Assembly: GCA_016214145.1 (NCBI GenBank) | Contig: JACRPA010000012.1 | Coordinates: forward strand, 1-64,000 | Origin: Rhodocyclales bacterium | GTDB taxonomy: Bacteria > Pseudomonadota > Gammaproteobacteria > Burkholderiales > Rhodocyclaceae | Direction of reading: 5' to 3' | Length of the DNA stretch: 64,000 nucleotides | In this document: one piece after another, positions 1 through 64,000 of the stretch | Layout of the letters: the number at the start of each line of letters is the position of its first letter | Numbering within the stretch: the first letter of the stretch is position 1 | Made by a program: the position numbers and the translations under genes | The notes under the pieces: model-generated | What the model was told of the DNA's origin: nothing | Seen by the model: the letters and a program-made list of their open reading frames with translations, nothing else | Databases searched by the model: none

Positions 1-2205
1 CGCCCAGCTGGTCGTGGAACTGTGGCAGCCCGCGGTGTCGCACTGCAGGGCGGTCGGAATATGCGTGGGCGTCTTGGCCTGGGCGTTTTGCGCCAGGTAG
101 GCGCCGCTGTGGCAGGTGGAGCACTGCCCGGCGAGCCCGGCATGGCTCATCGTCGAGGGCGACCAGGCGGCGTAACCGCTCAGGTGGCAGGTATCGCATT
201 GGGCGAGGGTCGGGATGTGATTGGCCGGCCTGGCGAGCGCATTCGCGAAGACGTAGGCGCCGCTGTGGCAGGTGGCGCAATTGCCGACGGCCGCCGGGCC
301 GGTGGTGGCGGCGTGGCTCATTCTTGCCGGCCTGAAGGCAGAGAAGCCGGCGTGGCAGGCGTCGCACTGGGCGCCGGTCGGGATGTGGTTGGTCGGCTTG
401 CCGAGCGCCGTCACGCTGTTGTGGCAGGTCGAGCAGTTTCCGTTGGCGCTGGCGTCGTGGGCATAGATGGCCGTGGCCCAGGTGACGGTCGAGGTGTGGC
501 AGGTGTCGCATTGCGTCGTGGTGGCGACATGGGTCGGCGGCTTGATCTGCGCGTTCTGGGAAAGGTAGGCGCCGCTGTGGCAGGTCGAGCACTGCCTGGA
601 CAGTCCGGCGTGGTTCATGGTGGCCGGGCTCCAGGCGATGAATCCGTTCACATGGCAGGAGTCGCACTGTGCCGTGGTCGGGATGTGGCTGACGGGTTTG
701 GCGAGCGCGTTGGCAAAGAGATACGAACCGTTGTGGCAGGTGGCGCACTGGCCTGTCGTCCCCATGTGGTTCATCTGCGCCGGCTTGAAGGCGGTGAAAT
801 TGGTGTGGCAGCTGTCGCACTGGGCGCCGGTCGGAATATGCGTGGTGGGCTTGCCGAGCGCGGAAACGCCGTTGTGGCAGCTCGAACAGCGCCCCGCCGC
901 CGGCGGGCTGGCGGTGGCGTGGTTGAAGGTGCCGGTGGCCCAGGTGGTGGTCGAGCTGTGGCAGGAGTCGCACTGCGCCGTCGTCGGGATGTGCGTCGCC
1001 GGCTTGGTCTGGGCGTTCTGCGAGAGGTAGCCGCCGCTATGGCAGGTGGCGCATTTGCCTGCCATGCCGGCATGGTTCATCGTGGCCGGCGACCAGTTGA
1101 TGAATCCGCCCAGGTGGCAGGCGTCGCATTGCGCCGTGGTCGGAATGTGGGTGGCCGGCTTGGCCAGGGCATTGGCGAAGTTGTACGAGCCGTTGTGGCA
1201 CGAGGCGCATTGGCCGGCTGTGCCGACGTGATCCATCCTGGCCGGCTTGAAGGCGGTGAAGTTGCCGTGGCAGGCGTCGCACTGGGCGCTGGTCGGGATG
1301 TGATTGGTCGGCTTGCCCAGGGCGGTGGCGCCGTTGTGGCAGCTCGAGCAGCGTCCCGCCGCCGGCGGGCTGGCGGTGGCGTGATCGAAGAGGGCGGTGG
1401 CCCATGTCGTGGTCGAGGCATGGCAGAAGTCGCACTGTCCCGAGGTCGGGATGTGGGTGGACGGCTTGACCTGGGCGTTCTGGGTGAGGAAGGCGCCGCT
1501 GTGGCAGGTCGAGCAGTTGCCGGCCGCGGCAGGTCCGGCCATGCTGGAATGCATCGTGCCGACGCCGACCGAAATCGGCGCGAAGGCGACGCCGGGTGCA
1601 TGGCATGCGTCGCAGGCGGCCGAGGTCGGAATGTGCGCGGCCGGCTTGCCGGTGGCGCGGACGCCGTTGTGGCAGGTGGCGCAAGTGCCCGGCGCGACCA
1701 GCGCGTGGGAGTAGCCGGCGGGCAGCCAGGAAGCGGTCTTGTGGCAGGTGTCGCAGGGAGCGCTTGTCACCACGTGCGTGGCCGGCTTGCCCTGCGCGGT
1801 GATGCCGTTATGGCAGGTGCTGCAGGAGCCTGGCGCGATGCCTTGGGTTGTCCGGTGCCTGAAATTGGCCGGCGTCCAGCTGGTGGTGAAGTGGCATGAA
1901 TCGCACTGCACCGTGGTCGGAATGTGCGAGGCGGGCTTGCCCGGCGCCAGCCCGCCGGGGCGGTGGCAGGTTGCGCAATCGCGCGGCGTGCCGCGGAAGG
2001 TGCCCTGCACGTGGCAGGACTCGCAGCGCTCGCGGACGTGGGCGCCGTCGAGGATGAATCCGGTGGTGTTGTGATCGAAGGGAGCGATGCCCCCGGCCTG
2101 CGCCAGCGCGGGCGACGGGCCGTATGCGATCGCTGCCAGCACAAAAAAAACGGCTGAGAACAGCTTGAATGCAAGACAGCTGCCGCTGCCTTTCGAACTC
2201 GCCAA
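1..2205 (-). CDS. Giant multihaem c-type cytochrome, 3' end beyond the window
   Basis: The frame is open from a TTG at 2205 to the window edge (735 codons, no stop), so the C terminus is missing. The N terminus reads as a signal peptide: a polar stretch, then LFSAVFFVLAAIAYG and cleavage after PALA. I count 26 CxxCH haem-attachment motifs plus one CX4CH (CDTAGCH near 42), so at least 27 covalent haems are likely. Motifs alternate about every 26 residues, with His residues in recurring THIPT and MNHAG segments as possible distal ligands. It should be periplasmic or outer-surface and move electrons by haem-to-haem hopping. It follows a 24-haem cytochrome and a membrane protein on the same strand, so all three probably form one conduit. 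I cannot name an orthologue; its terminal acceptor or donor is unknown. Confidence 0.9.
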   Translation of the reverse strand, partial: MASSKGSGSCLAFKLFSAVFFVLAAIAYGPSPALAQAGGIAPFDHNTTGFILDGAHVRERCESCHVQGTFRGTPRDCATCHRPGGLAPGKPASHIPTTVQCDSCHFTTSWTPANFRHRTTQGIAPGSCSTCHNGITAQGKPATHVVTSAPCDTCHKTASWLPAGYSHALVAPGTCATCHNGVRATGKPAAHIPTSAACDACHAPGVAFAPISVGVGTMHSSMAGPAAAGNCSTCHSGAFLTQNAQVKPSTHIPTSGQCDFCHASTTTWATALFDHATASPPAAGRCSSCHNGATALGKPTNHIPTSAQCDACHGNFTAFKPARMDHVGTAGQCASCHNGSYNFANALAKPATHIPTTAQCDACHLGGFINWSPATMNHAGMAGKCATCHSGGYLSQNAQTKPATHIPTTAQCDSCHSSTTTWATGTFNHATASPPAAGRCSSCHNGVSALGKPTTHIPTGAQCDSCHTNFTAFKPAQMNHMGTTGQCATCHNGSYLFANALAKPVSHIPTTAQCDSCHVNGFIAWSPATMNHAGLSRQCSTCHSGAYLSQNAQIKPPTHVATTTQCDTCHTSTVTWATAIYAHDASANGNCSTCHNSVTALGKPTNHIPTGAQCDACHAGFSAFRPARMSHAATTGPAAVGNCATCHSGAYVFANALARPANHIPTLAQCDTCHLSGYAAWSPSTMSHAGLAGQCSTCHSGAYLAQNAQAKTPTHIPTALQCDTAGCHSSTTSWA
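43..1434 (-). repeat. 462-bp (154-residue) six-haem superrepeat
   Basis: Within the giant cytochrome the haem motif followed by TTTWAT-like residues recurs with its first Cys codon at 1434, 972, 510 and 42. The spacings are 462, 462 and 468 bp. Each unit carries six haem motifs in the same order, with matching linkers such as KPTNHIPT, FTAFKPARM and GGFINWSP. The gene therefore grew by duplication of a six-haem module. Confidence 0.85.
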
Positions 2206-2217
2206 GTGGCTCTCCTT
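2203..2217 (-). promoter_or_regulatory. Ribosome-binding site and TTG start of the giant cytochrome
   Basis: On the minus strand AAGGAGAG (2217-2210) precedes TTG (2205-2203) by four bases. No ATG or GTG in this frame gives a sensible signal peptide, and the TTG puts MASSKGSG directly in front of the hydrophobic core. This fixes the start of a gene with no ATG. Confidence 0.75.
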
Positions 2218-2413
2218 GACTGCTGCCAGTAGTGCGCTGAGGTGGTTTGCCTTGAGCCAGCAAGCAATTCTTCTTGTTGTAATTTTTTTGTCCCGTTTCG
2301 TCCTCTGAGGGCGTTTCTGTCAGAGGCGACTGCCTGTTTGCGGGATTATATCCCACATTTTACGCATAAAGCAATCCCCTCTGCTGAAGATGGGATTGGG
2401 GGCGTCCTCGGGC

Positions 2414-4258
2414 TTATCTGCGAACTTTCTTCCAGGTGCTGGTCACGTGACAGCGCTCGCACTGGCGGCTGAAGCCGCCCTCGTGAACATCGTCCCGGAT
2501 GTGGCAGCCGACGCAGGAACGGTCCGGCTGGACGGGACCGTCCACGGGTTCCCGGTGGCAGTCGTGGCAATCGACTTTGGCGTGGGCGCCGTCCAGCTTG
2601 AAGCGCGTGGTCGAATGATCGAAATCCCACGTCTTCCAGGTGCCCGTGTAGTGGCAGGACTCGCATTTCGTCCCCAAGCGGCGCTTGTGCTTGTCGTCCT
2701 TTTCATGGCAGCCGCTGCACGTCCTGGGCGCGTCGCGGAAGGCCGGCGTCAGGTGGCATTTCCTGCACTCAACCTTGGCGTGGCTGCCGGTCAGCGGGAA
2801 GCGCGACTTGTTGTGGTCGTAGGGCGCGTCCTGCCAGCGCTGCTCGTTGTGGCAGCTCTCGCACTTGGCGCCGAGTTGCCCCTTGTGCTTGTCGTCCTGT
2901 TTGTGGCAGGCGATGCAGCCTGTTTCCAGCTTGGCCTTGTGGATCGGCCCCTTCGCAGGCAGGTGGCAGGCGTCGCAGCGGGTTTCCTTGTGCTTGCCCT
3001 TCAAGGCGTATTTGGTGTCCTTGTCGTGGTCGAAGATGCTGGTTTTCCAGTCCTTGGCCGTGTGGCAGGTTCCGCACTTCTCGCCGTAGCGCCCCTTGTG
3101 GCCCTTCTCCTTCTCCTGGTCGTCCTTGCGGTGGCAGGCGATGCATTCCATTTCCAGCTTCAGCTTCGCGTTCGGGCCGCTGACGCCGCCCTTGTGGCAG
3201 GCGTCGCACTTGGCGTCCTTGTGCTTGTCGCGCAGCGGGAACTTCGTGTCGTCATGGTCGAAGCTCGGGTTCTTCCAGCCGCGCTCGCTGTGGCAGGTCT
3301 CGCATTTCTCGCCGAGGCCGCCGCGGTGGCCCTTGTCCTGGTCATCCTTCTTGTGGCAGGCGATGCATTTGTCCGGCAACCTGGTCTTCTGGTAGAGGGG
3401 GCCTTTCTCGGGCAGGTGGCAGGCGTTGCACTTCACCTGGCGGTGCTTGCCCTTGAGTGCGTAATGCGTGTCGTGGTCGTGATTGAAGGTGATCTCCTTC
3501 CAGCCCTTGTCGTTGTGGCAGGACTCGCACTTCGTGCCATAGCGGCCCTTGTGGCCCTTTTCGTCGTCGATCTTCCTGTGGCAGCCGTTGCAGGTCAGCG
3601 GCGTCTTTTGATAGGTCAGGTCGGCGTGGCAGTCCTTGCACTTGGCCTCGGCGTGCTTGCCGCCGGCGAGGGAGAACTTGGTTTTTTCATGGTCGAATTT
3701 GGCTTCCTTCCAGCTCCTGTCGTTGTGGCAGGCCTCGCACTTCGTGCCGAGATGGCCCTTGTGGCCCTTTTCCTGGTCGATCTTCCTGTGGCAGTCGTTG
3801 CACAGCTTCGGCGTGTCGCGGAACCTGACTTTCGGCTTGTGGCAGCTCTCGCATTTCGTGCCGAGTTCCCGGTGCGCGCCGGCCAGCTTGAAATCGGTGC
3901 GATCGTGGTCGAATTTCTTCTTGTCGAGGGAAACGATGCCCGCCTTGCGCCCCTTGTGGTCGGTATGGCAGCGGCTGCAGGTGTTGTCATCGAGCCTGCC
4001 GTGCAGCCGGGTTCTGGAGCGGACGTCGGCGCCGATGTCCTTGTGGCAATCCTGGCACAGGCCGGATTGGGCCGCCTTGTCGAAGCGCTTGTGGCATTGG
4101 GCGCAGTCCTGCTCATACTTGGCGTGCCCTTCGATGACTTCGCCGGGCATCAGGACCTTCTCGATCGTCTGGCCCCATGCGCCGGCGGACCCGAGCGCCG
4201 CCAGCACCAGCAGCAGCCGGCGGAGGGGGCTTTCAATACATGTGAACCGCGACGACAT
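2414..4258 (-). CDS. Periplasmic 24-haem c-type cytochrome
   Basis: This 614-residue protein starts with a signal peptide (LRRLLLVLAALGSAGAWGQ) and contains 24 CxxCH motifs spread from about residue 53 to the C terminus. The motifs alternate with Lys-rich linkers of the form KGHKGRYGTKC and with FDHDxTKFxLxGxH segments, whose His residues are plausible distal haem ligands. The protein is strongly basic. Its start overlaps the end of the membrane-protein gene at 4233-5150 by 26 bp, so the two are translationally coupled. The giant cytochrome follows 208 bp downstream. I infer that it takes electrons from, or gives them to, the membrane partner and passes them through the periplasm. The direction of flow cannot be read from sequence. 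Confidence 0.9.
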   Translation of the reverse strand: MSSRFTCIESPLRRLLLVLAALGSAGAWGQTIEKVLMPGEVIEGHAKYEQDCAQCHKRFDKAAQSGLCQDCHKDIGADVRSRTRLHGRLDDNTCSRCHTDHKGRKAGIVSLDKKKFDHDRTDFKLAGAHRELGTKCESCHKPKVRFRDTPKLCNDCHRKIDQEKGHKGHLGTKCEACHNDRSWKEAKFDHEKTKFSLAGGKHAEAKCKDCHADLTYQKTPLTCNGCHRKIDDEKGHKGRYGTKCESCHNDKGWKEITFNHDHDTHYALKGKHRQVKCNACHLPEKGPLYQKTRLPDKCIACHKKDDQDKGHRGGLGEKCETCHSERGWKNPSFDHDDTKFPLRDKHKDAKCDACHKGGVSGPNAKLKLEMECIACHRKDDQEKEKGHKGRYGEKCGTCHTAKDWKTSIFDHDKDTKYALKGKHKETRCDACHLPAKGPIHKAKLETGCIACHKQDDKHKGQLGAKCESCHNEQRWQDAPYDHNKSRFPLTGSHAKVECRKCHLTPAFRDAPRTCSGCHEKDDKHKRRLGTKCESCHYTGTWKTWDFDHSTTRFKLDGAHAKVDCHDCHREPVDGPVQPDRSCVGCHIRDDVHEGGFSRQCERCHVTSTWKKVRR

Positions 4259-5150
4259 GAACGATTCCGCTCAGGACGAGCAGGTAGATGAAGGGAATGT
4301 GGATGACATGCCAAAGTGAAAAAAGCCGCTCCCATACGGCCAGCTGGGAGGTTCGCACGACCGCTTCGAGATAATCGTCGATCAGCGCGCGGGCGAGGCG
4401 GTAATTGATGATGAGTTCGCGGCGCGGCAACCTTGCCTCGCGTCCCATTCGGCTCAGGATTCTCTTGACGTCGCTGCGGATTGCCCTGGACAGCCCCCTG
4501 CCTTTCCAGCGCAGGGAGAGGAAGCGCCACAGGCGCAGCACAACGTTGTCGAGCGGGGCGAAGGCCGCCTCATGGAAGGCCTTCAGCCGCGCCTCGATGT
4601 CGGTTTGCAGGGCGAATACGGTGCCCATCCTGCCCGTAGCCGCATTCATCTCGCTCCTGGCATCGGCCAGTGTCAGATGGCGCCCGTAAAGCCCGCGGTG
4701 TATGTGCCGGTAAAGGAATCGCCCGACGATGCCGCTGCAGGCGACGAGCAGCATGGCGTACAGCGCCACGCGGCCGTTCATCGAGCCGGTCCTGAAAGTG
4801 GAATGGAAAAGGATGAGCAAGGGCCCCCCGATCCCGGCCACCATGTGATACTTGAACCAAAGCTGCATGTTGCCGAGGCGCTCCAGGGCGCGGACCCTCT
4901 TGCGCAGCGGGTATAACAGCAAACTGGACATGAGCAGGCCGCCGGCCAATCCCAGGTTGTAACCCAGGGAAGAACCCGGATCGTAGGCATCTCCGAAAGC
5001 CGCGAGCCAGCCGAGGGCCGCAACCACGCCGATCAGCAGGCCGATGGCAAGGCGCCAGACCCAGCGAAGCGCCTTCTCGGCGCCGGATCGGGCCTCGCCT
5101 TCCATCGAGATGACCGTCATCGGTCCGAGCGTGTTTGCGCTTGCCATCAT
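4233..5150 (-). CDS. Integral-membrane, probably b-haem protein of the cytochrome operon
   Basis: About 305 residues. Four hydrophobic segments lie in the N-terminal half and one at the C terminus, separated by a basic cytoplasmic stretch of roughly 110 residues. Histidines sit where haem b ligands would be expected: YHMVAGIGG and LILFHSTF in one hydrophobic hairpin, and LWHVIHIPF...IVHVVAVH at the C terminus. No CxxCH is present. It is the first gene of the operon and overlaps the 24-haem cytochrome gene. I infer a quinone- or flavoprotein-linked membrane module that exchanges electrons with the periplasmic cytochromes. The frame is open further upstream; I chose the ATG at 5150, with a second ATG at 5147, and neither has a strong ribosome-binding site. 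Family membership is unproven. Confidence 0.6.
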   Translation of the reverse strand: MMASANTLGPMTVISMEGEARSGAEKALRWVWRLAIGLLIGVVAALGWLAAFGDAYDPGSSLGYNLGLAGGLLMSSLLLYPLRKRVRALERLGNMQLWFKYHMVAGIGGPLLILFHSTFRTGSMNGRVALYAMLLVACSGIVGRFLYRHIHRGLYGRHLTLADARSEMNAATGRMGTVFALQTDIEARLKAFHEAAFAPLDNVVLRLWRFLSLRWKGRGLSRAIRSDVKRILSRMGREARLPRRELIINYRLARALIDDYLEAVVRTSQLAVWERLFSLWHVIHIPFIYLLVLSGIVHVVAVHMY

Positions 5151-5338
5151 CAAGGTATGCGGTTGCGATCGGAAAATTTGTATCGTTTCATTCGATCGAA
5201 GACAAGGCTGATCGGGCGCTTGATGCAAAATCGATCAACGAAAAAATCAGTCCGAGGTAAAATATCCCACGAACAGAGGAATGGCAAATTTTTGTTTTTC
5301 GCCACTTCCCTCCATGGCCCATTTTTGGAGTCCGCCCG

Positions 5339-6370
5339 ATGGCTTCGATCAAGTTCAAGCAGACTCTCGCAGATTGGTTTCCGAAGGAGCAGGGAGGGAA
5401 TGCGGCTCTTCCGGTTGCGTTCGTCCTGGTTGCCGTCGAATTGCAGAGGCACTGGCGAGGAAGCGTCAGATGGCTTTTTCTGGCTGTTGTCATTTGGGTT
5501 GCCGCAATCTGGATCGGCACGCTGGCGAAAGGCGCATGGGCGATGCGTCATGCAAACAGCGCACTGGATGCCGTTGTGCTGGTCCTCCTGCTTGGCAGCG
5601 GCTATCTCGCATTTGTCGCAGGGGATCCGGATGGCCCCGACGTGGCGGCGACGCTGTTGTTCTGGGCTCCCCTGGTTTGCGCGTGGTGGGGAGTCGCCTA
5701 TCGCGACAGGATGGTTCGAATTGCCGCCAGCGCGTTCGTGCTCTACGCCAGCCTGTTTTTTCTCGGAATCGCCGGAAACCCTCCGCTCTATGATCATGTG
5801 ATACTCGGTGTCCTGATGATCATCCTCGCCCGCGGGGCCGGCAGCCGGTTGCCCTCCGTGCAGGACAGCCTGTCTTCCGGGAACGTCCCCGATACGGTGC
5901 TGAGGGATACATTGACGGGCGTCGCCAGCCCGACCTATTTCGAAGCCGAACTGGCCCATACGGCTGCCGTCGCGAACAGGTACCGCCAGTCGCCGTTTTC
6001 GCTGATCGTCTATGACATCGAGCACTACTCGCAACATGCTGCCGAGTTCGGGAAGAAGGCAGTGGTCGGCCTGATCAAGGGGGTGGCCTGGAAGATCGCC
6101 GATCGCGTCAGGGTGGCGGATACGGTATGCAGGTGGGAAGACGGGAAAATCGTCGTCCTGCTGCCCAACACGGGCATTGCCGAAAGCAGGCAGCTGGCGA
6201 GCGATATCGGTCGCGCATGCAGGCAAATCAGCTTGCCGAACGGACAGCCTCTATCCATGCGCATGGGCGTGTCCGAGCACCGATTCGGCGACGATCCGAT
6301 GATGACGTTCGGCATTGCCAACGAGTCTTTGTCGGTCATTCCCCGCGGCCAGGACGCCGGGCAGGGTTGA
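5339..6370 (+). CDS. Membrane protein with degenerate GGDEF domain
   Basis: About 343 residues. The first ~170 hold several hydrophobic segments, then DTLTGVASPTYFEAEL marks the usual beginning of a GGDEF domain. The domain core is kept (SLIVYDIEHYSQ, then a beta-strand IVVLLPNTG), but the active-site loop reads CRWEDGKIVVL where RYGGDEFVVL is expected. The key Gly and Glu residues are therefore missing, and cyclic-di-GMP synthesis is unlikely. It could sense a signal or bind a nucleotide without catalysis. GGAG lies nine bases before the ATG. It is transcribed away from the cytochrome operon, with 188 bp between them that must hold both promoters, and is followed by the iron-sulphur flavoprotein gene. 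Confidence 0.75.
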   Translation: MASIKFKQTLADWFPKEQGGNAALPVAFVLVAVELQRHWRGSVRWLFLAVVIWVAAIWIGTLAKGAWAMRHANSALDAVVLVLLLGSGYLAFVAGDPDGPDVAATLLFWAPLVCAWWGVAYRDRMVRIAASAFVLYASLFFLGIAGNPPLYDHVILGVLMIILARGAGSRLPSVQDSLSSGNVPDTVLRDTLTGVASPTYFEAELAHTAAVANRYRQSPFSLIVYDIEHYSQHAAEFGKKAVVGLIKGVAWKIADRVRVADTVCRWEDGKIVVLLPNTGIAESRQLASDIGRACRQISLPNGQPLSMRMGVSEHRFGDDPMMTFGIANESLSVIPRGQDAGQG

Positions 6371-6434
6371 GTCCGCTGTTATCCAGGGGCGATTCATGAC
6401 AAGGCCCGGTTGAACGGAAAGAGACGCCGATCCC

Positions 6435-7730
6435 ATGTCCGAGCTGATCTACTATCTTGTGCCGCTATTGCTGGTTTTCGTTTCGATCCGGCTGTATGTT
6501 CGCGCAGGCCGAAAGCGCTCCGGCCTGCACTCGGCCATCCTGCAGGAGGCCGTCGAGGCAGGCCTGACCGAGCCGCCCTCGCTGCATCCGGTGGTCGACC
6601 TGTCGGTCTGCATGGGATCGGGCGCCTGCGTGCGCGCCTGTCCGGAAAAGGCGCTCGGCATCATCGACGGCAAGGGCGTGCTCATCAATCCGACGCACTG
6701 CATCGGCCACGGCGCCTGCGCGCCGGCCTGTCCGGTCGGGGCCATCAGGCTGGTGTTCGGCACCGCCAAGAGAGGCGTGGATATCCCCCAGGTGACCCCC
6801 GACTTCGAGACCAACGTGCCCGGAATCTTCATCGCCGGGGAACTCGGCGGCATGGGCTTGATTCGCAACGCGGTGCGTCAGGGCACCCGGGCCATCGAGG
6901 CGATCGCGAAGCGGCCGCGCGCCAAGGCGGATTTCGATGTGGTCATCGTCGGCGCAGGCCCGGCCGGCATATCCGCTTCGCTTGCGGCGAAGGAGGCGGG
7001 GTTGCGCTACGTCACCATCGAGCAGGAAGACTCGCTCGGCGGAACCACCTATCACTATCCTCGCAACAAGCTGGTGATGACGGCGCCGATGAAGTTGCCG
7101 CTGGTGGGCGAGATCAGGCTGCGGGAAGTCAGCAAGGAGCAGCTGATGGATATCTGGCTCGGCGTGCTTGAAAAGGCGCGGCCGAACATCCGGTTCGGCG
7201 AGCGCATGGAAAGCATCGTCCCGGAAACCGGCGCGTTCGTGGTGAAGTCCAGTCGGGGCGCCTACCGGACGTCCAGCGTTCTGCTCGCCATCGGCCGCCG
7301 CGGCACGCCGCGCAAGCTTGGCGCAAGTGGCGAGGAGCAGTCCAAGGTGGTGTACCGTCTGATCGAGGCGGATCAGTACCGCAGGCGCAAGGTGCTGGTG
7401 GTCGGCGGTGGCGACAGCGCGCTTGAAGCGGCGCTCGATGTCAGCGAGGAGCCCGGAACGACCGTGACGCTGAGCTATCGAGGCAGGGCGTTCGACCGGG
7501 TCAAGCCCAAGAACAGGGCCCGGCTGGAGGAAGCGATTGCAAGTTGCCGCATTCAGCAGATCCTGGAATCGACGGTCAGGGAAATCGGCCCCGACAAGGT
7601 CATCCTGGCCAAGGGCGACGGGACTGTGGAACTGCCCAACGACGCAGTCATCGTTTGCGCCGGAGGCGAGTTGCCGACGCCCATGCTGAAGAAAATCGGC
7701 ATCCAGGTCGAGACCCACTACGGGACATGA
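6435..7730 (+). CDS. Membrane-anchored ferredoxin/thioredoxin-reductase-like flavoprotein
   Basis: 431 residues in three parts. A hydrophobic anchor spans about residues 3-20. A bicluster ferredoxin-like domain (about 50-105) has CMGSGACVRACP and CIGHGACAPACP. A two-nucleotide-fold oxidoreductase follows, with an FAD motif GAGPAGISA (about 176-184) and an NAD(P)H motif GGGDSALEA. No CxxC disulphide is seen in the reductase part, so it is probably an electron-transfer flavoprotein rather than a thioredoxin reductase. Both ferredoxin motifs lack the second Cys of CxxCxxCxxxCP (Ser62 and His92 instead), leaving six Cys rather than eight. Its position beside the multihaem operon suggests it links NAD(P)H or ferredoxin to the membrane module. 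The gene ends 9 bp from a convergent gene. Confidence 0.8.
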   Translation: MSELIYYLVPLLLVFVSIRLYVRAGRKRSGLHSAILQEAVEAGLTEPPSLHPVVDLSVCMGSGACVRACPEKALGIIDGKGVLINPTHCIGHGACAPACPVGAIRLVFGTAKRGVDIPQVTPDFETNVPGIFIAGELGGMGLIRNAVRQGTRAIEAIAKRPRAKADFDVVIVGAGPAGISASLAAKEAGLRYVTIEQEDSLGGTTYHYPRNKLVMTAPMKLPLVGEIRLREVSKEQLMDIWLGVLEKARPNIRFGERMESIVPETGAFVVKSSRGAYRTSSVLLAIGRRGTPRKLGASGEEQSKVVYRLIEADQYRRRKVLVVGGGDSALEAALDVSEEPGTTVTLSYRGRAFDRVKPKNRARLEEAIASCRIQQILESTVREIGPDKVILAKGDGTVELPNDAVIVCAGGELPTPMLKKIGIQVETHYGT

Positions 7731-7739
7731 CCGCGGGAT

Positions 7740-8510
7740 CTAGAACTGCGCGCTCAGCGAGGCGCCGATGCCGAGGTCGGGACTGCCGTCGGCGAGGCCG
7801 CGCACCAGATAGCCCTGCAATCGCGCCGTGGCGCCGAGCTTGTACGCCGCATAGAAGGTAACCTCGCGCTGCCGCCTGCCGCCGGAAACGGACGCCTGGC
7901 GCAGGTCGAGCATGACGCCGGCGCTGGTCGTCGGCGCGAGCTTCCAGGCGGCGCCGACGGAGCCGAACCAGACATTGCGCAGGTTGAGGCCGGGCGGGTC
8001 GCCCATGACCTTGTAGCCGAGGGTGCCGATCGCGGAGAGGCTGCCGAAGCCTTGCGACACATCGGTCTGCAGGGCATAGTCGTTCTTGCCGGTGCCGAGG
8101 CCCTTGTCCGCATCCGCGGTGCCGAACTTGACCTTGCCGGCGACATCGACGATCAGGCCGCTGGCGGCGTTCTCGACCAGCGTGCGGCCGATGCCGGCGA
8201 CGACGTCGCCCTGGCCCGAGGCGCTGAAGCGGGCGGTGCTGCCGGTACGCAGCACCGTGCGGTCGTCGCCGCCGCCGACCACGCCGCCGGGGCCGGTGAT
8301 CCTGAGCCATGGCACGGTGAGTTTGAACAGCCAGGGTCCCGTTTCGTATTTTGCCGAAAAGGGGATGTAGGTGATTTCAGTCAGGACGCTGCTGCCGTAG
8401 CTGCCGCGGCTGTAGTCGAGACCGGTTGCCAGCGTCAGGCCCTCTCCCGCCGCAGCGGGAAGGGCGGTCGCAGCCAGAACGGCAGACAGCAATATCGGTT
8501 GCAGATTCAT
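7740..8510 (-). CDS. Outer-membrane beta-barrel protein
   Basis: 256 residues with a clear signal peptide (MNLQPILLSAVLAATALPAAAG). It is built from alternating polar and hydrophobic strands such as LTEITYIPFSAKY, VWFGSVGAAW and EVTFYAAYKLG. It ends in Phe, as outer-membrane proteins inserted by the BAM machinery usually do. AGGGAGA lies five bases before the ATG at 8510. It is the last gene of a minus-strand set with DUF5666 and DUF6502 genes, 28 bp after the DUF5666 stop. Such barrels are often annotated as putative transporters; no substrate can be read here. Confidence 0.75.
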   Translation of the reverse strand: MNLQPILLSAVLAATALPAAAGEGLTLATGLDYSRGSYGSSVLTEITYIPFSAKYETGPWLFKLTVPWLRITGPGGVVGGGDDRTVLRTGSTARFSASGQGDVVAGIGRTLVENAASGLIVDVAGKVKFGTADADKGLGTGKNDYALQTDVSQGFGSLSAIGTLGYKVMGDPPGLNLRNVWFGSVGAAWKLAPTTSAGVMLDLRQASVSGGRRQREVTFYAAYKLGATARLQGYLVRGLADGSPDLGIGASLSAQF

Positions 8511-8538
8511 CGTTCTCCCTGGTTGTTTTTTCGGGCGC

Positions 8539-9951
8539 TCAGCGCCTCTCGTGCCTTTCGGCCCTTTCCGGCTTCTCCGGCTTTTCCGGCTTCTCCGGCT
8601 TTTCGGGTTTCTCCGGTTTCTCCGGTTTCTCCGGCTTTTCGGGTTTTTCGGGCTTTTCCGGTTTCTCGGGTTTCTCGGTCCGCTCGGGCTTTTCCGTTTT
8701 TTCGGCCTTCTCGGCGCGTTCGATCTTTTCCGCCGTTTCCTGCCGCTCGTAGCTTTCTTCGCGCCCGCCTTCCTCGCGCCGTTCGATGCGCTCGGCAGCA
8801 GCCGGCTGAGCGTCGCGCGAGGCTTCCCCCGCCGGCTGGCGCCCGCGATCAAGGCGCTCTCCGAACGGCCGCCCCGACAACTCCAACGTAATGCGTTCGG
8901 CGACGATGCGCCTGTCCGGCAGCACCTCCGCGCTGACGCGCACGCGGTCGCCGTCGCGATAGCCGCGATTCCCGCCGCCCTCGATTCGCGTCCTGTCGGT
9001 GATGATCACCATCCTGCCCGAGATCATTGCCGTGCCGGGTTTGCGCAATTCGAGATAGCCCTGGATTTCCAGCCTTCGCGCTCGATCGAGCAGGCGCTGC
9101 ACCGGATTGCGCACCACCTCGCGGGCCGTCAGGGCGGCGCCGTTCCAGTTGCCCGTGATGCGCACTTCGGTCCCGGTCGCCGGGAGGCCCGCCGCAGGCG
9201 GCAATTCGACCGGCACGCCATTGACCGCGATGCCGCCGCCCGGTCGCGGCGCGACGACTCCGGTGACGCTGGCGGGGGCCGCCGGGACGAGGGCCAGGTG
9301 CGTTGCCACCACCGTGCCATCGACGCGGTGCAGACCGCTCACCTTGACGACGTCGCCCGGCTTGAGGCTGCCTGCGGACCTGCCGGGACCGCCGCCCGGC
9401 ACGGATAACGGCATTCCCGAGGCCAGTTCGACGCTTTGTCCCATCACGGCGATCCTGCCGCGTCCGCGGGAGATGTCCGTGATCGGGCCGCTCAGTGCGT
9501 ACACGATGCTGATGCGGTGCGCCCTGACATCGCTGCCGCTGCCGGCGGCATCGACGGCAACCACCTGGCCGATGGCGAGCGCGGTCGGCGCAGCCGGCTG
9601 GCCGCCGGCTTCTACCGGTGTGCCGTTGTCGTAATGCACCTCGATGCCGTTCACGCAGATGCTGCCGAACCCGGTGACGATGCCGACGATGCCTGTTCCG
9701 CCGATGCCTTCCTGCGCCAGGCTGCCGGTGCCGCCAATGCCGTCGTCCCGTCCGGGCGCGCCGGTTCCGCCCGTGCCGTCGCTGCGTGCCGGAGCGCCCG
9801 TGCCGCCGGTGCCATCGCGCGCCGGGGTTCCGGTGCCGCCGATGCCGTCACCCGAGCAGGCCCTGCCTGCGTGGGCAGGCAGGGCGCCGAGCAGGACGGC
9901 GCACAACAGGAAGGCGGGGCAAAGGCGCGGCAGCGGGCGCAGTCCGGTCAT
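8539..9951 (-). CDS. Secreted DUF5666 protein with GGTG and EKP repeats
   Basis: 470 residues: signal peptide, then a low-complexity stretch with five GIGGTG/GTGGTG units, then tandem small beta-domains of the DUF5666 type (VTGFGSICVNGIEVHYD; VTGVVAPRPGGGIAVNGVPVEL; IQGYLELRKPGTAMISGRMVI). An Arg/Glu-rich linker follows, ending in about a dozen EKP tripeptides and RAERHERR. The repeated beta modules suggest a periplasmic or surface binding role, but function is unknown. The start codon overlaps the stop of the DUF6502 gene by 4 bp, so the pair is translationally coupled. Confidence 0.8.
   Translation of the reverse strand: MTGLRPLPRLCPAFLLCAVLLGALPAHAGRACSGDGIGGTGTPARDGTGGTGAPARSDGTGGTGAPGRDDGIGGTGSLAQEGIGGTGIVGIVTGFGSICVNGIEVHYDNGTPVEAGGQPAAPTALAIGQVVAVDAAGSGSDVRAHRISIVYALSGPITDISRGRGRIAVMGQSVELASGMPLSVPGGGPGRSAGSLKPGDVVKVSGLHRVDGTVVATHLALVPAAPASVTGVVAPRPGGGIAVNGVPVELPPAAGLPATGTEVRITGNWNGAALTAREVVRNPVQRLLDRARRLEIQGYLELRKPGTAMISGRMVIITDRTRIEGGGNRGYRDGDRVRVSAEVLPDRRIVAERITLELSGRPFGERLDRGRQPAGEASRDAQPAAAERIERREEGGREESYERQETAEKIERAEKAEKTEKPERTEKPEKPEKPEKPEKPEKPEKPEKPEKPEKPEKPEKPERAERHERR
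8566..8676 (-). repeat. 9-bp tandem repeats encoding EKP tripeptides
   Basis: About twelve near-identical 9-bp units (YTCSGGYTT on the plus strand) encode Glu-Lys-Pro at the C terminus of the DUF5666 protein. Unit length is a multiple of three, so copy number can change without a frameshift. Boundaries are approximate. Confidence 0.85.
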
Positions 9952-10802
9952 GCCTTGCGGTCCTTGGCCGGCGCGTCATCGGCACTGTAGAAATAGACGC
10001 CGAAGGTCATGCGCCTGGGCGACGCAGGGGGGGCGGCACGGTCGGTGGCCTGCAACTCAATGGCGCGCCGATTCACGCCCTGCAAGGCCTGCATGCCGTT
10101 TTTTTGTGCCAATGCGGCCAATTCCGCGACGGATGCCTCGCTCAACTGGCCGTAATAGGCGCAGCGCTCCTGGAACGGAGGCGTGCCGCCAGCAAGGTTG
10201 TGCGTCACCGCGGCCATGTGGTCGTGCATGTTGTGGCCGAAGTAGAAGGTCTTTTCCTCGAAGCCTTTCTTCGGGATGAAGGCATCGACGTTGAGTCGGA
10301 TGCGATCGTCGAGATCCACATCCACCGCGCCAATGCGCAGCCACTCGTCGAGCACCGCACGCGGGCGGATATCCTTGCTGACCGAGGTGACGAGGCCTTC
10401 GAAGGTCGGGCCGCCGCCCTTGCCACCCAGGCGGGGCAGCGGTCGGGGCCGGCCGGCACTGTCGAGATATTCGCCGCTGCCGGTCCAGCGCGCGAACAAC
10501 TGCGCGGAGAGGGAGGCATGGGCCGACTGGCGCAGCGGATCTCCGCCGCCGCCGCGCAGGCGCTTGACATCCTTGCGATGCACGCCGGTCAGCAGGCTGA
10601 TGCGGCTGTCGGTCTGCGCCTTGCCGGCAATCCGGAAATCCTCGTCGGCGACTCGGACAAATACGGACTTCAATGTTTCCACCATCGTCGCGTAACCAAT
10701 GCCATTCGCCAGCAGCAGCCTGACGAGCGGTCGCAACATGTGCTGCAGAGCCGAAACCAGATTTTCCGAAGCAGGGCTGGGCTTCGGGAGATTGTTGTCC
10801 AT
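9948..10802 (-). CDS. DUF6502 family protein
   Basis: About 284 residues from the ATG at 10802 (another at 10808). It opens with a helical stretch, LVSALQHMLRPLVRLLLANG, then a helix-turn-helix-like region SRISLLTGVHRKDVKRLRG, then a longer alpha/beta part with no motif I recognise. It has no signal peptide or membrane segment, so it is cytoplasmic. The layout is compatible with a DNA-binding regulator of the downstream DUF5666 and barrel genes, though this is inference. Its stop overlaps the DUF5666 start (ATGA). Upstream lies an AT-rich intergenic region. Confidence 0.7.
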   Translation of the reverse strand: MDNNLPKPSPASENLVSALQHMLRPLVRLLLANGIGYATMVETLKSVFVRVADEDFRIAGKAQTDSRISLLTGVHRKDVKRLRGGGGDPLRQSAHASLSAQLFARWTGSGEYLDSAGRPRPLPRLGGKGGGPTFEGLVTSVSKDIRPRAVLDEWLRIGAVDVDLDDRIRLNVDAFIPKKGFEEKTFYFGHNMHDHMAAVTHNLAGGTPPFQERCAYYGQLSEASVAELAALAQKNGMQALQGVNRRAIELQATDRAAPPASPRRMTFGVYFYSADDAPAKDRKA

Positions 10803-11307
10803 GGCCATCAAGGTGCTGGAAAAATCATACGTGGAAAAAAATAACATAATCGGCAATGTTTTTGTTTAGATAATAATATGAATATACAAACAGAGGGAAA
10901 AATTACCACGATAAAAATGTATTAAGCATATTCACTTGCGCTTGGCCGGGTGCAGACAGAAAGATCATTCATTCAATGGCAGGTTGATGGCATTGCGGAA
11001 ACCTTGCTTGGCGTATTCAGGATTGACTGTCGAAAAAAATATCATTATCTAAGTGGGAAATAATCCCCCAAAATAGTTTAATAAATGTGGGAATAATTCC
11101 CAATTTTGAGAATATATAGGCAAGCCGGCGTGCGGGGAATCACGGCTTCTTCTCCATTTGAAGCCGAGGCTGGCCGGATTCGTCCGGCGGCGCTGAGGCG
11201 GTCCTCTCGGGCATGAATGCAGCCTGGACGGAAATCCGGGCGAACTGGTGCGCGCATCCGCGTTCTGCTAGCCTTTCCGCATAGCGTCGAACGGGGAAGC
11301 AGGAATC
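10803..11307. other. AT-rich intergenic region between divergent DUF6502 and nikR genes
   Basis: About 500 bp without a convincing gene. Positions 10803-11120 are much richer in A+T than the rest of the window and contain the two palindromes described separately. Positions 11120-11307 return to normal composition and lead into nikR, whose ribosome-binding site (GGGGAAGCAGGA) ends a few bases before the ATG. No E. coli-type NikR operator pair is visible. Confidence 0.7.
11053..11102. promoter_or_regulatory. Two operator-like palindromes, 33 bp apart
   Basis: GTGGGAAATAATCCCCC (11053-11069) and GTGGGAATAATTCCCA (11086-11102) share a GTGGGAA start and a TCCC/ATTCCC end. The second has perfect 7-base arms (TGGGAAT/ATTCCCA) round one central base. 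The 33-bp offset is about three helical turns, as for paired regulator sites. Target and binding protein are unknown. Confidence 0.45.
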
Positions 11308-11799
11308 ATGGAACGTTTTACCATCTCGCTCGACGAGAAGCTGGCGAAGGAGTTCGACCGGCTGATCCGCGAACGCGGCTACTCCAACCGTTCCGAAGCG
11401 GTGCGCGACATCCTGCGCGAGAAACTGGAGGCGAGCCGGCTCGACCGCGAAGAGGCGCCCGACTGCATCGCCGCGCTGTCCTACATCTACAACCACCACG
11501 AGCGCGACCTCGCCGAGCGGCTCACCGCCGCCCAGCACGACCACCACGATTTGACGGTGTCGACCCTGCATGCCCACCTCGACCACGACAACTGCATGGA
11601 GACGGTGATTCTGCGCGGGCCGACGAAGGCGGTGCGCGCTTTCGCCGATTCGATGGTGGCGGAGCGCGGCGTGCGCCACGGCGTGCTCAACCTGGTGCCG
11701 GCCGACCTCAACGCCGGCCGCAAGCATCAGCACGGCCACCCACATCACGATGGCGGGCCGGACCATCCCTACCATGTGCATAGCCGACCCAAGACATAG
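11308..11799 (+). CDS. nikR: Nickel-responsive transcriptional regulator NikR
   Basis: 163 residues. The N-terminal ribbon-helix-helix DNA-binding part (MERFTISLDEKLAKEFDRLI...YSNRSEAVRDILRE) is followed by an ACT-like nickel-binding domain. The nickel-site pattern is clear: a His in the QHDHHDL segment and LHAHLDHDNC, matching the His/His/Cys ligands of NikR. The C-terminal tail is His-rich (KHQHGHPHHDGG) and may store or buffer metal. NikR normally represses nickel uptake when nickel is plentiful. Here it stands at the head of an island with urease and a NiCoT permease, a fitting target set. AGGAATC precedes the ATG. Confidence 0.93.
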   Translation: MERFTISLDEKLAKEFDRLIRERGYSNRSEAVRDILREKLEASRLDREEAPDCIAALSYIYNHHERDLAERLTAAQHDHHDLTVSTLHAHLDHDNCMETVILRGPTKAVRAFADSMVAERGVRHGVLNLVPADLNAGRKHQHGHPHHDGGPDHPYHVHSRPKT

Positions 11800-11816
11800 T
11801 TGCCGGTTACCGGCAG

Positions 11817-11884
11817 GTAGGTCGGCCTTCAGGCCGACATGGGCCGTTGACCGGGCGCCGATGTCGGCCTGAAGGCCGACCTAC
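11817..11884. repeat. REP-like palindromic repeat, family A (copy 1)
   Basis: A perfect 24-bp inverted repeat (arms 11817-11840 and 11861-11884, 20-bp loop). Each arm contains the smaller palindrome GTCGGCCTTCAGGCCGAC. Related copies lie at 20225-20275 and 32490-32555. The right arm ends five bases before the kinase start codon. Confidence 0.9.
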
Positions 11885-11888
11885 GAAA

Positions 11889-13268
11889 ATGGCGCGCAAA
11901 CAGCCGGAATCAGGGAAGACGCCCAAGGAAACGCAGGTCTACCTGCCGACGCTGCCGCCGCATGCCCTCGACCATCCGCCCGAGGGCGTCGGCGAGGACG
12001 TCTGGATCGACGTCATCCGCAAGATGGACGAGGTGTATTCCGACCTGCTGCAGTACGAGGTGGCGCTGGAGGAGAAGAACGCCAAGCTGGAGGAGACGCA
12101 GAAGTTCATTTTCAGCGTGCTCACCTCGATGTCCGACGTGCTGGTGGTGTGCGACCGCCACGGCGTCATCCAGGAGGTGAACCAGGCGCTGGCCGACCTG
12201 GTCGGCCAAAGCGAGGACGAGCTGCGCGGCACGCCGCTGATCGACCTGTTCTCCGACGACGCTTCCAGCGAGCAGGCGCGCCGCTTCCTGCGCGACCTGC
12301 ACAGCGAGCGCATCCACGACTGTGAGCTGCACTTCAAGTGCCGCTACGCGCCGGAGATGCCGGTGGCGGTGAACTGCACGCCGCGCCTGTCGCCTGTCGG
12401 CAAGTTCGTCGGCATGGTGATGACCGGCCGCCCGGTGGGCGACCTGCGCCGCGCCTACGAGCAGTTGCGCCAGGCGCACGAGGACCTGAAGCTCGCCCAG
12501 CAGCAGCTCATCCACTCCGAGAAGATGGCTTCCCTCGGCCGTCTCGTGGCGGGCGTTGCGCACGAGCTCAACAACCCGATCAGCTTCGTCCTCGGCAACG
12601 TCTATGCGCTGCAGCGCTACGGCAGCCGCATGCGCGAGTACCTCGCGGCCATCCATGCCGGCAAGACGGCGGAGGAACTGGCGGAGCTGCGCAAGAGCCT
12701 GCGCATCGACCGCCTGATGGAGGACATGCAGCCGCTCATCGACGGCACCATCGAGGGCGCCGAGCGCACGCGCGACATCGTCGCCGGACTCAAGCGCTTC
12801 TCGGCGCAGGACCGTGGCGAGGAGGAGACCTTCAACCTGGCCGAGGTGCTGGAGCGCTCGGTGCACTGGGTGGTGAAGGCCTCAGGTTCGAAGATCAAGG
12901 TTTCACTGGACGTACCGAAGGAGATTCCCGTCTCCGGCTCGGCCGGCCAGATGCAGCAGGTGCTGGTGAACCTGGTGCAGAACGCCATCGACAGCACCGA
13001 TCGGCAGCCCGATGCGCGACTCGACATCAAGGCCGAAGTGCGCAACCGCAGCGCAGTGCTGACTTTCCGCGACAACGGCCCCGGCTTCGGGGAAGCAAAC
13101 CTCGACAAGGTCTTCGATCCCTTCTTCACCACCAAGCCGGTGGGCAAGGGCACCGGTCTCGGGCTGTCGATCAGCTATGGCATCGTCGAGCGGCATCGCG
13201 GACAGTTGAAGGCCTTCAATCACCCCGAGGGCGGCGCCGTGCTGACGCTGACTTTGCCGCTGGCCTGA
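11889..13268 (+). CDS. PAS-domain sensor histidine kinase
   Basis: About 459 residues with no membrane segment, so soluble. Order: a helical N terminus with a coiled coil (YEVALEEKNAKLEETQKF), a PAS domain (SVLTSMSDVLVVCDRHGVIQEVNQAL), a linker coil, the phospho-acceptor helix MASLGRLVAGVAHELNNPI, then the ATPase domain with N box (LVNLVQNAIDS), DNGPGFG and GTGLGLSIS. No response regulator gene is adjacent. It lies directly upstream of the urt operon and its sigma54-type promoter, so a role in nitrogen sensing is a reasonable guess, unproven. I prefer the ATG at 11889 (MARKQPES) to an upstream start at 11847, which would lie inside the palindromic repeat. Confidence 0.85.
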   Translation: MARKQPESGKTPKETQVYLPTLPPHALDHPPEGVGEDVWIDVIRKMDEVYSDLLQYEVALEEKNAKLEETQKFIFSVLTSMSDVLVVCDRHGVIQEVNQALADLVGQSEDELRGTPLIDLFSDDASSEQARRFLRDLHSERIHDCELHFKCRYAPEMPVAVNCTPRLSPVGKFVGMVMTGRPVGDLRRAYEQLRQAHEDLKLAQQQLIHSEKMASLGRLVAGVAHELNNPISFVLGNVYALQRYGSRMREYLAAIHAGKTAEELAELRKSLRIDRLMEDMQPLIDGTIEGAERTRDIVAGLKRFSAQDRGEEETFNLAEVLERSVHWVVKASGSKIKVSLDVPKEIPVSGSAGQMQQVLVNLVQNAIDSTDRQPDARLDIKAEVRNRSAVLTFRDNGPGFGEANLDKVFDPFFTTKPVGKGTGLGLSISYGIVERHRGQLKAFNHPEGGAVLTLTLPLA

Positions 13269-13349
13269 ACGCCGTCTCGCGCGGACTGACTTTTGGCGAA
13301 AGCAGCCGCCGCATCACGGCGACTGCTTTTCCCTTGTGCGACACGCGCA

Positions 13350-13404
13350 TGCACCAAGTTGGACGCCCCCATGCTGCATTGTGGAGCAGCCCCGCTTTGG
13401 TGCG
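13350..13404 (+). promoter_or_regulatory. Candidate NtrC-type enhancer sites upstream of urtA
   Basis: TGCACCAAGTTGGACGC (13350-13366) resembles the NtrC dyad TGCACCA-N3-TGGTGCA. A second, poorer site ending TTTGGTGCG (to 13404) lies 38 bp downstream. Both are roughly 90-140 bp upstream of the sigma54-type promoter, a usual enhancer position. Confidence 0.5.
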
Positions 13405-13489
13405 TTGGCTTCCCGCCCACGGCCGTCAAGCGGCTGAAAGCCGCGCCAGGCAAGGCGTTCCGGCCGATTGCCTGTCCCTGGAATCGGCG

Positions 13490-13505
13490 TGGCACGCTTC
13501 TCGCT
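13490..13505 (+). promoter_or_regulatory. Sigma54 (-24/-12) promoter of the urt operon
   Basis: TGGCACGCTTCTCGCT matches the sigma54 consensus TGGCAC-N5-TTGCA apart from one base in the -12 element, with the required GG-N10-GC spacing. It is 75 bp upstream of urtA. Together with the upstream NtrC-like sites it implies nitrogen-limitation control. Confidence 0.7.
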
Positions 13506-13580
13506 AAACCCCTCTTGTCTCCCGATCAAGTCGCACCAGGGGACGACTTATCGATCAATCATTCAACAGAGGGGTGATCC

Positions 13581-14849
13581 ATGAAACGCAGAATCTTCGT
13601 CAAGACCATGGCGGCGTCGGTCGCGCTCGCCGCCATGAGCATGTCCTCTTTCTCCGCGCTGGCCGCCGAGACCATCAAGGTCGGCATCCTGCACTCGCTC
13701 TCGGGCACCATGGCCATCTCCGAGACGGCGCTGAAGGAGACCGCGCTGATGACCATCGCGGAAATCAACGCCAAGGGCGGCGTCATGGGCAAGATGCTGG
13801 AGCCCGTCGTCGTCGACCCGGCCTCGAACTGGCCGCTGTTCGCCGAGAAGGCGCGCCAGCTTCTCACGCAGGACAAGGTGGCGGTGGTGTTCGGCTGCTG
13901 GACCTCGGTGTCGCGCAAGTCGGTGAACCCGGTGTTCAAGGAGCTCAACGGCCTGCTCTTCTATCCCGTGCAGTATGAAGGCGAGGAACTGGAGAAGAAC
14001 GTCTTCTACACCGGCGCCGCGCCCAACCAGCAGGCGATTCCGGCGGTGGAGTACCTGATGAGCAAGGACGGCGGCTCGGCCAAGCGCTGGGTGCTGCTCG
14101 GCACCGACTACGTCTATCCGCGCACCACCAACAAGATCCTGCGCGCCTTCCTCAAGTCGAAGGGCGTCGCCGAGGCCGACATCATGGAGGAATACACCCC
14201 CTTCGGCCATTCCGACTACCAGACCATCATCGCCAAGATCAAGAAGTTCGCCGGCGAGGGCAAGAAGACGGCCGTGGTGTCGACCATCAACGGCGACTCC
14301 AACGTGCCCTTCTACAAGGAACTGGGCAACGCCGGCCTGAAGGCGACCGACGTGCCGGTGGTGGCGTTCTCGGTGGGCGAGGAGGAACTGCGCGGCGTGG
14401 ATACGAAGCCGCTGGTGGGACACCTGGCCGCCTGGAACTACTTCCAGTCGATCAAGAACCCGGAGAACGACGCCTTCATCAAGATGTACCGCGACTGGGC
14501 GAAGAAGCAGAAGCTGCCGAAGGCCGACACCGTCGTCACCAACGACCCGATGGAAGCCACCTACATCGGCATCCACATGTGGAAGCAGGCGGTCGAGAAG
14601 GCCAAGAGCACCGATGTGAACAAGGTGATCGCGGCGATGGGCGGCCAGACCTTCAAGGCGCCGTCGGGCTTCACCATCAAGATGGATGAGAAGAACCACC
14701 ACCTGCACCGGGCCGTGTTCATCGGCGAAGTGAAGGGCGATGGCCAGTTCAACGTGGTGTGGAAGACCAAGGGCCCGGTCAAGGCCCAGCCGTGGTCGCC
14801 CTTCATTGCCGGCAACGACAAGAAGAAGGACGAGCCGGAAGGCAAGTAA
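13581..14849 (+). CDS. urtA: Urea ABC transporter, substrate-binding protein
   Basis: 422 residues. The signal peptide begins MKRRIFVKTMAASVALAAMS and ends near ALAAE. The mature part starts IKVGILHSLSGTMAISE, the hallmark of the branched-chain amino-acid/urea binding-protein family. UrtA-typical stretches follow: GCWTSVSRKSVNPVFKE, GLLFYPVQYEGEE and YTGAAPNQQAIPA. It binds urea in the periplasm for UrtBC. Expression is probably sigma54- and NtrC-dependent. It is first in urtABCDE and is separated from urtB by a palindromic repeat. Confidence 0.95.
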   Translation: MKRRIFVKTMAASVALAAMSMSSFSALAAETIKVGILHSLSGTMAISETALKETALMTIAEINAKGGVMGKMLEPVVVDPASNWPLFAEKARQLLTQDKVAVVFGCWTSVSRKSVNPVFKELNGLLFYPVQYEGEELEKNVFYTGAAPNQQAIPAVEYLMSKDGGSAKRWVLLGTDYVYPRTTNKILRAFLKSKGVAEADIMEEYTPFGHSDYQTIIAKIKKFAGEGKKTAVVSTINGDSNVPFYKELGNAGLKATDVPVVAFSVGEEELRGVDTKPLVGHLAAWNYFQSIKNPENDAFIKMYRDWAKKQKLPKADTVVTNDPMEATYIGIHMWKQAVEKAKSTDVNKVIAAMGGQTFKAPSGFTIKMDEKNHHLHRAVFIGEVKGDGQFNVVWKTKGPVKAQPWSPFIAGNDKKKDEPEGK

Positions 14850-14869
14850 GGGCAAGCAAGCAGGCGTCA

Positions 14870-14949
14870 AAATCCCCCCTGCCCCCCCTTTGTCAAAGGG
14901 GGGGGGTCGTAGTGTCCCCCCTTTGACAAAGGGGGGGCAGGGGGGATTT
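14870..14949. repeat. CCCTTTGTCAAAGGG palindromic repeat, family B (copy 1)
   Basis: A perfect 34-bp inverted repeat (arms 14870-14903 and 14916-14949). Each arm contains the smaller palindrome CCCCTTTGTCAAAGGGG and ends in AAATCCCCCC. It fills the urtA-urtB gap and could form a strong hairpin reducing read-through. A second copy lies in the 3' end of urtC. Confidence 0.9.
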
Positions 14950-14966
14950 CAACGGACTACGAGAAC

Positions 14967-16493
14967 ATGAAAACGCATTACATCGCCCTGCTGATCGTTC
15001 TCGCCACGCTCCTCGCCGCGCCGGCGCAGGCCGCGCTCGACGCGAAGGCTGTCGCGCAGTTGGCCGCGGAGGATTCCGACGAGCGGATCGCCGCCATCTG
15101 GACGCTGGCCGAGGGCGGGCAGCCCGCGGAGGCCATGTCGGTGCTGCAGGCGCTCGCCGACGGCAGCCTGAAGGATGCCAAGGGCGAGGACATCACCATC
15201 AACAACCGCATCCGCGGCGAGCTGGCCGCCGCGCTGGCCAGCCTGCGGCTGTTCGACGCCGACCGCGGCGTGCGCTTGGCCGCGGCGAGGGAACTGCAGG
15301 CCGGCGCCGATGCGCGCCTCGTCGGCGTGCTGGAAAAAGCCATCGCAAAGGAAGCCGACGCCGAAATCAGGCGCCTGCTGGCGCTGTCGCATGCGCAGGC
15401 CAGCCTGCAGTCCGACGATCCGCAGCGGCGCCTCGCCGCGGTGCAGGCGCTGGCGTCGAGCGACAGCCCGAACACGAAATCCCTCCTGCTCGGCGTGCTG
15501 GCGAAGAACGGCGACGCCTGGGCCGAGCCGGACGCGGAAGTGCGCCGCGCCGCCGCCGCCGCGCTGAAGGGCGTGGAATCCCGCCTCGGCACCGCCGAGA
15601 ACATCGGCCGCGTCTTCTCCGGCCTCTCGCTCGGCAGCATCCTGCTGCTGGCGGCGCTCGGCCTCGCCATCACCTACGGCGTGATGGGCGTCATCAACAT
15701 GGCGCACGGCGAGTTCCTCATGATCGGCGCCTACGCCACCTTCGCCGTGCAGGGGCTGTTCCGCAGCTACGCGCCGGACTTCCTCGACGCCTACGTGCTG
15801 GCGGCGATTCCGGTCGCCTTCATCATTACCGCGCTGGTCGGCATGGTGCTGGAGCGCATGGTCATCCGCCATCTCTACGGCCGGCCGCTGGAGACGCTGC
15901 TCGCCACCTGGGGCATCAGCCTGATGCTGATCCAGGCGGCGCGCACCCTGTTCGGCTCGCAGAACGTCGAGGTGGCCAACCCGTCCTGGATGTCCGGCGG
16001 TGTCGAAGTGTTCGCCGGCGCCATGCTGCCGTGGAACCGCATCGCCATCGTCGCCTTCTCGGTCGGCGTGCTGGCGCTGATGTGGGCGATCCTGAATCTC
16101 ACGCGGCTCGGACTCTTCGTCCGCGCCGTGACGCAGAACCGGCCGATGGCCGGCTGCGTCGGCGTGCCGACCGGCCGCGTCGACACGCTGGCCTTCGGCA
16201 TCGGCGCCGGCATCGCCGGGCTGGGCGGCGTGGCGCTGTCGCAGATCGGCAACGTCGGCCCGGACATGGGCCAGGGCTACATCGTCGACTCCTTCATGGT
16301 GGTGGTGCTGGGCGGCGTCGGCCAGCTCGCCGGCGCGGTGTGGGCCGCCCTCGGCCTCGGCGTCTTCACCAAGTTCCTCGAGGGCTGGACCGGCGCGGTG
16401 ATCGCCAAGATCGTTGTGCTGGTGTTCATCATCGTCTTCATCCAGAAGCGGCCGCAGGGGCTGTTCGCCCTCAAGGGCCGCGTCGTCGATTGA
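14967..16493 (+). CDS. urtB: Urea ABC transporter permease UrtB
   Basis: 508 residues. A signal peptide and an Ala-rich helical-repeat extramembrane part (about residues 20-205) precede the LivH-like permease core. The core starts near ENIGRVFSGLSLGSILLLAALG and contains GVINMAHGEFLMIGAYATF and the conserved loop DMGQGYIVDSFMVVVLGGVG. The long N-terminal extension is usual for UrtB and separates it from amino-acid permeases. It pairs with UrtC. The stop codon overlaps the urtC start (TGATG). Confidence 0.95.
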   Translation: MKTHYIALLIVLATLLAAPAQAALDAKAVAQLAAEDSDERIAAIWTLAEGGQPAEAMSVLQALADGSLKDAKGEDITINNRIRGELAAALASLRLFDADRGVRLAAARELQAGADARLVGVLEKAIAKEADAEIRRLLALSHAQASLQSDDPQRRLAAVQALASSDSPNTKSLLLGVLAKNGDAWAEPDAEVRRAAAAALKGVESRLGTAENIGRVFSGLSLGSILLLAALGLAITYGVMGVINMAHGEFLMIGAYATFAVQGLFRSYAPDFLDAYVLAAIPVAFIITALVGMVLERMVIRHLYGRPLETLLATWGISLMLIQAARTLFGSQNVEVANPSWMSGGVEVFAGAMLPWNRIAIVAFSVGVLALMWAILNLTRLGLFVRAVTQNRPMAGCVGVPTGRVDTLAFGIGAGIAGLGGVALSQIGNVGPDMGQGYIVDSFMVVVLGGVGQLAGAVWAALGLGVFTKFLEGWTGAVIAKIVVLVFIIVFIQKRPQGLFALKGRVVD

Positions 16494-17637
16494 TGCGCAC
16501 GCCCTTGATCATTCGCTTCTACCGCGCGCTCGGCCCGAAGGGTGCGGCGGCGCTCGCCGTCTTCGCGCTGCTGACTTTGGTGCTGGTGCCCTTGCTGCAC
16601 CTCGCCGTGCCGAAGGACAGCTTTTTCCATGTCTCCGACTACACCATCACGCTCGGCGGCAAGATCATGTGCTACGCCATCGTGGCGGTGGCGATGGACC
16701 TGATCTGGGGCTACGCCGGCATCCTCTCGCTCGGCCATGGCGTGTTTTTCGCACTGGGCGGCTACGCCTTCGGCATGTACCTGATGCGCCAGATCGGCCG
16801 CGACGGCTCGTATCAATCCGACCTGCCGGACTTCATGGTGTTCCTCGACTGGAAGGCGCTGCCCTGGTACTGGAGCGGCAGCGACAGCTTCCTCTGGGCG
16901 GTGATTCTGGTGCTGGTGGTGCCGGCGCTGCTCGCCTTCCTCTTCGGCTATTTCGCCTTCCGCTCGCGCATCAAGGGCGTGTACTTTTCCATCATCACCC
17001 AGGCGATGACCTTCGCCGCCATGCTGTTCTTCTTCCGCAACGAGACCGGCTTCGGCGGCAACAACGGCTTCACGGACTTCAAGCGCATCCTCGGTTATTC
17101 CATCACCTCGCCGGAGATGCGCGTGACGCTGTTCGCCCTCTCTGCGCTGATGCTGATGGCGACGCTGGCGCTCGGCCGCTACCTGGTCACCTCGCGCTTC
17201 GGCCGCGTGCTGGCGGCGGTGCGCGACGCCGAGAGCCGCGTCATGTTCATCGGCTACAACCCGCTCTGGTACAAGCTGGCGATCTGGACGCTCTCTGCCA
17301 TGCTCTGCGCCGTAGCTGGCGCGCTCTACGTGCCGCAGGTGGGCATCATCAACCCGGGCGAAATGAGCCCGGCCAACTCCATCGAGATCGCCATCTGGGT
17401 GGCGGTGGGCGGGCGGGCGACGCTGATCGGCGCGGTGATCGGCGCAGTCATCGTGAACCTGGCCAAGAGCTTCTTCACCGTGGCCTTTCCCGAGTACTGG
17501 CTGTTCTTCCTCGGCTTCCTTTTCATCGCCGTCACGCTGTGGCTGCCCGACGGCGTGGTCGGGTTGTGGAAGCGCCTGCGCCGCTCGGCCTCCGCGGAAA
17601 TCCCCCCCAGCCCCCCTTTGTCAAAGGGGGGAGACAA

Positions 17638-17641
<4 letters not shown>
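16493..17641 (+). CDS. urtC: Urea ABC transporter permease UrtC
   Basis: 382 residues, LivM-like, with about ten hydrophobic segments. It includes MDLIWGYAGILSLGHGVFFALGGYAFG and the coupling loop GRVLAAVRDAESRVMFIGYN. The ATG at 16493 shares one base with the urtB stop. The last ~14 residues (IPPSPPLSKGGDK) are encoded by a copy of palindromic repeat family B, so the natural C terminus has been replaced or extended by a repeat insertion. The urtD start GTG overlaps the stop. Confidence 0.95.
17598..17632. repeat. Palindromic repeat family B (copy 2), inside the 3' end of urtC
   Basis: AAATCCCCCCCAGCCC followed by CCTTTGTCAAAGGGGGG is one arm of the repeat at 14870-14949. It is translated as the UrtC tail, and its last G-run lies where the urtD ribosome-binding site should be. 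Confidence 0.85.
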
Positions 17642-18541
<900 letters not shown>

Positions 18542-18543
<2 letters not shown>

Positions 18544-18670
18544 GGAGTGAAGAGTGAGGAGTGAGGAGTTGAACATCCACCGGCTTGGGGTGTGTGATAC
18601 GGCGATTTTTGGCGCTGTGTCGATCATGCCGAGGGCGTTGCTCCTTACCCCTCACTCCTCACGCCTCACC
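18542..18670. repeat. GAGGAGTGAGGAGTGAG inverted repeat between urtD and urtE
   Basis: GAGGAGTGA-type units (18542-18569) are mirrored by CCCTCACTCCTCAC-type units (18647-18670), giving a stem of about 17-20 imperfect pairs round an ~80-base loop. It fills the only sizeable gap between urtD and urtE and starts at the urtD stop codon. Confidence 0.75.
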
Positions 18671-18687
18671 ACATGGAGCGCAGCGAC

Positions 18688-19380
18688 ATGCTGATAGTCG
18701 ACAACCTCAACCAGTACTACGGCGGCAGCCACATCCTGCGCAACCTCTCCTTCGAGGCGCCGGCGGGCAAGGTGACGGCGCTGCTCGGCCGCAACGGCGT
18801 CGGCAAGACGACGCTGCTGAAGTGCCTGATGGGCCTGCTGCCGGCGGCCTCGGGCAGCATCGGCTTCGAGGGTCGCGACCTGACCCGGGCAGCCTCGCAC
18901 GAGCGCGTGCGCGCCGGCATCGGCTATGTGCCGCAGGGGCGCGAGATCTTTCCGCGCCTCACCGTGCAGGAGAACCTGGAAATGGGTCTGGCGACGCGCC
19001 CGCGCGGCGCCGAACTGCCGCCGCGCATCTTCGAGATGTTCCCCGTGCTGAAGCAGATGCTGCGCCGGCGCGGCGGCGACCTCTCCGGCGGCCAGCAGCA
19101 GCAGCTCGCCATCGGCCGCGCCCTGGCCATGGGGCCGCGCCTGCTCATCCTCGACGAGCCGACCGAGGGCATCCAGCCCTCCATCATCAAGGACATCGAG
19201 CGCGCCATCCGCGCCCTGGCGGAATCCGGCGAGATGGCCATCCTGCTGGTCGAGCAGTACTATGACTTCGCGCGCTCGCTGGCCGACCACTACCTGGTCA
19301 TGGAGCGCGGGGAGATCGTCATGCGCGGAGCGGGCAGCGATATGGAAAAGGATGGGGTCAGGGAAACGCTTTCGGTATGA
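18688..19380 (+). CDS. urtE: Urea ABC transporter ATP-binding protein UrtE
   Basis: 230 residues, the usual UrtE length. Walker A GRNGVGKTT, Q-loop region GYVPQGREIFPRLTV, signature DLSGGQQQQLAIGRAL, Walker B RLLILDEPTEG, and H-loop LLVEQYYDFA are all intact. I chose the ATG at 18688 (MLIVDNLNQYYGG) because GGAG stands nine bases upstream, while an ATG at 18673 has no such site. The stop overlaps the ureD start (ATGA), so transporter and urease genes are translationally coupled. Confidence 0.93.
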   Translation: MLIVDNLNQYYGGSHILRNLSFEAPAGKVTALLGRNGVGKTTLLKCLMGLLPAASGSIGFEGRDLTRAASHERVRAGIGYVPQGREIFPRLTVQENLEMGLATRPRGAELPPRIFEMFPVLKQMLRRRGGDLSGGQQQQLAIGRALAMGPRLLILDEPTEGIQPSIIKDIERAIRALAESGEMAILLVEQYYDFARSLADHYLVMERGEIVMRGAGSDMEKDGVRETLSV

Positions 19381-20213
19381 AGCACGGCGAGCCGCTTGGC
19401 TGGCAGGCTGAGCTGGCGCTGCGCTTCGAGCGCCGCGGCGAGGGGACCGTGCTGGCGGAGCGAAGGCATCGCGGTCCGCTGGCGGTGCAGAAGCCGCTCT
19501 ACCCGGAAGGCGAGGCGGTATGCCACGCCATCGTGCTGCACCCGCCCGCCGGCATCGCCGGCGGCGACGAGCTGCGCATCGGCGTCGAGGTCGATGCGGG
19601 CGCCCAGGCGCTGCTCACCACGCCGGGCGCCGGCAAGTGGTACCGCTCCGACGGCCGCCGGGCGCGGCAGGACGTCACGATAAAAGTCAGTCCCCACGGT
19701 ACGGCGGAGTGGCTGCCGCAGGAGACCATCGTCTTCGACGGCGCGCTGGCGACGATGCGCAGTGACGTCCAGCTCGGCGCCGGCGCGCGCTACCTCGGCT
19801 GGGAGATCCTCTGCCTCGGGCGCAGCGCCTCGGGCGAGCGCTTCGGGCGCGGCAGCCTGCAACTTTCCACGCGCATCGCGCGCGAGGGGCGCCTGCTGTG
19901 GGCGGAGCAGGGCGCGCTCGAAGGCGGTTCGCCCTGGCTGGATTCGGCGGCGGGCTTCGCCGGCTGCACGGTGAGCGCGACGCTGCTGGCGGCGGGTGCG
20001 CCCGCCGATGCCGCGCTGCTCGCCGCCTGCCGCGGCATCGAAACGGAGGCGGACGCGCGCTGCGGCGTCACCGCGCTGCCCGATCTCGTGGTGGCGCGCT
20101 GGCTGGGCGATTCGGGCGAGGCGGCGCGCGACTGGCTGGAACAAGTCTGGCAGCGCCTGCGGCCGGCGCTCGTCGGGCGCGAGGCGCAGCGGCCGCGCAT
20201 CTGGAACACGTAG
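19377..20213 (+). CDS. ureD: Urease accessory protein UreD
   Basis: 278 residues. UreD signatures are present: LYPEGEAVCHAIVLHPPAGIAGGDEL, LLTTPGAGKWYRSDG and EWLPQETIVFDGA. UreD forms the nickel-insertion complex with UreF and UreG on apo-urease. It overlaps urtE by 4 bp. Odd feature: the codons for KVSPHGT just before EWLPQE share a 22-bp block (19683-19704) with an unrelated position in purL. Confidence 0.94.
   Translation: MKHGEPLGWQAELALRFERRGEGTVLAERRHRGPLAVQKPLYPEGEAVCHAIVLHPPAGIAGGDELRIGVEVDAGAQALLTTPGAGKWYRSDGRRARQDVTIKVSPHGTAEWLPQETIVFDGALATMRSDVQLGAGARYLGWEILCLGRSASGERFGRGSLQLSTRIAREGRLLWAEQGALEGGSPWLDSAAGFAGCTVSATLLAAGAPADAALLAACRGIETEADARCGVTALPDLVVARWLGDSGEAARDWLEQVWQRLRPALVGREAQRPRIWNT
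19683..19704 (+). repeat. 22-bp block identical to one in purL (KVSPHGT), copy in ureD
   Basis: The block starts AAAGTCAGTCCCCAC and ends GGTACGG. It is identical base for base to 53788-53809 in purL and read in the same frame in both genes. It contains the complement of the CTGACTTT octamer that recurs through the window. Confidence 0.9.
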
Positions 20214-20224
20214 GTCTGTTGCGC

Positions 20225-20275
20225 AGGTCGGGCTTCAGCCCGACTTCGGCTTTGTCGGCCTGAAGGCCGACCTAC
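20225..20275. repeat. REP-like palindromic repeat, family A (copy 2)
   Basis: AGGTCGGGCTTCAGCCCGAC and its approximate inverse GTCGGCCTGAAGGCCGACCT flank a ~9-base loop between ureD and ureA. The ureA ribosome-binding site (AGGAGAAACG) follows immediately after the right arm. Confidence 0.88.
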
Positions 20276-20285
20276 AGGAGAAACG

Positions 20286-20588
20286 ATGGAACTGACGCCA
20301 AGAGAGAAGGACAAGCTGCTGCTCTTCACCGCCGCGCTGCTCGCCGAGCGGCGCCGCGCGCGCGGCCTCAAGCTCAACTATCCCGAGGCGGTCGCCTTCA
20401 TTTCCGCGGCGATCATGGAAGGCGCCCGCGACGGCCGCACGGTGGCCGAGCTGATGGGCTGGGGCGCCACGCTGCTGACCCGCGAGGATGTTATGGAGGG
20501 CGTGCCGGAGATGATTCCCGAGATCCAGGTGGAAGCGACGTTCCCGGATGGAACGAAGCTCGTCACCGTGCACAACCCCATTGTATAG
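20286..20588 (+). CDS. ureA: Urease gamma subunit
   Basis: 100 residues, normal length. Begins [21 protein letters not shown]; contains [21 protein letters not shown] and [21 protein letters not shown], all UreA hallmarks. AGGAG lies six bases before the ATG. It is part of the (alpha-beta-gamma)3 cytoplasmic urease. Confidence 0.97.
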
Positions 20589-20596
20589 GTGTGATC

Positions 20597-20905
<309 letters not shown>

Positions 20906-20922
20906 TCACCGACACTCAGATT

Positions 20923-20975
20923 CGTCATTCCCGCGAAAGCGGGAATCCATGGGTCCCCGCTTTCGCGGGGACGAC
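20923..20975. repeat. ATTCCCGCGAAAGCGGGAAT repeat, family C (copy 1)
   Basis: CGTCATTCCCGCGAAAGCGG plus AATCCA forms a hairpin with perfect arms, followed by a second hairpin TCCCCGCTTTCGCGGGGA. It resembles widespread proteobacterial dispersed repeats of the ATTCCC-N8-GGGAAT kind. It lies between ureB and ureC; a variant copy lies after ureC. Confidence 0.9.
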
Positions 20976-20996
20976 AGTCCTCTACGGAGCTCGCCC

Positions 20997-22694
<1,698 letters not shown>

Positions 22695-22717
22695 GGAGAG
22701 ACGGATCATCTCCGAAT

Positions 22718-22795
22718 CGTCATTCCCGCGAAAGCGGGAATCCACGTGTTCAACCGGGTGCTGGATCCCCGCTTTCGCGAGGATGACGGAATCCA
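22718..22795. repeat. ATTCCCGCGAAAGCGGGAAT repeat, family C (copy 2)
   Basis: The same hairpin as at 20923 (22718-22744), followed 17 bp later by an imperfect inverted copy (22762-22795, TGGATCCCCGCTTTCGCGAG...). It fills the gap between ureC and ureE, so the two gaps on either side of ureC carry the same repeat family. Confidence 0.88.
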
Positions 22796-22817
22796 CGCTC
22801 CACCAGGTTTTCCAGGC

Positions 22818-23321
22818 ATGATGGTCATCGAGAAACGCGCTGCTGCCGGCGCGAAGGCTACCGAGAAGCTCGTGCTGCCCTTCGAAGCCCGCTGCAAGAG
22901 CCGGCTGCGCACGCGGCTGGCGAGCGGCGAGGAATGCGGTCTGTTCCTCGAACGCGGCACGGTGCTGCGCGGCGGCGACCGGCTCGCCGCCAACGACGGC
23001 CGCGTCGTTGAGGTGGCCGCCGCGCTCGAAGCCCTGTGCGAGGCGGTCAGCGGCGATCCGCTGCTGCTCCTGCGCGCGGCCTACCACCTCGGCAACCGCC
23101 ATGTCGCCGTCGAGATCGGCCCCGGCCGCCTGCGCTTCGCCCGCGATGCCGTATTGGGCGAAATGGTGCGCGGCCTCGGCCTGCCGGTGAAGGACATCGA
23201 GGCCCTTTTCGAGCCGGAGAGCGGCGCATACGGCGGTCATGCCGGGCACACCCGTCCGCAAGGCCACAGCGCCGATGGAGAGGGCCGCGGTCCGCGCATT
23301 CACGACCACTTCCAGCGATGA
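22818..23321 (+). CDS. ureE: Urease accessory protein UreE (nickel metallochaperone)
   Basis: 167 residues. UreE features: an N-terminal peptide-binding domain ([35 protein letters not shown]) and the metal-binding domain with [15 protein letters not shown], where the conserved His lies. The C-terminal tail has scattered His ([16 protein letters not shown]...RIHDHFQ) rather than a long His run. It delivers nickel to the UreDFG-urease complex. I chose the ATG at 22818 (another at 22821); earlier in-frame starts lie in the repeat. The stop overlaps the ureF start (ATGA). Confidence 0.93.
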
Positions 23322-23995
23322 GCCTTGCCCTCGCCAGACTGCTGCAACTCGCCAGCCCGGCCCTGCCAGTGGGCGCCTTCAGCTATTCGCAGGGGCTGGA
23401 GTGGGCCATCGAGGAGGGAACGGTGCGCGACGAAGCGACGGCGCTGGCCTGGATCGGCGACCTGCTCGAATGCAACCTCGGCCGCTTCGAGGCGCCGCTG
23501 CTGGCGCGTCTGGTCGCGGCCTGGCAGGGCAAGGACCTGGCTATGGTGCGGCAGCTCAACGAACTCCATCTCGCCAGCCGCGAGAGCGCCGAGCTGCGCG
23601 CCGAGACGCTGCAGATGGGCTACTCGCTGCTGCGCCTGCTGAGGGAGCTCGGCGATTTCCCGGCAGACACCCTGTCTACGCTGGACGCAATGGGCGATGT
23701 CGGCTTCCCCACTGCCTGGAGCGCCGCGGCGGCTGCGTGGGACATCCCGGCGGAGGCGGCGGTGACGGCCTGGCTGTGGGCCTGGGCCGAAAACCAGGCG
23801 ATGGCGGCGCTGAAGGCGGTGCCGCTCGGCCAGAGCGCCGGCCAGCGCATCCTGCTGGCGCTCGGTGCACGCATGCCGGCTGTTGCGCAACGGGCGCTGT
23901 CGCTCGACCCCGAGGCCTGGAGCAATCTCGCCCCCGGTTTCGCCATCGCCAGCTGCCGTCACGAGACGCAGTATTCGAGACTTTTCCGTTCCTGA
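23318..23995 (+). CDS. ureF: Urease accessory protein UreF
   Basis: 225 residues, all-helical. Signature [27 protein letters not shown] at the N terminus; the conserved C-terminal [13 protein letters not shown] is intact. UreF bridges UreD and UreG in the nickel-loading complex. It overlaps ureE by 4 bp. Confidence 0.95.
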
Positions 23996-24003
23996 GGATG
24001 GAC

Positions 24004-24636
24004 ATGAAAACGAATCAGCCTTTGAGAGTCGGCATCGGCGGCCCGGTCGGCTCCGGCAAGACGGCGCTGACGCTGGCGCTGTGCAAGGCGCTGCGCGACA
24101 GGTACGACCTCGCCGCCGTCACCAACGACATCTACACCGAGGAGGACGCGCAGTTCCTCGTGCGCAACGAGGCGCTGCCGCCCGAGCGCATCATCGGCGT
24201 CGAGACCGGCGGCTGCCCGCATACCGCCATCCGCGAGGACGCCTCGATCAATCTCGAAGCGGTGGCGCGGCTCCACGCGCGCTTTCCCGGCCTGGAGTTG
24301 ATCCTCATCGAGAGCGGCGGCGACAACCTGGCGGCGACCTTCAGCCCGGAGCTGTCCGACCTCACGCTCTACGTCATCGACGTCGCCGCCGGCGACAAGA
24401 TCCCGCGCAAGGGCGGCCCCGGCATCACCAAGTCCGACCTGCTGGTGATCAACAAGATCGACCTCGCGCCGATGGTCGGCGCCTCGCTGGAGGTGATGGA
24501 GCGCGACGCGAAGAAGATGCGCGGCGAGCGGCCCTTCGTCTTCAGCAACATGAAGACCGGGCAGGGGCTGGAGGCGATCATCGGCTTCATCGAGCTCCAG
24601 GGCATGCTGGCGCCCGCGCCCGCCACGGCCGGATAG
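24004..24636 (+). CDS. ureG: Urease accessory GTPase UreG
   Basis: 210 residues. P-loop [12 protein letters not shown], the metal-binding CPH in [16 protein letters not shown], switch region [15 protein letters not shown], and base-recognition NKID. UreG couples GTP hydrolysis to nickel transfer. I favour the ATG at 24004 because GAGG is six bases upstream; an ATG at 23998 adds two residues. Confidence 0.96.
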
Positions 24637-24764
24637 GAAGTTTCCGAAAATCCGCTTAATCGCAAGCCGGCTGATCGGCCGGCGCTCCATCCGTACCGGA
24701 AAGAGTCGATAGAACAGGCAGTTGAAGCCCGTAGTGAACTGGCACGAATCCTGTTAGGACAAAC

Positions 24765-24770
24765 TATAAT
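24765..24770 (+). promoter_or_regulatory. Candidate -10 box before the nickel permease gene
   Basis: TATAAT stands 31 bp upstream of the NiCoT start, the only perfect -10 hexamer in this gap. No good -35 box lies at the right distance, so an activator may be needed. A hairpin (GCCGGCTGATCGGCCGGC, about 24668-24685) follows ureG without a T-run. Confidence 0.4.
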
Positions 24771-24800
24771 TTCTTCATACTTGGCACGCGGATCGAGGTC

Positions 24801-25613
24801 ATGGACACCCTACCGAACGACTGGCTGGCGCTGATGTTCCTGGTGTTCACGCTCGGCGTGAAGCACGGCCTGGATGCCGATCACCTGGCCACCATCGACG
24901 GCCTGACCCGCTTCAACGCCCAGCGCAACCCGCGGCTGGCACGCTGCTGCGGCTTCCTGTTTTCCCTCGGGCACGGCGCGGTGGTCATTGCCGTCGCCTT
25001 GGCGGTTGGGGCGCTGACCAGCCGCTGGGCTGTGCCGGCCTGGATGGAAGACTTCGGCGCCTGGATTTCCATTGCCTTCCTGGCATTGCTCGGCGCCCTG
25101 AACCTGATCGCGGTGCTGACCGCGCAGCCGGGCCAGGTGGTGCAGCCGGTGGGTCTGAAAGGGCGCTTTCTCGGCCGCCTGCAGCGCACCGGCAACCCGC
25201 TGCTCGTCGCCGCCGTCGGCGCGCTCTTCGCCCTCTCATTCGACACCATGAGCCAGGCGGCGCTGTTCGCCCTCACCGGCGCGCAGTTCGGCGGCGCATC
25301 GCACGCACTGACTTTGGGGCTGATCTTCATGCTCGGCATGATGCTGATGGACGGCCTGAACGGTCTCTGGATCGCGCGCCTGATCCGCCGCGCCGACCGT
25401 CTCGCCTGCATCGCCTCGCGCATCATGGGGCTGGCGGTGGGCGGCCTGTCCCTGCTGGTTGCCGGCTTCGGCTTCGCCCGATACGCATCGCCCGAGGTCG
25501 GCGCCTGGTCCGACGGCAAGGAACTCGCCTTCGGCTTCACCTTCGTCGCCGTGGTCGCCTTGAGCTTTCTGCTGGCCCTGCGACTTGCCCGTGGCGAGCC
25601 GGCACGGGCATAG
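24801..25613 (+). CDS. NiCoT-family nickel/cobalt permease
   Basis: 270 residues, about seven or eight hydrophobic segments. The family signature is present in TM2: KHGLDADHLATIDGLTR (the HX4DH nickel-recognition motif). Next come SLGHGAVVI and, in the second half, ALSFDTMSQAALF (the LGFDTATE-like motif). It should import Ni2+ for urease. It lies 164 bp after ureG with its own candidate promoter, in an island headed by nikR, so NikR repression is plausible although no E. coli-type operator pair is seen. Confidence 0.9.
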   Translation: MDTLPNDWLALMFLVFTLGVKHGLDADHLATIDGLTRFNAQRNPRLARCCGFLFSLGHGAVVIAVALAVGALTSRWAVPAWMEDFGAWISIAFLALLGALNLIAVLTAQPGQVVQPVGLKGRFLGRLQRTGNPLLVAAVGALFALSFDTMSQAALFALTGAQFGGASHALTLGLIFMLGMMLMDGLNGLWIARLIRRADRLACIASRIMGLAVGGLSLLVAGFGFARYASPEVGAWSDGKELAFGFTFVAVVALSFLLALRLARGEPARA

Positions 25614-25678
25614 GCCCTAGCCCTTCGCCTTGATCCAGGCGGCTGCGCGCCGCCTGCGAAGAGGCGATAATCCGCTCC

Positions 25679-27727
25679 ATGAACGCATCCCCCGGCGCGG
25701 GCCGCATCCCGCTGCATACGCCGCTGCTGCGCGGCGACCGGCGCCCGCGCGTAGCCCTGGTCGGCCGCCATCAGGCCGGCAAGAGCACCGTCTTCCAGGC
25801 GGCTTCCAGCGCCGCCCCGCAGCACGCGCGCCTGGCCGGCGAGTCGGCCTACGAGGAGTGCCTGGTCGGCATCGGCCTGGAGGAAATCTCCCTGGTCGCC
25901 CTGCCGTCGATCGAATCCCTGCACCGCCTGCGCGAAGCCGACCGCGTGGTGCTGATGTATCTCCTCTGGGGCGACCGCTGGCCGGTGATCGCCCGTCACG
26001 AGCCCGAGCAGCCGACGGCGGCCTTTCGTGCCCCGGATGTGCTGGTGCACGTGGTCGATGCGACGTCCCTGGAGCGCGACCTGGAATTGAGCCTGGAACT
26101 GTCGCTGCTCGGCCGGCCGATGGTGATTGCGCTCAACCGCATGGACGAGGCGCGCGAAAAGGGCCTTTACATCAATCCCCGCGCGCTCTCCGAGCGGCTC
26201 GGCGTGCCGGTGGTGGCGACGGTGGCGCACATGGGCATGGGACTCACCGAGCTGTTCGCCGCGGCGCTGGCGGCGGCGCGCGAGAAGGTGTGCCCGCTGG
26301 CCCAGCATTGCAGCGAGCACATCCGCGAAAGCCTGAAGCCGCTCAACGCCATTCTGTCGCGACCGGAAATCGAGGAAGCCTTCCGCGTGCCGCGCCCGCT
26401 GCTGCTGATGCAACTGGCGGAGAACGACGACTGGTTCCTGCGCGAGCTGGCCGAGCATTTTCCCGCCGTGGTGCCGGAAGTGACGGCGGCGCGCGCCGAT
26501 GCGCAACGCACGCTGCCGCGCCCGCTCTCCGACGAACTGCATGCCGACCGCCACCATCGCGCGGCGCTGCTCTTCGAGGCGGTGACGCGGCTCGGCGCGC
26601 CGGAGGACCGCGAGCGCTGGAAGCGCTGGCTCGACGAGCTGTTCCTTCACCCGCGCTGGGGCCTGATCGGCAGCCTGGCGGTGTTCGCGCTGGTGCTGTT
26701 CATGGTGTTCGAGGTGAGCGCCGTGCTGGACGGACTGACTTCCGCGCGGCTGGCCGAATGGGTCGGGCAGTGGCAGCCGACCGACACGGCCGGCGTCGTC
26801 GGCCGCGCCGTCGCCGACGGCCTGGTGGGACTCGTCGGCATCGTCGTGCCCTACATGCTGCCGCTGGTGCTGCTGCTGGTGGCGCTGGAGGAGTCCGGCA
26901 TCATGCACCGCGTCGCCTTCGTGGTGGATCGCGGCTTCCACTCGATCGGTTTGCACGGCGGCGTGGCGGTGCCCTTCCTCATGGGCCTGGGCTGCAACGT
27001 GCCGGCCATCTCCGCCGCCGCGCTGACCTCGCGCGGGCGCGAGCGTGTGGTGGCGTCTATCCTGATCACCTTCGTGCCCTGCTCGGCGCGTTCGGCCATT
27101 GTGCTGGCGCTGGGCGGCAAGTATCTGGGCGTGGCGGGGGTGCTGGCGATCTTCGCCCTGGCCATGCTGACGGTGGCGGTGCTCGGCAGGCTGCTCGGCC
27201 GGCGCTATCCGGAAGACGTGCGCGGCCTGGTGCTGGACATCCCGCCCTACCGCCTGCCGGCCTGGCCGGCGCTGCTGCGGAACACCTGGGCGCGCACCAG
27301 CGACATCGTCACCATCGTCACCCCGCTGCTGGTGGCCGGCAGCGTGGTGCTGGCGCTGATGTCGCACTTCGGCGCCGACGATGCCATCAACGCGGCGCTG
27401 ACGCCGGTGACGGCGTGGTGGCTGGGGCTGCCGCTGGCGCTGGGCGTGCCGATCCTCTTCGGCATCCTGCGCAAGGAACTCTCGCTGCTGATGGTGTACC
27501 AGGCGCTCGGCACGCTGGAGATCGCGCCGCTGCTCGACTGGGTGCAGATCCTCGTCTTCCTGGTGTTCCTGACCTTCTACATCCCCTGCGTGTCCACCTT
27601 CGCCGTGATGCTGAAGACCCTCGGCCGGCGCGAGGCCTTCTTTTCGGTGGCGCTGTCGGTGGGGGTGGCGCTGGGACTGGCGGGGGTGACGCGGCTGGGG
27701 GCCGAACTGATTCGATTCCTGATTTAG
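25679..27727 (+). CDS. Divergent FeoB-like metal transporter
   Basis: 682 residues. The N-terminal G domain keeps a P-loop (GRHQAGKST) and a G4-like NRMD, but the G3 DxPG motif reads VALPSIESL, so nucleotide use may be altered. The membrane half has FeoB gate motifs: GLGCNVPAISAAALTSRGRERV and ITFVPCSARSAIV, and, after further helices, PCVSTFAVMLKTLG. No FeoA gene is next to it. It follows the NiCoT gene by 65 bp on the same strand, inside a nickel island, so it may carry iron, nickel or another divalent ion. Its 3' end overlaps a convergent gene by 4 bp. Confidence 0.8.
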   Translation: MNASPGAGRIPLHTPLLRGDRRPRVALVGRHQAGKSTVFQAASSAAPQHARLAGESAYEECLVGIGLEEISLVALPSIESLHRLREADRVVLMYLLWGDRWPVIARHEPEQPTAAFRAPDVLVHVVDATSLERDLELSLELSLLGRPMVIALNRMDEAREKGLYINPRALSERLGVPVVATVAHMGMGLTELFAAALAAAREKVCPLAQHCSEHIRESLKPLNAILSRPEIEEAFRVPRPLLLMQLAENDDWFLRELAEHFPAVVPEVTAARADAQRTLPRPLSDELHADRHHRAALLFEAVTRLGAPEDRERWKRWLDELFLHPRWGLIGSLAVFALVLFMVFEVSAVLDGLTSARLAEWVGQWQPTDTAGVVGRAVADGLVGLVGIVVPYMLPLVLLLVALEESGIMHRVAFVVDRGFHSIGLHGGVAVPFLMGLGCNVPAISAAALTSRGRERVVASILITFVPCSARSAIVLALGGKYLGVAGVLAIFALAMLTVAVLGRLLGRRYPEDVRGLVLDIPPYRLPAWPALLRNTWARTSDIVTIVTPLLVAGSVVLALMSHFGADDAINAALTPVTAWWLGLPLALGVPILFGILRKELSLLMVYQALGTLEIAPLLDWVQILVFLVFLTFYIPCVSTFAVMLKTLGRREAFFSVALSVGVALGLAGVTRLGAELIRFLI

Positions 27728-29304
27728 CCGGCGCGGGTGTAGGACTCGAGTTCCTGGCGCTCGGAGCGGTTGATGCGCCCGCGCTGGCGCCTCCAGGCCT
27801 CCGATGCAATCGGCCGGTTCACCTTGTCCGGCGCTACCCAGAATTTGTTTTCGATCGTCACTCCGATTCCAAATATCCAGCCATTTCCTTCGATGCGATA
27901 ACAGTCGAAAGAGCCGGCCGGCACCGTGATGGTTTCGCGGGCGACTACTTTGAGATCCACTTCAATTGTATCTTTGAGCCCGTTTGGAAAAGCAACAGCG
28001 TAACGGGTTGTCCATTTCTTGCCGAGGCTGTACTCGGCAATGAAAAACTGCCTGGGACTGTAGGTCGTGCCGTCCGGGGTTTTGAGAATGTTGCCGAGGA
28101 GGTCGGTGATGGGCCCGCCGTTGTTGTAGATCACCTTGTCCTCGGCAACCTCTGTGACGGTTTGAATGAGTTTCCGACCTTCGACTTTCGTCAGCAGGTC
28201 GATGGAGCGGAACACGTACCTGTCGCCGACGCGATAGTCGAGGTCGATGACGCCGGTGCCCTTGGTGAAGGGGTTGGCCGCCGTATTGACGAGACTGACT
28301 TTCTTCTCGCCCCGTTTGGCCAGCATGCGGTCGAGGCGCACTTGGGCCAGCTCCGAGAAGCGCCCGCTCGGGTAGCGCCTGAGGTAGTCCTCTACCACCG
28401 CGACCTGGGTCGCCTGCTGGGCTTTTTCCCAATGGGCGGTTTCCTCGGCGAACTGGCGGTCGAGTTCACCCTGCGAGAGCTTCCTGATCTCCGCCGGCGG
28501 CAGGAAGTAGAAGTCGTCTTCCAGGGAGGTGCTCTCCCAGGGGATCTGCTGTCCCTGCGAGGCGCGCCGCACGGCCAGGCGCACGCGCTTGAAGACGTCC
28601 TCGATCCTGGCTTCCGGCGTGCGGACTTCGCGCAGCAGGTTCTCGGTATACAGGCCGTTGGCGCCCGAGCCATCCGAGGCGACGTTGCCCGGCGCCGTGG
28701 CGTAGGCGAGCAGGGTGCCGATGGGGGCGTCCATCTGGCTCAGTCCCTTGCCGCTTTTCAGGTCGCCGCCGAAGGGATTGTCGCGGCAGGCATCCAGGAT
28801 GACGATGTTCATCGGATTGCCGGCCTTGCCGATGCCGCCGAGCAGGGCGGCGAGGTCGACGGTCTGGCGCGGGATGTCGTCCGTGCGGTCGAGATTGGCG
28901 TCCACCGGCACGAGGAAGTTGCGCCAGTTCACCTGCAGGCCGTGGCCGGCGAAGTAGAACAGGCCGACGCCCTTGCTCTTCGCCAGCTGCTCGCCGTAGC
29001 TGCGGATGGCGTTCTCCATGGCGGTCTTGCCGCTGTCGAGCAGCGGGATCACCGAGAAGCCCATCTTCTTCAGGTTGTCGCCGATGGCGGCGGCGTCGTT
29101 GGCGGGGTTCTTCAGCGGCGCATCCCGGTAGCGGCTGTTGCCGATCACCAGGGCCGTGCGCGGCAGGGCGTTCAGCGTCGACGCCGTGGAGCCGAAGACC
29201 TCCCCGGCGCGCAACGGCAGGAGGGAGGCGGCAGACAAAGCCGACAAGCGCTGCAGCGCCTTTCGACGTTCGGGGGAGCGCAGTGCAGGAAAGGATTTGC
29301 GCAT
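27724..29304 (-). CDS. Caspase-like (peptidase C14) protein with extra C-terminal domain
   Basis: About 526 residues from the ATG at 29304 (GGGAGA upstream). A twin-arginine-like N terminus (ERRKALQRLSALSAASLLP) suggests export. The caspase fold follows: RTALVIGNSRYRDAPLKNPANDA, the catalytic His in YFAGHGLQ (about residue 121) and the catalytic Cys in ILDACRDNPF (about 173). A helical linker (about 265-330) leads to a beta-rich C-terminal domain with ETITVPAGSFDCYRIEGNG and a late KFWVAPDKVNRP, reminiscent of DUF3108-type domains. Substrate unknown; relatives cleave after Arg/Lys. Confidence 0.82.
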   Translation of the reverse strand: MRKSFPALRSPERRKALQRLSALSAASLLPLRAGEVFGSTASTLNALPRTALVIGNSRYRDAPLKNPANDAAAIGDNLKKMGFSVIPLLDSGKTAMENAIRSYGEQLAKSKGVGLFYFAGHGLQVNWRNFLVPVDANLDRTDDIPRQTVDLAALLGGIGKAGNPMNIVILDACRDNPFGGDLKSGKGLSQMDAPIGTLLAYATAPGNVASDGSGANGLYTENLLREVRTPEARIEDVFKRVRLAVRRASQGQQIPWESTSLEDDFYFLPPAEIRKLSQGELDRQFAEETAHWEKAQQATQVAVVEDYLRRYPSGRFSELAQVRLDRMLAKRGEKKVSLVNTAANPFTKGTGVIDLDYRVGDRYVFRSIDLLTKVEGRKLIQTVTEVAEDKVIYNNGGPITDLLGNILKTPDGTTYSPRQFFIAEYSLGKKWTTRYAVAFPNGLKDTIEVDLKVVARETITVPAGSFDCYRIEGNGWIFGIGVTIENKFWVAPDKVNRPIASEAWRRQRGRINRSERQELESYTRAG

Positions 29305-29338
29305 GAGGCTTCTCCCGGGATGCAAACGTGATTTCCGC

Positions 29339-29506
29339 CTAGCGGCCCTTTTTCAGCAGGGCGGAGACGCCGATGAGGATGAGGATCAGCGGCCACCATT
29401 TGGCCAGGATGGCCTTCAGTTCTCCCAGCGGCAGGATGCCCAGGTTGGAGAGCAGGAGCAGGCCGCCGACGAGGATGAGGATGACAGGCCAGAAAGTGCC
29501 GCGCAT
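29339..29506 (-). CDS. Small membrane protein (DUF5668/LiaI-like)
   Basis: 54 residues from the ATG at 29506 (GGAG eight bases upstream). Two hydrophobic segments, WPVILILVGGLLLLSNLG and WWPLILILIGVSALL, flank a short loop. This 'PVILILIG...WPLILILIG' pattern is typical of DUF5668. It precedes the caspase-like gene by 34 bp on the same strand, so the two are probably cotranscribed. Function unknown. Confidence 0.75.
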   Translation of the reverse strand: MRGTFWPVILILVGGLLLLSNLGILPLGELKAILAKWWPLILILIGVSALLKKGR

Positions 29507-29574
29507 GAGCGAATCTCCAATAGCCAGCAATACCGCATGATAGCCCAAGCCCGCAGCGCCGGACTGCCCACAGC

Positions 29575-29638
29575 TTATCCACCGTGATTTCACAGCTTAT
29601 CCACCGATTTTCCGCTGCTTATCCACCGCTTATCCACT
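29575..29638 (+). promoter_or_regulatory. Four phased DnaA-box-like sequences upstream of dnaB
   Basis: TTATCCACC occurs at 29575, 29597 and 29619, and TTATCCACT at 29630, all in the same direction. The DnaA box is TTATNCACA, so each differs only at the last base. Spacings of 22, 22 and 11 bp put all four on one face of the helix. They lie 55 bp before the dnaB start. Confidence 0.7.
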
Positions 29639-29692
29639 CGCCATGGCCTGGCTGCGCGAGTAAACTCACCTGCTTAATTGAATAACGACCCC

Positions 29693-31090
29693 ATGGCCCA
29701 AGCCCGCGCATACAACTCCCCGCAATCCGGCGATCCGCAAATGACGGCGCTCAAGCTGCCGCCGCATTCGATCGAGGCCGAGCAGTCGCTCCTCGGCGGC
29801 CTGATGCTCGACAACAGCGCCTGGGACCGCATCGCCGACCAGGTCGCCGAGGCGGATTTCTATCGCGATGACCACCGCCGCATCTTCCGCCACATCGCGC
29901 GCCTGATCGAGGCCGCCCGCCCGGCCGACGTGGTGACGGTGTTCGAGTCCCTGGAGAAGTCCGCGGAATCCGAGCAGGCGGGCGGCATGGCCTACCTCGG
30001 CGAGATCGCCAACAACACGCCGTCGGCCGCCAACATCAAGCGCTACGCCGAGATCGTCCGCGAGCGCGCCATCCTGCGCAAGCTGGTGGCGGTGGGCGAC
30101 GAGATCGCCGCCAGCGCCCTCAATCCCGCCGGCAGGGAAGCCAAGGCGCTGCTCGACGAGGCCGAGTCGAAGGTCTTCGAGATCAAGGACGCCGGCGCGC
30201 GCACCACGGAAGGCTTCACCGCCATCCAGCCCCTGCTGGGGCAGGTGGTGGACCGCATACAGGAGCTCTACGACCGCGAGCACCCCTCCGACATCACCGG
30301 CATTCCGACCGGCTTCCACGACCTCGACATGAAGACGTCCGGCCTGCAGCCGGGCGACATGGTCATCGTCGCCGGAAGACCAAGCATGGGGAAAACGGCC
30401 TTCGCCCTCAACATCGCCGAGCACGTCGCCCTGGAGGCGAAGCTGCCGGTGGCCATCTTCTCGATGGAAATGCCGGGCACCCAGCTCGCCATGCGCTTCC
30501 TCTCCTCGGTCGGCCGCCTCGACCAGCACCGCGTGCGCACCGGCCGGCTCAACGACGACGAGTGGCAGCGCATGACCTTCGCCCTCGGCAAGCTGCACGA
30601 GGCGCCCATCCACATCGACGAGACGCCGGCCCTGAATTCCACCGAGCTGCGCGCCCGCGCCCGCCGGCTCTACCGCCAGTGCGGCAAGCTCGGCCTGATC
30701 GTCATCGACTACCTGCAGCTGATGTCCTCGGTGCGCGACGGCGAAAACCGCGCCACGGAGCTGTCCGAGATATCGCGCTCGGTGAAGGCGCTGGCCAAGG
30801 AGCTGCACGTGCCGGTGGTGGCGCTCTCGCAGCTCTCGCGCAACGTCGAGTCGCGCCCGAACAAGCGGCCGGTGATGTCCGACCTGCGCGAATCCGGCGC
30901 CATCGAACAGGACGCCGACATCATCATGGCGATCTACCGTGACGAGGTGTACAACCCCGAATCGCCGGACAAGGGCGCGGCCGAGATCAACATCCTCAAG
31001 CAGCGCAACGGCCCCATCGGCCAGGTGCGCGTCACCTTCCTCGGCGAGTACACGCGCTTTGAAAATTTTGCGCAATCGGGCTCGTACTAG
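29693..31090 (+). CDS. dnaB: Replicative DNA helicase DnaB
   Basis: About 465 residues. N-terminal domain LPPHSIEAEQSLLGGLMLD; linker; RecA-like helicase domain with Walker A GRPSMGKTAFALN, Walker B LIVIDYLQLM, and the C-terminal SDLRESGAIEQDADIIMAIYRDE and NGPIGQVRVTFLGEYTRFEN. It is the ring helicase at the replication fork. I chose the ATG at 29693; a TTG at 29678 is in frame. The TAG stop is formed by the end of a MITE-like element. Confidence 0.97.
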   Translation: MAQARAYNSPQSGDPQMTALKLPPHSIEAEQSLLGGLMLDNSAWDRIADQVAEADFYRDDHRRIFRHIARLIEAARPADVVTVFESLEKSAESEQAGGMAYLGEIANNTPSAANIKRYAEIVRERAILRKLVAVGDEIAASALNPAGREAKALLDEAESKVFEIKDAGARTTEGFTAIQPLLGQVVDRIQELYDREHPSDITGIPTGFHDLDMKTSGLQPGDMVIVAGRPSMGKTAFALNIAEHVALEAKLPVAIFSMEMPGTQLAMRFLSSVGRLDQHRVRTGRLNDDEWQRMTFALGKLHEAPIHIDETPALNSTELRARARRLYRQCGKLGLIVIDYLQLMSSVRDGENRATELSEISRSVKALAKELHVPVVALSQLSRNVESRPNKRPVMSDLRESGAIEQDADIIMAIYRDEVYNPESPDKGAAEINILKQRNGPIGQVRVTFLGEYTRFENFAQSGSY

Positions 31091-31357
31091 GGTCTGTTCA
31101 CAATTGTTTTGTCGGTGCGAACGGGTGTTTCAGGGTGCAGGGCAAGGCGCGAGCGACGCGGTTGGGTTATTCCCAATAAGAAGCGAGCAACGCCGCCATG
31201 CGCCCTGAAACACCCGTTCCCTTCGGGTTGTGGCCAAAAGCGCCGGCTGCGTCGTTGCGCGTCTTGCCAAGGGAGTGGCCATTGGCGGCGACGCGCGCCT
31301 AGCAGTCGACGTTTTTGGCTACAACGCATCCGATAAAACAATTGTGAACAGGCCCTA
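31088..31357. mobile_element. MITE-like element with 23-bp terminal inverted repeats
   Basis: About 270 bp bounded by TAGGGTCTGTTCACAATTG... and ...CAATTGTGAACAGGCCCTA; 22 of 23 end bases pair. Inside is a second perfect 16-bp inverted repeat (31120-31135 and 31203-31218, GGGTGTTTCAGGG). There is no coding frame of note. The left end provides the dnaB stop codon. Size, ends and lack of a transposase fit a non-autonomous element; the parent family is not identified. Confidence 0.75.
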
Positions 31358-31507
31358 AGCCCGGTTGCGCAACAATTCGTAGCCGGCGTCAAGGCGCGTA
31401 GCGCCGGCCGGAGACAAAACAATGCCGCCCAGGGCTCCTACTGCGCGGATTCAACCCTTTCCACCGTCCGGCCGTTAAACTCCACAATAACTCAGGGAGT
31501 CCGGATC
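31358..31507. other. Gap between the MITE-like element and the FecR-domain gene
   Basis: With the preceding element this makes a 417-bp stretch without a gene. I see a short GC-rich inverted repeat (GCCGGCGTCAAGGCGCGTAGCGCCGGC) and then the ribosome-binding site CAGGGAG of the next gene. No clear promoter. Confidence 0.5.
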
Positions 31508-32488
31508 ATGCGCCTGCTGCTTGCCTTTCTCCTCCCGCTGGTCTGCCTCGGCGCCGCTGCGCAGAGCCCCCAGCAATCAGCCACGCCCAACCTTGCCGGC
31601 AAGGTGGAGCTGGTCGAAGGGGACGTCACGGTACACGACCGCGCCAAAAAGCCGCGCAAGGTCGCCGTCGGCGACACGATTCTTGAAGGCGAGGGCATCG
31701 TCACCGGCAAGGACGGCGAACTGCACCTCAACATGGAGGACGGCGGCTTCATCGCCGTGCGGCCGAACACGAAGATGCGCATCGTCGCCTACCAGGCCCA
31801 GGGCGACGAGGGCGACAAGGGCGTCTTCAGCCTGCTGCAGGGCACCTTTCGCTCGGTGACGGGCTGGATCGGCAGGTTCAACCCGCGCAGCTACCAGGTG
31901 CGCACGCCGACCGCCACCATCGGCGTGCGCGGCACCGACCACGAGCCGCTGGTCATCCCGCAGGGTTCGAAGGAGGGCGAGCCGGGCAGCTACGACAAGG
32001 TGAACGTCGGCGGCAGCTTCATCCAGACGCAGCACGGCAGCGTCGACGTCAAGCCCAACCAGGCCGCCTTCGTTCCCTTGCACGGCCGGCCGGTGCCGCG
32101 CGTGCTGCCGCAGGTGCCGCAGTTCTTCAGGGCGACGCGCCATGAAGCGATCATTGCCGCCCGCCACGACGCCATCCACAAGGTGCTCGACCAGCGCCGC
32201 GACGAGCGCCGCAAGGTGTTCCAGGAGAAGAAATCACTCTTGGAGAAGCAGAAGACCGAGCGGCAGAAGCTCCAGCAGGATCGCAAGAGGCAGTGGCAGG
32301 AAAACCGGCAGAAACGCCAGCCGGAGCAGGGCCTGCATCAGCGCGAAGACCGCGAGAAGCGGCAAGCGGGCGCCGAGGAACGGCGCAAGCGCATCGAGGA
32401 TCGACGGGAGATGCGTCAGCCGGAGCGCGACGGGCGCGGCCGCGATCGCGACCACGGCCCGCGCGGCGGCGGGCGGGGACGCGATTGA
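31508..32488 (+). CDS. Secreted FecR-domain protein with charged C-terminal tail
   Basis: 326 residues: signal peptide (MRLLLAFLLPLVCLGAAAQ), then a FecR-like beta domain (about 30-185) with GKVELVEGDVTVHD, GDTILEGEGIVTGKDGELHLNM and RTPTATIGVRGTDHE. After residue ~205 comes a Lys/Arg/Glu/Gln-rich coiled-coil tail ending in RGRDRDHGPRGGGRGRD. It is probably periplasmic or surface-bound; the FecR fold here binds an unknown ligand and there is no sigma factor next to it. AGGGAG precedes the ATG. Confidence 0.8.
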   Translation: MRLLLAFLLPLVCLGAAAQSPQQSATPNLAGKVELVEGDVTVHDRAKKPRKVAVGDTILEGEGIVTGKDGELHLNMEDGGFIAVRPNTKMRIVAYQAQGDEGDKGVFSLLQGTFRSVTGWIGRFNPRSYQVRTPTATIGVRGTDHEPLVIPQGSKEGEPGSYDKVNVGGSFIQTQHGSVDVKPNQAAFVPLHGRPVPRVLPQVPQFFRATRHEAIIAARHDAIHKVLDQRRDERRKVFQEKKSLLEKQKTERQKLQQDRKRQWQENRQKRQPEQGLHQREDREKRQAGAEERRKRIEDRREMRQPERDGRGRDRDHGPRGGGRGRD

Positions 32489-32489
32489 T

Positions 32490-32555
32490 GTGGGTCGGGC
32501 TTCAGCCCGACAATATCCGCCTGTTCGACCGCCGCCGTCGGGCTGAAGCCCGACC
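32490..32555. repeat. REP-like palindromic repeat, family A (copy 3)
   Basis: GGTCGGGCTTCAGCCCGAC (32490-32508) and GTCGGGCTGAAGCCCGACCT (from 32534) form an inverted repeat with a ~25-base loop. It sits between the convergent ends of the FecR-domain gene and phoH, where it could stop both transcripts. Confidence 0.88.
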
Positions 32556-33955
32556 TACAGCACTTCGGCGGCGTGGTCGGCCAGGCGTGAACGCTCGCCG
32601 CGCATGAGCGTGACGTGGCCGCTGTGCGACCAGCCCTTGAAGCGGTCCACCACGTAGGTCAGGCCGGAGCTGCCCTCGGTGAGGTAGGGCGTGTCGATCT
32701 GGGCGATGTTGCCGAGGCAGACCACCTTGGTGCCGGGGCCGGCGCGGGTGATCAGGGTCTTCATCTGCTTCGGCGTCAGGTTCTGCGCCTCGTCGATGAT
32801 GAGGTACTTGTTGATGAAGGTGCGGCCGCGCATGAAGTTGAGCGATTTCACCTTGATGCGCGAGCGGATCAGGTCGCGCGTGGCGGCGCGGCCCCATTCG
32901 CCGCCGTCCTCGGTCGGCTTGTTGAGGACATCGAGGTTGTCCTCCAGCGCGCCCATCCACGGCGTCATCTTCTCCTCCTCGGTGCCGGGCAGGAAGCCGA
33001 TGTCCTCGCCCACCGGCACGGTGACGCGGGTGATGATGATCTCGCTGTAGAGCTTGCTCTCCAGCGTCTGCGTCAGGCCCGCCGCCAGCGTCAGCAGGGT
33101 TTTGCCGGTGCCGGCCTGGCCGAGCAGGGTGATGAAGTCCACTTCCGGGTCCATCAGCAGGTTGAGGGCGAAGTTCTGCTCGCGGTTGCGCGCCGTGATG
33201 CCCCAGACGTTGTTCTTCTGGTGGCTGTAGTCCTTCAGCAGCTCCAGCACCGCGCTCCTGCCGCTGCGCTCGCGCACGATGGAATGGAACGGGCGTTCGC
33301 CGTCCTGCCAGAGGAACTCGTTGATGAGCAGGTCGGGGCAGAGCGGGCCCTTGATGCGGTAGAGCGTGCGGCCCTCCTGCTTCCAGGATTCCATGTCCTT
33401 GCCGTTGACGTCCCAGAAATCGGCCGTCAGCTCGCGCGTGCCGGTGTACAGGAGGTCGGTGTCCTCCAGCACCTTGTCGTTGTAGTAGTCCTGCGCATCC
33501 AGCCCGAGCGCGCGGGCCTTGATGCGCATGTTGATGTCCTTGGAGACCAGGATCACCGAGCGCTTCGGATGCTTGTCGATGAGATGCATCATCACGCCGA
33601 TGATCTGGTTGTCGGCCTTGGCGGTGGGCAGGGTCGCCGGCAGGGCGCTGTTGATCGGCTCGGTCTGCATGAAGAGGCGGCCGGTGGCGAGTCCGGCGGA
33701 GGGTTCCTCAAGCGGGATGCCGCGGTCGATGCGCTCCTCGAAGCCGCCGACGATGCCGTCCAGCGTGCGGCTGGCCTGGCGGGCGTTGCGCGCCACTTCC
33801 GACATGCCCTTCTTGTTGTTGTCGAGTTCCTCGAGGGTCATCATGGGCACGAAAATGTCGTGCTCCTCGAAGCGGAACAGGCTCGTCGGATCGTGCATGA
33901 GGACGTTGGTGTCGAGGACGAAAAGCTTGGTCGTGGAATGCTTCTTGGCGTTCAT
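32555..33955 (-). CDS. PhoH-family PIN-ATPase (PhoH2 type)
   Basis: About 466 residues. An N-terminal PIN nuclease domain (KLFVLDTNVLMHDPTSL, acidic residues in KADNQIIGVM and VSKDINMRIKA) is fused to a PhoH helicase-like ATPase with Walker A GQAGTGKTLLTLAAG and Walker B YLIIDEAQNLTPKQ. Members act as RNA helicase/RNase toxins or RNA-processing factors. The ATG at 33955 overlaps the stop of bcp (TGATG), so they are translationally coupled. Confidence 0.9.
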   Translation of the reverse strand: MNAKKHSTTKLFVLDTNVLMHDPTSLFRFEEHDIFVPMMTLEELDNNKKGMSEVARNARQASRTLDGIVGGFEERIDRGIPLEEPSAGLATGRLFMQTEPINSALPATLPTAKADNQIIGVMMHLIDKHPKRSVILVSKDINMRIKARALGLDAQDYYNDKVLEDTDLLYTGTRELTADFWDVNGKDMESWKQEGRTLYRIKGPLCPDLLINEFLWQDGERPFHSIVRERSGRSAVLELLKDYSHQKNNVWGITARNREQNFALNLLMDPEVDFITLLGQAGTGKTLLTLAAGLTQTLESKLYSEIIITRVTVPVGEDIGFLPGTEEEKMTPWMGALEDNLDVLNKPTEDGGEWGRAATRDLIRSRIKVKSLNFMRGRTFINKYLIIDEAQNLTPKQMKTLITRAGPGTKVVCLGNIAQIDTPYLTEGSSGLTYVVDRFKGWSHSGHVTLMRGERSRLADHAAEVL

Positions 33956-34425
33956 CAGGCTCTCTTGGATTGCAGGGATTGGACGAAATCGAGCACTTCC
34001 GCGGCGTGGCCGGGCGCCTTGACGCCGCGCCACTCGCGCCGGAGCACGCCCTTGCCGTCGATGACGAAAGTGCTGCGCTCGATGCCGCGCACCGGCTTGC
34101 CGTAGAGCGCCTTCTGCCTGATGACGCCGAAGATCGCGCAGGCGGCTTCCTCGGCGTCGCAGAGCAGGTCGAAAGACAGCTTCAGCCTGGCCTTGAAGCC
34201 CTCGTGCGACTTGATGCTGTCGCGCGAGATGCCGCAGACGGCGCAGCTGGCCTGGAGGAACTGCGCGTGCAGGTCGCGGAACTCGCCGGCTTCCGTGGTG
34301 CAGCCGGGGGTATTGTCTTTCGGGTAGAAGAAGAGGACGAGGGAGCCGCCGCGCGCCTGGGACAGGGAGAACGTCTGCTTGCCTGTCGCCGGCAGGGTGA
34401 AATCGGGTACGGGCTGGTCGACCAT
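33955..34425 (-). CDS. bcp: Thiol peroxidase, Bcp/PrxQ family
   Basis: About 156 residues from MVDQPVPDFTLPATG. The peroxidatic Cys lies in DNTPGCTTEAGEF; a second Cys a little later (SCAVCGISRDS) replaces the usual resolving position five residues on. Conserved RSTFVIDGKGVLRREWRGVKAPGHAAEVL follows. It reduces peroxides with thioredoxin. Operon with phoH. Confidence 0.93.
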   Translation of the reverse strand: MVDQPVPDFTLPATGKQTFSLSQARGGSLVLFFYPKDNTPGCTTEAGEFRDLHAQFLQASCAVCGISRDSIKSHEGFKARLKLSFDLLCDAEEAACAIFGVIRQKALYGKPVRGIERSTFVIDGKGVLRREWRGVKAPGHAAEVLDFVQSLQSKRA

Positions 34426-34482
34426 CGATTGCATTGTTGATGAAATCCGCAGCCGGCGCAAGCGTGCCTTGTCACGGTTTCG

Positions 34483-35385
34483 TTATGCTGCAGCCAGGAA
34501 TTCCGGCCCCTGCAGCATGAGGGTGCCGGTGCGGCCTTCGACCGTGCCGCGCACCACCTCGTGCCGCGGCAACCGGCTGGCGTCGATCGCTTCGAGCAGG
34601 CCACCCAGCGAGACGAGTTCGTAACCCTGGTCCTTCCAGCCTGCCAGGAGCTTCTCGAAGACGGGCAGCAGCCTTTGGCCCTCCAGATCCGCTCGGACGG
34701 TATAGACATGACCGGTCGAGGGAGCTCGTGCCGTCAGCGCAAGCAGGCGCTCATGGACGTTGTCGACGCTGCAACCTTCGCGGCCGAGCAATTCATCGAT
34801 GGTCGGCAGCGTGGTCGGCAGTTGCGGGCAGAGGACGACTTCGGCGTTCCAGACGGGGATGTAGGGCTGCGTGCCGCGCGTGTCCGAGGCGTAGCCGAAG
34901 CCGAGGCGCTGGGTCAGGCGCAGGGCGTGCGGATTCATCTGCCAGCCGGCGGCGGCATGCGTCTTCGGCGCTTCGCCGAAGACCTTGCCGTAGCGGGCAA
35001 TGGCGCGCTGCATCCGGTGTTCCGTCCATGCCGGGGCGGCCGTTTCCGCGCCGCGCTGCCAAGCGGCGCCGTCCCAGCCCTGCACGCCGGTGTCGAAGCC
35101 GGCGTCGCGCACCCCGCGCAGGATGTCCGAGCAGCGGCGGCCGACGTCCGGGCCGGGCAGCAGGGTGCCATGCAGCAGCCCCGCCAGGCCGTAGCGGTCC
35201 AGGGCCGAGGCGCCGTCGCGGGATGCCGCAAGCAGGGGCCCCAGCATGCGACCGCTGCGGTCGGGACCGAGGTTGAAGAAGAAGGTCGCCTGCGCCTCCG
35301 CCTTGCGCAGGGCGTCGACCAGGCGTGGCACGCCGGCCAGGGTGCCGCGGAAGGTGGCGGCATCGATTTTCAGGGCGAGCTTCAC
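34483..35385 (-). CDS. ArnD-like polysaccharide deacetylase homologue lacking metal ligands
   Basis: 300 residues from a GTG at 35385. Aligned by eye with ArnD, the backbone motifs are clear: LALKIDAATFRGTLAGVPRL (ArnD: RIDVDTFRGTREGVPRL), ATFFFNLGPDRSGRML, AAGWQMNPHAL and TLPTIDELLGRE. However DVDT is DAAT, and HEVGLHAWDHHAW is FDTGVQGWDGAAW. The second Asp and all three His of the metal and catalytic centre are gone. It is either an inactive homologue or has changed chemistry. It overlaps the upstream Mth938-like gene by 4 bp. Confidence 0.8.
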   Translation of the reverse strand: MKLALKIDAATFRGTLAGVPRLVDALRKAEAQATFFFNLGPDRSGRMLGPLLAASRDGASALDRYGLAGLLHGTLLPGPDVGRRCSDILRGVRDAGFDTGVQGWDGAAWQRGAETAAPAWTEHRMQRAIARYGKVFGEAPKTHAAAGWQMNPHALRLTQRLGFGYASDTRGTQPYIPVWNAEVVLCPQLPTTLPTIDELLGREGCSVDNVHERLLALTARAPSTGHVYTVRADLEGQRLLPVFEKLLAGWKDQGYELVSLGGLLEAIDASRLPRHEVVRGTVEGRTGTLMLQGPEFLAAA

Positions 35386-35765
35386 GATGGCATCGCTTCG
35401 ATGAGCAGGGCGGCGGCGACCAGCCGGCCTTCCGCCATCAGGATGTTGAAGGTGCGGCAGGCGGCGGGCAAATCCATGACTTCGCAGCCGATGCGGGCCT
35501 CGATCAGCGGGCGCAGCAGGTGCGGCGCGGGAAAGCGCTGCCGGTTGCCGGTGCCGAGCAGGAGGATTTCCGGCCCCAGCGCGCGGATCGCCGCGAAATC
35601 GTCTTCCACCAGCGCGTCGTAGCCGCCGCCAGCCCAGGATTCGATGATGCGATCGGGCAGGAGGATCAGGCTGGATGCGTACTGACGGTGGTTGATGGCG
35701 ACATAGCCGGCGCCATAGCCGGTGACCAGATTCCGGCTGGCCGGGTTGTCGAGATGCAGTTTCAT
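35382..35765 (-). CDS. Mth938-like (DUF498) domain protein
   Basis: 127 residues, single alpha/beta domain: VTGYGAGYVAINHRQYASSLILLPDRI, then LGPEILLLGTGNRQRFP, the glycine-rich signature of the Mth938/NDUFAF3-like fold, and a C-terminal ACRTFNILMAEGRLVAAALLIE. No catalytic residues are known for the family. It is cytoplasmic and translationally coupled to the ArnD-like gene. Confidence 0.8.
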   Translation of the reverse strand: MKLHLDNPASRNLVTGYGAGYVAINHRQYASSLILLPDRIIESWAGGGYDALVEDDFAAIRALGPEILLLGTGNRQRFPAPHLLRPLIEARIGCEVMDLPAACRTFNILMAEGRLVAAALLIEAMPS

Positions 35766-35842
35766 GAAAATTGGCTAGCCGACTGATTTGTCGGGAGTAT
35801 AAGCGTCGGGTAACATTATATCTTTGATGCGGCACCGCCGAA

Positions 35843-37027
35843 ATGAAGGATTTCCCCAGAATCAAGCGCTTGCCGCCCTACGTCTTCAACATCACGGGCG
35901 AGCTGAAGATGGCCGCCCGCCGCCGCGGCGAGGACATCATCGACATGAGCATGGGCAACCCGGACGGGCCCACGCCGCAGCACATCGTCGACAAGCTGGT
36001 CGAGGCGGCGCAGCGCGGCGACACGCACGGCTACTCGGTGTCGAAGGGCATCCCGCGCCTGCGCAAGGCGATCTGCGACTGGTACCGGCGCCGCTACGAC
36101 GTCGACTTCGACCCGGAAACCGAGGCGGTGGTGACCATCGGCTCGAAGGAAGGCCTCGCCCACCTGATGCTCGCCACGCTGGACCGCGGCGACACGGTGC
36201 TGGTGCCGAATCCCTCGTACCCGATCCACATCTACGGCGCCATCATCGCCGGCGCCGACATTCGCTCGGTGCGCATGACGCCGGACACTGACTTCTTCGA
36301 GGAGTTGCAGCGCGCCATCCGCGAGTGCACGCCGAAGCCGAAGATGATGATCCTCGGCTTTCCGAGCAACCCGACGGCGCGCTGCGTCGAGCTGGATTTC
36401 TTCGAGCGCGTCGTGGCGCTGGCGAAACGGCACGACATCCTGGTGGTGCACGATCTCGCCTATGCCGACATTGTCTTCGACGGATGGAAAGCACCGTCGA
36501 TCATGCAGGTGCCGGGCGCGCGCGACGTGGCGGTGGAGTTCTTCACCATGTCGAAGAGCTACAACATGGCCGGCTGGCGCATCGGCTACATGGTCGGCAA
36601 CAAGGACCTGTGCAACGCCCTGGCGCGCATCAAGAGCTACCACGACTACGGCACCTTCACGCCGCTTCAGGTCGCCTCGGTCATCGCGCTGGACGGCCCG
36701 CAGGATTGCGTCGAGGAAGTGCGCCTGAAATACCAGAACCGCCGCAACGTGCTGGCCAGGGGGCTGCACGAGGCCGGCTGGATGGTCGAGGTGCCGAAGG
36801 CCTCGATGTACATCTGGGCGAAGATTCCGCCGGCCTATGAGAAGCTGGGCTCGCTGGAGTTTGCCAAGAAGTTGCTGGCCGACGCCAGGGTGGCGGTCAG
36901 CCCCGGCATCGGTTTCGGCGACTACGGCGACGACCACGTGCGCTTCGCGCTGATCGAGAACGAGGAACGCACCCGACAGGCGGTGCGCGGCATCAAGGAC
37001 ATGTTCCGAAAGGATGGGCTGCTGTAA
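35843..37027 (+). CDS. alaC: Alanine/glutamate-pyruvate aminotransferase AlaC-type
   Basis: 394 residues, PLP fold-type I. Begins [16 protein letters not shown], typical of AlaC. Substrate and cofactor motifs: [26 protein letters not shown], the PLP Lys in [14 protein letters not shown], and [18 protein letters not shown]. It makes alanine from pyruvate. The stop overlaps the alaA start (TAATG). Confidence 0.9.
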
Positions 37028-38253
37028 TGCAACCGGTACTCAAGTCGACCAAGCTCGCCAACGTCTGCTACGACATCCGCGGACCGGTGCTGGCCCGCGC
37101 CCGGCAGATGGAGGAGGAGGGCCACCGCATCATTAAGCTGAACATCGGCAACCCGGCGCCGTTCGGCTTCGAGGCGCCGGAAGAGATCGTGGTGGACGTC
37201 ATCCACAACCTGCGCGACGCCTCCGGCTATTCCGACTCGAAGGGCCTCTTCGCCGCGCGCAAGGCGATCATGCACTACTGCCAGGAGAAGCGGATCGAGG
37301 GCGTCGGCATCGACGACATCTACATCGGCAACGGCGTCTCCGAGCTGATCGTCATGGCCATGCAGGCCCTGCTCAACAACGGCGACGAGGTGCTGGTGCC
37401 GGCGCCCGACTACCCGCTGTGGACGGCGGCGGTGAGCCTCACCGGCGGCACGCCGCGCCACTACCTGTGCGACGAGGGCGCCGGCTGGCTGCCCGACCTC
37501 GCCGACATCCGCGGCAAGATCGGCCCGTCGACCCGCGCCATCGTCCTGATCAATCCGAACAACCCGACCGGCGCGCTGTATCCGGACGACCTGCTGCGCG
37601 AGATCATCGGGATCGCCCGCCAGCACCAGCTCATCGTCTTCGCCGACGAGATCTACGACAAGGTGCTCTACGACGGCGCCACGCACACGTCGATCGCTTC
37701 GCTCGCCGACGACGTGCTGTTCGTCACCTTCAACGGCCTGTCGAAGAACTACCGCGCCTGCGGCTACCGCGCCGGCTGGATGGTCGTCTCCGGCGAGATG
37801 CGCCACGCCCGCGACTACATCGAGGGCCTCGACATGCTGGCCTCGATGCGGCTGTGCTCCAACGTGCCCGGCCAGTACGCCATCCAGACGGCCTTGGGCG
37901 GCCACCAGAGCATCCTCGATCTCGTCGGGCAGGGCGGGCGCCTGGCCAAGCAGCGCGACCTCGCCTGGGAGCTGCTCACGCAGATTCCCGGCGTCGCCTG
38001 TGTCAAGCCGAAGGCGGCGCTGTATCTTTTCCCGCGCCTCGACCCGAAGGTCTATCCGATTGCCGACGACCAGCAGTTCATCCTCGAACTACTGCTCGAG
38101 GAGAAAGTGCTGCTGGTACAGGGCACCGGCTTCAACTGGCCGACGCCGGATCATTTCCGCGTCGTCTTCCTGCCCAATGTCGACGACCTGCGCGAGGCCA
38201 TCGGCCGCATCGCGCGCTTCCTCGGGCATTACCGCAAGCGGCACGGAACATGA
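37027..38253 (+). CDS. alaA: Alanine transaminase AlaA-type
   Basis: 408 residues. NIGNPAPFGFEAPEEI, YSDSKGLFAARKAI, INPNNPTGALYP, and the PLP Lys in FNGLSKNYRACGYRAGW match AlaA. With AlaC it gives two alanine aminotransferases in one operon, upstream of homoserine dehydrogenase. The stop overlaps the next start (ATGA). Confidence 0.9.
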   Translation: MQPVLKSTKLANVCYDIRGPVLARARQMEEEGHRIIKLNIGNPAPFGFEAPEEIVVDVIHNLRDASGYSDSKGLFAARKAIMHYCQEKRIEGVGIDDIYIGNGVSELIVMAMQALLNNGDEVLVPAPDYPLWTAAVSLTGGTPRHYLCDEGAGWLPDLADIRGKIGPSTRAIVLINPNNPTGALYPDDLLREIIGIARQHQLIVFADEIYDKVLYDGATHTSIASLADDVLFVTFNGLSKNYRACGYRAGWMVVSGEMRHARDYIEGLDMLASMRLCSNVPGQYAIQTALGGHQSILDLVGQGGRLAKQRDLAWELLTQIPGVACVKPKAALYLFPRLDPKVYPIADDQQFILELLLEEKVLLVQGTGFNWPTPDHFRVVFLPNVDDLREAIGRIARFLGHYRKRHGT

Positions 38254-38690
38254 GGGTCATGGACGTCACGGACGATAGCGGCCGCGTCGTCGAGCCGATC
38301 TGGCTCGGTCGTGCCGAGGGCGTGCATCGCCAGCTGCGCACTGCGTTGCCGCCAGACTATGCCGTGCGGCTGGCGCAGGTGTTCGCCAACGGCGGGCGTT
38401 TGGCCGTGGCGGCGGAGGGCGAGGCGGTGCTGGGCGTGGCCCTGTGGCGCCTGATCGAGAACACCTACGAGGGCCGCAGGCTCTATGTCGACGACCTGGT
38501 GACCGACGAGGCACAGCGCTCGCGCGGCATCGGCAAGCTCCTGTTCGGCCATCTGGAAAACAAGGCGCGGCAGTTCGGCTGCGACGTGCTGGCCCTTGAT
38601 TCCGGCGCACAGCGCGCGGCGGCCCACAAATTCTATTTTCGCGAGGGGATGCACATCCCCGGCTTCTGTTTCAGGAAAAATCTCAAATGA
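38250..38690 (+). CDS. GNAT-family N-acetyltransferase
   Basis: 146 residues. The acetyl-CoA-binding segment is VDDLVTDEAQRSRGIGKLLFGHLE (the Q/RxxGxG/A loop is RSRGIG), followed by CDVLALDSGAQRAAAHKFYFREGM. Substrate unknown. It overlaps alaA and hom by 4 bp on each side, so it is part of the aminotransferase-hom operon. An internal ATG at 38259 is an alternative start. Confidence 0.85.
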   Translation: MRVMDVTDDSGRVVEPIWLGRAEGVHRQLRTALPPDYAVRLAQVFANGGRLAVAAEGEAVLGVALWRLIENTYEGRRLYVDDLVTDEAQRSRGIGKLLFGHLENKARQFGCDVLALDSGAQRAAAHKFYFREGMHIPGFCFRKNLK

Positions 38691-39997
38691 AACCCATCAA
38701 TGTAGGCCTGCTCGGCATCGGCACTGTCGGCGGCGGCACCTTCACCGTCCTCCAGCGCAACCAGGAGGAGATCACCCGCCGCGCCGGCCGACCCATCCGC
38801 ATTTCCGTCGTCGCCGACAAGAACGTCGAGCTGGCGAAGAAGGTCACGGGCGGTGCCTGCCGCGTCACCGACGACGCCTTCGCCGTTGTCGCCGATCCTG
38901 AGGTCGACATCGTCGTCGAGCTGATCGGCGGTTGCGGCGTGGCGAAGGAGCTGGTGCTGAAGGCCATCGGGAACGGCAAGCACGTCGTCACCGCCAACAA
39001 GGCGTTGCTCGCCACACACGGCAATGAGATCTTCGCGGCCGCGCAGAAGCAGGGCGTCATGGTCGCCTTCGAGGCGGCGGTGGCCGGCGGCATCCCCATC
39101 ATCAAGGCGCTGCGCGAGGGCCTCACCGCCAACCGCATCGAGTGGATCGCCGGCATCATCAACGGCACCACCAACTTCGTCCTTTCAGAGATGCGCGACA
39201 AGGGCCTGCCCTTCGAGGCGGTGCTGAAGGAGGCGCAGCGCCTGGGCTACGCCGAGGCCGACCCGACCTTCGACATCGAGGGCGTCGATGCCGCGCACAA
39301 GCTGACCATCATGTCGGCCATCGCCTTCGGCATCCCGATGCAGTTCGACAAGTGCCATGTCGAGGGCATCAGCAGGCTGCAGGCCGAGGACATCCGCTAT
39401 GCCGAGCAACTCGGCTACCGCATCAAGCTGCTCGGCATCACCCGGCACGCTGCCAAGGGCATCGAACTGCGCGTGCATCCGACGCTGATCCCGTCGAAGC
39501 GCCTGATCGCCAACGTCGAGGGCGCCATGAACGCCGTGCTGGTGAAGGGCGACGCCGTCGGCGCCACGCTCTACTACGGCAAGGGCGCCGGCGCCGAGCC
39601 GACCGCCAGCGCCGTTATCGCCGACCTGGTCGACGTCACCCGCATGCACACCGCCGACCCGGAGCACCGCGTGCCGCACCTGGCCTTCCAGCCCGACGCC
39701 GTGAAGGCCATCCCGGTGCTGGCGATGGGCGAGGTGGAGACTTCGTACTACTTCCGCATGCGCGTCGAGGACCGGCCCGGCGTGCTGGCCGACATCACGC
39801 GCATCCTCGCCGACCAGCAGATCTCCATCGACGCCATGATCCAGCGCGAGCCCGCCGAGGGCGAGGAGCAGACCGACATCATCATGCTTACCCACCAGAC
39901 CCTGGAGAAGAACGCCGACGCCGCCATTGCCCGCATCGAGGCGCTGTCGGTGGTGAAGGGCAGGGTGGTGCGTCTGCGGCTGGAAGAATTGAATTGA
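38687..39997 (+). CDS. hom: Homoserine dehydrogenase with C-terminal ACT domain
   Basis: 436 residues. NAD(P)-binding GLLGIGTVGGGTF, catalytic-domain signature GYAEADPTFDIEGVDAAHKL, and a C-terminal ACT domain (YYFRMRVEDRPGVLADITRIL) for feedback by threonine. It reduces aspartate semialdehyde to homoserine. Normally thrC follows directly; here a 2.8-kb gene lies between. Confidence 0.96.
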   Translation: MKPINVGLLGIGTVGGGTFTVLQRNQEEITRRAGRPIRISVVADKNVELAKKVTGGACRVTDDAFAVVADPEVDIVVELIGGCGVAKELVLKAIGNGKHVVTANKALLATHGNEIFAAAQKQGVMVAFEAAVAGGIPIIKALREGLTANRIEWIAGIINGTTNFVLSEMRDKGLPFEAVLKEAQRLGYAEADPTFDIEGVDAAHKLTIMSAIAFGIPMQFDKCHVEGISRLQAEDIRYAEQLGYRIKLLGITRHAAKGIELRVHPTLIPSKRLIANVEGAMNAVLVKGDAVGATLYYGKGAGAEPTASAVIADLVDVTRMHTADPEHRVPHLAFQPDAVKAIPVLAMGEVETSYYFRMRVEDRPGVLADITRILADQQISIDAMIQREPAEGEEQTDIIMLTHQTLEKNADAAIARIEALSVVKGRVVRLRLEELN

Positions 39998-40032
39998 CGG
40001 ACATGTAACAACAAAATGAAATGGGGAGCGTA

Positions 40033-42831
40033 ATGATCGATTGGATCGGGAGAAAACTACCCACCCTGGGACTCTTGCTGCTGATCGCCCTTCCCAGCTT
40101 TGTCCAGGCTCAGCAGGAGGGCGGGGCGCAGGAAAAGGTCAGGGAGGTCGAGGTACGCAAGGATTCATTCACGCGCGGCACGGCCCAGCCCGCCTGGGTC
40201 AGAACCGTTGAGGTCCCGCCGACGACGCGTCGCAATCCGACTGTCATCAGGCTGGCCGATTCTCAAATCAGAGTCGGAGATCGGCATGTCTATTACGTTA
40301 ACCGGGCCGTCCAGGTTAATGAGGCGTCGGCGCTTTCTCGCATCGGTCAGTACGCCATTTCCCTCATCCCGATTTACGAAAAGCTTAATTTGCACAGCGT
40401 GCACATTCTCCGTGGCGCCGAAAAGATCGACCATACGCTGAACGTGGATGTTCGGTTCTTTCAGCGGGAAATGGAATTGGAGCGTGGTGTTTACAGCGGC
40501 GCGGTGACGGCCTTGCTGCTGTTGAGCGACGTGAGGGTTGGCGACACTCTACAGATACGCTATTCGATCGAGGGAAGCAATCCCGTATTTGGCAATACCT
40601 ATTCCAAGCTCGCCATGTGGGATGACGCCGAGCCAATCGAGCTTCGCACCGTGACGCTATCCTACCCCGAAGGCCGGAAGATCGACTGGAAGATTATCGG
40701 GGACTATCGCAATACCCAAGTTACCCATGAAAGCAGGGCGGTCAATGGTTATCGCACGCTTCAGTGGGAGGAGCGAGGCATCGAGGGCATCGACTATGAG
40801 ACCTCGATTCCCAGCGGCTATTTCCCTTATCGCTTTCTGCAATTGAGTGAATACCATGATTGGAATGCCGTGGCCAGGTGGGCGCATTCCCTCTTTGCAC
40901 CCACGGCTGCCCTGCCTGACGAGCTTGAAGAGATCGTTGCACGGCTTGAACCACTGCCCGACGAAGATCGCGTACTTGGTGCCTTGCGATGGGTGCAGCG
41001 TGAAATTCGCTATTTCAGCGTATCGCTGGGAGAAAGCTCCCATCGTCCGCATCCCCTGCCGGTCGTTCTGGAGCGCCGCTATGGGGACTGCAAAGACAAG
41101 AGCTATATGCTGCTTACCCTCCTGCGTCGGCTCGGCATCGAGGCCGAGCCTGTATTAGTGGCGCTAGACTCACGCAAGGGACCGTCAAGATTTCTGCCAG
41201 CGCCGAATATTTTCAATCACGTCGTAGTAAGAGCGAGGATCGGCGGTCAGCACTGGTTCCTGGACGGAACCCGGCTTGAACAGGGTGGCAGTCTCTCGCG
41301 CATGGGCAATCTTATCGAGAATTCCTTCGTCCTTCCCATCACCCAGGACGCCAGCGAGCTGGTCGTTATCAACCACGACAAGCAGCTCAATACAGTCGAG
41401 GTTAGCGAGGAGTACGAGTTGAAGGGCTTCGGCGAGGATGGCCTCATCAAGTCCACCATGACCTGGGTCGGGCTGGATGCAGAAACCCTGAGGACGCTGA
41501 TCAATAAATTCACCCCCGAGCAGACTCGCAAGTTTGCGCTCGGCAGTTACGAGTTGCGCTATCCAGGGATCGTTCTGGAGGGAAATCCGGAATTTCAGGA
41601 TGACCTGGACAACAATCGGCTAACCATGATCGCGCGTTACAAGGCGCCTAAACTGGCGACGGAGATGCAGGGAGATTGGGCAATAAGATTCTTCCCGGCG
41701 AACCTGCGCGGTGTGCTGAACCTGCCCCAGCAAGCGAGTCGTAAGTTTCCGCTGCTGGCCATGCGATACCCGTATTCGGCCCTATACAGACTGAGCATTC
41801 GCTGGCCGGAGAGCGTGGCCATGATTCAGGACCCTGTCACGCGAAGGATTACCAACGACTTTTTCGACCTCGAAGTCAAGCGCAGCTTCAGGGGTAATCA
41901 GTCGAGCGTTGCAATCATTTTCTCAACTAAAGCGGATGAGATCGAGCCACCCCTGATACCGAAACTCCTTGAAGAATTCAGGCGGTTCGATCGAGAAGTC
42001 AGCGGGGTGGTTGTCGTAGCCAAGCAGTCGATCAAGGATGACGGGTTTCTCGGCTTGGGAAAGGCTACACTCCAGGACAGCCTCCGCAAAAGATGGCAAC
42101 TGATGATCGATAACATCACAAAGACTATCCAGGCTGGCCGCATTCAGGGAGACAATCTTGCCGAAGCCTATTGTGACCGGGCGGAATCGCTGGCCGATCT
42201 GGGCAGAGCAGAGGAGGGCATGAAGGATGCGCTGGAGGCGATACGACTGGCTCCCCACTTGGGCCGTGCCTGGCAGTGCCGTGCAAACCTGCATTACGCT
42301 CTCGGAAATTTCAATGCGGCAGTCCAGGATTACTCAAAGGCGCTCGCCCTCGGCAGCGACGAATTCAGAATTCTGTACCGCAGGGGCCTAGCGCGGTTCT
42401 ACCAGGGTAGGCTGGCTGAAGCGGCGAACGATTTCGAGAATGCCGCTAAGAACATCAATGACGAGTCTGATCGTTTGTATGCTGCCTTGTGGCAGATGTG
42501 GACCCTGAAGAGGCTGAACCTGGCCATCCCTGGCAAATTGCGGGAAAGCGTCAGCAGCAACCCACGAGGGCCGTGGCCCCATCCGGCACTGGCCATGTTC
42601 GTCGGTGTGCTGACGCCGGAGGAAATGCTTGCCGAGGCGAGACTCAAGCAGGGCGACGAGCAGGAAATGACATTGGCCGAGGCGTATTTCTACCTGGGAC
42701 AATACAAGTTGCTGCAGGGGCAAAAGATCGAGGCCAGACAGGCGTTTGAAAAGACACGCGAAAAGGGCATTACGATGTACATCGAACATCTTGCAGCCGG
42801 GTTCGAATTGAAGAGGCTCGCTTCCGACTGA
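40033..42831 (+). CDS. Exported DUF3857-transglutaminase-TPR protein
   Basis: About 932 residues. GGGGAG five bases upstream favours the ATG at 40033. Signal peptide (LGLLLLIALPSFVQAQ); DUF3857-like beta domain (about 60-260); transglutaminase-like domain with a full triad, Cys in ERRYGDCKDKSYML, His in NIFNHVVVRA, Asp in HWFLDGTRLE; a beta-rich DUF2135-like part; and C-terminal TPR repeats (AYCDRAESLADLGRAEEGMKDALEAIRL onwards). It is probably periplasmic with protease- or amidase-like activity. Codons are visibly richer in A/T than in its neighbours, and it splits hom from thrC, suggesting later insertion. Confidence 0.82.
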   Translation: MIDWIGRKLPTLGLLLLIALPSFVQAQQEGGAQEKVREVEVRKDSFTRGTAQPAWVRTVEVPPTTRRNPTVIRLADSQIRVGDRHVYYVNRAVQVNEASALSRIGQYAISLIPIYEKLNLHSVHILRGAEKIDHTLNVDVRFFQREMELERGVYSGAVTALLLLSDVRVGDTLQIRYSIEGSNPVFGNTYSKLAMWDDAEPIELRTVTLSYPEGRKIDWKIIGDYRNTQVTHESRAVNGYRTLQWEERGIEGIDYETSIPSGYFPYRFLQLSEYHDWNAVARWAHSLFAPTAALPDELEEIVARLEPLPDEDRVLGALRWVQREIRYFSVSLGESSHRPHPLPVVLERRYGDCKDKSYMLLTLLRRLGIEAEPVLVALDSRKGPSRFLPAPNIFNHVVVRARIGGQHWFLDGTRLEQGGSLSRMGNLIENSFVLPITQDASELVVINHDKQLNTVEVSEEYELKGFGEDGLIKSTMTWVGLDAETLRTLINKFTPEQTRKFALGSYELRYPGIVLEGNPEFQDDLDNNRLTMIARYKAPKLATEMQGDWAIRFFPANLRGVLNLPQQASRKFPLLAMRYPYSALYRLSIRWPESVAMIQDPVTRRITNDFFDLEVKRSFRGNQSSVAIIFSTKADEIEPPLIPKLLEEFRRFDREVSGVVVVAKQSIKDDGFLGLGKATLQDSLRKRWQLMIDNITKTIQAGRIQGDNLAEAYCDRAESLADLGRAEEGMKDALEAIRLAPHLGRAWQCRANLHYALGNFNAAVQDYSKALALGSDEFRILYRRGLARFYQGRLAEAANDFENAAKNINDESDRLYAALWQMWTLKRLNLAIPGKLRESVSSNPRGPWPHPALAMFVGVLTPEEMLAEARLKQGDEQEMTLAEAYFYLGQYKLLQGQKIEARQAFEKTREKGITMYIEHLAAGFELKRLASD

Positions 42832-42907
42832 AGGCGCCGGTGACTGCCTTCTGACGCAATAGACATTCACTCTGAAATCACATGGAAGAACTTCGGGTCG
42901 TCAAGAA

Positions 42908-44335
42908 ATGAAATACATCTCCACCCGCGGCCAGGCGCCCGCGCTGGAATTTTGCGACATCCTCCTCGGCGGCCTGGCGCCCGACGGAGGCCTCTACCTG
43001 CCGGAGGCCTATCCGCAGGTGTCGCGCGCCGAACTGGACGAATGGCGCGCGCTGCCCTACCACGCGCTGGCGCTGCGCGTGCTGGAGAAGTTCATCACCG
43101 ACATCCCGGCCTGCGACCTGAAGACGCTGGTCGATCGCACCTACACGGCGCAGGCCTACCGGCACTGCCGGCCCGGCCGCGATGCGGCGGACATCACGCC
43201 GCTCACCACCCTGGAGCCGGGGCTGCACCTGCTGGAGCTGTCCAACGGGCCGACGCTGGCCTTCAAGGACATGGCCATGCAGTTGCTCGGCAACCTGTTC
43301 GAGTATGTGCTGGAGAAGCGCGGCGAGACCATCAACATCCTCGGCGCCACTTCGGGCGACACCGGCTCGGCGGCCGAGTACGCCATGCGCGGCAAGCATG
43401 GGGTCAAGGTCTTCATGCTGTCGCCACACGGCCTGATGAGCGAGTTCCAGCGCGCGCAGATGTATTCGCTGCCCGACGCCAACATCTTCAACATCGCCAT
43501 CCGCGCCATGTTCGACGACTGCCAGGATATCGTCAAGGCGGTCTCCAACGACGCCGCCTTCAAGGCGCAGTACAAGATCGGCGCGGTGAACTCGATCAAC
43601 TGGGCGCGCGTCGCCGCCCAGATCGTCTACTACTTCAAGGGCTACTTCGAGGCCACCCGCTCGAACGACGAGGAAGTCGCCTTCGCCGTGCCTTCGGGCA
43701 ACTTCGGCAACATCTGCGCCGGCCATGTCGCGCGCATGATGGGCCTGCCGGTACGCCGCCTGGTGCTCGCCACCAACGAGAACGACGTGCTCGACGAGTT
43801 CTTCCGCAGCGGTGTCTACCGGCCGCGCGCGATGGCTGAAACCCGCGTCACATCGAGCCCCTCGATGGACATTTCCAGGGCCTCCAACTTCGAACGCTTC
43901 GTCTTCGACCTGGTCGGACGCGATGCGGAACTGATTCGCGGGTTCTGGGAAAAGGTTGACCGCGGCGGCAGCTTCGACCTGCGCGGCACGCCCTGGCTGG
44001 AACGCCTGCCCGGATTCCGCTTCGTTTCGGGCACCAGCAGCCATGCCGACCGCCTGGCGACGATCCGCAGCACCTGGGAGAAATACGGCGCGATGATCGA
44101 TCCGCACACCGCCGACGGCCTCAAGGTGGCGCTGGCGCAGCGCGAGGCGGGGGTGCCGATGGTGGTGCTGGAGACGGCCCAGCCGGTGAAGTTCGCCGAA
44201 ACCATCAGGGAGGCGCTTGGCCGGGAGCCGATGCGCCCGCGGGAACTGGAGGGCATCGAGGCCCTGCCGCAGCGGGTCGAGGTGATGGACGCGGATGCCG
44301 CGGTGGTGAAGGCGTTTATCGCCGCCCGGGCGTGA
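42908..44335 (+). CDS. thrC: Threonine synthase
   Basis: 475 residues, fold-type II PLP enzyme. Starts MKYISTRGQAPALEFCDILLGGLAPDGGLYLPE; PLP Lys in GPTLAFKDMAMQLLG; phosphate loop region LGATSGDTGSAAEYA; and AVPSGNFGNICAGH. It converts O-phosphohomoserine to threonine. Separated from hom by the DUF3857 gene and a 76-bp gap, so it may need its own promoter. Confidence 0.96.
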   Translation: MKYISTRGQAPALEFCDILLGGLAPDGGLYLPEAYPQVSRAELDEWRALPYHALALRVLEKFITDIPACDLKTLVDRTYTAQAYRHCRPGRDAADITPLTTLEPGLHLLELSNGPTLAFKDMAMQLLGNLFEYVLEKRGETINILGATSGDTGSAAEYAMRGKHGVKVFMLSPHGLMSEFQRAQMYSLPDANIFNIAIRAMFDDCQDIVKAVSNDAAFKAQYKIGAVNSINWARVAAQIVYYFKGYFEATRSNDEEVAFAVPSGNFGNICAGHVARMMGLPVRRLVLATNENDVLDEFFRSGVYRPRAMAETRVTSSPSMDISRASNFERFVFDLVGRDAELIRGFWEKVDRGGSFDLRGTPWLERLPGFRFVSGTSSHADRLATIRSTWEKYGAMIDPHTADGLKVALAQREAGVPMVVLETAQPVKFAETIREALGREPMRPRELEGIEALPQRVEVMDADAAVVKAFIAARA

Positions 44336-44371
44336 GTGCGGGCGACCGCCCGCGCGGGGGAATCGTTACAC

Positions 44372-44509
44372 CTACAGGTAGATGACGGCCGGGAAAACCG
44401 TCACGGCCAGGACCAGGATCAGCCATTCGAGGTTGTGGCGCGCGAGAAAACCGGTGAAATGCAGGATCAGTACGGTGATGGCGACGACGTAGTAAAGGAT
44501 GAACAGCAT
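44372..44509 (-). CDS. Small two-helix membrane protein, 45 residues
   Basis: An intact 46-codon frame (ATG at 44509, TAG at 44372) with GGAG seven bases before the start. The product starts MLFILYYVVAITVLILHFTG and then has FLARHNLEWLILVLAVTVFP: two hydrophobic helices joined by a short polar turn. On the minus strand TATAAA lies upstream near 44575. No family recognised. It is convergent with thrC and lies 125 bp downstream of nadC. Confidence 0.6.
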   Translation of the reverse strand: MLFILYYVVAITVLILHFTGFLARHNLEWLILVLAVTVFPAVIYL

Positions 44510-44634
44510 CTCGGGGCTCCCGACTTTCTTGTAGTTGGCCGGGGCGCGCCTGCGCCGCCCCGCTGAGCGCTTTTATACCATAGAAACAAAAGCTGGCACC
44601 AGTACCTGTTTCGCGCAGCCAAGGCAAGGCAGGG

Positions 44635-45483
44635 TTATTTCTCCACATGCCTCAGGGAAAGGTCGACCGCCCGCACGTCCTTGGTCAGGCTGCCGATGGA
44701 GATGCGGTCCACTCCGGTTTCCGCGATCGCCCGGACCTTCGACAGATCCACTCCGCCCGAGGCTTCCAGCACCGCCCGGCCTGCCGTCAGTGCGACCGCC
44801 TTGCGCATTTGCGCCAGGTCCATGTTGTCGAGCAGGATCATCGTCGCCCCGGCGGCGAGCGCCTCGCCGAGTTGTTCCAGGGTCTCGACCTCGATCTGGA
44901 TGAAGACGCCCGCAGGCGCCAGGGCGCGCGCCTGCGCCAGAACCGCCGCCACGCCGCCGGCGGCCATGATGTGGTTCTCCTTGATGAGGATGCCGTCGTA
45001 GAGGCCGAGGCGGTGGTTGGCGCCGCCGCCGCAGCGCACGGCGTACTTCTGCGCCAGGCGCAGGCCGGGCAGGGTCTTGCGCGTGTCGACGATCTTCGCC
45101 TGGGTGCCGGCGACGGCATCGACGTACTTTCGCGTGACGGTGGCGGTGCCGGAGAGCAATTGCAGGAAATTGAGTGCCGGCCGCTCGGCGGTGAGCAGGG
45201 CGCGCGTGTCGGCTTCGATCTCGCACAGCATCTGGCCGGCGTGGATGCGCGCCCCGTCGCGGGCGTGCCAGCGGATGCGGACTTCCGCGTCCAGGCTGCG
45301 GAAGCAGGCATCGAACCATCCGGCGCCGCACAGAACGGCCTCCTCGCGGCTGACGACGATGCCGCGCGCCGGGTGCCCGGCGGGGGTGAGCAGGGCGGTG
45401 AGATCGCCGCTGCCGATGTCCTCGGCCAGGGCGGCGGCGACGTTCCGCTCGATTTCAGCGGGGATCTGCCCTGAAGTTTCCAT
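44635..45483 (-). CDS. nadC: Nicotinate-nucleotide pyrophosphorylase (carboxylating)
   Basis: About 282 residues from METSGQIPAE; a TTG at 45498 is an alternative start. QPRTase motifs: EDIGSGDLTALLTP, the substrate Arg/His/Lys set in TRKTLPGLRLAQKYAVRCGGGANHRLGL and ILIKENHI, and EVETLEQLGEAL and LLDNMDLAQMR. It makes nicotinate mononucleotide from quinolinate in NAD synthesis. Confidence 0.95.
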   Translation of the reverse strand: METSGQIPAEIERNVAAALAEDIGSGDLTALLTPAGHPARGIVVSREEAVLCGAGWFDACFRSLDAEVRIRWHARDGARIHAGQMLCEIEADTRALLTAERPALNFLQLLSGTATVTRKYVDAVAGTQAKIVDTRKTLPGLRLAQKYAVRCGGGANHRLGLYDGILIKENHIMAAGGVAAVLAQARALAPAGVFIQIEVETLEQLGEALAAGATMILLDNMDLAQMRKAVALTAGRAVLEASGGVDLSKVRAIAETGVDRISIGSLTKDVRAVDLSLRHVEK

Positions 45484-45540
45484 GAAATTTGCCGTCAACG
45501 ATATGCTGAGGTTGCAATCTTACCCGTTCGGGAGGGCAGC

Positions 45541-47022
45541 ATGTCCGGTCTAGTAAGCGTTCTCTCGGTCAGCGCAGGCACCCTGCTGGCCATCGTCCTG
45601 TTCGTCACGCTGGTGTTCTGGTACGTCAAGGACATCACGCAGAAGAAGCATACCGTCCTGCGCAACTACCCGATCATCGGCCGCCTGCGCTATTTCTTCG
45701 AGCAGATGGGCGAGTACTTCCGCCAGTACTTCTTCACCGGCGAGCGCGACGAAATGCCCTTCAACCGCTCGACGCGGGGCTGGGTCTACCGCCTCGCCAA
45801 GAACGAGGGCGGCATCATCGGCTTCGGCTCGACCTACAACCTGCACGAGCCGGGCTCGCTGGTTTTCGTCAATGCGCCGTTCCCGGTGATCGAGGAGGAG
45901 CAGCTGCCGACGCCGCCGCTGACGATCGGCGAGGGCTGGTGCGAGAAGCCGTTCGTCGCCCGTTCGGTGGTCAACATCAGCGGCATGAGCTACGGCGCCA
46001 TCTCGAAGCCGGCCGTGCGCGCCCTGTCGCGCGGCGCGGCGGCGGCCGGCTGCTGGCTGGATACAGGCGAGGGCGGCCTCAGCCCGTATCACCTCGAAGG
46101 CGGCTGCGACATCATCATGCAGATCGGCACGGCCAAGTACGGCGTGCGCGACGCCGACGGCAAGCTCTCGGCGCAACGCCTGAAGGAGCTCGCCGCGCAC
46201 GAATCGGTGCGCGCCTTCGAGATCAAGCTGTCGCAGGGCGCCAAGCCGGGCAAGGGCGGCGTCCTCCTCGCCGGCAAGGTGACGGCGGAAATCGCCGCCA
46301 TCCGCGGCATTCCGGAAGGGCAGGACTCGATCAGCCCCAACCGGCATCGCGACATCGCCAGCGCCGACGAGCTGATCGAGAAAATCGCCACCGTGCGCGA
46401 CATCACCGGCAAGCCGGTGGGCATCAAGACGGCGATCGGCGGCTGGCAGTTCATGAACGAGCTGTGCGAGGCGGTGGCGCGGCGCGGCATCGCTTTCGCG
46501 CCGGACTTCATCGCCGTGGATGGCGGCGAGGGCGGCAGCGGCGCCGCGCCGCAGGCGCTGGCCGACCACATGGCGCTGTCCATCGATGAGGCGCTGCCGC
46601 GCGTGGTGGATGCGCTGATCGAAACCGGCCTGCGCGAGCGCGTGCGGGTGATCGCCGCCGGCAAGCTGGTCACCTCGGCGCGCGCCGCCTGGGCGCTCTC
46701 GGCGGGGGCGGACTTCGTGAACACGGCGCGCGGCTTCATGTTCGCCCTGGGCTGCATCCAGGCGCTGCGCTGCCACGCCAACACCTGCCCGGCCGGCGTC
46801 ACCACGCACAATCCGCGCCTGCAGCGCGGCCTCGTCGTGGCCGACAAGGCGGAGCGCGTCGCCAACTACTGCCGCAACATGAACAAGGAAATCGACATGA
46901 TCGCGCACTCCTGCGGCCTGCGCCAGGCGCGCGAGTTCCGCCGCGAGCATGTGCGCATCGTGCAGGGCTTCGGGCAAAGCATCGCCTTCAACATGCTGTA
47001 TCCCTATCCGGCCGTTCGTTGA
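45541..47022 (+). CDS. Membrane-anchored FMN-binding glutamate-synthase-like protein
   Basis: 493 residues. One N-terminal membrane helix (TLLAIVLFVTLVFWYV), then a glutamate-synthase alpha-subunit-like TIM barrel: NISGMSYGAISKPAVRALSRGA, GEGGLSPYHLEGGCDIIMQIGTAKYG, KLSQGAKPGKGGVLLAGKV, VDGGEGGSGAAPQAL and a Cys-rich CIQALRCHANTCPAGVTT that resembles the 3Fe-4S site. There is no amidotransferase domain, so it is not a full GltB. Role uncertain. GGGAGG precedes the ATG. Its 3' end overlaps the convergent permease gene by 35 bp. Confidence 0.88.
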   Translation: MSGLVSVLSVSAGTLLAIVLFVTLVFWYVKDITQKKHTVLRNYPIIGRLRYFFEQMGEYFRQYFFTGERDEMPFNRSTRGWVYRLAKNEGGIIGFGSTYNLHEPGSLVFVNAPFPVIEEEQLPTPPLTIGEGWCEKPFVARSVVNISGMSYGAISKPAVRALSRGAAAAGCWLDTGEGGLSPYHLEGGCDIIMQIGTAKYGVRDADGKLSAQRLKELAAHESVRAFEIKLSQGAKPGKGGVLLAGKVTAEIAAIRGIPEGQDSISPNRHRDIASADELIEKIATVRDITGKPVGIKTAIGGWQFMNELCEAVARRGIAFAPDFIAVDGGEGGSGAAPQALADHMALSIDEALPRVVDALIETGLRERVRVIAAGKLVTSARAAWALSAGADFVNTARGFMFALGCIQALRCHANTCPAGVTTHNPRLQRGLVVADKAERVANYCRNMNKEIDMIAHSCGLRQAREFRREHVRIVQGFGQSIAFNMLYPYPAVR

Positions 47023-47950
47023 CAGCAATCCCCCGGCCCTCTTTACAAGGCAGGGCGCGGTCCGGCGGGCGGCGCCTCCCGCGGCGCTCCCCCAGCGCCA
47101 GCCACAGGCCGCTGGCGGCGATGACGGCCATGCCTGCGGCGGTGACGGCATCCGGAACGTTGCCGAAAACCAGCCAGCCGAGCAGGGCGGCCCAGACCAG
47201 CTGCACGTAGGTGAAGGGGGTCAGGGTCGACGCCGGCGCCAGGCGGAAGGCGCGGATGAGGAGGAAATGGCCCGTGCCGCCGTAGATGCCGAGCGAGGCG
47301 ATGAGCAGCCATTGCCGCGGTTCCGGCGAGGTGTCCACCCAGAACCAGGGCAGCGCCGCGCTCATGACGCCCGTCCCCACCAGCGCCGTGTAGAACAGCA
47401 GCGTCAGCGGGTGTTCGGCATGGCTCAGGCGCCGCGTCAGGATCTGATAGACGGCGTAGCTGAAGGCGCCCGTCAGGGCCCACAGGATGCCGACGAGGTT
47501 GAGGGCGCTGCCGGGCCGGACCACCAGCAGCACGCCGCCGAATCCGGCCAGGACGGCGAGCCAGCGGCCTGCCCCGATGCGCTCGTGCAGAATCGGCCCG
47601 GCCAGCAGCGTCACCAGCAGCGGCGCGAGGAAGATGACGGCGGTGGCTTCCGCCAGCGGCATGACGCGGAAGGCGGCCATGCCGCAGCCGGTGGTGGCGA
47701 GCAGCGCCAGGGCGCGGATGAGTTGCAGCTTCAGGTTGGCGGTGCGTACCAGTTCGCTGCGCATGGAGGGGGCGACGAACACCAGCATGAGCAGGAAGTG
47801 CAGGGCATAGCGGGCCCACACCAGCAGGGGCACGGCAAAGACGGCGGTCAGGTACTTCGAGGTGGCGTCCAGGCTGGCGAACAGCATCAGCGCCAGCATG
47901 AACAGCAGGATGCCGCGCAGCGGGTGCTGCGCAGGAAAGGAAGTCGTCAT
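46988..47950 (-). CDS. EamA/DMT-family permease
   Basis: About 320 residues from MTTSFPAQHPLRG. Ten hydrophobic segments in two EamA halves (FMLALMLFASLDATSKYLTA ... and LVGILWALTGAFSYAVYQILTRR ...). The C-terminal tail is Arg-rich and overlaps the convergent gene. Substrate unknown. It starts one base after the nnr stop, so it is the downstream gene of that operon. Confidence 0.85.
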   Translation of the reverse strand: MTTSFPAQHPLRGILLFMLALMLFASLDATSKYLTAVFAVPLLVWARYALHFLLMLVFVAPSMRSELVRTANLKLQLIRALALLATTGCGMAAFRVMPLAEATAVIFLAPLLVTLLAGPILHERIGAGRWLAVLAGFGGVLLVVRPGSALNLVGILWALTGAFSYAVYQILTRRLSHAEHPLTLLFYTALVGTGVMSAALPWFWVDTSPEPRQWLLIASLGIYGGTGHFLLIRAFRLAPASTLTPFTYVQLVWAALLGWLVFGNVPDAVTAAGMAVIAASGLWLALGERRGRRRPPDRALPCKEGRGIAVNERPDRDTAC

Positions 47951-47951
47951 G

Positions 47952-49505
47952 TCAGCCCTCGCCCCGCTGGCGGGGGCTTGTCCAGGCGTTGAAGATGCGC
48001 CGGGCGGCGTCGATGGTCTCGTTCGCCGTGAGGCCGGCCGGACCGATGTCGTCTTCGACAAGCCGGTCGGCGGCCACGCCGTGCAGGTGCACGGCGCAGA
48101 GCAGGGCCGCCTCGGCCTCCCAGCCCTGCGCCAGCAGCGCCACCGCCAGCCCGGCGAGGACGTCGCCCATGCCGGCGCTGGCCATGCCGGGATTGCCGCT
48201 GGTGTTGATGTACCAACGCCCTGAGGGCGGGGTTTGCCCCGCCTGAAGAAGCACTCCTGGGGTGCGCCCTGCGGGCGAGGCGATCACGCTGCCGCAGCCT
48301 TTCAGCACGGTCACCGCATTCAGTTTTTCCGCCAGGGTCAGCGCGGCGCGGAGACGATCGGCGCGAACGGCGCCGACGTCGATGCCGAGCAGCCGGGCCG
48401 CCTCGAGGGGATGCGGCGTGAGCAGGGTCGGCGCGGCGCGCTTGTGCAAATGGGCCGTCAATACGGGATGGGCCGCCAGCAGGTTCAGCGCGTCGGCGTC
48501 GAGCACCAGCGGCAGTTCGGCGGCAAGCGCCCGCTTGAACAGGTCCAGCGCGTCGGCGCCCTGGCCGAGGCCGGGCCCCACCGCCAGGGCCGTGGCGAAG
48601 CCCGAGGCGAGGATGTCCTCCGGCTTGCGCAGCATCAGTTCCGGCTGGTCGGTGTCGACGGCCAGCGCCGTGTTGTCGAGCAGGCCCACATAGACGCGGC
48701 CGGCGCCCAGCTTCAGCGCGGCGCGGCCGGCGAGCAGGGCAGCGCCGGTCATGCCGGGGGCGCCGCCGAGGATGCCGACGCCGCCCATCATGCCCTTGTG
48801 GCTGTTCTTCGGCCGCGGCAGCAGGCGCGACTTGAACAATGCCGGCGTCACCACGCGCCCGTGCGCCGGGAGGATGCTCTCCGGCGCGATATCCAGATCG
48901 TAGACGCTGACTTCGCCGCAATGGTCCGGCCCGTCCAGCGTGAGCAGCCCGGGCTTGAGCGCGATGAAGGTGGCCGTGAAGGCCGCCTTGACCGCGCAGC
49001 CCAGCACGCGGCCCGTGTCGGCGCACAGGCCGCTCGGCACGTCGAGGGCGAGCACCGGGCAGTCCATTCCGTTGATGCGGGCGATCAGCTCGGCGAAAGC
49101 GCCCTCGACGGGGCGTTGCAGGCCGATGCCGAAGAGGGCGTCCACCACCAGGGAGAACGGGCGCTTCGGGATCTCCGGGCTGATCTCGCCGCCGAAGCGG
49201 CGGTAGCTGGCGAGCGCCTCGCGCGCGTCGGCGGGCAGCCCGGCCTCGTCGCCGGCGAAGACCACGGTGGGATTGATGCCGCGGCTGCGCAGGAGGCGGG
49301 CGACGACAAGGCCGTCGCCGCCGTTGTTGCCCGGTCCGCAGACGATGAGCGGCGCGAGGCGCGTGCCGCGGCTGTGGGCCAGCACGGCCCGCGTCGCCGC
49401 GGCGCCGGCGCGTTCCATCAGCGGCGGGTCGTCGCCGGCGTGGTGCGACTCGATGTCGCGGATGGCGGCGACACTGTAGATGGGCTGGCTACTTGCGTAA
49501 TGCAT
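47952..49505 (-). CDS. nnr: Bifunctional NAD(P)HX epimerase/ADP-dependent dehydratase
   Basis: 517 residues. N-terminal YjeF epimerase domain with VCGPGNNGGDGLVVARLL; C-terminal ribokinase-like dehydratase domain with MGGVGILGGAPGMTGAALLAGRAAL, VLDADALNLL and TSGNPGMASAGMGDVLAG. It repairs hydrated NAD(P)H. An insert of about 16 residues (RTPGVLLQAGQTPPSG) interrupts the usual 'SPAGRWYIN' stretch before the active-site loop; its DNA is a palindromic repeat. Confidence 0.93.
   Translation of the reverse strand: MHYASSQPIYSVAAIRDIESHHAGDDPPLMERAGAAATRAVLAHSRGTRLAPLIVCGPGNNGGDGLVVARLLRSRGINPTVVFAGDEAGLPADAREALASYRRFGGEISPEIPKRPFSLVVDALFGIGLQRPVEGAFAELIARINGMDCPVLALDVPSGLCADTGRVLGCAVKAAFTATFIALKPGLLTLDGPDHCGEVSVYDLDIAPESILPAHGRVVTPALFKSRLLPRPKNSHKGMMGGVGILGGAPGMTGAALLAGRAALKLGAGRVYVGLLDNTALAVDTDQPELMLRKPEDILASGFATALAVGPGLGQGADALDLFKRALAAELPLVLDADALNLLAAHPVLTAHLHKRAAPTLLTPHPLEAARLLGIDVGAVRADRLRAALTLAEKLNAVTVLKGCGSVIASPAGRTPGVLLQAGQTPPSGRWYINTSGNPGMASAGMGDVLAGLAVALLAQGWEAEAALLCAVHLHGVAADRLVEDDIGPAGLTANETIDAARRIFNAWTSPRQRGEG
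48215..48285. repeat. In-frame palindromic repeat inside nnr
   Basis: The stretch contains the hairpin GGGCGGGGTTTGCCCCGCC and a second arm pair (GCACTCCTGGGGTGC), flanked by a 7-bp direct repeat CGCCCTG. Removing one direct repeat plus the insert (48 bp) would restore a normal nnr sequence. Exact ends are approximate. Confidence 0.65.
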
Positions 49506-49515
49506 GCTGCCTATC

Positions 49516-50469
49516 CTACCGCAATGCCGCCGTCGTGGATGCCAGCAGCTCCTCCGTCTGCTTCGCCAGACGGCGGTTGATCAGGTTGTTGGCGATCAGC
49601 GCGCCGACCACCAGGGCCGCGCCGGCGATTTCCACCGGCAGCAGGCGGTGTCCCTGCCAGACGGTGATGAGGATGGTCACCACCGGCGCGAAGTTGGCGA
49701 AGAGCGAGGCGTTCAGGGGGCCGAGCTTCGCCACCGCCATGTTCCACAGCAGCACCGCACCGAAGGAAACGACGAAGACGATGAACAGCAGCGCCCATGC
49801 CTGTTCGCGCAGACCCTCGACGAGCGGCGGCTGGCTGCGGCCGCTGCCCGTCGCCAGCGCCGCCACCAGGAGAATGGTCAGCCAGCCGAGGGCGGCGGTG
49901 AGCGCCGTGTAGCGCACCGGCGACCAGCCGGGGAACTGCTGTGCGCCGAGCGTGAAGGCGATCCAGCACCACGAGGACAGATAGATCAGGCCGTTGCCCA
50001 GCGCGTTGCCGCCCGAATACAGGCGTGCGAACTCGCCCCGGCTCACCACCAGCGCCTCGCCGACGAGGGCGACTGCGATGCAGGCCAGCGTGGCGGCGTG
50101 AGGGCGATGCCGCGAGCGCAGCCACTGCCAGAGCACGATGTTCACCGGGCCGAGGGCGAGGATCATGGCGCCGTGCTCGGGCCGCGTCAGCCGCAGGCCC
50201 TCGTAGACGAACAGGCTGAAGCCGGCGAATCCGGCGCTGCCGCAGGCCCAGGCTTTCGCCGCCTGCCCTTCGAAGGACAGCGCACGCCGGCCTTCCACCG
50301 AGGCGAGGACGGCGAGAAAGCAGGCGGCGGCGATGCCGTAGCGCAGCAGGGTCAGCCAATAGGGGTCGATGACGGCGAGCGCGATCTTGCTCACCGGCAG
50401 GAAGGCGCCCCAGATCAGCACCACTGCGCACATCAGCAGGGTGCCCTGGGCGAGATTCTGTCTGCTCAC
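49516..50469 (-). CDS. EamA/DMT-family permease
   Basis: 317 residues, ten hydrophobic segments, two EamA halves: GTLLMCAVVLIWGAFLPVSK, YGIAAACFLAVLAS, PVNIVLWQWL; then YLSSWCWIAFTLGAQ and LNASLFANFAPVVTILITVWQG. It is a separate protein from the permease at 46988-47950. It is coupled by a 4-bp overlap to the Spx/ArsC-like gene upstream and ends 10 bp before nnr. Confidence 0.87.
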   Translation of the reverse strand: MSRQNLAQGTLLMCAVVLIWGAFLPVSKIALAVIDPYWLTLLRYGIAAACFLAVLASVEGRRALSFEGQAAKAWACGSAGFAGFSLFVYEGLRLTRPEHGAMILALGPVNIVLWQWLRSRHRPHAATLACIAVALVGEALVVSRGEFARLYSGGNALGNGLIYLSSWCWIAFTLGAQQFPGWSPVRYTALTAALGWLTILLVAALATGSGRSQPPLVEGLREQAWALLFIVFVVSFGAVLLWNMAVAKLGPLNASLFANFAPVVTILITVWQGHRLLPVEIAGAALVVGALIANNLINRRLAKQTEELLASTTAALR

Positions 50470-50810
50470 TTCAGTTGCTTCGCGTATTCATCCTCATCGA
50501 AGCCGATCAGCAGGATCTTGCCGGCTTCGACGATGGGGCGCTTGATCATGCTCGGATTTTCCAGCATCAGCGCGAAGGATTTCTTCTCGGTCAGGTTGGC
50601 CTGTTTCTCCGCTGGCAGTCTGCGGAAGCTGGGGCCGCGCGTGTTGATGAGCTTCTCCCAGCCGGCACGGGCCGCCCATTTCTTCAGCAGGGCCTCGTCG
50701 GCGCCAAGCTTCTTGTAGTCGTGGAAGGCGTAGGCGATGCCTTGGCCATCCAGCCAGGCGAAGGCCTTCTTCATGGTGTCGCAGTTCTTGATGCCGTAAA
50801 CGGTTGCCAT
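50466..50810 (-). CDS. Spx/ArsC-family protein (YffB-like)
   Basis: 114 residues. Thioredoxin-like fold with one N-terminal Cys, VYGIKNCDTMKKAFAWLDG (C-D-T, not the C-x-x-C of Spx), followed by HDYKKLGADEALLKKW and NPSMIKRPIVEAG, the family's RP motif. Likely a glutathione-dependent reductase of unknown substrate. Its stop overlaps the permease start. Confidence 0.87.
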   Translation of the reverse strand: MATVYGIKNCDTMKKAFAWLDGQGIAYAFHDYKKLGADEALLKKWAARAGWEKLINTRGPSFRRLPAEKQANLTEKKSFALMLENPSMIKRPIVEAGKILLIGFDEDEYAKQLK

Positions 50811-50958
50811 GCAGGATTCTCCGTGGGGGCTTCAATGATACTGCATGCGCTTGTCAACCCGGCCGCTGCAAGCCGCGTTATGGGAAGTGACGCGGATCAC
50901 TGCTGTCCAGGGAGCACAAAGTTCCCTGTACCCATCACACCATTGAGAGGATCGAATA

Positions 50959-51231
50959 ATGAGCAAGCTGACTTCCCTGATTGTCGCCGCCGCTTTCGCC
51001 GCCACCACTTCCCTGGCGTTTGCCCAGGCCACGCCGGCGGCACCGGCCACCCCCGCCAAGCCCGCCACGCCTGCCGCTGCCCCTGCTGCTGCCGCCACTC
51101 CTGCTGCCGCCCCTGCTGCCTCCGCCACGCCGGCTGCTGCGCCGAAAGCCAAGGCCAAGGCCAAGGCCAAGGCGAAAGGCAAGGCGAAGCCGAAGGCCGA
51201 CGCTGCGCCGAAAACCGATATGCCCAAGTAA
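50959..51231 (+). CDS. Small exported Ala/Pro/Lys-rich protein
   Basis: 90 residues: a clean signal peptide (MSKLTSLIVAAAFAATTSLAF, cleavage near AQA), then a run of AATPAAAP-type repeats and a very basic KAKAKAKAKGKAKPKADA block. No folded domain is evident. Ribosome-binding site GAGAGGA precedes the ATG; upstream an inverted repeat CAGGGA/TCCCTG (about 50917-50931) may be regulatory. A strong terminator follows. It resembles histone-H1-like or acid-shock-type low-complexity proteins in composition only; being exported, a nucleoid role is unlikely. Confidence 0.75.
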   Translation: MSKLTSLIVAAAFAATTSLAFAQATPAAPATPAKPATPAAAPAAAATPAAAPAASATPAAAPKAKAKAKAKAKGKAKPKADAAPKTDMPK

Positions 51232-51250
51232 GTCTTCAAGCAAATGCAGC

Positions 51251-51283
51251 AAAAACGGGCGGAGAGATCCGCCCGTTTTTTAT
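51251..51283. terminator. Bidirectional Rho-independent terminator
   Basis: AAAAACGGGCGGA-GAGA-TCCGCCCGTTTTTT: an 8-9-bp GC stem with T-runs on both strands, between the convergent ends of the small exported protein gene and the spermidine-synthase-like gene. Confidence 0.92.
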
Positions 51284-51285
51284 TG

Positions 51286-52041
51286 TTATAGCTCCAGGCG
51301 TCCGCCGGCACAGGTTTGCCATTGCGCGAGTCGCGCCAGCGTCGGCAGCAGGTTGAGGCCGGTCGCCTTGCGCAGGGCCAGCGCCTGCAGGCTCAATTCC
51401 CCCAGCGGCATGCGGATCGGTTCGCCCGTGGCGGCGAAGGCGATGGCGTTGCCGTGGTCGCAGGAAGGAAACACCAGGGCGCGTCCGTCGAAGGCCTTTT
51501 TGATGCGCTCGACGCTGCCCTTGAAGCCGCGGTTGCGGCCGAGGAGATTCACCGCCAGCAGGCCGTCCTCGTTCAGGTGGGCGCGGCAGGCCCGGTAGAA
51601 GGGTAGGGTGTCGAGCGCGCCGGCGCGGGCCTCGGCATCGAAGCCGTCGACGAGGATCAGGTCGAAGGTCTTGTCGCTCCCGGCGAGCCACGCGACGCCG
51701 TCGGCGATTTCCAGCCTCAGCCGCTTCGGGTCGTCCGGCAGCTTGAAGAATTGCCGCGCCGCCGCCGCCACCGCCGGCTCGATTTCCACCACCGTCAGCT
51801 TGGCCTGCGGCCGGTGGCGGTAGAGGAACTTCGTCAGCGAGGCGGCGCCCAGCCCGATCAGCAGCGCGCTGCGCGGCCATTCCGGCTCCGGCCGCAGCAG
51901 CAGGCAGGCCATCATCTCGCGCGTGTAGTCGAGCTCCAGCGCCCACGGCCGGGCGATGCGCATGGCGCCCTGGATCCAATCCGAGCCGAAGTGCAGGTAG
52001 CGCACGCCGGCTTCTTCGCTGATCTCGACGGGATTGGACAT
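51286..52041 (-). CDS. Spermidine-synthase-like methyltransferase-fold protein
   Basis: 251 residues. SAM/dcSAM-type fold: ALLIGLGAASLTKFLYRH, KLTVVEIEPAVAAAARQFF and FDLILVDGFD. The C-terminal half resembles spermidine synthases, but the N-terminal beta domain is short, so real polyamine synthesis is uncertain. It lies 55 bp after cnoX on the same strand. Confidence 0.78.
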   Translation of the reverse strand: MSNPVEISEEAGVRYLHFGSDWIQGAMRIARPWALELDYTREMMACLLLRPEPEWPRSALLIGLGAASLTKFLYRHRPQAKLTVVEIEPAVAAAARQFFKLPDDPKRLRLEIADGVAWLAGSDKTFDLILVDGFDAEARAGALDTLPFYRACRAHLNEDGLLAVNLLGRNRGFKGSVERIKKAFDGRALVFPSCDHGNAIAFAATGEPIRMPLGELSLQALALRKATGLNLLPTLARLAQWQTCAGGRLEL

Positions 52042-52096
52042 GGCGGGAGAATAGCAGCAGGCAGGTTTGCCGCCGTATTGCGGAGACTGACTTTTC

Positions 52097-52957
52097 CTAA
52101 CGGTTGATCGATGTCGACAATTTTCCGCGATATTCGCGCACCAGGTCGTTGTCCGAACCGAGCAGGCTGAAAAACTGCAGCATGGTCTTGCGGCCGATGT
52201 CGTCCTGAAAGGCGCGGTCGCGCCGCACGATCTCCAGCAGCTGCTCCAGCGCGCCGCGGTAATCCTGCTTCAGCGCCAGCAGATTGGCCAGTGCCAGGTG
52301 CGCCTCCAGGTCGGCGGGATCGGCAGCGAGGCGCGATTGCAGGGAAGTTTCGTCGGCGCCGCCTGCCACACCCTGTGCCAGCGCCAGACGCGCGGCGAGA
52401 CTCTCGATTCGGCTGCGGTCCTTGGCCTGCTCGGCGATTTCGCCGAGCAGGCGCTGCGCCTCGGCCAGGTCGCCGGCGTCGAGCAGCACGTCCACCAGGT
52501 CCAGGCGCGCCTGTTCGTGCTTTGGGTCGAGGCGGATGGCCTGCAGCAGCAGCTTGCGCGTCGCATCGGCCTCGCCGCGGGCGCGCGCCGCCTGCGCTTC
52601 CTGCCGCAGCGGCTCGGCCGGCGAGGGCAGCAGGGCGTCGATGAATTCGCGCACGGCGGCTTCGGGCAGGGCGCCGGTGAACTCGTTCACGATCTGGCCA
52701 CCGACGACGGCCTTCACGTTGGGGATGCCGCGCACGCCGAATTGCCCGGCCAGCGCCTGGTTCTCGTCGGAGTTCACCTTGGCCAGGCGGAAGCGGCCCT
52801 GGTATTCCCCGGCGAGCTTCTCCAGGATCGGGCCGAGGCTGCGGCAGGGGCCGCACCAGGGCGCCCAGAAGTCGACGAGGACGGGAACGCGGCGGGAAGC
52901 CTCGATGACTTCCTGCATGAAATTGGCTTCGCTGACGTCGATGCAATGGGCGGACAT
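52097..52957 (-). CDS. Thioredoxin-TPR co-chaperone, CnoX/YbbN-like
   Basis: 286 residues: an N-terminal thioredoxin domain (VPVLVDFWAPWCGPCRSL, cis-Pro in GIPNVKAV) followed by TPR-like helices (AARARGEADATRKLLLQAIRLDPKHEQARLDLVDVLL and more). The E. coli protein has SQHC in place of the CxxC; here CGPC is intact, so this one should be redox-active as in some other bacteria. It is divergent from purL. Confidence 0.9.
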   Translation of the reverse strand: MSAHCIDVSEANFMQEVIEASRRVPVLVDFWAPWCGPCRSLGPILEKLAGEYQGRFRLAKVNSDENQALAGQFGVRGIPNVKAVVGGQIVNEFTGALPEAAVREFIDALLPSPAEPLRQEAQAARARGEADATRKLLLQAIRLDPKHEQARLDLVDVLLDAGDLAEAQRLLGEIAEQAKDRSRIESLAARLALAQGVAGGADETSLQSRLAADPADLEAHLALANLLALKQDYRGALEQLLEIVRRDRAFQDDIGRKTMLQFFSLLGSDNDLVREYRGKLSTSINR

Positions 52958-53032
52958 GGTGGTTTCCGTTCCGAATGGGTTCGCCAGTGATTTTGGGGGC
53001 CGGGAGGGGAGAATTCAAGGTGGTGCCTCGGG

Positions 53033-53038
53033 TATAAT
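53033..53038 (+). promoter_or_regulatory. Candidate -10 box of purL
   Basis: TATAAT lies 27 bp before the purL ATG in the 107-bp gap shared with divergent cnoX. No clear -35 box at the right distance. Confidence 0.45.
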
Positions 53039-53064
53039 TGCGCTTTGCGAAGCTTCTCCCTGCC

Positions 53065-56000
53065 ATGCCCGAAGTCCTCAAGCTGCGCGGCGCCGCCGCT
53101 TACTCCGCGAATCGCCTTGCCCGCCTCACCCGGAACGTCCAGTCAGCCCTGCCCAGGCTCAAGGGCCTCTCCGCCGAGCACTGGTATTTCGTCGAGCTGA
53201 ATTCGCCGCTGGCAGCTGCCGACCTGGTGCGGCTGAAAGACTTGCTCGGCGCATATCCTGCGGACAAGGCGCCGGCCGGCACGCTCAAGCTGGTGACGCC
53301 GCGCCTGGGCACCATCTCGCCCTGGTCGTCGAAGGCCACGGAGATCGCGCGGCAGTGCGGCTTCGCGTCGGTCACCCGCATCGAGCGCGGCACCGCCTTC
53401 CATGTCGATGCCAAGGGCGATCACGGCGCCGCGCTGCCCTTCATCCACGACCGCATGACCGAGTCGGTGCTCGATTCCGTCGATGCCGCCGAGGCCCTGT
53501 TCCGCCATTACGCGCCGCAGTCGCTGGCGACGGTGGATGTCGTAGGCAAGGGCCGCACCGCACTGGTCGCCGCCAACGGCGAGATGGGTCTCGCCCTGTC
53601 GGATGACGAGATCGATTACCTGGTGGAGAACTTCAGCCGCATCGGCCGCAACCCGACCGACGTCGAGCTGATGATGTTCGCCCAGGCGAACTCCGAGCAC
53701 TGCCGGCACAAGATCTTCAACGCCGACTGGGTGATCGACGGCGCGTGGCAGGCGCATTCCCTCTTCGGCATGATCCGCGAATCGCACAAAGTCAGTCCCC
53801 ACGGTACGGTGGTGGCGTATTCCGACAACGCCGCCGTGCTCGAAGGCGCCCTCGCCAGGCGCTTCCATCCCGGCCCCGGCGGCGCCTATGCGTATTCCGA
53901 GGAGCTGACGCATTACCTCGCCAAGGTCGAGACGCACAACCATCCGACCGCCATCTCGCCCTTCCCGGGCGCGGCGACCGGCTCGGGCGGCGAGATCCGC
54001 GACGAGGGCGCCACCGGCCGCGGCTCCAAGCCGAAGGCCGGCCTGTGCGGCTTCTCGGTGTCCAACCTGAACATTCCTGGCTATGCGCAGCCGTGGGAAC
54101 AAGCCTACGGCAAGCCCGAGCGCATCGCCTCGGCGCTCGACATCATGATCGAGGGACCGATCGGCGCCGCCGCCTTCAACAACGAATTCGGCCGGCCCAA
54201 CCTCGCCGGCTATTTCCGCAGCTTCGAGCAGGAGGTGGCGGGCGAAGTGCGCGGCTACCACAAGCCGATCATGATCGCCGGCGGCGTCGGCAACATCGCC
54301 GCGCGCGATTCGCACAAGATCGAATTCAAGGCCGGCGCGCTGCTCATCCAGCTCGGCGGCCCCGGCATGCTGATCGGCCTCGGCGGCGGCGCGGCGTCCT
54401 CGATGACGACTGGCAGCAACACCGCCGACCTCGACTTCGCCTCGGTGCAGCGCGGCAACCCGGAGATCCAGCGCCGCGCGCAGGAAGTCATCGACCGGTG
54501 TTGGCAGCTGAAGGACAGCAATCCGATCCTCTCCATCCACGACGTCGGCGCCGGCGGCCTCTCCAACGCGCTGCCGGAACTGGCGCACGGCGCCGGCTGC
54601 GGCGCGCGCTTCGAACTGCGCCGCGTGCAGACCGAGGAGCCCGGCATGTCGCCGCGCGAGATCTGGTGCAACGAGGCGCAGGAGCGCTACGTGCTGGCGA
54701 TCGCCGCCGACCGGCTCGACGCGTTTCGCGCCCTCTGCGAGCGCGAGCGCTGCCCCTTCGCCGTGCTCGGCGAGGCCACCGCGGACGGTCAATTGGTGGT
54801 GAGCGACAGCCACTTCGGCAACAACGCCGTCGACATGGACATGGACGTCCTGCTCGGCAAGCCGCCGAGAATGACGCGCGATGTGGCGCACAAGGCGCGC
54901 CACCTGCCGCCCTTCGATGCCGCCGCCTTCGACCTGAAGGAGGCCGCCTTCCGCGTCCTGCGCATGCCCAGCGTCGCCTCGAAGCACTTCCTCATCACCA
55001 TCGGCGACCGCACGGTGGGCGGCATGACCGCGCGCGACCAGATGGTCGGGCCGTGGCAGGTGCCGGTGGCCGACTGCGCCGTCACTTCGCTGTCCTACGA
55101 AGGCTATCTCGGCGAGGCCTTCGCCATGGGCGAGAAGACGCCGCTGGCGCTGATCGACGCGCCGGCTTCGGGAAGAATGGCGGTGGGCGAGGCGGTGACC
55201 AACCTCGCCGCCGCGCTGATCGGCGACATCGGCCGGATCAAGCTCTCCGCCAACTGGATGGCCGCCGCCGGCCACCCGGGCGAGGATGCCGCGCTGTTCG
55301 ACACCGTGAAGGCGGTCGGCATCGAGTTCTGTCCTGCGCTCGGCATCAGCATTCCCGTCGGCAAGGATTCCCTTTCCATGAAGACCGCCTGGGAGGAAAG
55401 CGGCAGCAAGAAGCAGGTCACTGCGCCGCTCTCGCTCATCATCTCCGCCTTTGCCGCCTGCGCCGATGTGCGCCGCACGCTGACGCCGCAATTGCGCACC
55501 GACGCCGGCGGCACCGACCTTGTCCTGATCGACCTCGGCCAGGGCCGGCACCGCCTCGGCGGTTCCGCCTTCGCCCAGGCCTACAACGCGGTCGGCGAGC
55601 ATGCGCCGGATGCCGATGCCGCGCTGCTGAAAGGCTTCTTCGCCGCCATGCAGGAACTCAATGCGGCGGACCTGCTGCTCGCCTACCACGACCGTTCCGA
55701 CGGCGGTCTCTTCGCCGCCGCCTGCGAGATGGCTTTCGCCGGGCGCTGCGGCGTCTCGCTGAATCTCGACACGCTGTGCTACGACCCGCTGATGAACGAC
55801 GCCGACGGGCTGGAGCGCAAGCCCGAAATGGTCGGCGGGCGCTTCCGCGACCGCGTCATGGGCGCCTTGTTCGCCGAAGAGCTCGGCGCGCTGCTGCAGA
55901 TCCGCCGCGACGATCGCACGAAAGTCATGCAGGTGCTGCGCGCGCACGGCCTCGCCGCCTGCAGCCACACTGTCGGCGAGCTCAACACGGCCGACGAGAT

Positions 56001-57021
56001 CCGCGTCTGGCGCAACGCCAGGCCGCTGCTGAAGGAAAAGCGCGTCGACCTGCAGCGCGCCTGGACGGAGACGAGTTTCCAGATCGCGCGGCTGCGCGAC
56101 GATGCGCAATGCGCGCAGGAGGAATTCGATTCGCTGCTCGACATTACTGATCCGGGTTTGTCTGCGCACCTGACCTTCGAGATGGAGGAGGTGTGCTCCC
56201 CCGCCCCCGGGGCGGGGGCAGGGGGGTGGGGGGACAACGCTCCGGCGATCTTGGGCCATAGGCCCAAGATCGCCATCCTGCGCGAGCAGGGCGTGAACGG
56301 TCAGGTGGAAATGGCCGCCGCCTTCGACCGCGCCGGCTTCGCCGCCGTCGACGTGCACATGAGCGACCTGCAATCCCGCCGTGTCGCGCTGACTGACTTT
56401 TCCGGACTGGTCGCCTGCGGCGGCTTTTCCTACGGCGACGTGCTCGGCGCCGGGCAGGGCTGGGCCAAGTCGATCCTTTTCAACGACGCCTTGCGCGCGG
56501 AATTCGAAGCCTTCTTCGGCCGCGCCGACACCTTCGCGCTGGGCGTCTGCAACGGCTGCCAGATGATGAGCCACCTGGCGGAGATCATCCCCGGCACCGG
56601 GCACTGGCCGCGCTTCGCGCGCAACCGCAGCGAGCAGTTCGAGGCGCGCTTCGTCATGGTGGAGATTCCGCCGAGCCCCTCGCTGTTCCTCGACGGCATG
56701 GCCGGCAGCCGCCTGCCCATCGTCGTCTCGCATGGTGAAGGCCGTGCCGAGTTCGCTGTTCCGGAGGCGCAGAAGCAGGCCATCGTCGCGCTGCGCTACG
56801 TCGACAACCACGGCCGCGTCGCGACGACCTATCCCTTCAACCCGAACGGCTCGCCCGAGGGCATTGCCGGCCTCACCACGGCGGACGGCCGCTTCACCAT
56901 CATGATGCCGCACCCCGAGCGCATCTTCCGCACGGTGCAGATGTCGTGGCGCCCCGACAGTTGGGGCGAGGACGGCCCATGGCTGCGCATCTTCCGCAAC
57001 GCCAGGAAGCGGATCGGCTGA
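53065..57021 (+). CDS. purL: Phosphoribosylformylglycinamidine synthase, single-chain
   Basis: About 1318 residues, normal for large PurL. N-terminal domain; two FGAM-synthase halves with [43 protein letters not shown] and [13 protein letters not shown]; then a C-terminal glutaminase with the nucleophile in [13 protein letters not shown] and the pair in [12 protein letters not shown]. It makes FGAM in purine synthesis. Two oddities: KVSPHGT (53788-53809) shares a 22-bp block with ureD, and an unusual Gly/Pro/Ala insert precedes [15 protein letters not shown] chose the ATG at 53065; an upstream TTG is in frame. Confidence 0.97.
53788..53809 (+). repeat. 22-bp block identical to one in ureD (KVSPHGT), copy in purL
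   Basis: Same 22 bases and same reading frame as 19683-19704. In purL it codes within [20 protein letters not shown], where many PurL proteins have an N-P-x-G-T form. Confidence 0.9.
56198..56274. repeat. Two strong palindromes inside purL
   Basis: CCCCCGCCCC-C-GGGGCGGGGG (56198-56218) is followed by a perfect hairpin with 14-bp arms and 3-base loop (56244-56274; arm GGCGATCTTGGGCC). The segment between and around them encodes the atypical [14 protein letters not shown] linker before the glutaminase domain. Confidence 0.8.
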
Positions 57022-57055
57022 TATTATTCGGCGGTCATCCAACAGGAGGTCCGCC

Positions 57056-57535
57056 ATGAAGAAGAACATTGCCCTGCTTTTCCTCGCCGTTTTTTCGGCC
57101 TGCGTCCACGCGCAGGACGCGGCGCCGCAGAAAAGCCCCGACTTCGCCAGACTCGACAAGAACCACGACGGCTTTCTCAGCCGCGAGGAGGCGAAGGCCG
57201 ACAAGCGCGCCGCGAAGTTCTTCGGCAAGGCCGACATGAACCATGACGGCAGGCTCAACGAGGATGAGTGGCTCAAGGCGCGCTCGATGGCCGACCGGCA
57301 GAAGGCCGGCGAGTACGTCGACGACAGCACGATCACCGCCAAGGTGAAGTCGGCCCTGCTGGCGAAGAAGGGCGTGTCCTCGGCGGAAATCTCGGTGGAG
57401 ACCTACCTCGGCGTGGTGCAGCTTTCGGGTTTCGTCGACAGCGCGGAGCAGGTGCGGCTGGCGGGACAGACGGCGCGCGGCGTGAAGGGCGTGAAGGAAG
57501 TCAAGAACAACCTGAACGTCAAGACGAAGCCGTAG
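57056..57535 (+). CDS. Exported EF-hand plus BON-domain protein
   Basis: 159 residues. Signal peptide (ALLFLAVFSACVHAQ); two EF-hand loops, DKNHDGFLSREE and DMNHDGRLNEDE; then a BON domain (DDSTITAKVKSALLAKKGVSSAEISVETYLGVVQLSGFV...VKGVKEVKNNL). BON domains bind phospholipid or envelope surfaces; the calcium-binding half suggests calcium-modulated envelope attachment. A perfect AGGAGGT precedes the ATG. Convergent with the kinase gene, 8 bp apart. Confidence 0.85.
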   Translation: MKKNIALLFLAVFSACVHAQDAAPQKSPDFARLDKNHDGFLSREEAKADKRAAKFFGKADMNHDGRLNEDEWLKARSMADRQKAGEYVDDSTITAKVKSALLAKKGVSSAEISVETYLGVVQLSGFVDSAEQVRLAGQTARGVKGVKEVKNNLNVKTKP

Positions 57536-57543
57536 CGTTCCGG

Positions 57544-58479
57544 CTATTGCCCTTTTTCCGGGGGCCTCTCGAACCAGGACGGGTCGACGAGATCGAGCTG
57601 TTCGCCGCTCAGCACTTTCTGCAGGGCGAACACGCTTTGCGGGCGCTGGGCGACCGGCAGCTTGAGGCACCAGTCGATCAGCTCCAGCAGTTGCAGCGAA
57701 TAGCGCTTGCCCCAGCGCCGCTGGGCGGGCTCCAGTTCATCCTTGATCAGACGCAGATCGGCCGGCTGCGGCGCGCTGCCCGCCAGGCAGTCGTAGAGGG
57801 AGGCGCCCACCGAATAGATGTCGGTCCACGGCCCCAGCGGCTCGCCCGAGCCCTGCTGCTCCGGCGCCGCGAAGCCGGGCGTGAACACGGCATTCGTCCC
57901 GGCGCCCGGGCCGAGCCCTTGGCGCGTTGCGCCGAAATCCAGCAATACCGGATGGCCGTCGCTGCGGACATAGATGTTCGCCGGCTTGATGTCCAGGTGC
58001 AGGAGCTTGTGCATGTGCACCTCGCGCAGGCCGGAGAGCAGGCGCGCGAACACGTTGCGCAGGAACTCCTCGCCGACGGGCGTCCCGTTTTCCGTCAGAT
58101 GGCGCACGTGCTCCTTCAGCGTGCTGCCGCGCTCGTAGCGCATCACCAGGTAGGCCGTACCGTTGGCGCGGAAGAAATTCTTCACGTGAACCACATTGGG
58201 ATGATCGATGCCGGCGAGGATGCGGCCCTCCTCGAAGAACCATTTCATGCCGGTGTTGAATGACGCCTGGTGCTCGGCGTCGACCGTCACGGCCTGCCCG
58301 TCGGTGGCGCGCCGCGCCAGCCCGATGGGCAGGTATTCCTTGATCGCCACCGGTTTCCCTTCACTGTCGTCGGCCAGGTAGACGATGGAAAACCCGCCCT
58401 GGGAAATCTGCCGCCCGATGCGGTAGCCGTCCAGCTGGAAGCCCTGGGGCAGCGGCGGGTTGTCGTCTCGGTTTTGCAT
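57544..58479 (-). CDS. Ser/Thr protein kinase (Hanks type)
   Basis: 311 residues, kinase domain only, no membrane segment. Glycine loop ISQGGFSIVYLA, catalytic Lys in PVAIKEYLP (about residue 47), HRD-equivalent LLHLDIKPANIYV, DFG (LLDFGATRQ), and TPGFAAPEQ in the activation segment. Its partner is unknown. It begins 53 bp after the ppiC stop, with a terminator between them. Confidence 0.92.
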   Translation of the reverse strand: MQNRDDNPPLPQGFQLDGYRIGRQISQGGFSIVYLADDSEGKPVAIKEYLPIGLARRATDGQAVTVDAEHQASFNTGMKWFFEEGRILAGIDHPNVVHVKNFFRANGTAYLVMRYERGSTLKEHVRHLTENGTPVGEEFLRNVFARLLSGLREVHMHKLLHLDIKPANIYVRSDGHPVLLDFGATRQGLGPGAGTNAVFTPGFAAPEQQGSGEPLGPWTDIYSVGASLYDCLAGSAPQPADLRLIKDELEPAQRRWGKRYSLQLLELIDWCLKLPVAQRPQSVFALQKVLSGEQLDLVDPSWFERPPEKGQ

Positions 58480-58486
58480 CGGGGCA

Positions 58487-58515
58487 AAAAAATCGGCGCC
58501 CGGGGCGCCGATTTT
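58487..58515 (-). terminator. Rho-independent terminator of the ppiC operon
   Basis: ATCGGCGCC-CGG-GGCGCCGAT with A/T tails on both sides; read on the minus strand it ends in seven T. It separates ppiC from the downstream kinase gene. Confidence 0.9.
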
Positions 58516-58532
58516 TATCGGGGCGCGACGGC

Positions 58533-59354
58533 TTATTCCACCTTGGTCTTGGCGCGCAGTTCCATGATGTGCTTTTCGAGGATCTGCTGCTGCAGGCGCT
58601 GCTGGATCTGCGGCTTCACCTCGTCGAGCGGCGGGTGCTTCAGATCGCGGACGTCGTCGAGCTGGATGACGTGCCAGCCGAACTCGGTTTTCACCGGCGA
58701 CGCGGAAAACTTGCCCTTCTCCAGCTTGACCAGCTCGTCGGAGAAGGGCTTCACGTAGCCGGAGGGAGGGCTCCAGCCGAGGTCGCCGCCGCGATCCTTG
58801 TTGCCCGGATCCTTCGACTGCTTGGCCAGCTCCTCGAACTTCTCGCCCTTCTGCAGGCGGGCAACGATGCTCTTGGCCTCGTCTTCCTTCTCCACCAGGA
58901 TGTGGCGCGCCTTGTACTCCTTGTCGCCCATCGTCTTGACGATATTGTCGTATTCGTTCTTTACCGCCTCATCCTTCACCGGGTGGGTGGCGACGAAATC
59001 CTGCAGGTAGGCATTCACCAGGATGCCCTGGCGGGCCAGCTCGAACTGCGCCGTCACTTCGGACTTCTTGTCGAAGCCCTTCCTCTTGGACGCCTGCGAG
59101 AGCATTTCGCGGGTGATCAGGTCGTTGCGGACCGCCGCACGCAGCTGCTCCGAATCCTGCTGGCCCTGGGCCAGTTGCGACTGCAGCAGCGCATCGGCGC
59201 GGGCGACCGGGATGGCGACGCCGTTCACCGTGGCGACGGCGGCCGGCTTGCCGGCAGCCTTGGCGGCGGGCTTGGCTTCCTGGGCGAAGAGCGGCACTTG
59301 CAGCAGGAATCCCGTGAAGAGCAGGACAGTCAGGCGGGAGAGGGTGTGTTTCAT
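58533..59354 (-). CDS. Periplasmic parvulin-type peptidyl-prolyl isomerase
   Basis: 273 residues. Signal peptide (LTVLLFTGFLLQVPLFAQ), helical SurA-like N-terminal domain (VATVNGVAIPVARADAL...), then a rotamase domain: YKARHILVEKEDEAKSIVARLQKG, GGDLGWSPPSGYVKPF and TEFGWHVIQLDDV. It aids folding of exported proteins. Last gene of the MFS-msrB-yciB-yciI-bolA set, with a terminator behind it. Confidence 0.92.
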   Translation of the reverse strand: MKHTLSRLTVLLFTGFLLQVPLFAQEAKPAAKAAGKPAAVATVNGVAIPVARADALLQSQLAQGQQDSEQLRAAVRNDLITREMLSQASKRKGFDKKSEVTAQFELARQGILVNAYLQDFVATHPVKDEAVKNEYDNIVKTMGDKEYKARHILVEKEDEAKSIVARLQKGEKFEELAKQSKDPGNKDRGGDLGWSPPSGYVKPFSDELVKLEKGKFSASPVKTEFGWHVIQLDDVRDLKHPPLDEVKPQIQQRLQQQILEKHIMELRAKTKVE

Positions 59355-59384
59355 GTGTTTTCCTTGCGTTGGGTTGATCGGTTC

Positions 59385-59403
59385 GTCAGTCAGTCAGTCA
59401 GTC
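59385..59403. repeat. Tetranucleotide repeat (GTCA)4 across the bolA stop codon
   Basis: GTCAGTCAGTCAGTCAGTC runs through the bolA stop (59394-59396). On the minus strand it gives TGAC units, which place a TGA in every frame, so slippage would change only the last residues of BolA. Confidence 0.85.
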
Positions 59404-59657
59404 TCTTCAGGCGCCAGCGCCTTGATGCTGAGGGCATGGATTTCCCTGCGCATCATGGGCCCAAGCGCCTCGTAAATCAAGCGGTGCCGCTCCAGTATGC
59501 CGCAGCCGGCGAAACGGGCGGAAACGATGGCCAGGCGGTAGTGGCCGCCTTCCTTGGCGCCGGCATGGCCGGCATGCTTCGCGCTGTCGTCGGCGATGTC
59601 GAGCCGCAGCGGCTCCAGCGCGGCCAGTTTTTCCTGCATTGCCGCAATGGTGGTCAC
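59394..59657 (-). CDS. BolA-family protein
   Basis: 87 residues. Single small alpha/beta domain with DDSAKHAGHAGAKEGGHYRLAIVSARFAG, LERHRLIYEALGPMMRREIHALSIKA, the classic BolA signature. BolA proteins bind Fe-S glutaredoxins or DNA. The start overlaps the yciI stop by 4 bp. Confidence 0.92.
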   Translation of the reverse strand: MTTIAAMQEKLAALEPLRLDIADDSAKHAGHAGAKEGGHYRLAIVSARFAGCGILERHRLIYEALGPMMRREIHALSIKALAPEETD

Positions 59658-59956
59658 GCGGGGAACGCTTTCCTGAACGGCAGCACCAGTGTGTGGGCGA
59701 AGACGCCCTCGGTGACGTAGGGGTCGGCCGCCACCCAGGCCTGCGCCTCGGCGATGGAATCGAACTCGGCGACGATCAGGCTGCCGACGAAGCCGGCCGG
59801 GCCGGGATCGGGCGAGTCGATGGCCGGGCAGGGGCCGGCCAGCACCAGCCGGCCGGCGTCCTGCAATTCCTTCAGGCGCTCGAGATGGGCCGGGCGCGCG
59901 GCGAGTCGCTTGTCCAGGCTGCCGGGGGCGTCGTCGCCGATGATGGCATACAACAT
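59654..59956 (-). CDS. YciI-family protein
   Basis: 100 residues. [42 protein letters not shown] and AQAWVAADPYVTEGVF carry the conserved YciI His/Asp pair. A dimeric ferredoxin-like fold of unclear enzymology. Coupled to yciB (TGATG) upstream and bolA downstream. Confidence 0.9.
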   Translation of the reverse strand: MLYAIIGDDAPGSLDKRLAARPAHLERLKELQDAGRLVLAGPCPAIDSPDPGPAGFVGSLIVAEFDSIAEAQAWVAADPYVTEGVFAHTLVLPFRKAFPA

Positions 59957-60489
59957 CACTTCTTTTCCTCGATGTATTTCGCCAGCAGCAGGCTCTGCCC
60001 GACGACGAAGGCCAGCATCAGGCCCATGCCGCCGAAGAGCTTGAAATTCACCCAGGTGTCGGTGGGGAAGTTGAAGGCGACGATCAGGTTGGCCGCGCCC
60101 ATCAGGGCGAAGAAGCCGATCCAGCTGGCGTTCAACTGGACCCACACCCTATCGGGCAGGGAAACCTGCTCCTCCATCAGCTTGCGGATGAGGTTCCTGC
60201 GGAAGAGCAGCGTGGATCCCGCCAGCACCGCGCCGAACAGCCAGTAGAGCACCGTCGGCTTCCACTTGATGAAGGTCTCGTCCTGCAGCCACAGCGTGGC
60301 GCCGCCGAAGACGACGATGATGGCCAGGCTCACCCACAGCATGGCGTCGACCTTGCGGCCGCGCAGCAGGAGCCAGCCGATCTGCGCGAAGGTGGCGGCG
60401 ATGGCCACCGCCGTCGCGACGTAGATGCCGGAAACCTTGAAGGCGATGAAAAACAGGATGACCGGGAAGAGGTCGAAAAGGAACTTCAT
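59956..60489 (-). CDS. yciB: Inner-membrane septation protein A
   Basis: 177 residues, five to six hydrophobic segments. [28 protein letters not shown] and the [25 protein letters not shown] motif are hallmarks of YciB/IspZ. It takes part in cell-envelope and septum integrity. It follows msrB by 9 bp. Confidence 0.94.
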
Positions 60490-60498
60490 GCGCGGCGA

Positions 60499-60915
60499 TT
60501 ATACCTTGTCCGGTTTGCCGCGTTCGTCCTCGCGCTCCAGCTTGAGCGAGGCCGAATTGATGCAGAAACGCAGGCCGGAGGGCTGCGGCCCGTCCGGGAA
60601 GACGTGGCCGAGGTGGGCGCCGCACTGGCTGCACAGCGCCTCGGTGCGCCGCATGAAGTGGCTCCGGTCGTCGGCGGTGGCGAGGCTGGACGGCTCGGCC
60701 GGCCGCCAGAAGCTGGGCCAGCCGCTGCCCGAATCGAACTTGTGCTCGGCGCGGAACAGTTCGGCGCCGCAGCAGACGCAGCGATAGACGCCCTGGTCGT
60801 GGCAATCCCAGTATTCGCCGGTGAAGGCGGGCTCGGTGCCTTTTTCGCGCGCCACCTCGTATTGCCGCTTCGTGAGCTGGGCGCGCCATTCAGCCGGGGT
60901 TTTTTCGATTTTCAT
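60499..60915 (-). CDS. msrB: Peptide-methionine (R)-S-oxide reductase
   Basis: 138 residues. Zinc Cys pairs CVCCG and CSQCG, SGSGWPSFW, and the catalytic Cys in GLRFCINSASL are all present. It repairs R-methionine sulphoxide. The start overlaps the MFS gene stop (ATGA). Confidence 0.96.
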   Translation of the reverse strand: MKIEKTPAEWRAQLTKRQYEVAREKGTEPAFTGEYWDCHDQGVYRCVCCGAELFRAEHKFDSGSGWPSFWRPAEPSSLATADDRSHFMRRTEALCSQCGAHLGHVFPDGPQPSGLRFCINSASLKLEREDERGKPDKV

Positions 60916-62147
60916 GGCTTGTCCTTTCCGTCGGGTGGGTTATTCCGGTTGCGGCGAAGGACCAGGGGCGCACAGGCGCAGCCGACGCCCAGGCTGGCGA
61001 AGGCCAGCCCCCAGGCCAGGGCGCTGTCGCCGCCGGCCAGGTCGAACACCATGCCGAAGGCGAGCGGCCCTAGAAATCCGCCGCCGAAACCGAAAAACGA
61101 ATAGACAGCCAAAGTCGCACCGCGTTTCATCGGCGGCGTCGCTGCCACCAGTCCGGCGGTGAGCGCGGCGGAATCGGCCATGACGGCGATGAAATGCAGC
61201 GACACCAGCAGCAACGCCAGCCACCAGGCGAGCGGGCCGGCCGCGCCGGCCAGACAGGCCAGCGCGGCCGATGCGGTCATGATGACGATGACGTAGCGCG
61301 AGCGGCCGACGCGCCCGGCGATCTCGTTGCCGAGGATGCTGGCCGGAATGCCGAGGAGATTGATCGCGGCAGCGGCGGTGGCCGGTTCCCAGGGAATCCC
61401 GGCGCCTGGGGAGCGCGCATAGGCGAAAGCGAGAAAGGCCACCATCCAGGCGCGCAGTCCGAACAGCTCCCACGAATGCGCCGCGTAGCCCAGCACGTAG
61501 CCGAGCGTTGCCCGCTCCGCCAGCACCGGGCGCGGGTCGAACAGCGCGCGCGGCGGGTGCGGCAGGGGATGCGGCGCGACAGGCTGCAGCGCACGCAGCA
61601 CCAGCAGGCCCGAGAGCAACGGCCCGGCGCTGCAAAGGATGAACGTCCATTCCCAGCCCAGCCGCGGATCCAGTTCCCCGCCGAGGATCAGGGAGAGGCT
61701 GGCGCCGATGCCGAAGCTCGATGTGTAGAAAGCGACGAAACGGCTCTGCAGCGGTCCGTCGACGCGGTCGGTCAGCGCCTTCAGCCCGGGCATGTAGGTG
61801 CCGGCCAGTCCGGCGCCGGCAATCGCCTGGAACGCACAGGCGCTCCAGACGCCCTGCGCCAGCAGGCCGAAGCCAAGCGTTCCGCCGGCGGCGAACAGGG
61901 TGGAGAAAGCGTATATCCGGCGCGCGTCGACACGATCCGTGAGGCCGGACAGCACCGGCACCGCGGCCATGTAGCCAGCGAAGAACACGCCGCCGATCAA
62001 CCCCGCCTCCGTGCCGCTCATATGCCAGGCCTCGCGCAGTTGCGCCAGCAGCGCCGGATAGGTGGAGAAGCCCGTCATGCCGAGCACTTCCGCTGCGCAG
62101 AGCAGGGCGACGATGCGCAGGCCGGAATCATTGGAGAGGGCGCTCAT
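60912..62147 (-). CDS. MFS transporter
   Basis: About 411 residues from MSALSNDSGL; 12 hydrophobic segments. MFS loop motifs: GVFFAGYMAAVPVLSGLTDRVDARRIY (motif A between TM2 and TM3) and IAGAGLAGTYMPGLKALTDRV. Substrate unknown. First gene of a six-gene operon ending with ppiC. It is divergent from the HEAT-repeat gene, with only ~30 bp between the starts. Confidence 0.88.
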   Translation of the reverse strand: MSALSNDSGLRIVALLCAAEVLGMTGFSTYPALLAQLREAWHMSGTEAGLIGGVFFAGYMAAVPVLSGLTDRVDARRIYAFSTLFAAGGTLGFGLLAQGVWSACAFQAIAGAGLAGTYMPGLKALTDRVDGPLQSRFVAFYTSSFGIGASLSLILGGELDPRLGWEWTFILCSAGPLLSGLLVLRALQPVAPHPLPHPPRALFDPRPVLAERATLGYVLGYAAHSWELFGLRAWMVAFLAFAYARSPGAGIPWEPATAAAAINLLGIPASILGNEIAGRVGRSRYVIVIMTASAALACLAGAAGPLAWWLALLLVSLHFIAVMADSAALTAGLVAATPPMKRGATLAVYSFFGFGGGFLGPLAFGMVFDLAGGDSALAWGLAFASLGVGCACAPLVLRRNRNNPPDGKDKP

Positions 62148-62176
62148 TGAAGCCGAAAGTATAATCCCTGGCATCC

Positions 62177-63061
62177 ATGACGCCTCCTCCCGCCCCGCCC
62201 CCCGGACGGCATGACGCCTGGCCGCTCTCGGCCAGCATCATCGCCTCGCTGGCCGTTGCCGCCGTGATCGGCCTGGCCAACGTCGTCCTGGTCCTCGATG
62301 TCGCCGGCGGCGAGATCGGCGGGCGGCTGCTTGCCGTGCTGCCGATCTATTTCCTCGCCGCCTTTGCCGCGGCGCAACTGGTGTTCTGGCTGCTGCGCGG
62401 GAGTCTGGGACGGCTCATGGGCCTCGGCACGCACGCGCACGCCGTGGTGACGGGGCTGACTTTTCTGGCGGCCGGGCTGATGCATTACGCCGAGAGCAGC
62501 GGCGTGCAGCGCGTCCTGCAGGAAAAGGCCGATTCACCTGTCGTGCACGGCGGCAGCTGCCCCCCCGGCGTGGCGTGCACGCCGCTGCGCCCCGCCGACG
62601 CATTGAAGGGGGAGGGCGTCGCGGTGCGCCGCGCCGCCGCCGAGCGCGGCCTGCTCAACGCGGAGGGCTTTGCGCTGCTCCTGGGCGATCCGGATCCCGG
62701 CGTGCGCGCCGCGCTGGCGCGCCGCGCCGACCTGCCGCAGGAACTGCTGGAAAGAATGGCGGAGGACCGGCACCCGGCCGTGCGCGAGGCTGTCGCCGGC
62801 GTGCTGCGGCTCAGCGACGAAGCGCTCAGCCGCCTCGCCTTCGACCGCGAGGAACGCGTGCGCCTGGCCGTGGCGCGCAACCGCAACGCGCCGCCCACCG
62901 CGCTGGACGTGCTGGCCTCCAGCGCCTCGACGGAAATCCGCCTGCTGGTAGCCGAACATCCCCGCGCCAGCGAGCCGGTGCTGCTGCGGCTGCTCAACGA
63001 CAGCGCGGATCGCGCGGAACAGGTGGCCCGCGACCGGCTGCATGGCGGAAAGACGCGCTGA
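62177..63061 (+). CDS. Membrane protein with C-terminal HEAT-like repeats
   Basis: 294 residues. Three hydrophobic segments ([59 protein letters not shown]). A soluble part from about residue 120 follows with repeats of ~23 residues ([40 protein letters not shown]...). These resemble leucine-rich-repeat-variant or HEAT repeats. Function unknown; a scaffold role is likely. Confidence 0.75.
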
Positions 63062-63293
63062 CAGCAGCCTGAGCGGGGCGCGATCGGCGCCAAGGGCTCG
63101 AAAGTATGATATTTACTTGCTATATCGCGCGATTCAGTGCATAGTGCGCGCCAGCGATCTTCAAGTAGCGCTGTTGTTGTCTGGTTCAGTACCCGCAGTT
63201 CTGCGGTATTCCTCCCTTCACCACCCTGCCGTCTTGACTTTCGCCCTCCCGGGGGCACACCCCTTTTTTTGGTTTATTAAGGAAATTCAAGTT
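63062..63293 (+). promoter_or_regulatory. Long leader of cspA
   Basis: 232 bp without a gene, A/T-richer than the surroundings. TTGCTA (63118-63123) and CATAGT (63140-63145), 16 bp apart, are a possible promoter and would leave a leader of about 140 bases. Long leaders are usual for cold-shock genes and fold differently with temperature. AAGGAA lies before the ATG. Confidence 0.4.
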
Positions 63294-63500
63294 ATGGCTA
63301 CAGGTACCGTGAAGTGGTTCAACGATTCGAAGGGCTTCGGCTTCATCACCCCGGAAGCGGGCGGCGAGGATCTTTTCGCCCATTTCTCCGCGATTCAGGG
63401 ACAGGGCTTCAAGACCCTGAAAGAAGGCCAGAAGGTCAGCTTCGACATCACCACCGGCCCCAAGGGTCAGCAGGCGTCGAACATCCGCGCGGCTGATTGA
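63294..63500 (+). CDS. Cold-shock domain protein
   Basis: 68 residues, one cold-shock domain: [21 protein letters not shown] (RNP1) and DLFAHFSAI (RNP2), [25 protein letters not shown]. It is an RNA chaperone of CspA type. It is followed by infA, a pairing seen in other betaproteobacteria. Confidence 0.96.
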
Positions 63501-63512
63501 GCAGGCGATTGA

Positions 63513-63540
63513 GCCGGCATGGCGCATCCGCCATGCCGGC
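63513..63540. repeat. Perfect 12-bp stem-loop after cspA
   Basis: GCCGGCATGGCG-CATC-CGCCATGCCGGC. It lacks a T-run, so it is more likely an mRNA 3' stabiliser than a terminator. Confidence 0.8.
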
Positions 63541-63597
63541 AGTTCTGCCAGGGATTGTGGCCCCGGCCTTTGGCCAGGCGCCCCTCCCTACCGGATC

Positions 63598-63622
63598 AGC
63601 CCGGCAGATGCCGGGCTTTTTC
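63598..63622 (+). terminator. Rho-independent terminator between cspA and infA
   Basis: AGCCCGGC-AGAT-GCCGGGCT followed by TTTTT. It ends the cspA transcript about 30 bp before the infA start, so infA may rely on partial read-through or its own promoter. Confidence 0.85.
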
Positions 63623-63652
63623 CATTCCGACATTTCCCCTGGAGACGCGGCA

Positions 63653-63910
63653 ATGGCCAAGGAAGAACTCATCGAAATGAATGGCGTGGTGATGGAAGTG
63701 CTGCCGGATTCCCGTTTCCGCGTCACGCTCGACAATGGCCACAATCTCGTGGCGTATACGGCGGGCAAGATGCGCAAGCACCATATTCGCATCATCGCCG
63801 GCGACAAGGTTTCCCTGGAAATCTCTCCCTACGATCTGAGCAAGGGGCGCATCTGCTTCCGCCACATCGAGGGTCGCGCCCCAGTCAGCCCGATGCGGCC
63901 CAGGCGCTGA
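63653..63910 (+). CDS. infA: Translation initiation factor IF-1
   Basis: 85 residues. [47 protein letters not shown] is a full IF-1 S1-like fold. The C-terminal tail [11 protein letters not shown] is longer than in the standard 72-residue factor, as in the second infA paralogue of many betaproteobacteria. TGGAGAC precedes the ATG. Confidence 0.93.
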
Positions 63911-64000
63911 GCGGATGCCGCCGAAGGCCGCACCCTGCTGTTGATCGAGCTTGCGCCGGAAAGGCTGGCGGCGCAAACTGGACCGGACTTTTCACACTAG

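Follow-up and report, generated by a model that had tools for sequence, protein, structure and literature searches.

What kind of electron-transfer system is encoded at the start of the window (the whole stretch of 64,000 nucleotides of Rhodocyclales DNA analysed here), which carrier would feed or drain it, and in which direction? The ORF listing of the window contains all five genes concerned (Table 1): on the minus strand a putative b-haem membrane protein, a cytochrome with 24 CxxCH motifs and a giant cytochrome, and on the plus strand a degenerate GGDEF protein and a protein with FAD and Fe-S motifs (FAD/Fe-S protein). The ORFs and counts of the original prediction, namely a membrane protein and two cytochromes, one with 24 CxxCH and the other with at least 27 haem motifs, are thereby confirmed, as is the divergent pair of a degenerate GGDEF protein and a flavoprotein with ferredoxin motifs.

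Table 1. Features of the cluster in the window and of its continuation on contig C2
Feature	Position	Strand	Basis
Giant cytochrome, N-terminal part (735 aa), predicted extracellular PCC3 MHCe	1..2205	-	26 CxxCH + 1 CX4CH; 462-bp tandem repeat; C2 matches
Giant cytochrome gene, further parts	G000:C2:1-2448 (L070)		Matches on C2 and 127-nt identity
Porin ORF	L070:2472-4832		Directly after end of giant gene on C2
PCC3 MHCp, 24-haem, predicted periplasmic	2414..4258	-	24 CxxCH; relatives at 36 loci of genome contigs
PCC3 IMP, predicted two b haems	4233..5150	-	WX3HX13H twice and SGXXG; invariant His 102/116/284/298
Membrane protein, degenerate GGDEF domain, accessory in subset of loci	5339..6370	+	PF00990, 8.4e-16
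TM-anchored FAD/NAD(P)-type oxidoreductase, two Fe-S motifs, proposed fifth PCC3 component	6435..7730	+	Pfam, alignment, model, co-occurrence

The smaller cytochrome carries its motifs within 614 amino acids, and the ORF of the giant one runs off the start of the window. Such numbers of haem motifs, together with cytochrome c7/c3 Pfam matches (E values down to 9.1e-46), cannot be attributed to chance. Position 1 of the window is a contig end (G000:C11:1) located inside the repetitive giant gene, and the 127 bases at this end recur unchanged at positions 1690-1816 of contig C2. Contig C2 contains further parts of the giant gene with additional CxxCH motifs, then a porin gene, and also a CcmI/CycH-like gene. 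The sequence beyond position 1, which the original prediction had asked for, lies there, and the porin that it had reported as lacking next to the cytochromes was hidden behind the contig break. The porin gene is predicted to encode an outer-membrane beta-barrel. The predicted structure of its homologue at locus L035 comprises TPR-like helices and 22 barrel strands of at least seven residues; its best structural matches (Foldseek) were ushers and porins, with no MtrB-type entry among the 50 matches listed, and TPR repeats were the only matches of the porin query in a PDB profile search. A CcmI/CycH-like cytochrome maturation gene was found in the cluster at 16 of 25 porin loci.

Judged by its motifs and gene set, the layout is that of PCC3, which He et al. 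2017 (PMC5566968) put forward as a porin-cytochrome complex, and the earlier view that it matches no system that could be named has to be abandoned. PCC3 is described (PMC5566968; PMC10734462) as consisting of a porin, a giant extracellular multihaem cytochrome (MHC), a periplasmic MHC with 21-27 haems and an inner-membrane protein (IMP) with two WX3HX13H motifs and SGXXG. Here the porin ORF lies beside the gene of the giant MHC, which is repetitive, of low complexity, very rich in haem motifs and predicted to be extracellular; the 24 motifs of the second cytochrome, predicted to be periplasmic, fall within the expected range of about 21-27 sites; and the membrane protein has 305 amino acids from the ATG chosen (about 300 in PCC3) with the motifs W98/H102/H116, W280/H284/H298 and S139-G140-G143. 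The four histidines of the two HX13H pairs are invariant in 25 aligned sequences, the window copy included. A simple hydropathy scan detected only three hydrophobic regions in the IMP, whereas five TM helices are described for the IMP of PCC3; a PDB profile search with this protein returned nothing relevant. PCC3 has been described as a four-gene system, whereas the cluster studied contains two further partners. The CcmI/CycH-like one is added to the PCC3 description here, and the FAD/Fe-S protein, which does not appear in the PCC3 descriptions consulted, is proposed as its fifth component.

Two better known systems provide a comparison. MtrCAB/MtoAB works alike in that a porin and cytochromes span the outer membrane, but a decahaem cytochrome of the MtrA/DmsE family is missing from the cluster studied; TIGR03508, with a cut-off of 192.2 bits, gave scores of only 72.9 and 29.4, which led us to reject membership, and identity of the giant cytochrome with a known reductase was rejected on the NCBIfam cut-offs. 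NADPH oxidases and ferric reductases (FRD, PF01794) share the two HX13H pairs for two stacked b haems, a comparison made in PMC5566968, and an NAD(P)H-FAD-type module; however, the IMP has no match to PF01794 or any other Pfam family at E ≤ 0.001, and the flavin module is here a separate gene product of another fold with Fe-S motifs.

The FAD/Fe-S ORF combines two ferredoxin-type motifs with a pyridine-nucleotide-disulphide oxidoreductase domain (Pfam), and the FAD and NAD(P) glycine motifs are invariant in 22 aligned sequences. Residues 4-22 form a hydrophobic N-terminal segment, and the basic residues after it are consistent with a catalytic domain on the cytoplasmic side. According to the PDB profile search and the structural model the flavin domain is nearest to the disulfide reductases Bdr and TrxR and shares the FAD/NAD(P)H two-Rossmann fold of YpdA/Bdr bacillithiol disulfide reductases and TrxR-type FNR. 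It differs from YpdA/Bdr in its TM anchor and two Fe-S motifs, and is probably circularly permuted relative to bacillithiol and thioredoxin reductases, although a permuted query raised the PDB scores by little, from 81.9 to 85.0 bits and from 73.7 to 81.4 bits. Identification as YpdA/Bdr was rejected, the TIGR04018 score of 152 bits lying below the cut-off of 339.9 and the domain order looking permuted. Fold and motifs suggest that the protein uses NAD(P)H. The main text of PMC5566968 contains no mention of FAD, flavo-, pyridine, ferredoxin, GGDEF or diguanylate; none of the titles and abstracts listed in searches on NAD(P)H or flavoproteins with porin-cytochromes, or on Nitrospira with porin-cytochromes, describes the gene; and searches of papers for the locus tags of the ES-1 neighbours gave 0 matches.

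The distribution of the genes connects this protein with the conduit. Of 399 genomes of the order, 21 have a PCC3-type IMP, and the same 21 have close homologues of the FAD/Fe-S protein; 18 of 20 non-self pairs are divergent neighbours with 121-904 bp between the matches. At loci with an IMP match of at least 100 bits the FAD/Fe-S gene was present in 22 of 28 cases, and for five of the other six it was found elsewhere in the genome, beyond the locus stretch. Locus L052, from the culturable Novimethylophilus kurashikiensis La2-4, has the FAD/Fe-S gene together with those of the IMP, both cytochromes and the porin. The FAD/Fe-S profile derives from copies in the vicinity of PCC3 cytochromes and so is biased towards such copies, and the p-values of the association ignore phylogeny and serve as a guide only. 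The original prediction was to be dropped if its genes did not co-occur elsewhere; we looked for such a lack and found cytochromes, IMP and FAD/Fe-S protein together, and only the GGDEF gene departed from this expectation. The latter (at least 60 bits) was detected at 11 of 36 related loci, plus G022, and is not a general part of the system. It is also no canonical diguanylate cyclase, as the GG[DE]EF active-site motif is missing in all 13 copies examined (the window copy and 12 others, one of which, L046, is cut by a contig end).

We consider it likely that the cluster encodes a PCC3-type conduit carrying electrons across the whole Gram-negative envelope, with the FAD/Fe-S protein exchanging them with NAD(P)H. 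The giant cytochrome would form the surface terminal, the porin would sit in the outer membrane between it and the periplasmic haem wire, the 24-haem cytochrome would bridge the periplasm, and the IMP would pass electrons over its two b haems, between which and NAD(P)H the FAD/Fe-S protein would mediate on the cytoplasmic side; exchange with quinones at the IMP may occur too. The whole would resemble a split ferric reductase/NADPH oxidase with a haem wire as its outlet. The anatomy of cytochromes, membrane protein and flavin/Fe-S module supports the trans-envelope conduit of more than 50 haems that had been predicted. On the direction of flow the indications conflict: thermodynamically an NAD(P)H-linked route would favour the outward one, and the enrichment of RuBisCO (18 of 21 PCC3 genomes versus 152 of 378 others) favours the inward one. 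A FAD/Fe-S partner that follows PCC3 between genomes offers a handle on both the direction and the carrier feeding or draining the haem wire.

In the published model (PMC5566968) the IMP is coupled to quinones instead of NAD(P)H. A role of PCC3 as iron oxidase has been considered since 2017, and a paper of 2025 (PMC12442390) calls its function untested. On this account extracellular Fe(II) or minerals would supply the electrons, which would flow inward through the porin and haem wire to quinones reduced by the IMP, with the FAD/Fe-S protein peripheral. Besides the RuBisCO enrichment, this account draws on the PCC3 sets, 26 of them complete and 11 partial, reported from genomes of iron-oxidising Gallionellaceae (PMC10734462) and on the up-regulated IMP gene of one PCC3 copy (copy 2) in iron-oxidising CL21 cells (PMC12442390); RuBisCO and the CL21 result fit electron uptake better than disposal. 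It leaves unexplained, however, why all 21 genomes with a PCC3 IMP also have an NAD(P)-type FAD/Fe-S protein. In ES-1 both PCC3 clusters are expressed less on Fe(II) (PMC8788666), which is hard to reconcile with Fe(II) oxidation as their sole function in ES-1, and in the magnetite proteome of ES-1 the PCC3 proteins reach about the 63rd percentile at most, one extracellular cytochrome being undetected (PMC12016527). We regard this account as a serious possibility, but not the one to be expected. Somewhat more doubtful still is a quinone-independent NAD(P)H:extracellular-acceptor oxidoreductase resembling a split NADPH oxidase, with a permuted Ser/His-motif Fe-S flavoprotein and an outlet of some 75 or more haems here; if true, PCC3 would serve redox balancing by outward flow, or else take electrons inward with some form of energy coupling.

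The co-occurrence of IMP and FAD/Fe-S protein is no proof of physical coupling, since a role in maturation or regulation would give the same pattern. The maturation gene in the cluster and the similarity of the flavin domain to disulfide reductases could suggest that the FAD/Fe-S protein stands outside the conduit and serves haem attachment or thiol reduction in the maturation or repair of the haem-rich cytochromes; but haem attachment is periplasmic and the catalytic side is predicted to be cytoplasmic, and the cysteines of the protein are those of the Fe-S motifs and two single ones with no CxxC pair, which makes this role improbable. A regulatory or redox-sensing role of the FAD/Fe-S protein paired with the degenerate GGDEF protein, in control of the cytochrome operon, might be read from their consecutive genes divergent from the cytochromes, but is very improbable given the absence of GGDEF from 14 of 24 loci of genome contigs with the FAD/Fe-S gene and the conserved two-nucleotide-site oxidoreductase architecture of the latter.

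PCC3 parts were also found in records named Nitrospira, Nitrospirota or Nitrospirae, which account for 10 of the 36 loci, and porin, both cytochromes and IMP occur together in five of the 10 (L048, L051, L053, L058 and L060); PMC5566968 was the only literature found that joins Nitrospira with PCC3. A stop-to-stop frame at L045 contains 106 CxxCH motifs. The figure quoted in PMC5566968 is 85, and no record is claimed for L045 because PMC11475568 mentions gene neighbourhoods with more than 100 haem motifs. PCC4 also has a porin, MHCs, an IMP of HX13H type and a further redox gene, but according to PMC5566968 it lacks an extracellular MHC and its IMP belongs to another family; the domain order of the redox protein differs as well. 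Loci in G056 and G016, possible relatives of PCC4, encode a non-permuted Pyr_redox + cNMP + Fe-S protein.

By its sequence the gene set is the porin-cytochrome complex PCC3 proposed by He et al. 2017 (PMC5566968). The original prediction had matched the layout to no system that it could name; the cluster is of an already known kind. All five ORFs described there are present in the window, which covers the initial 64 kb of C11, one of the 12 contigs of a genome of 3.42 Mb. The GGDEF-family protein, regarded there as degenerate, indeed lacks GG[DE]EF, and the motif is missing as well from the 12 further copies inspected, of which that at locus L046 is truncated by a contig end. In the membrane protein (IMP) residues W98-H102-H116, S139-G140-G143 and W280-H284-H298 are invariant across 25 aligned sequences, and a simple hydropathy scan gives three hydrophobic regions, five TM helices being described for the PCC3 IMP. 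Membership of the MtrA type was rejected because the cytochromes fail the MtrA family test. At 8539-9951 (minus strand) the window encodes a DUF5666 protein whose tail is a long run of Pro-Glu-Lys repeats.

Features of the PCC3 cluster in the window and at L070, a locus on contig C2 of the same genome
Feature	Position	Strand	Remarks
Giant cytochrome	2205 to beyond 1	-	26 CxxCH plus one CX4CH within 735 aa of visible sequence
24-CxxCH cytochrome	2414-4258	-	
Membrane protein (IMP)	4233-5150	-	
GGDEF-family protein	5339-6370	+	family matches
FAD/Fe-S oxidoreductase	6435-7730	+	family matches
Predicted porin, 786 aa	L070:2472-4832		from chosen ATG; directly after giant gene's end
CcmI/CycH-like cytochrome maturation gene	L070:4833-6083		directly after porin; PF23892, PF23914

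Position 1 is a contig end within the repetitive giant cytochrome gene, which contains a 462-bp tandem repeat and further parts of which lie at the start of C2. At the end of C11 127 bases are identical to bases 1690-1816 of C2, which looks like an assembler overlap, and near this identity (L070:1690-1930) the reading frame shifts on C2, probably through mis-assembly of the repeat. The two C2 frames carry 21 and 7 CxxCH motifs, some of which may duplicate those of the C11 end. A giant cytochrome frame with 106 CxxCH occurs in a CTSoil_122 MAG (L045:11980-20346).

The original prediction saw no known MtrCAB-type porin beside these genes; a candidate porin ORF is found on C2 where the giant gene ends. 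It is homologous to ORFs at the same position in relatives (734 bits against that of locus L035). The predicted structure of the L035 homolog (mean pLDDT 75, pTM 0.54) comprises a low-confidence N-terminal beta domain, helices resembling TPR repeats (207-295) and, from 318 to 785, 22 strands that are each 7 or more residues long; its best Foldseek matches were FimD usher, MOMP, chitoporin and Occ porins, with query TM-scores of ~0.3. The CcmI/CycH-like gene, perhaps a dedicated helper for haem-rich proteins, is present in 16 of the 25 porin-bearing loci, that of our genome among them, and is placed before IMP instead at locus L064. Of the nine loci without it, two leave no room for the gene. 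Near the porin, the minus strand encodes a [NiFe]-hydrogenase large-subunit-like protein (PF00374, L070:6170-7654) and a b561-type cytochrome (PF01292, Ni_hydr_CYTB, L070:11981-12724); given the closeness of these genes to PCC3, the host may use hydrogen besides PCC3.

Whether the genes stay together elsewhere, a question raised in the original prediction, was answered positively for IMP and the FAD/Fe-S protein in an order-wide draw for which both searches report the same totals (399 genomes, of which 346 are well complete, from 159 genera) and itemise part of the genomes that gave no match, with a cut-off of E <= 1e-60 for FAD/Fe-S homologs. PCC3-type IMPs (E <= 4.2e-86) and the FAD/Fe-S protein (weakest 2.3e-185) were found in the same 21 genomes, our own included, using profiles both built from PCC3-linked copies, with IMP rows partly from genomes then searched (G057, G058). 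The other 378 genomes had neither, 19 of them giving weak IMP-like matches (E 3.5e-20 to 2.4e-12). In 18 of the 20 positives besides our own, IMP and FAD/Fe-S genes sit next to each other in divergent orientation, with 121-904 bp between matches; they lie 8.4 kb apart in G298 and on separate contigs in G356. Of the 28 genome-contig loci whose IMP scores 100 bits or more, 22 carry the FAD/Fe-S gene; for five of the remaining six the genome has a match outside the locus stretch, and a genome search of the L046 MAG gave none. The partner was not found by term search of the PMC5566968 main text, in the accessible portions of PMC10734462, PMC12442390, PMC8788666, PMC12016527 and PMC13386937, or in listings from a mainly open-access literature; it may already be listed somewhere.

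The FAD/Fe-S protein consists of an N-terminal hydrophobic segment (residues 4-22), two ferredoxin-like motifs and a flavin domain. In 22 aligned sequences the second ligand position is Ser (19) or Cys (3) in motif 1 and always His in motif 2, the remaining six Cys being invariant, which suggests [3Fe-4S] clusters or Ser/His ligands. In a PDB profile search residues 164-428 aligned to residues 3-270 of the bacillithiol disulfide reductase Bdr/YpdA and residues 120-135, a stretch not significant alone, to Bdr 278-293, a pattern that relocation of the C-terminal FAD-closing segment to the N-terminal side would give. Moving 108-163 behind 164-431 lengthened the alignments, and scores rose, in one case from 81.9 to 85.0 bits and in another from 73.7 to 81.4 bits. 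Pfam Pyr_redox_3 stops at 281/305 in this protein and reaches 305/305 in related proteins of two relatives (G056, G016). In the AlphaFold model (pLDDT 76.6, pTM 0.56, with a weak stretch at 108-122) a long helix at the N-terminus is joined to a domain resembling TrxR and Bdr (query TM-scores 0.27-0.46). From the alignment order, the rearranged-query scores, the Pyr_redox_3 end and this model, circular permutation of the flavin domain is likely rather than proven. Two 10-haem cytochrome loci (L076, L077), perhaps PCC4 relatives, encode a Pyr_redox protein that is not permuted and carries fused cNMP-binding and Fe-S domains.

When 60 genomes (our own and 59 relatives) were searched with the 24-haem protein (E <= 0.001), ten gave matches, strong in our own, G021, G022, G057 and G058 and weak in G016, G023, G036, G038 and G056. 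The four other strong genomes all have a strong FAD/Fe-S match (E <= 1.1e-157; next best 1.8e-31). None of the 15 same-genus genomes matched at this threshold; the distribution of the cluster in the genus is thus patchy. The 36 loci found in named genome contigs include Azonexaceae and other betaproteobacterial MAGs, Methylophilaceae, Gallionella, Amphritea, Hyphomicrobium, Nitrospira/Nitrospirota and chloroflexotal records (L065, L067-L069). The latter were rejected as PCC3, as neither porin nor full IMP was found at these loci; the genomes of L065 and L068 gave no close FAD/Fe-S match. Related cytochromes in the Anaerolineales/Herpetosiphon-titled records (L068:7832-13618, with 81 CxxCH in one frame, L065 and L067) represent either a different system or mis-binned contigs.

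What the sequences show is gene content, motifs and co-occurrence; in the proposed pathway the FAD/Fe-S protein would act in the cytoplasm with NAD(P)H, IMP would hold two b haems within the membrane, the 24-haem cytochrome would serve as periplasmic wire, and a porin-embedded contact through the outer membrane would lead to the giant cytochrome as surface terminal. The published PCC3 model, in the portion of PMC5566968 available, places quinone at the membrane protein. With NAD(P)H input, PCC3 would resemble an NADPH oxidase/ferric reductase in split form. The evidence on electron direction points both ways. Outward flow is favoured in that electrons entering towards NAD(P)+ would have to run uphill and against the membrane potential; counted on this side, from the accessible parts of both papers, are the down-regulation of both PCC3 clusters of ES-1 on Fe(II) (PMC8788666) and the ES-1 magnetite proteome, with PCC3 proteins at or below the ~63rd percentile (PMC12016527). 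Inward flow is supported by RuBisCO (PF00016, E <= 1e-60), present in 18 of 21 PCC3 genomes versus 152 of 378 others in raw counts that ignore kinship, two of the 18 matches being weak (~1e-65) and possibly RuBisCO-like. Also counted for it are iron-oxidising cells of Sideroxydans CL21, in which, according to the part of PMC12442390 available, PCC3 copy 2 has its IMP gene up-regulated and copy 1 is down-regulated.
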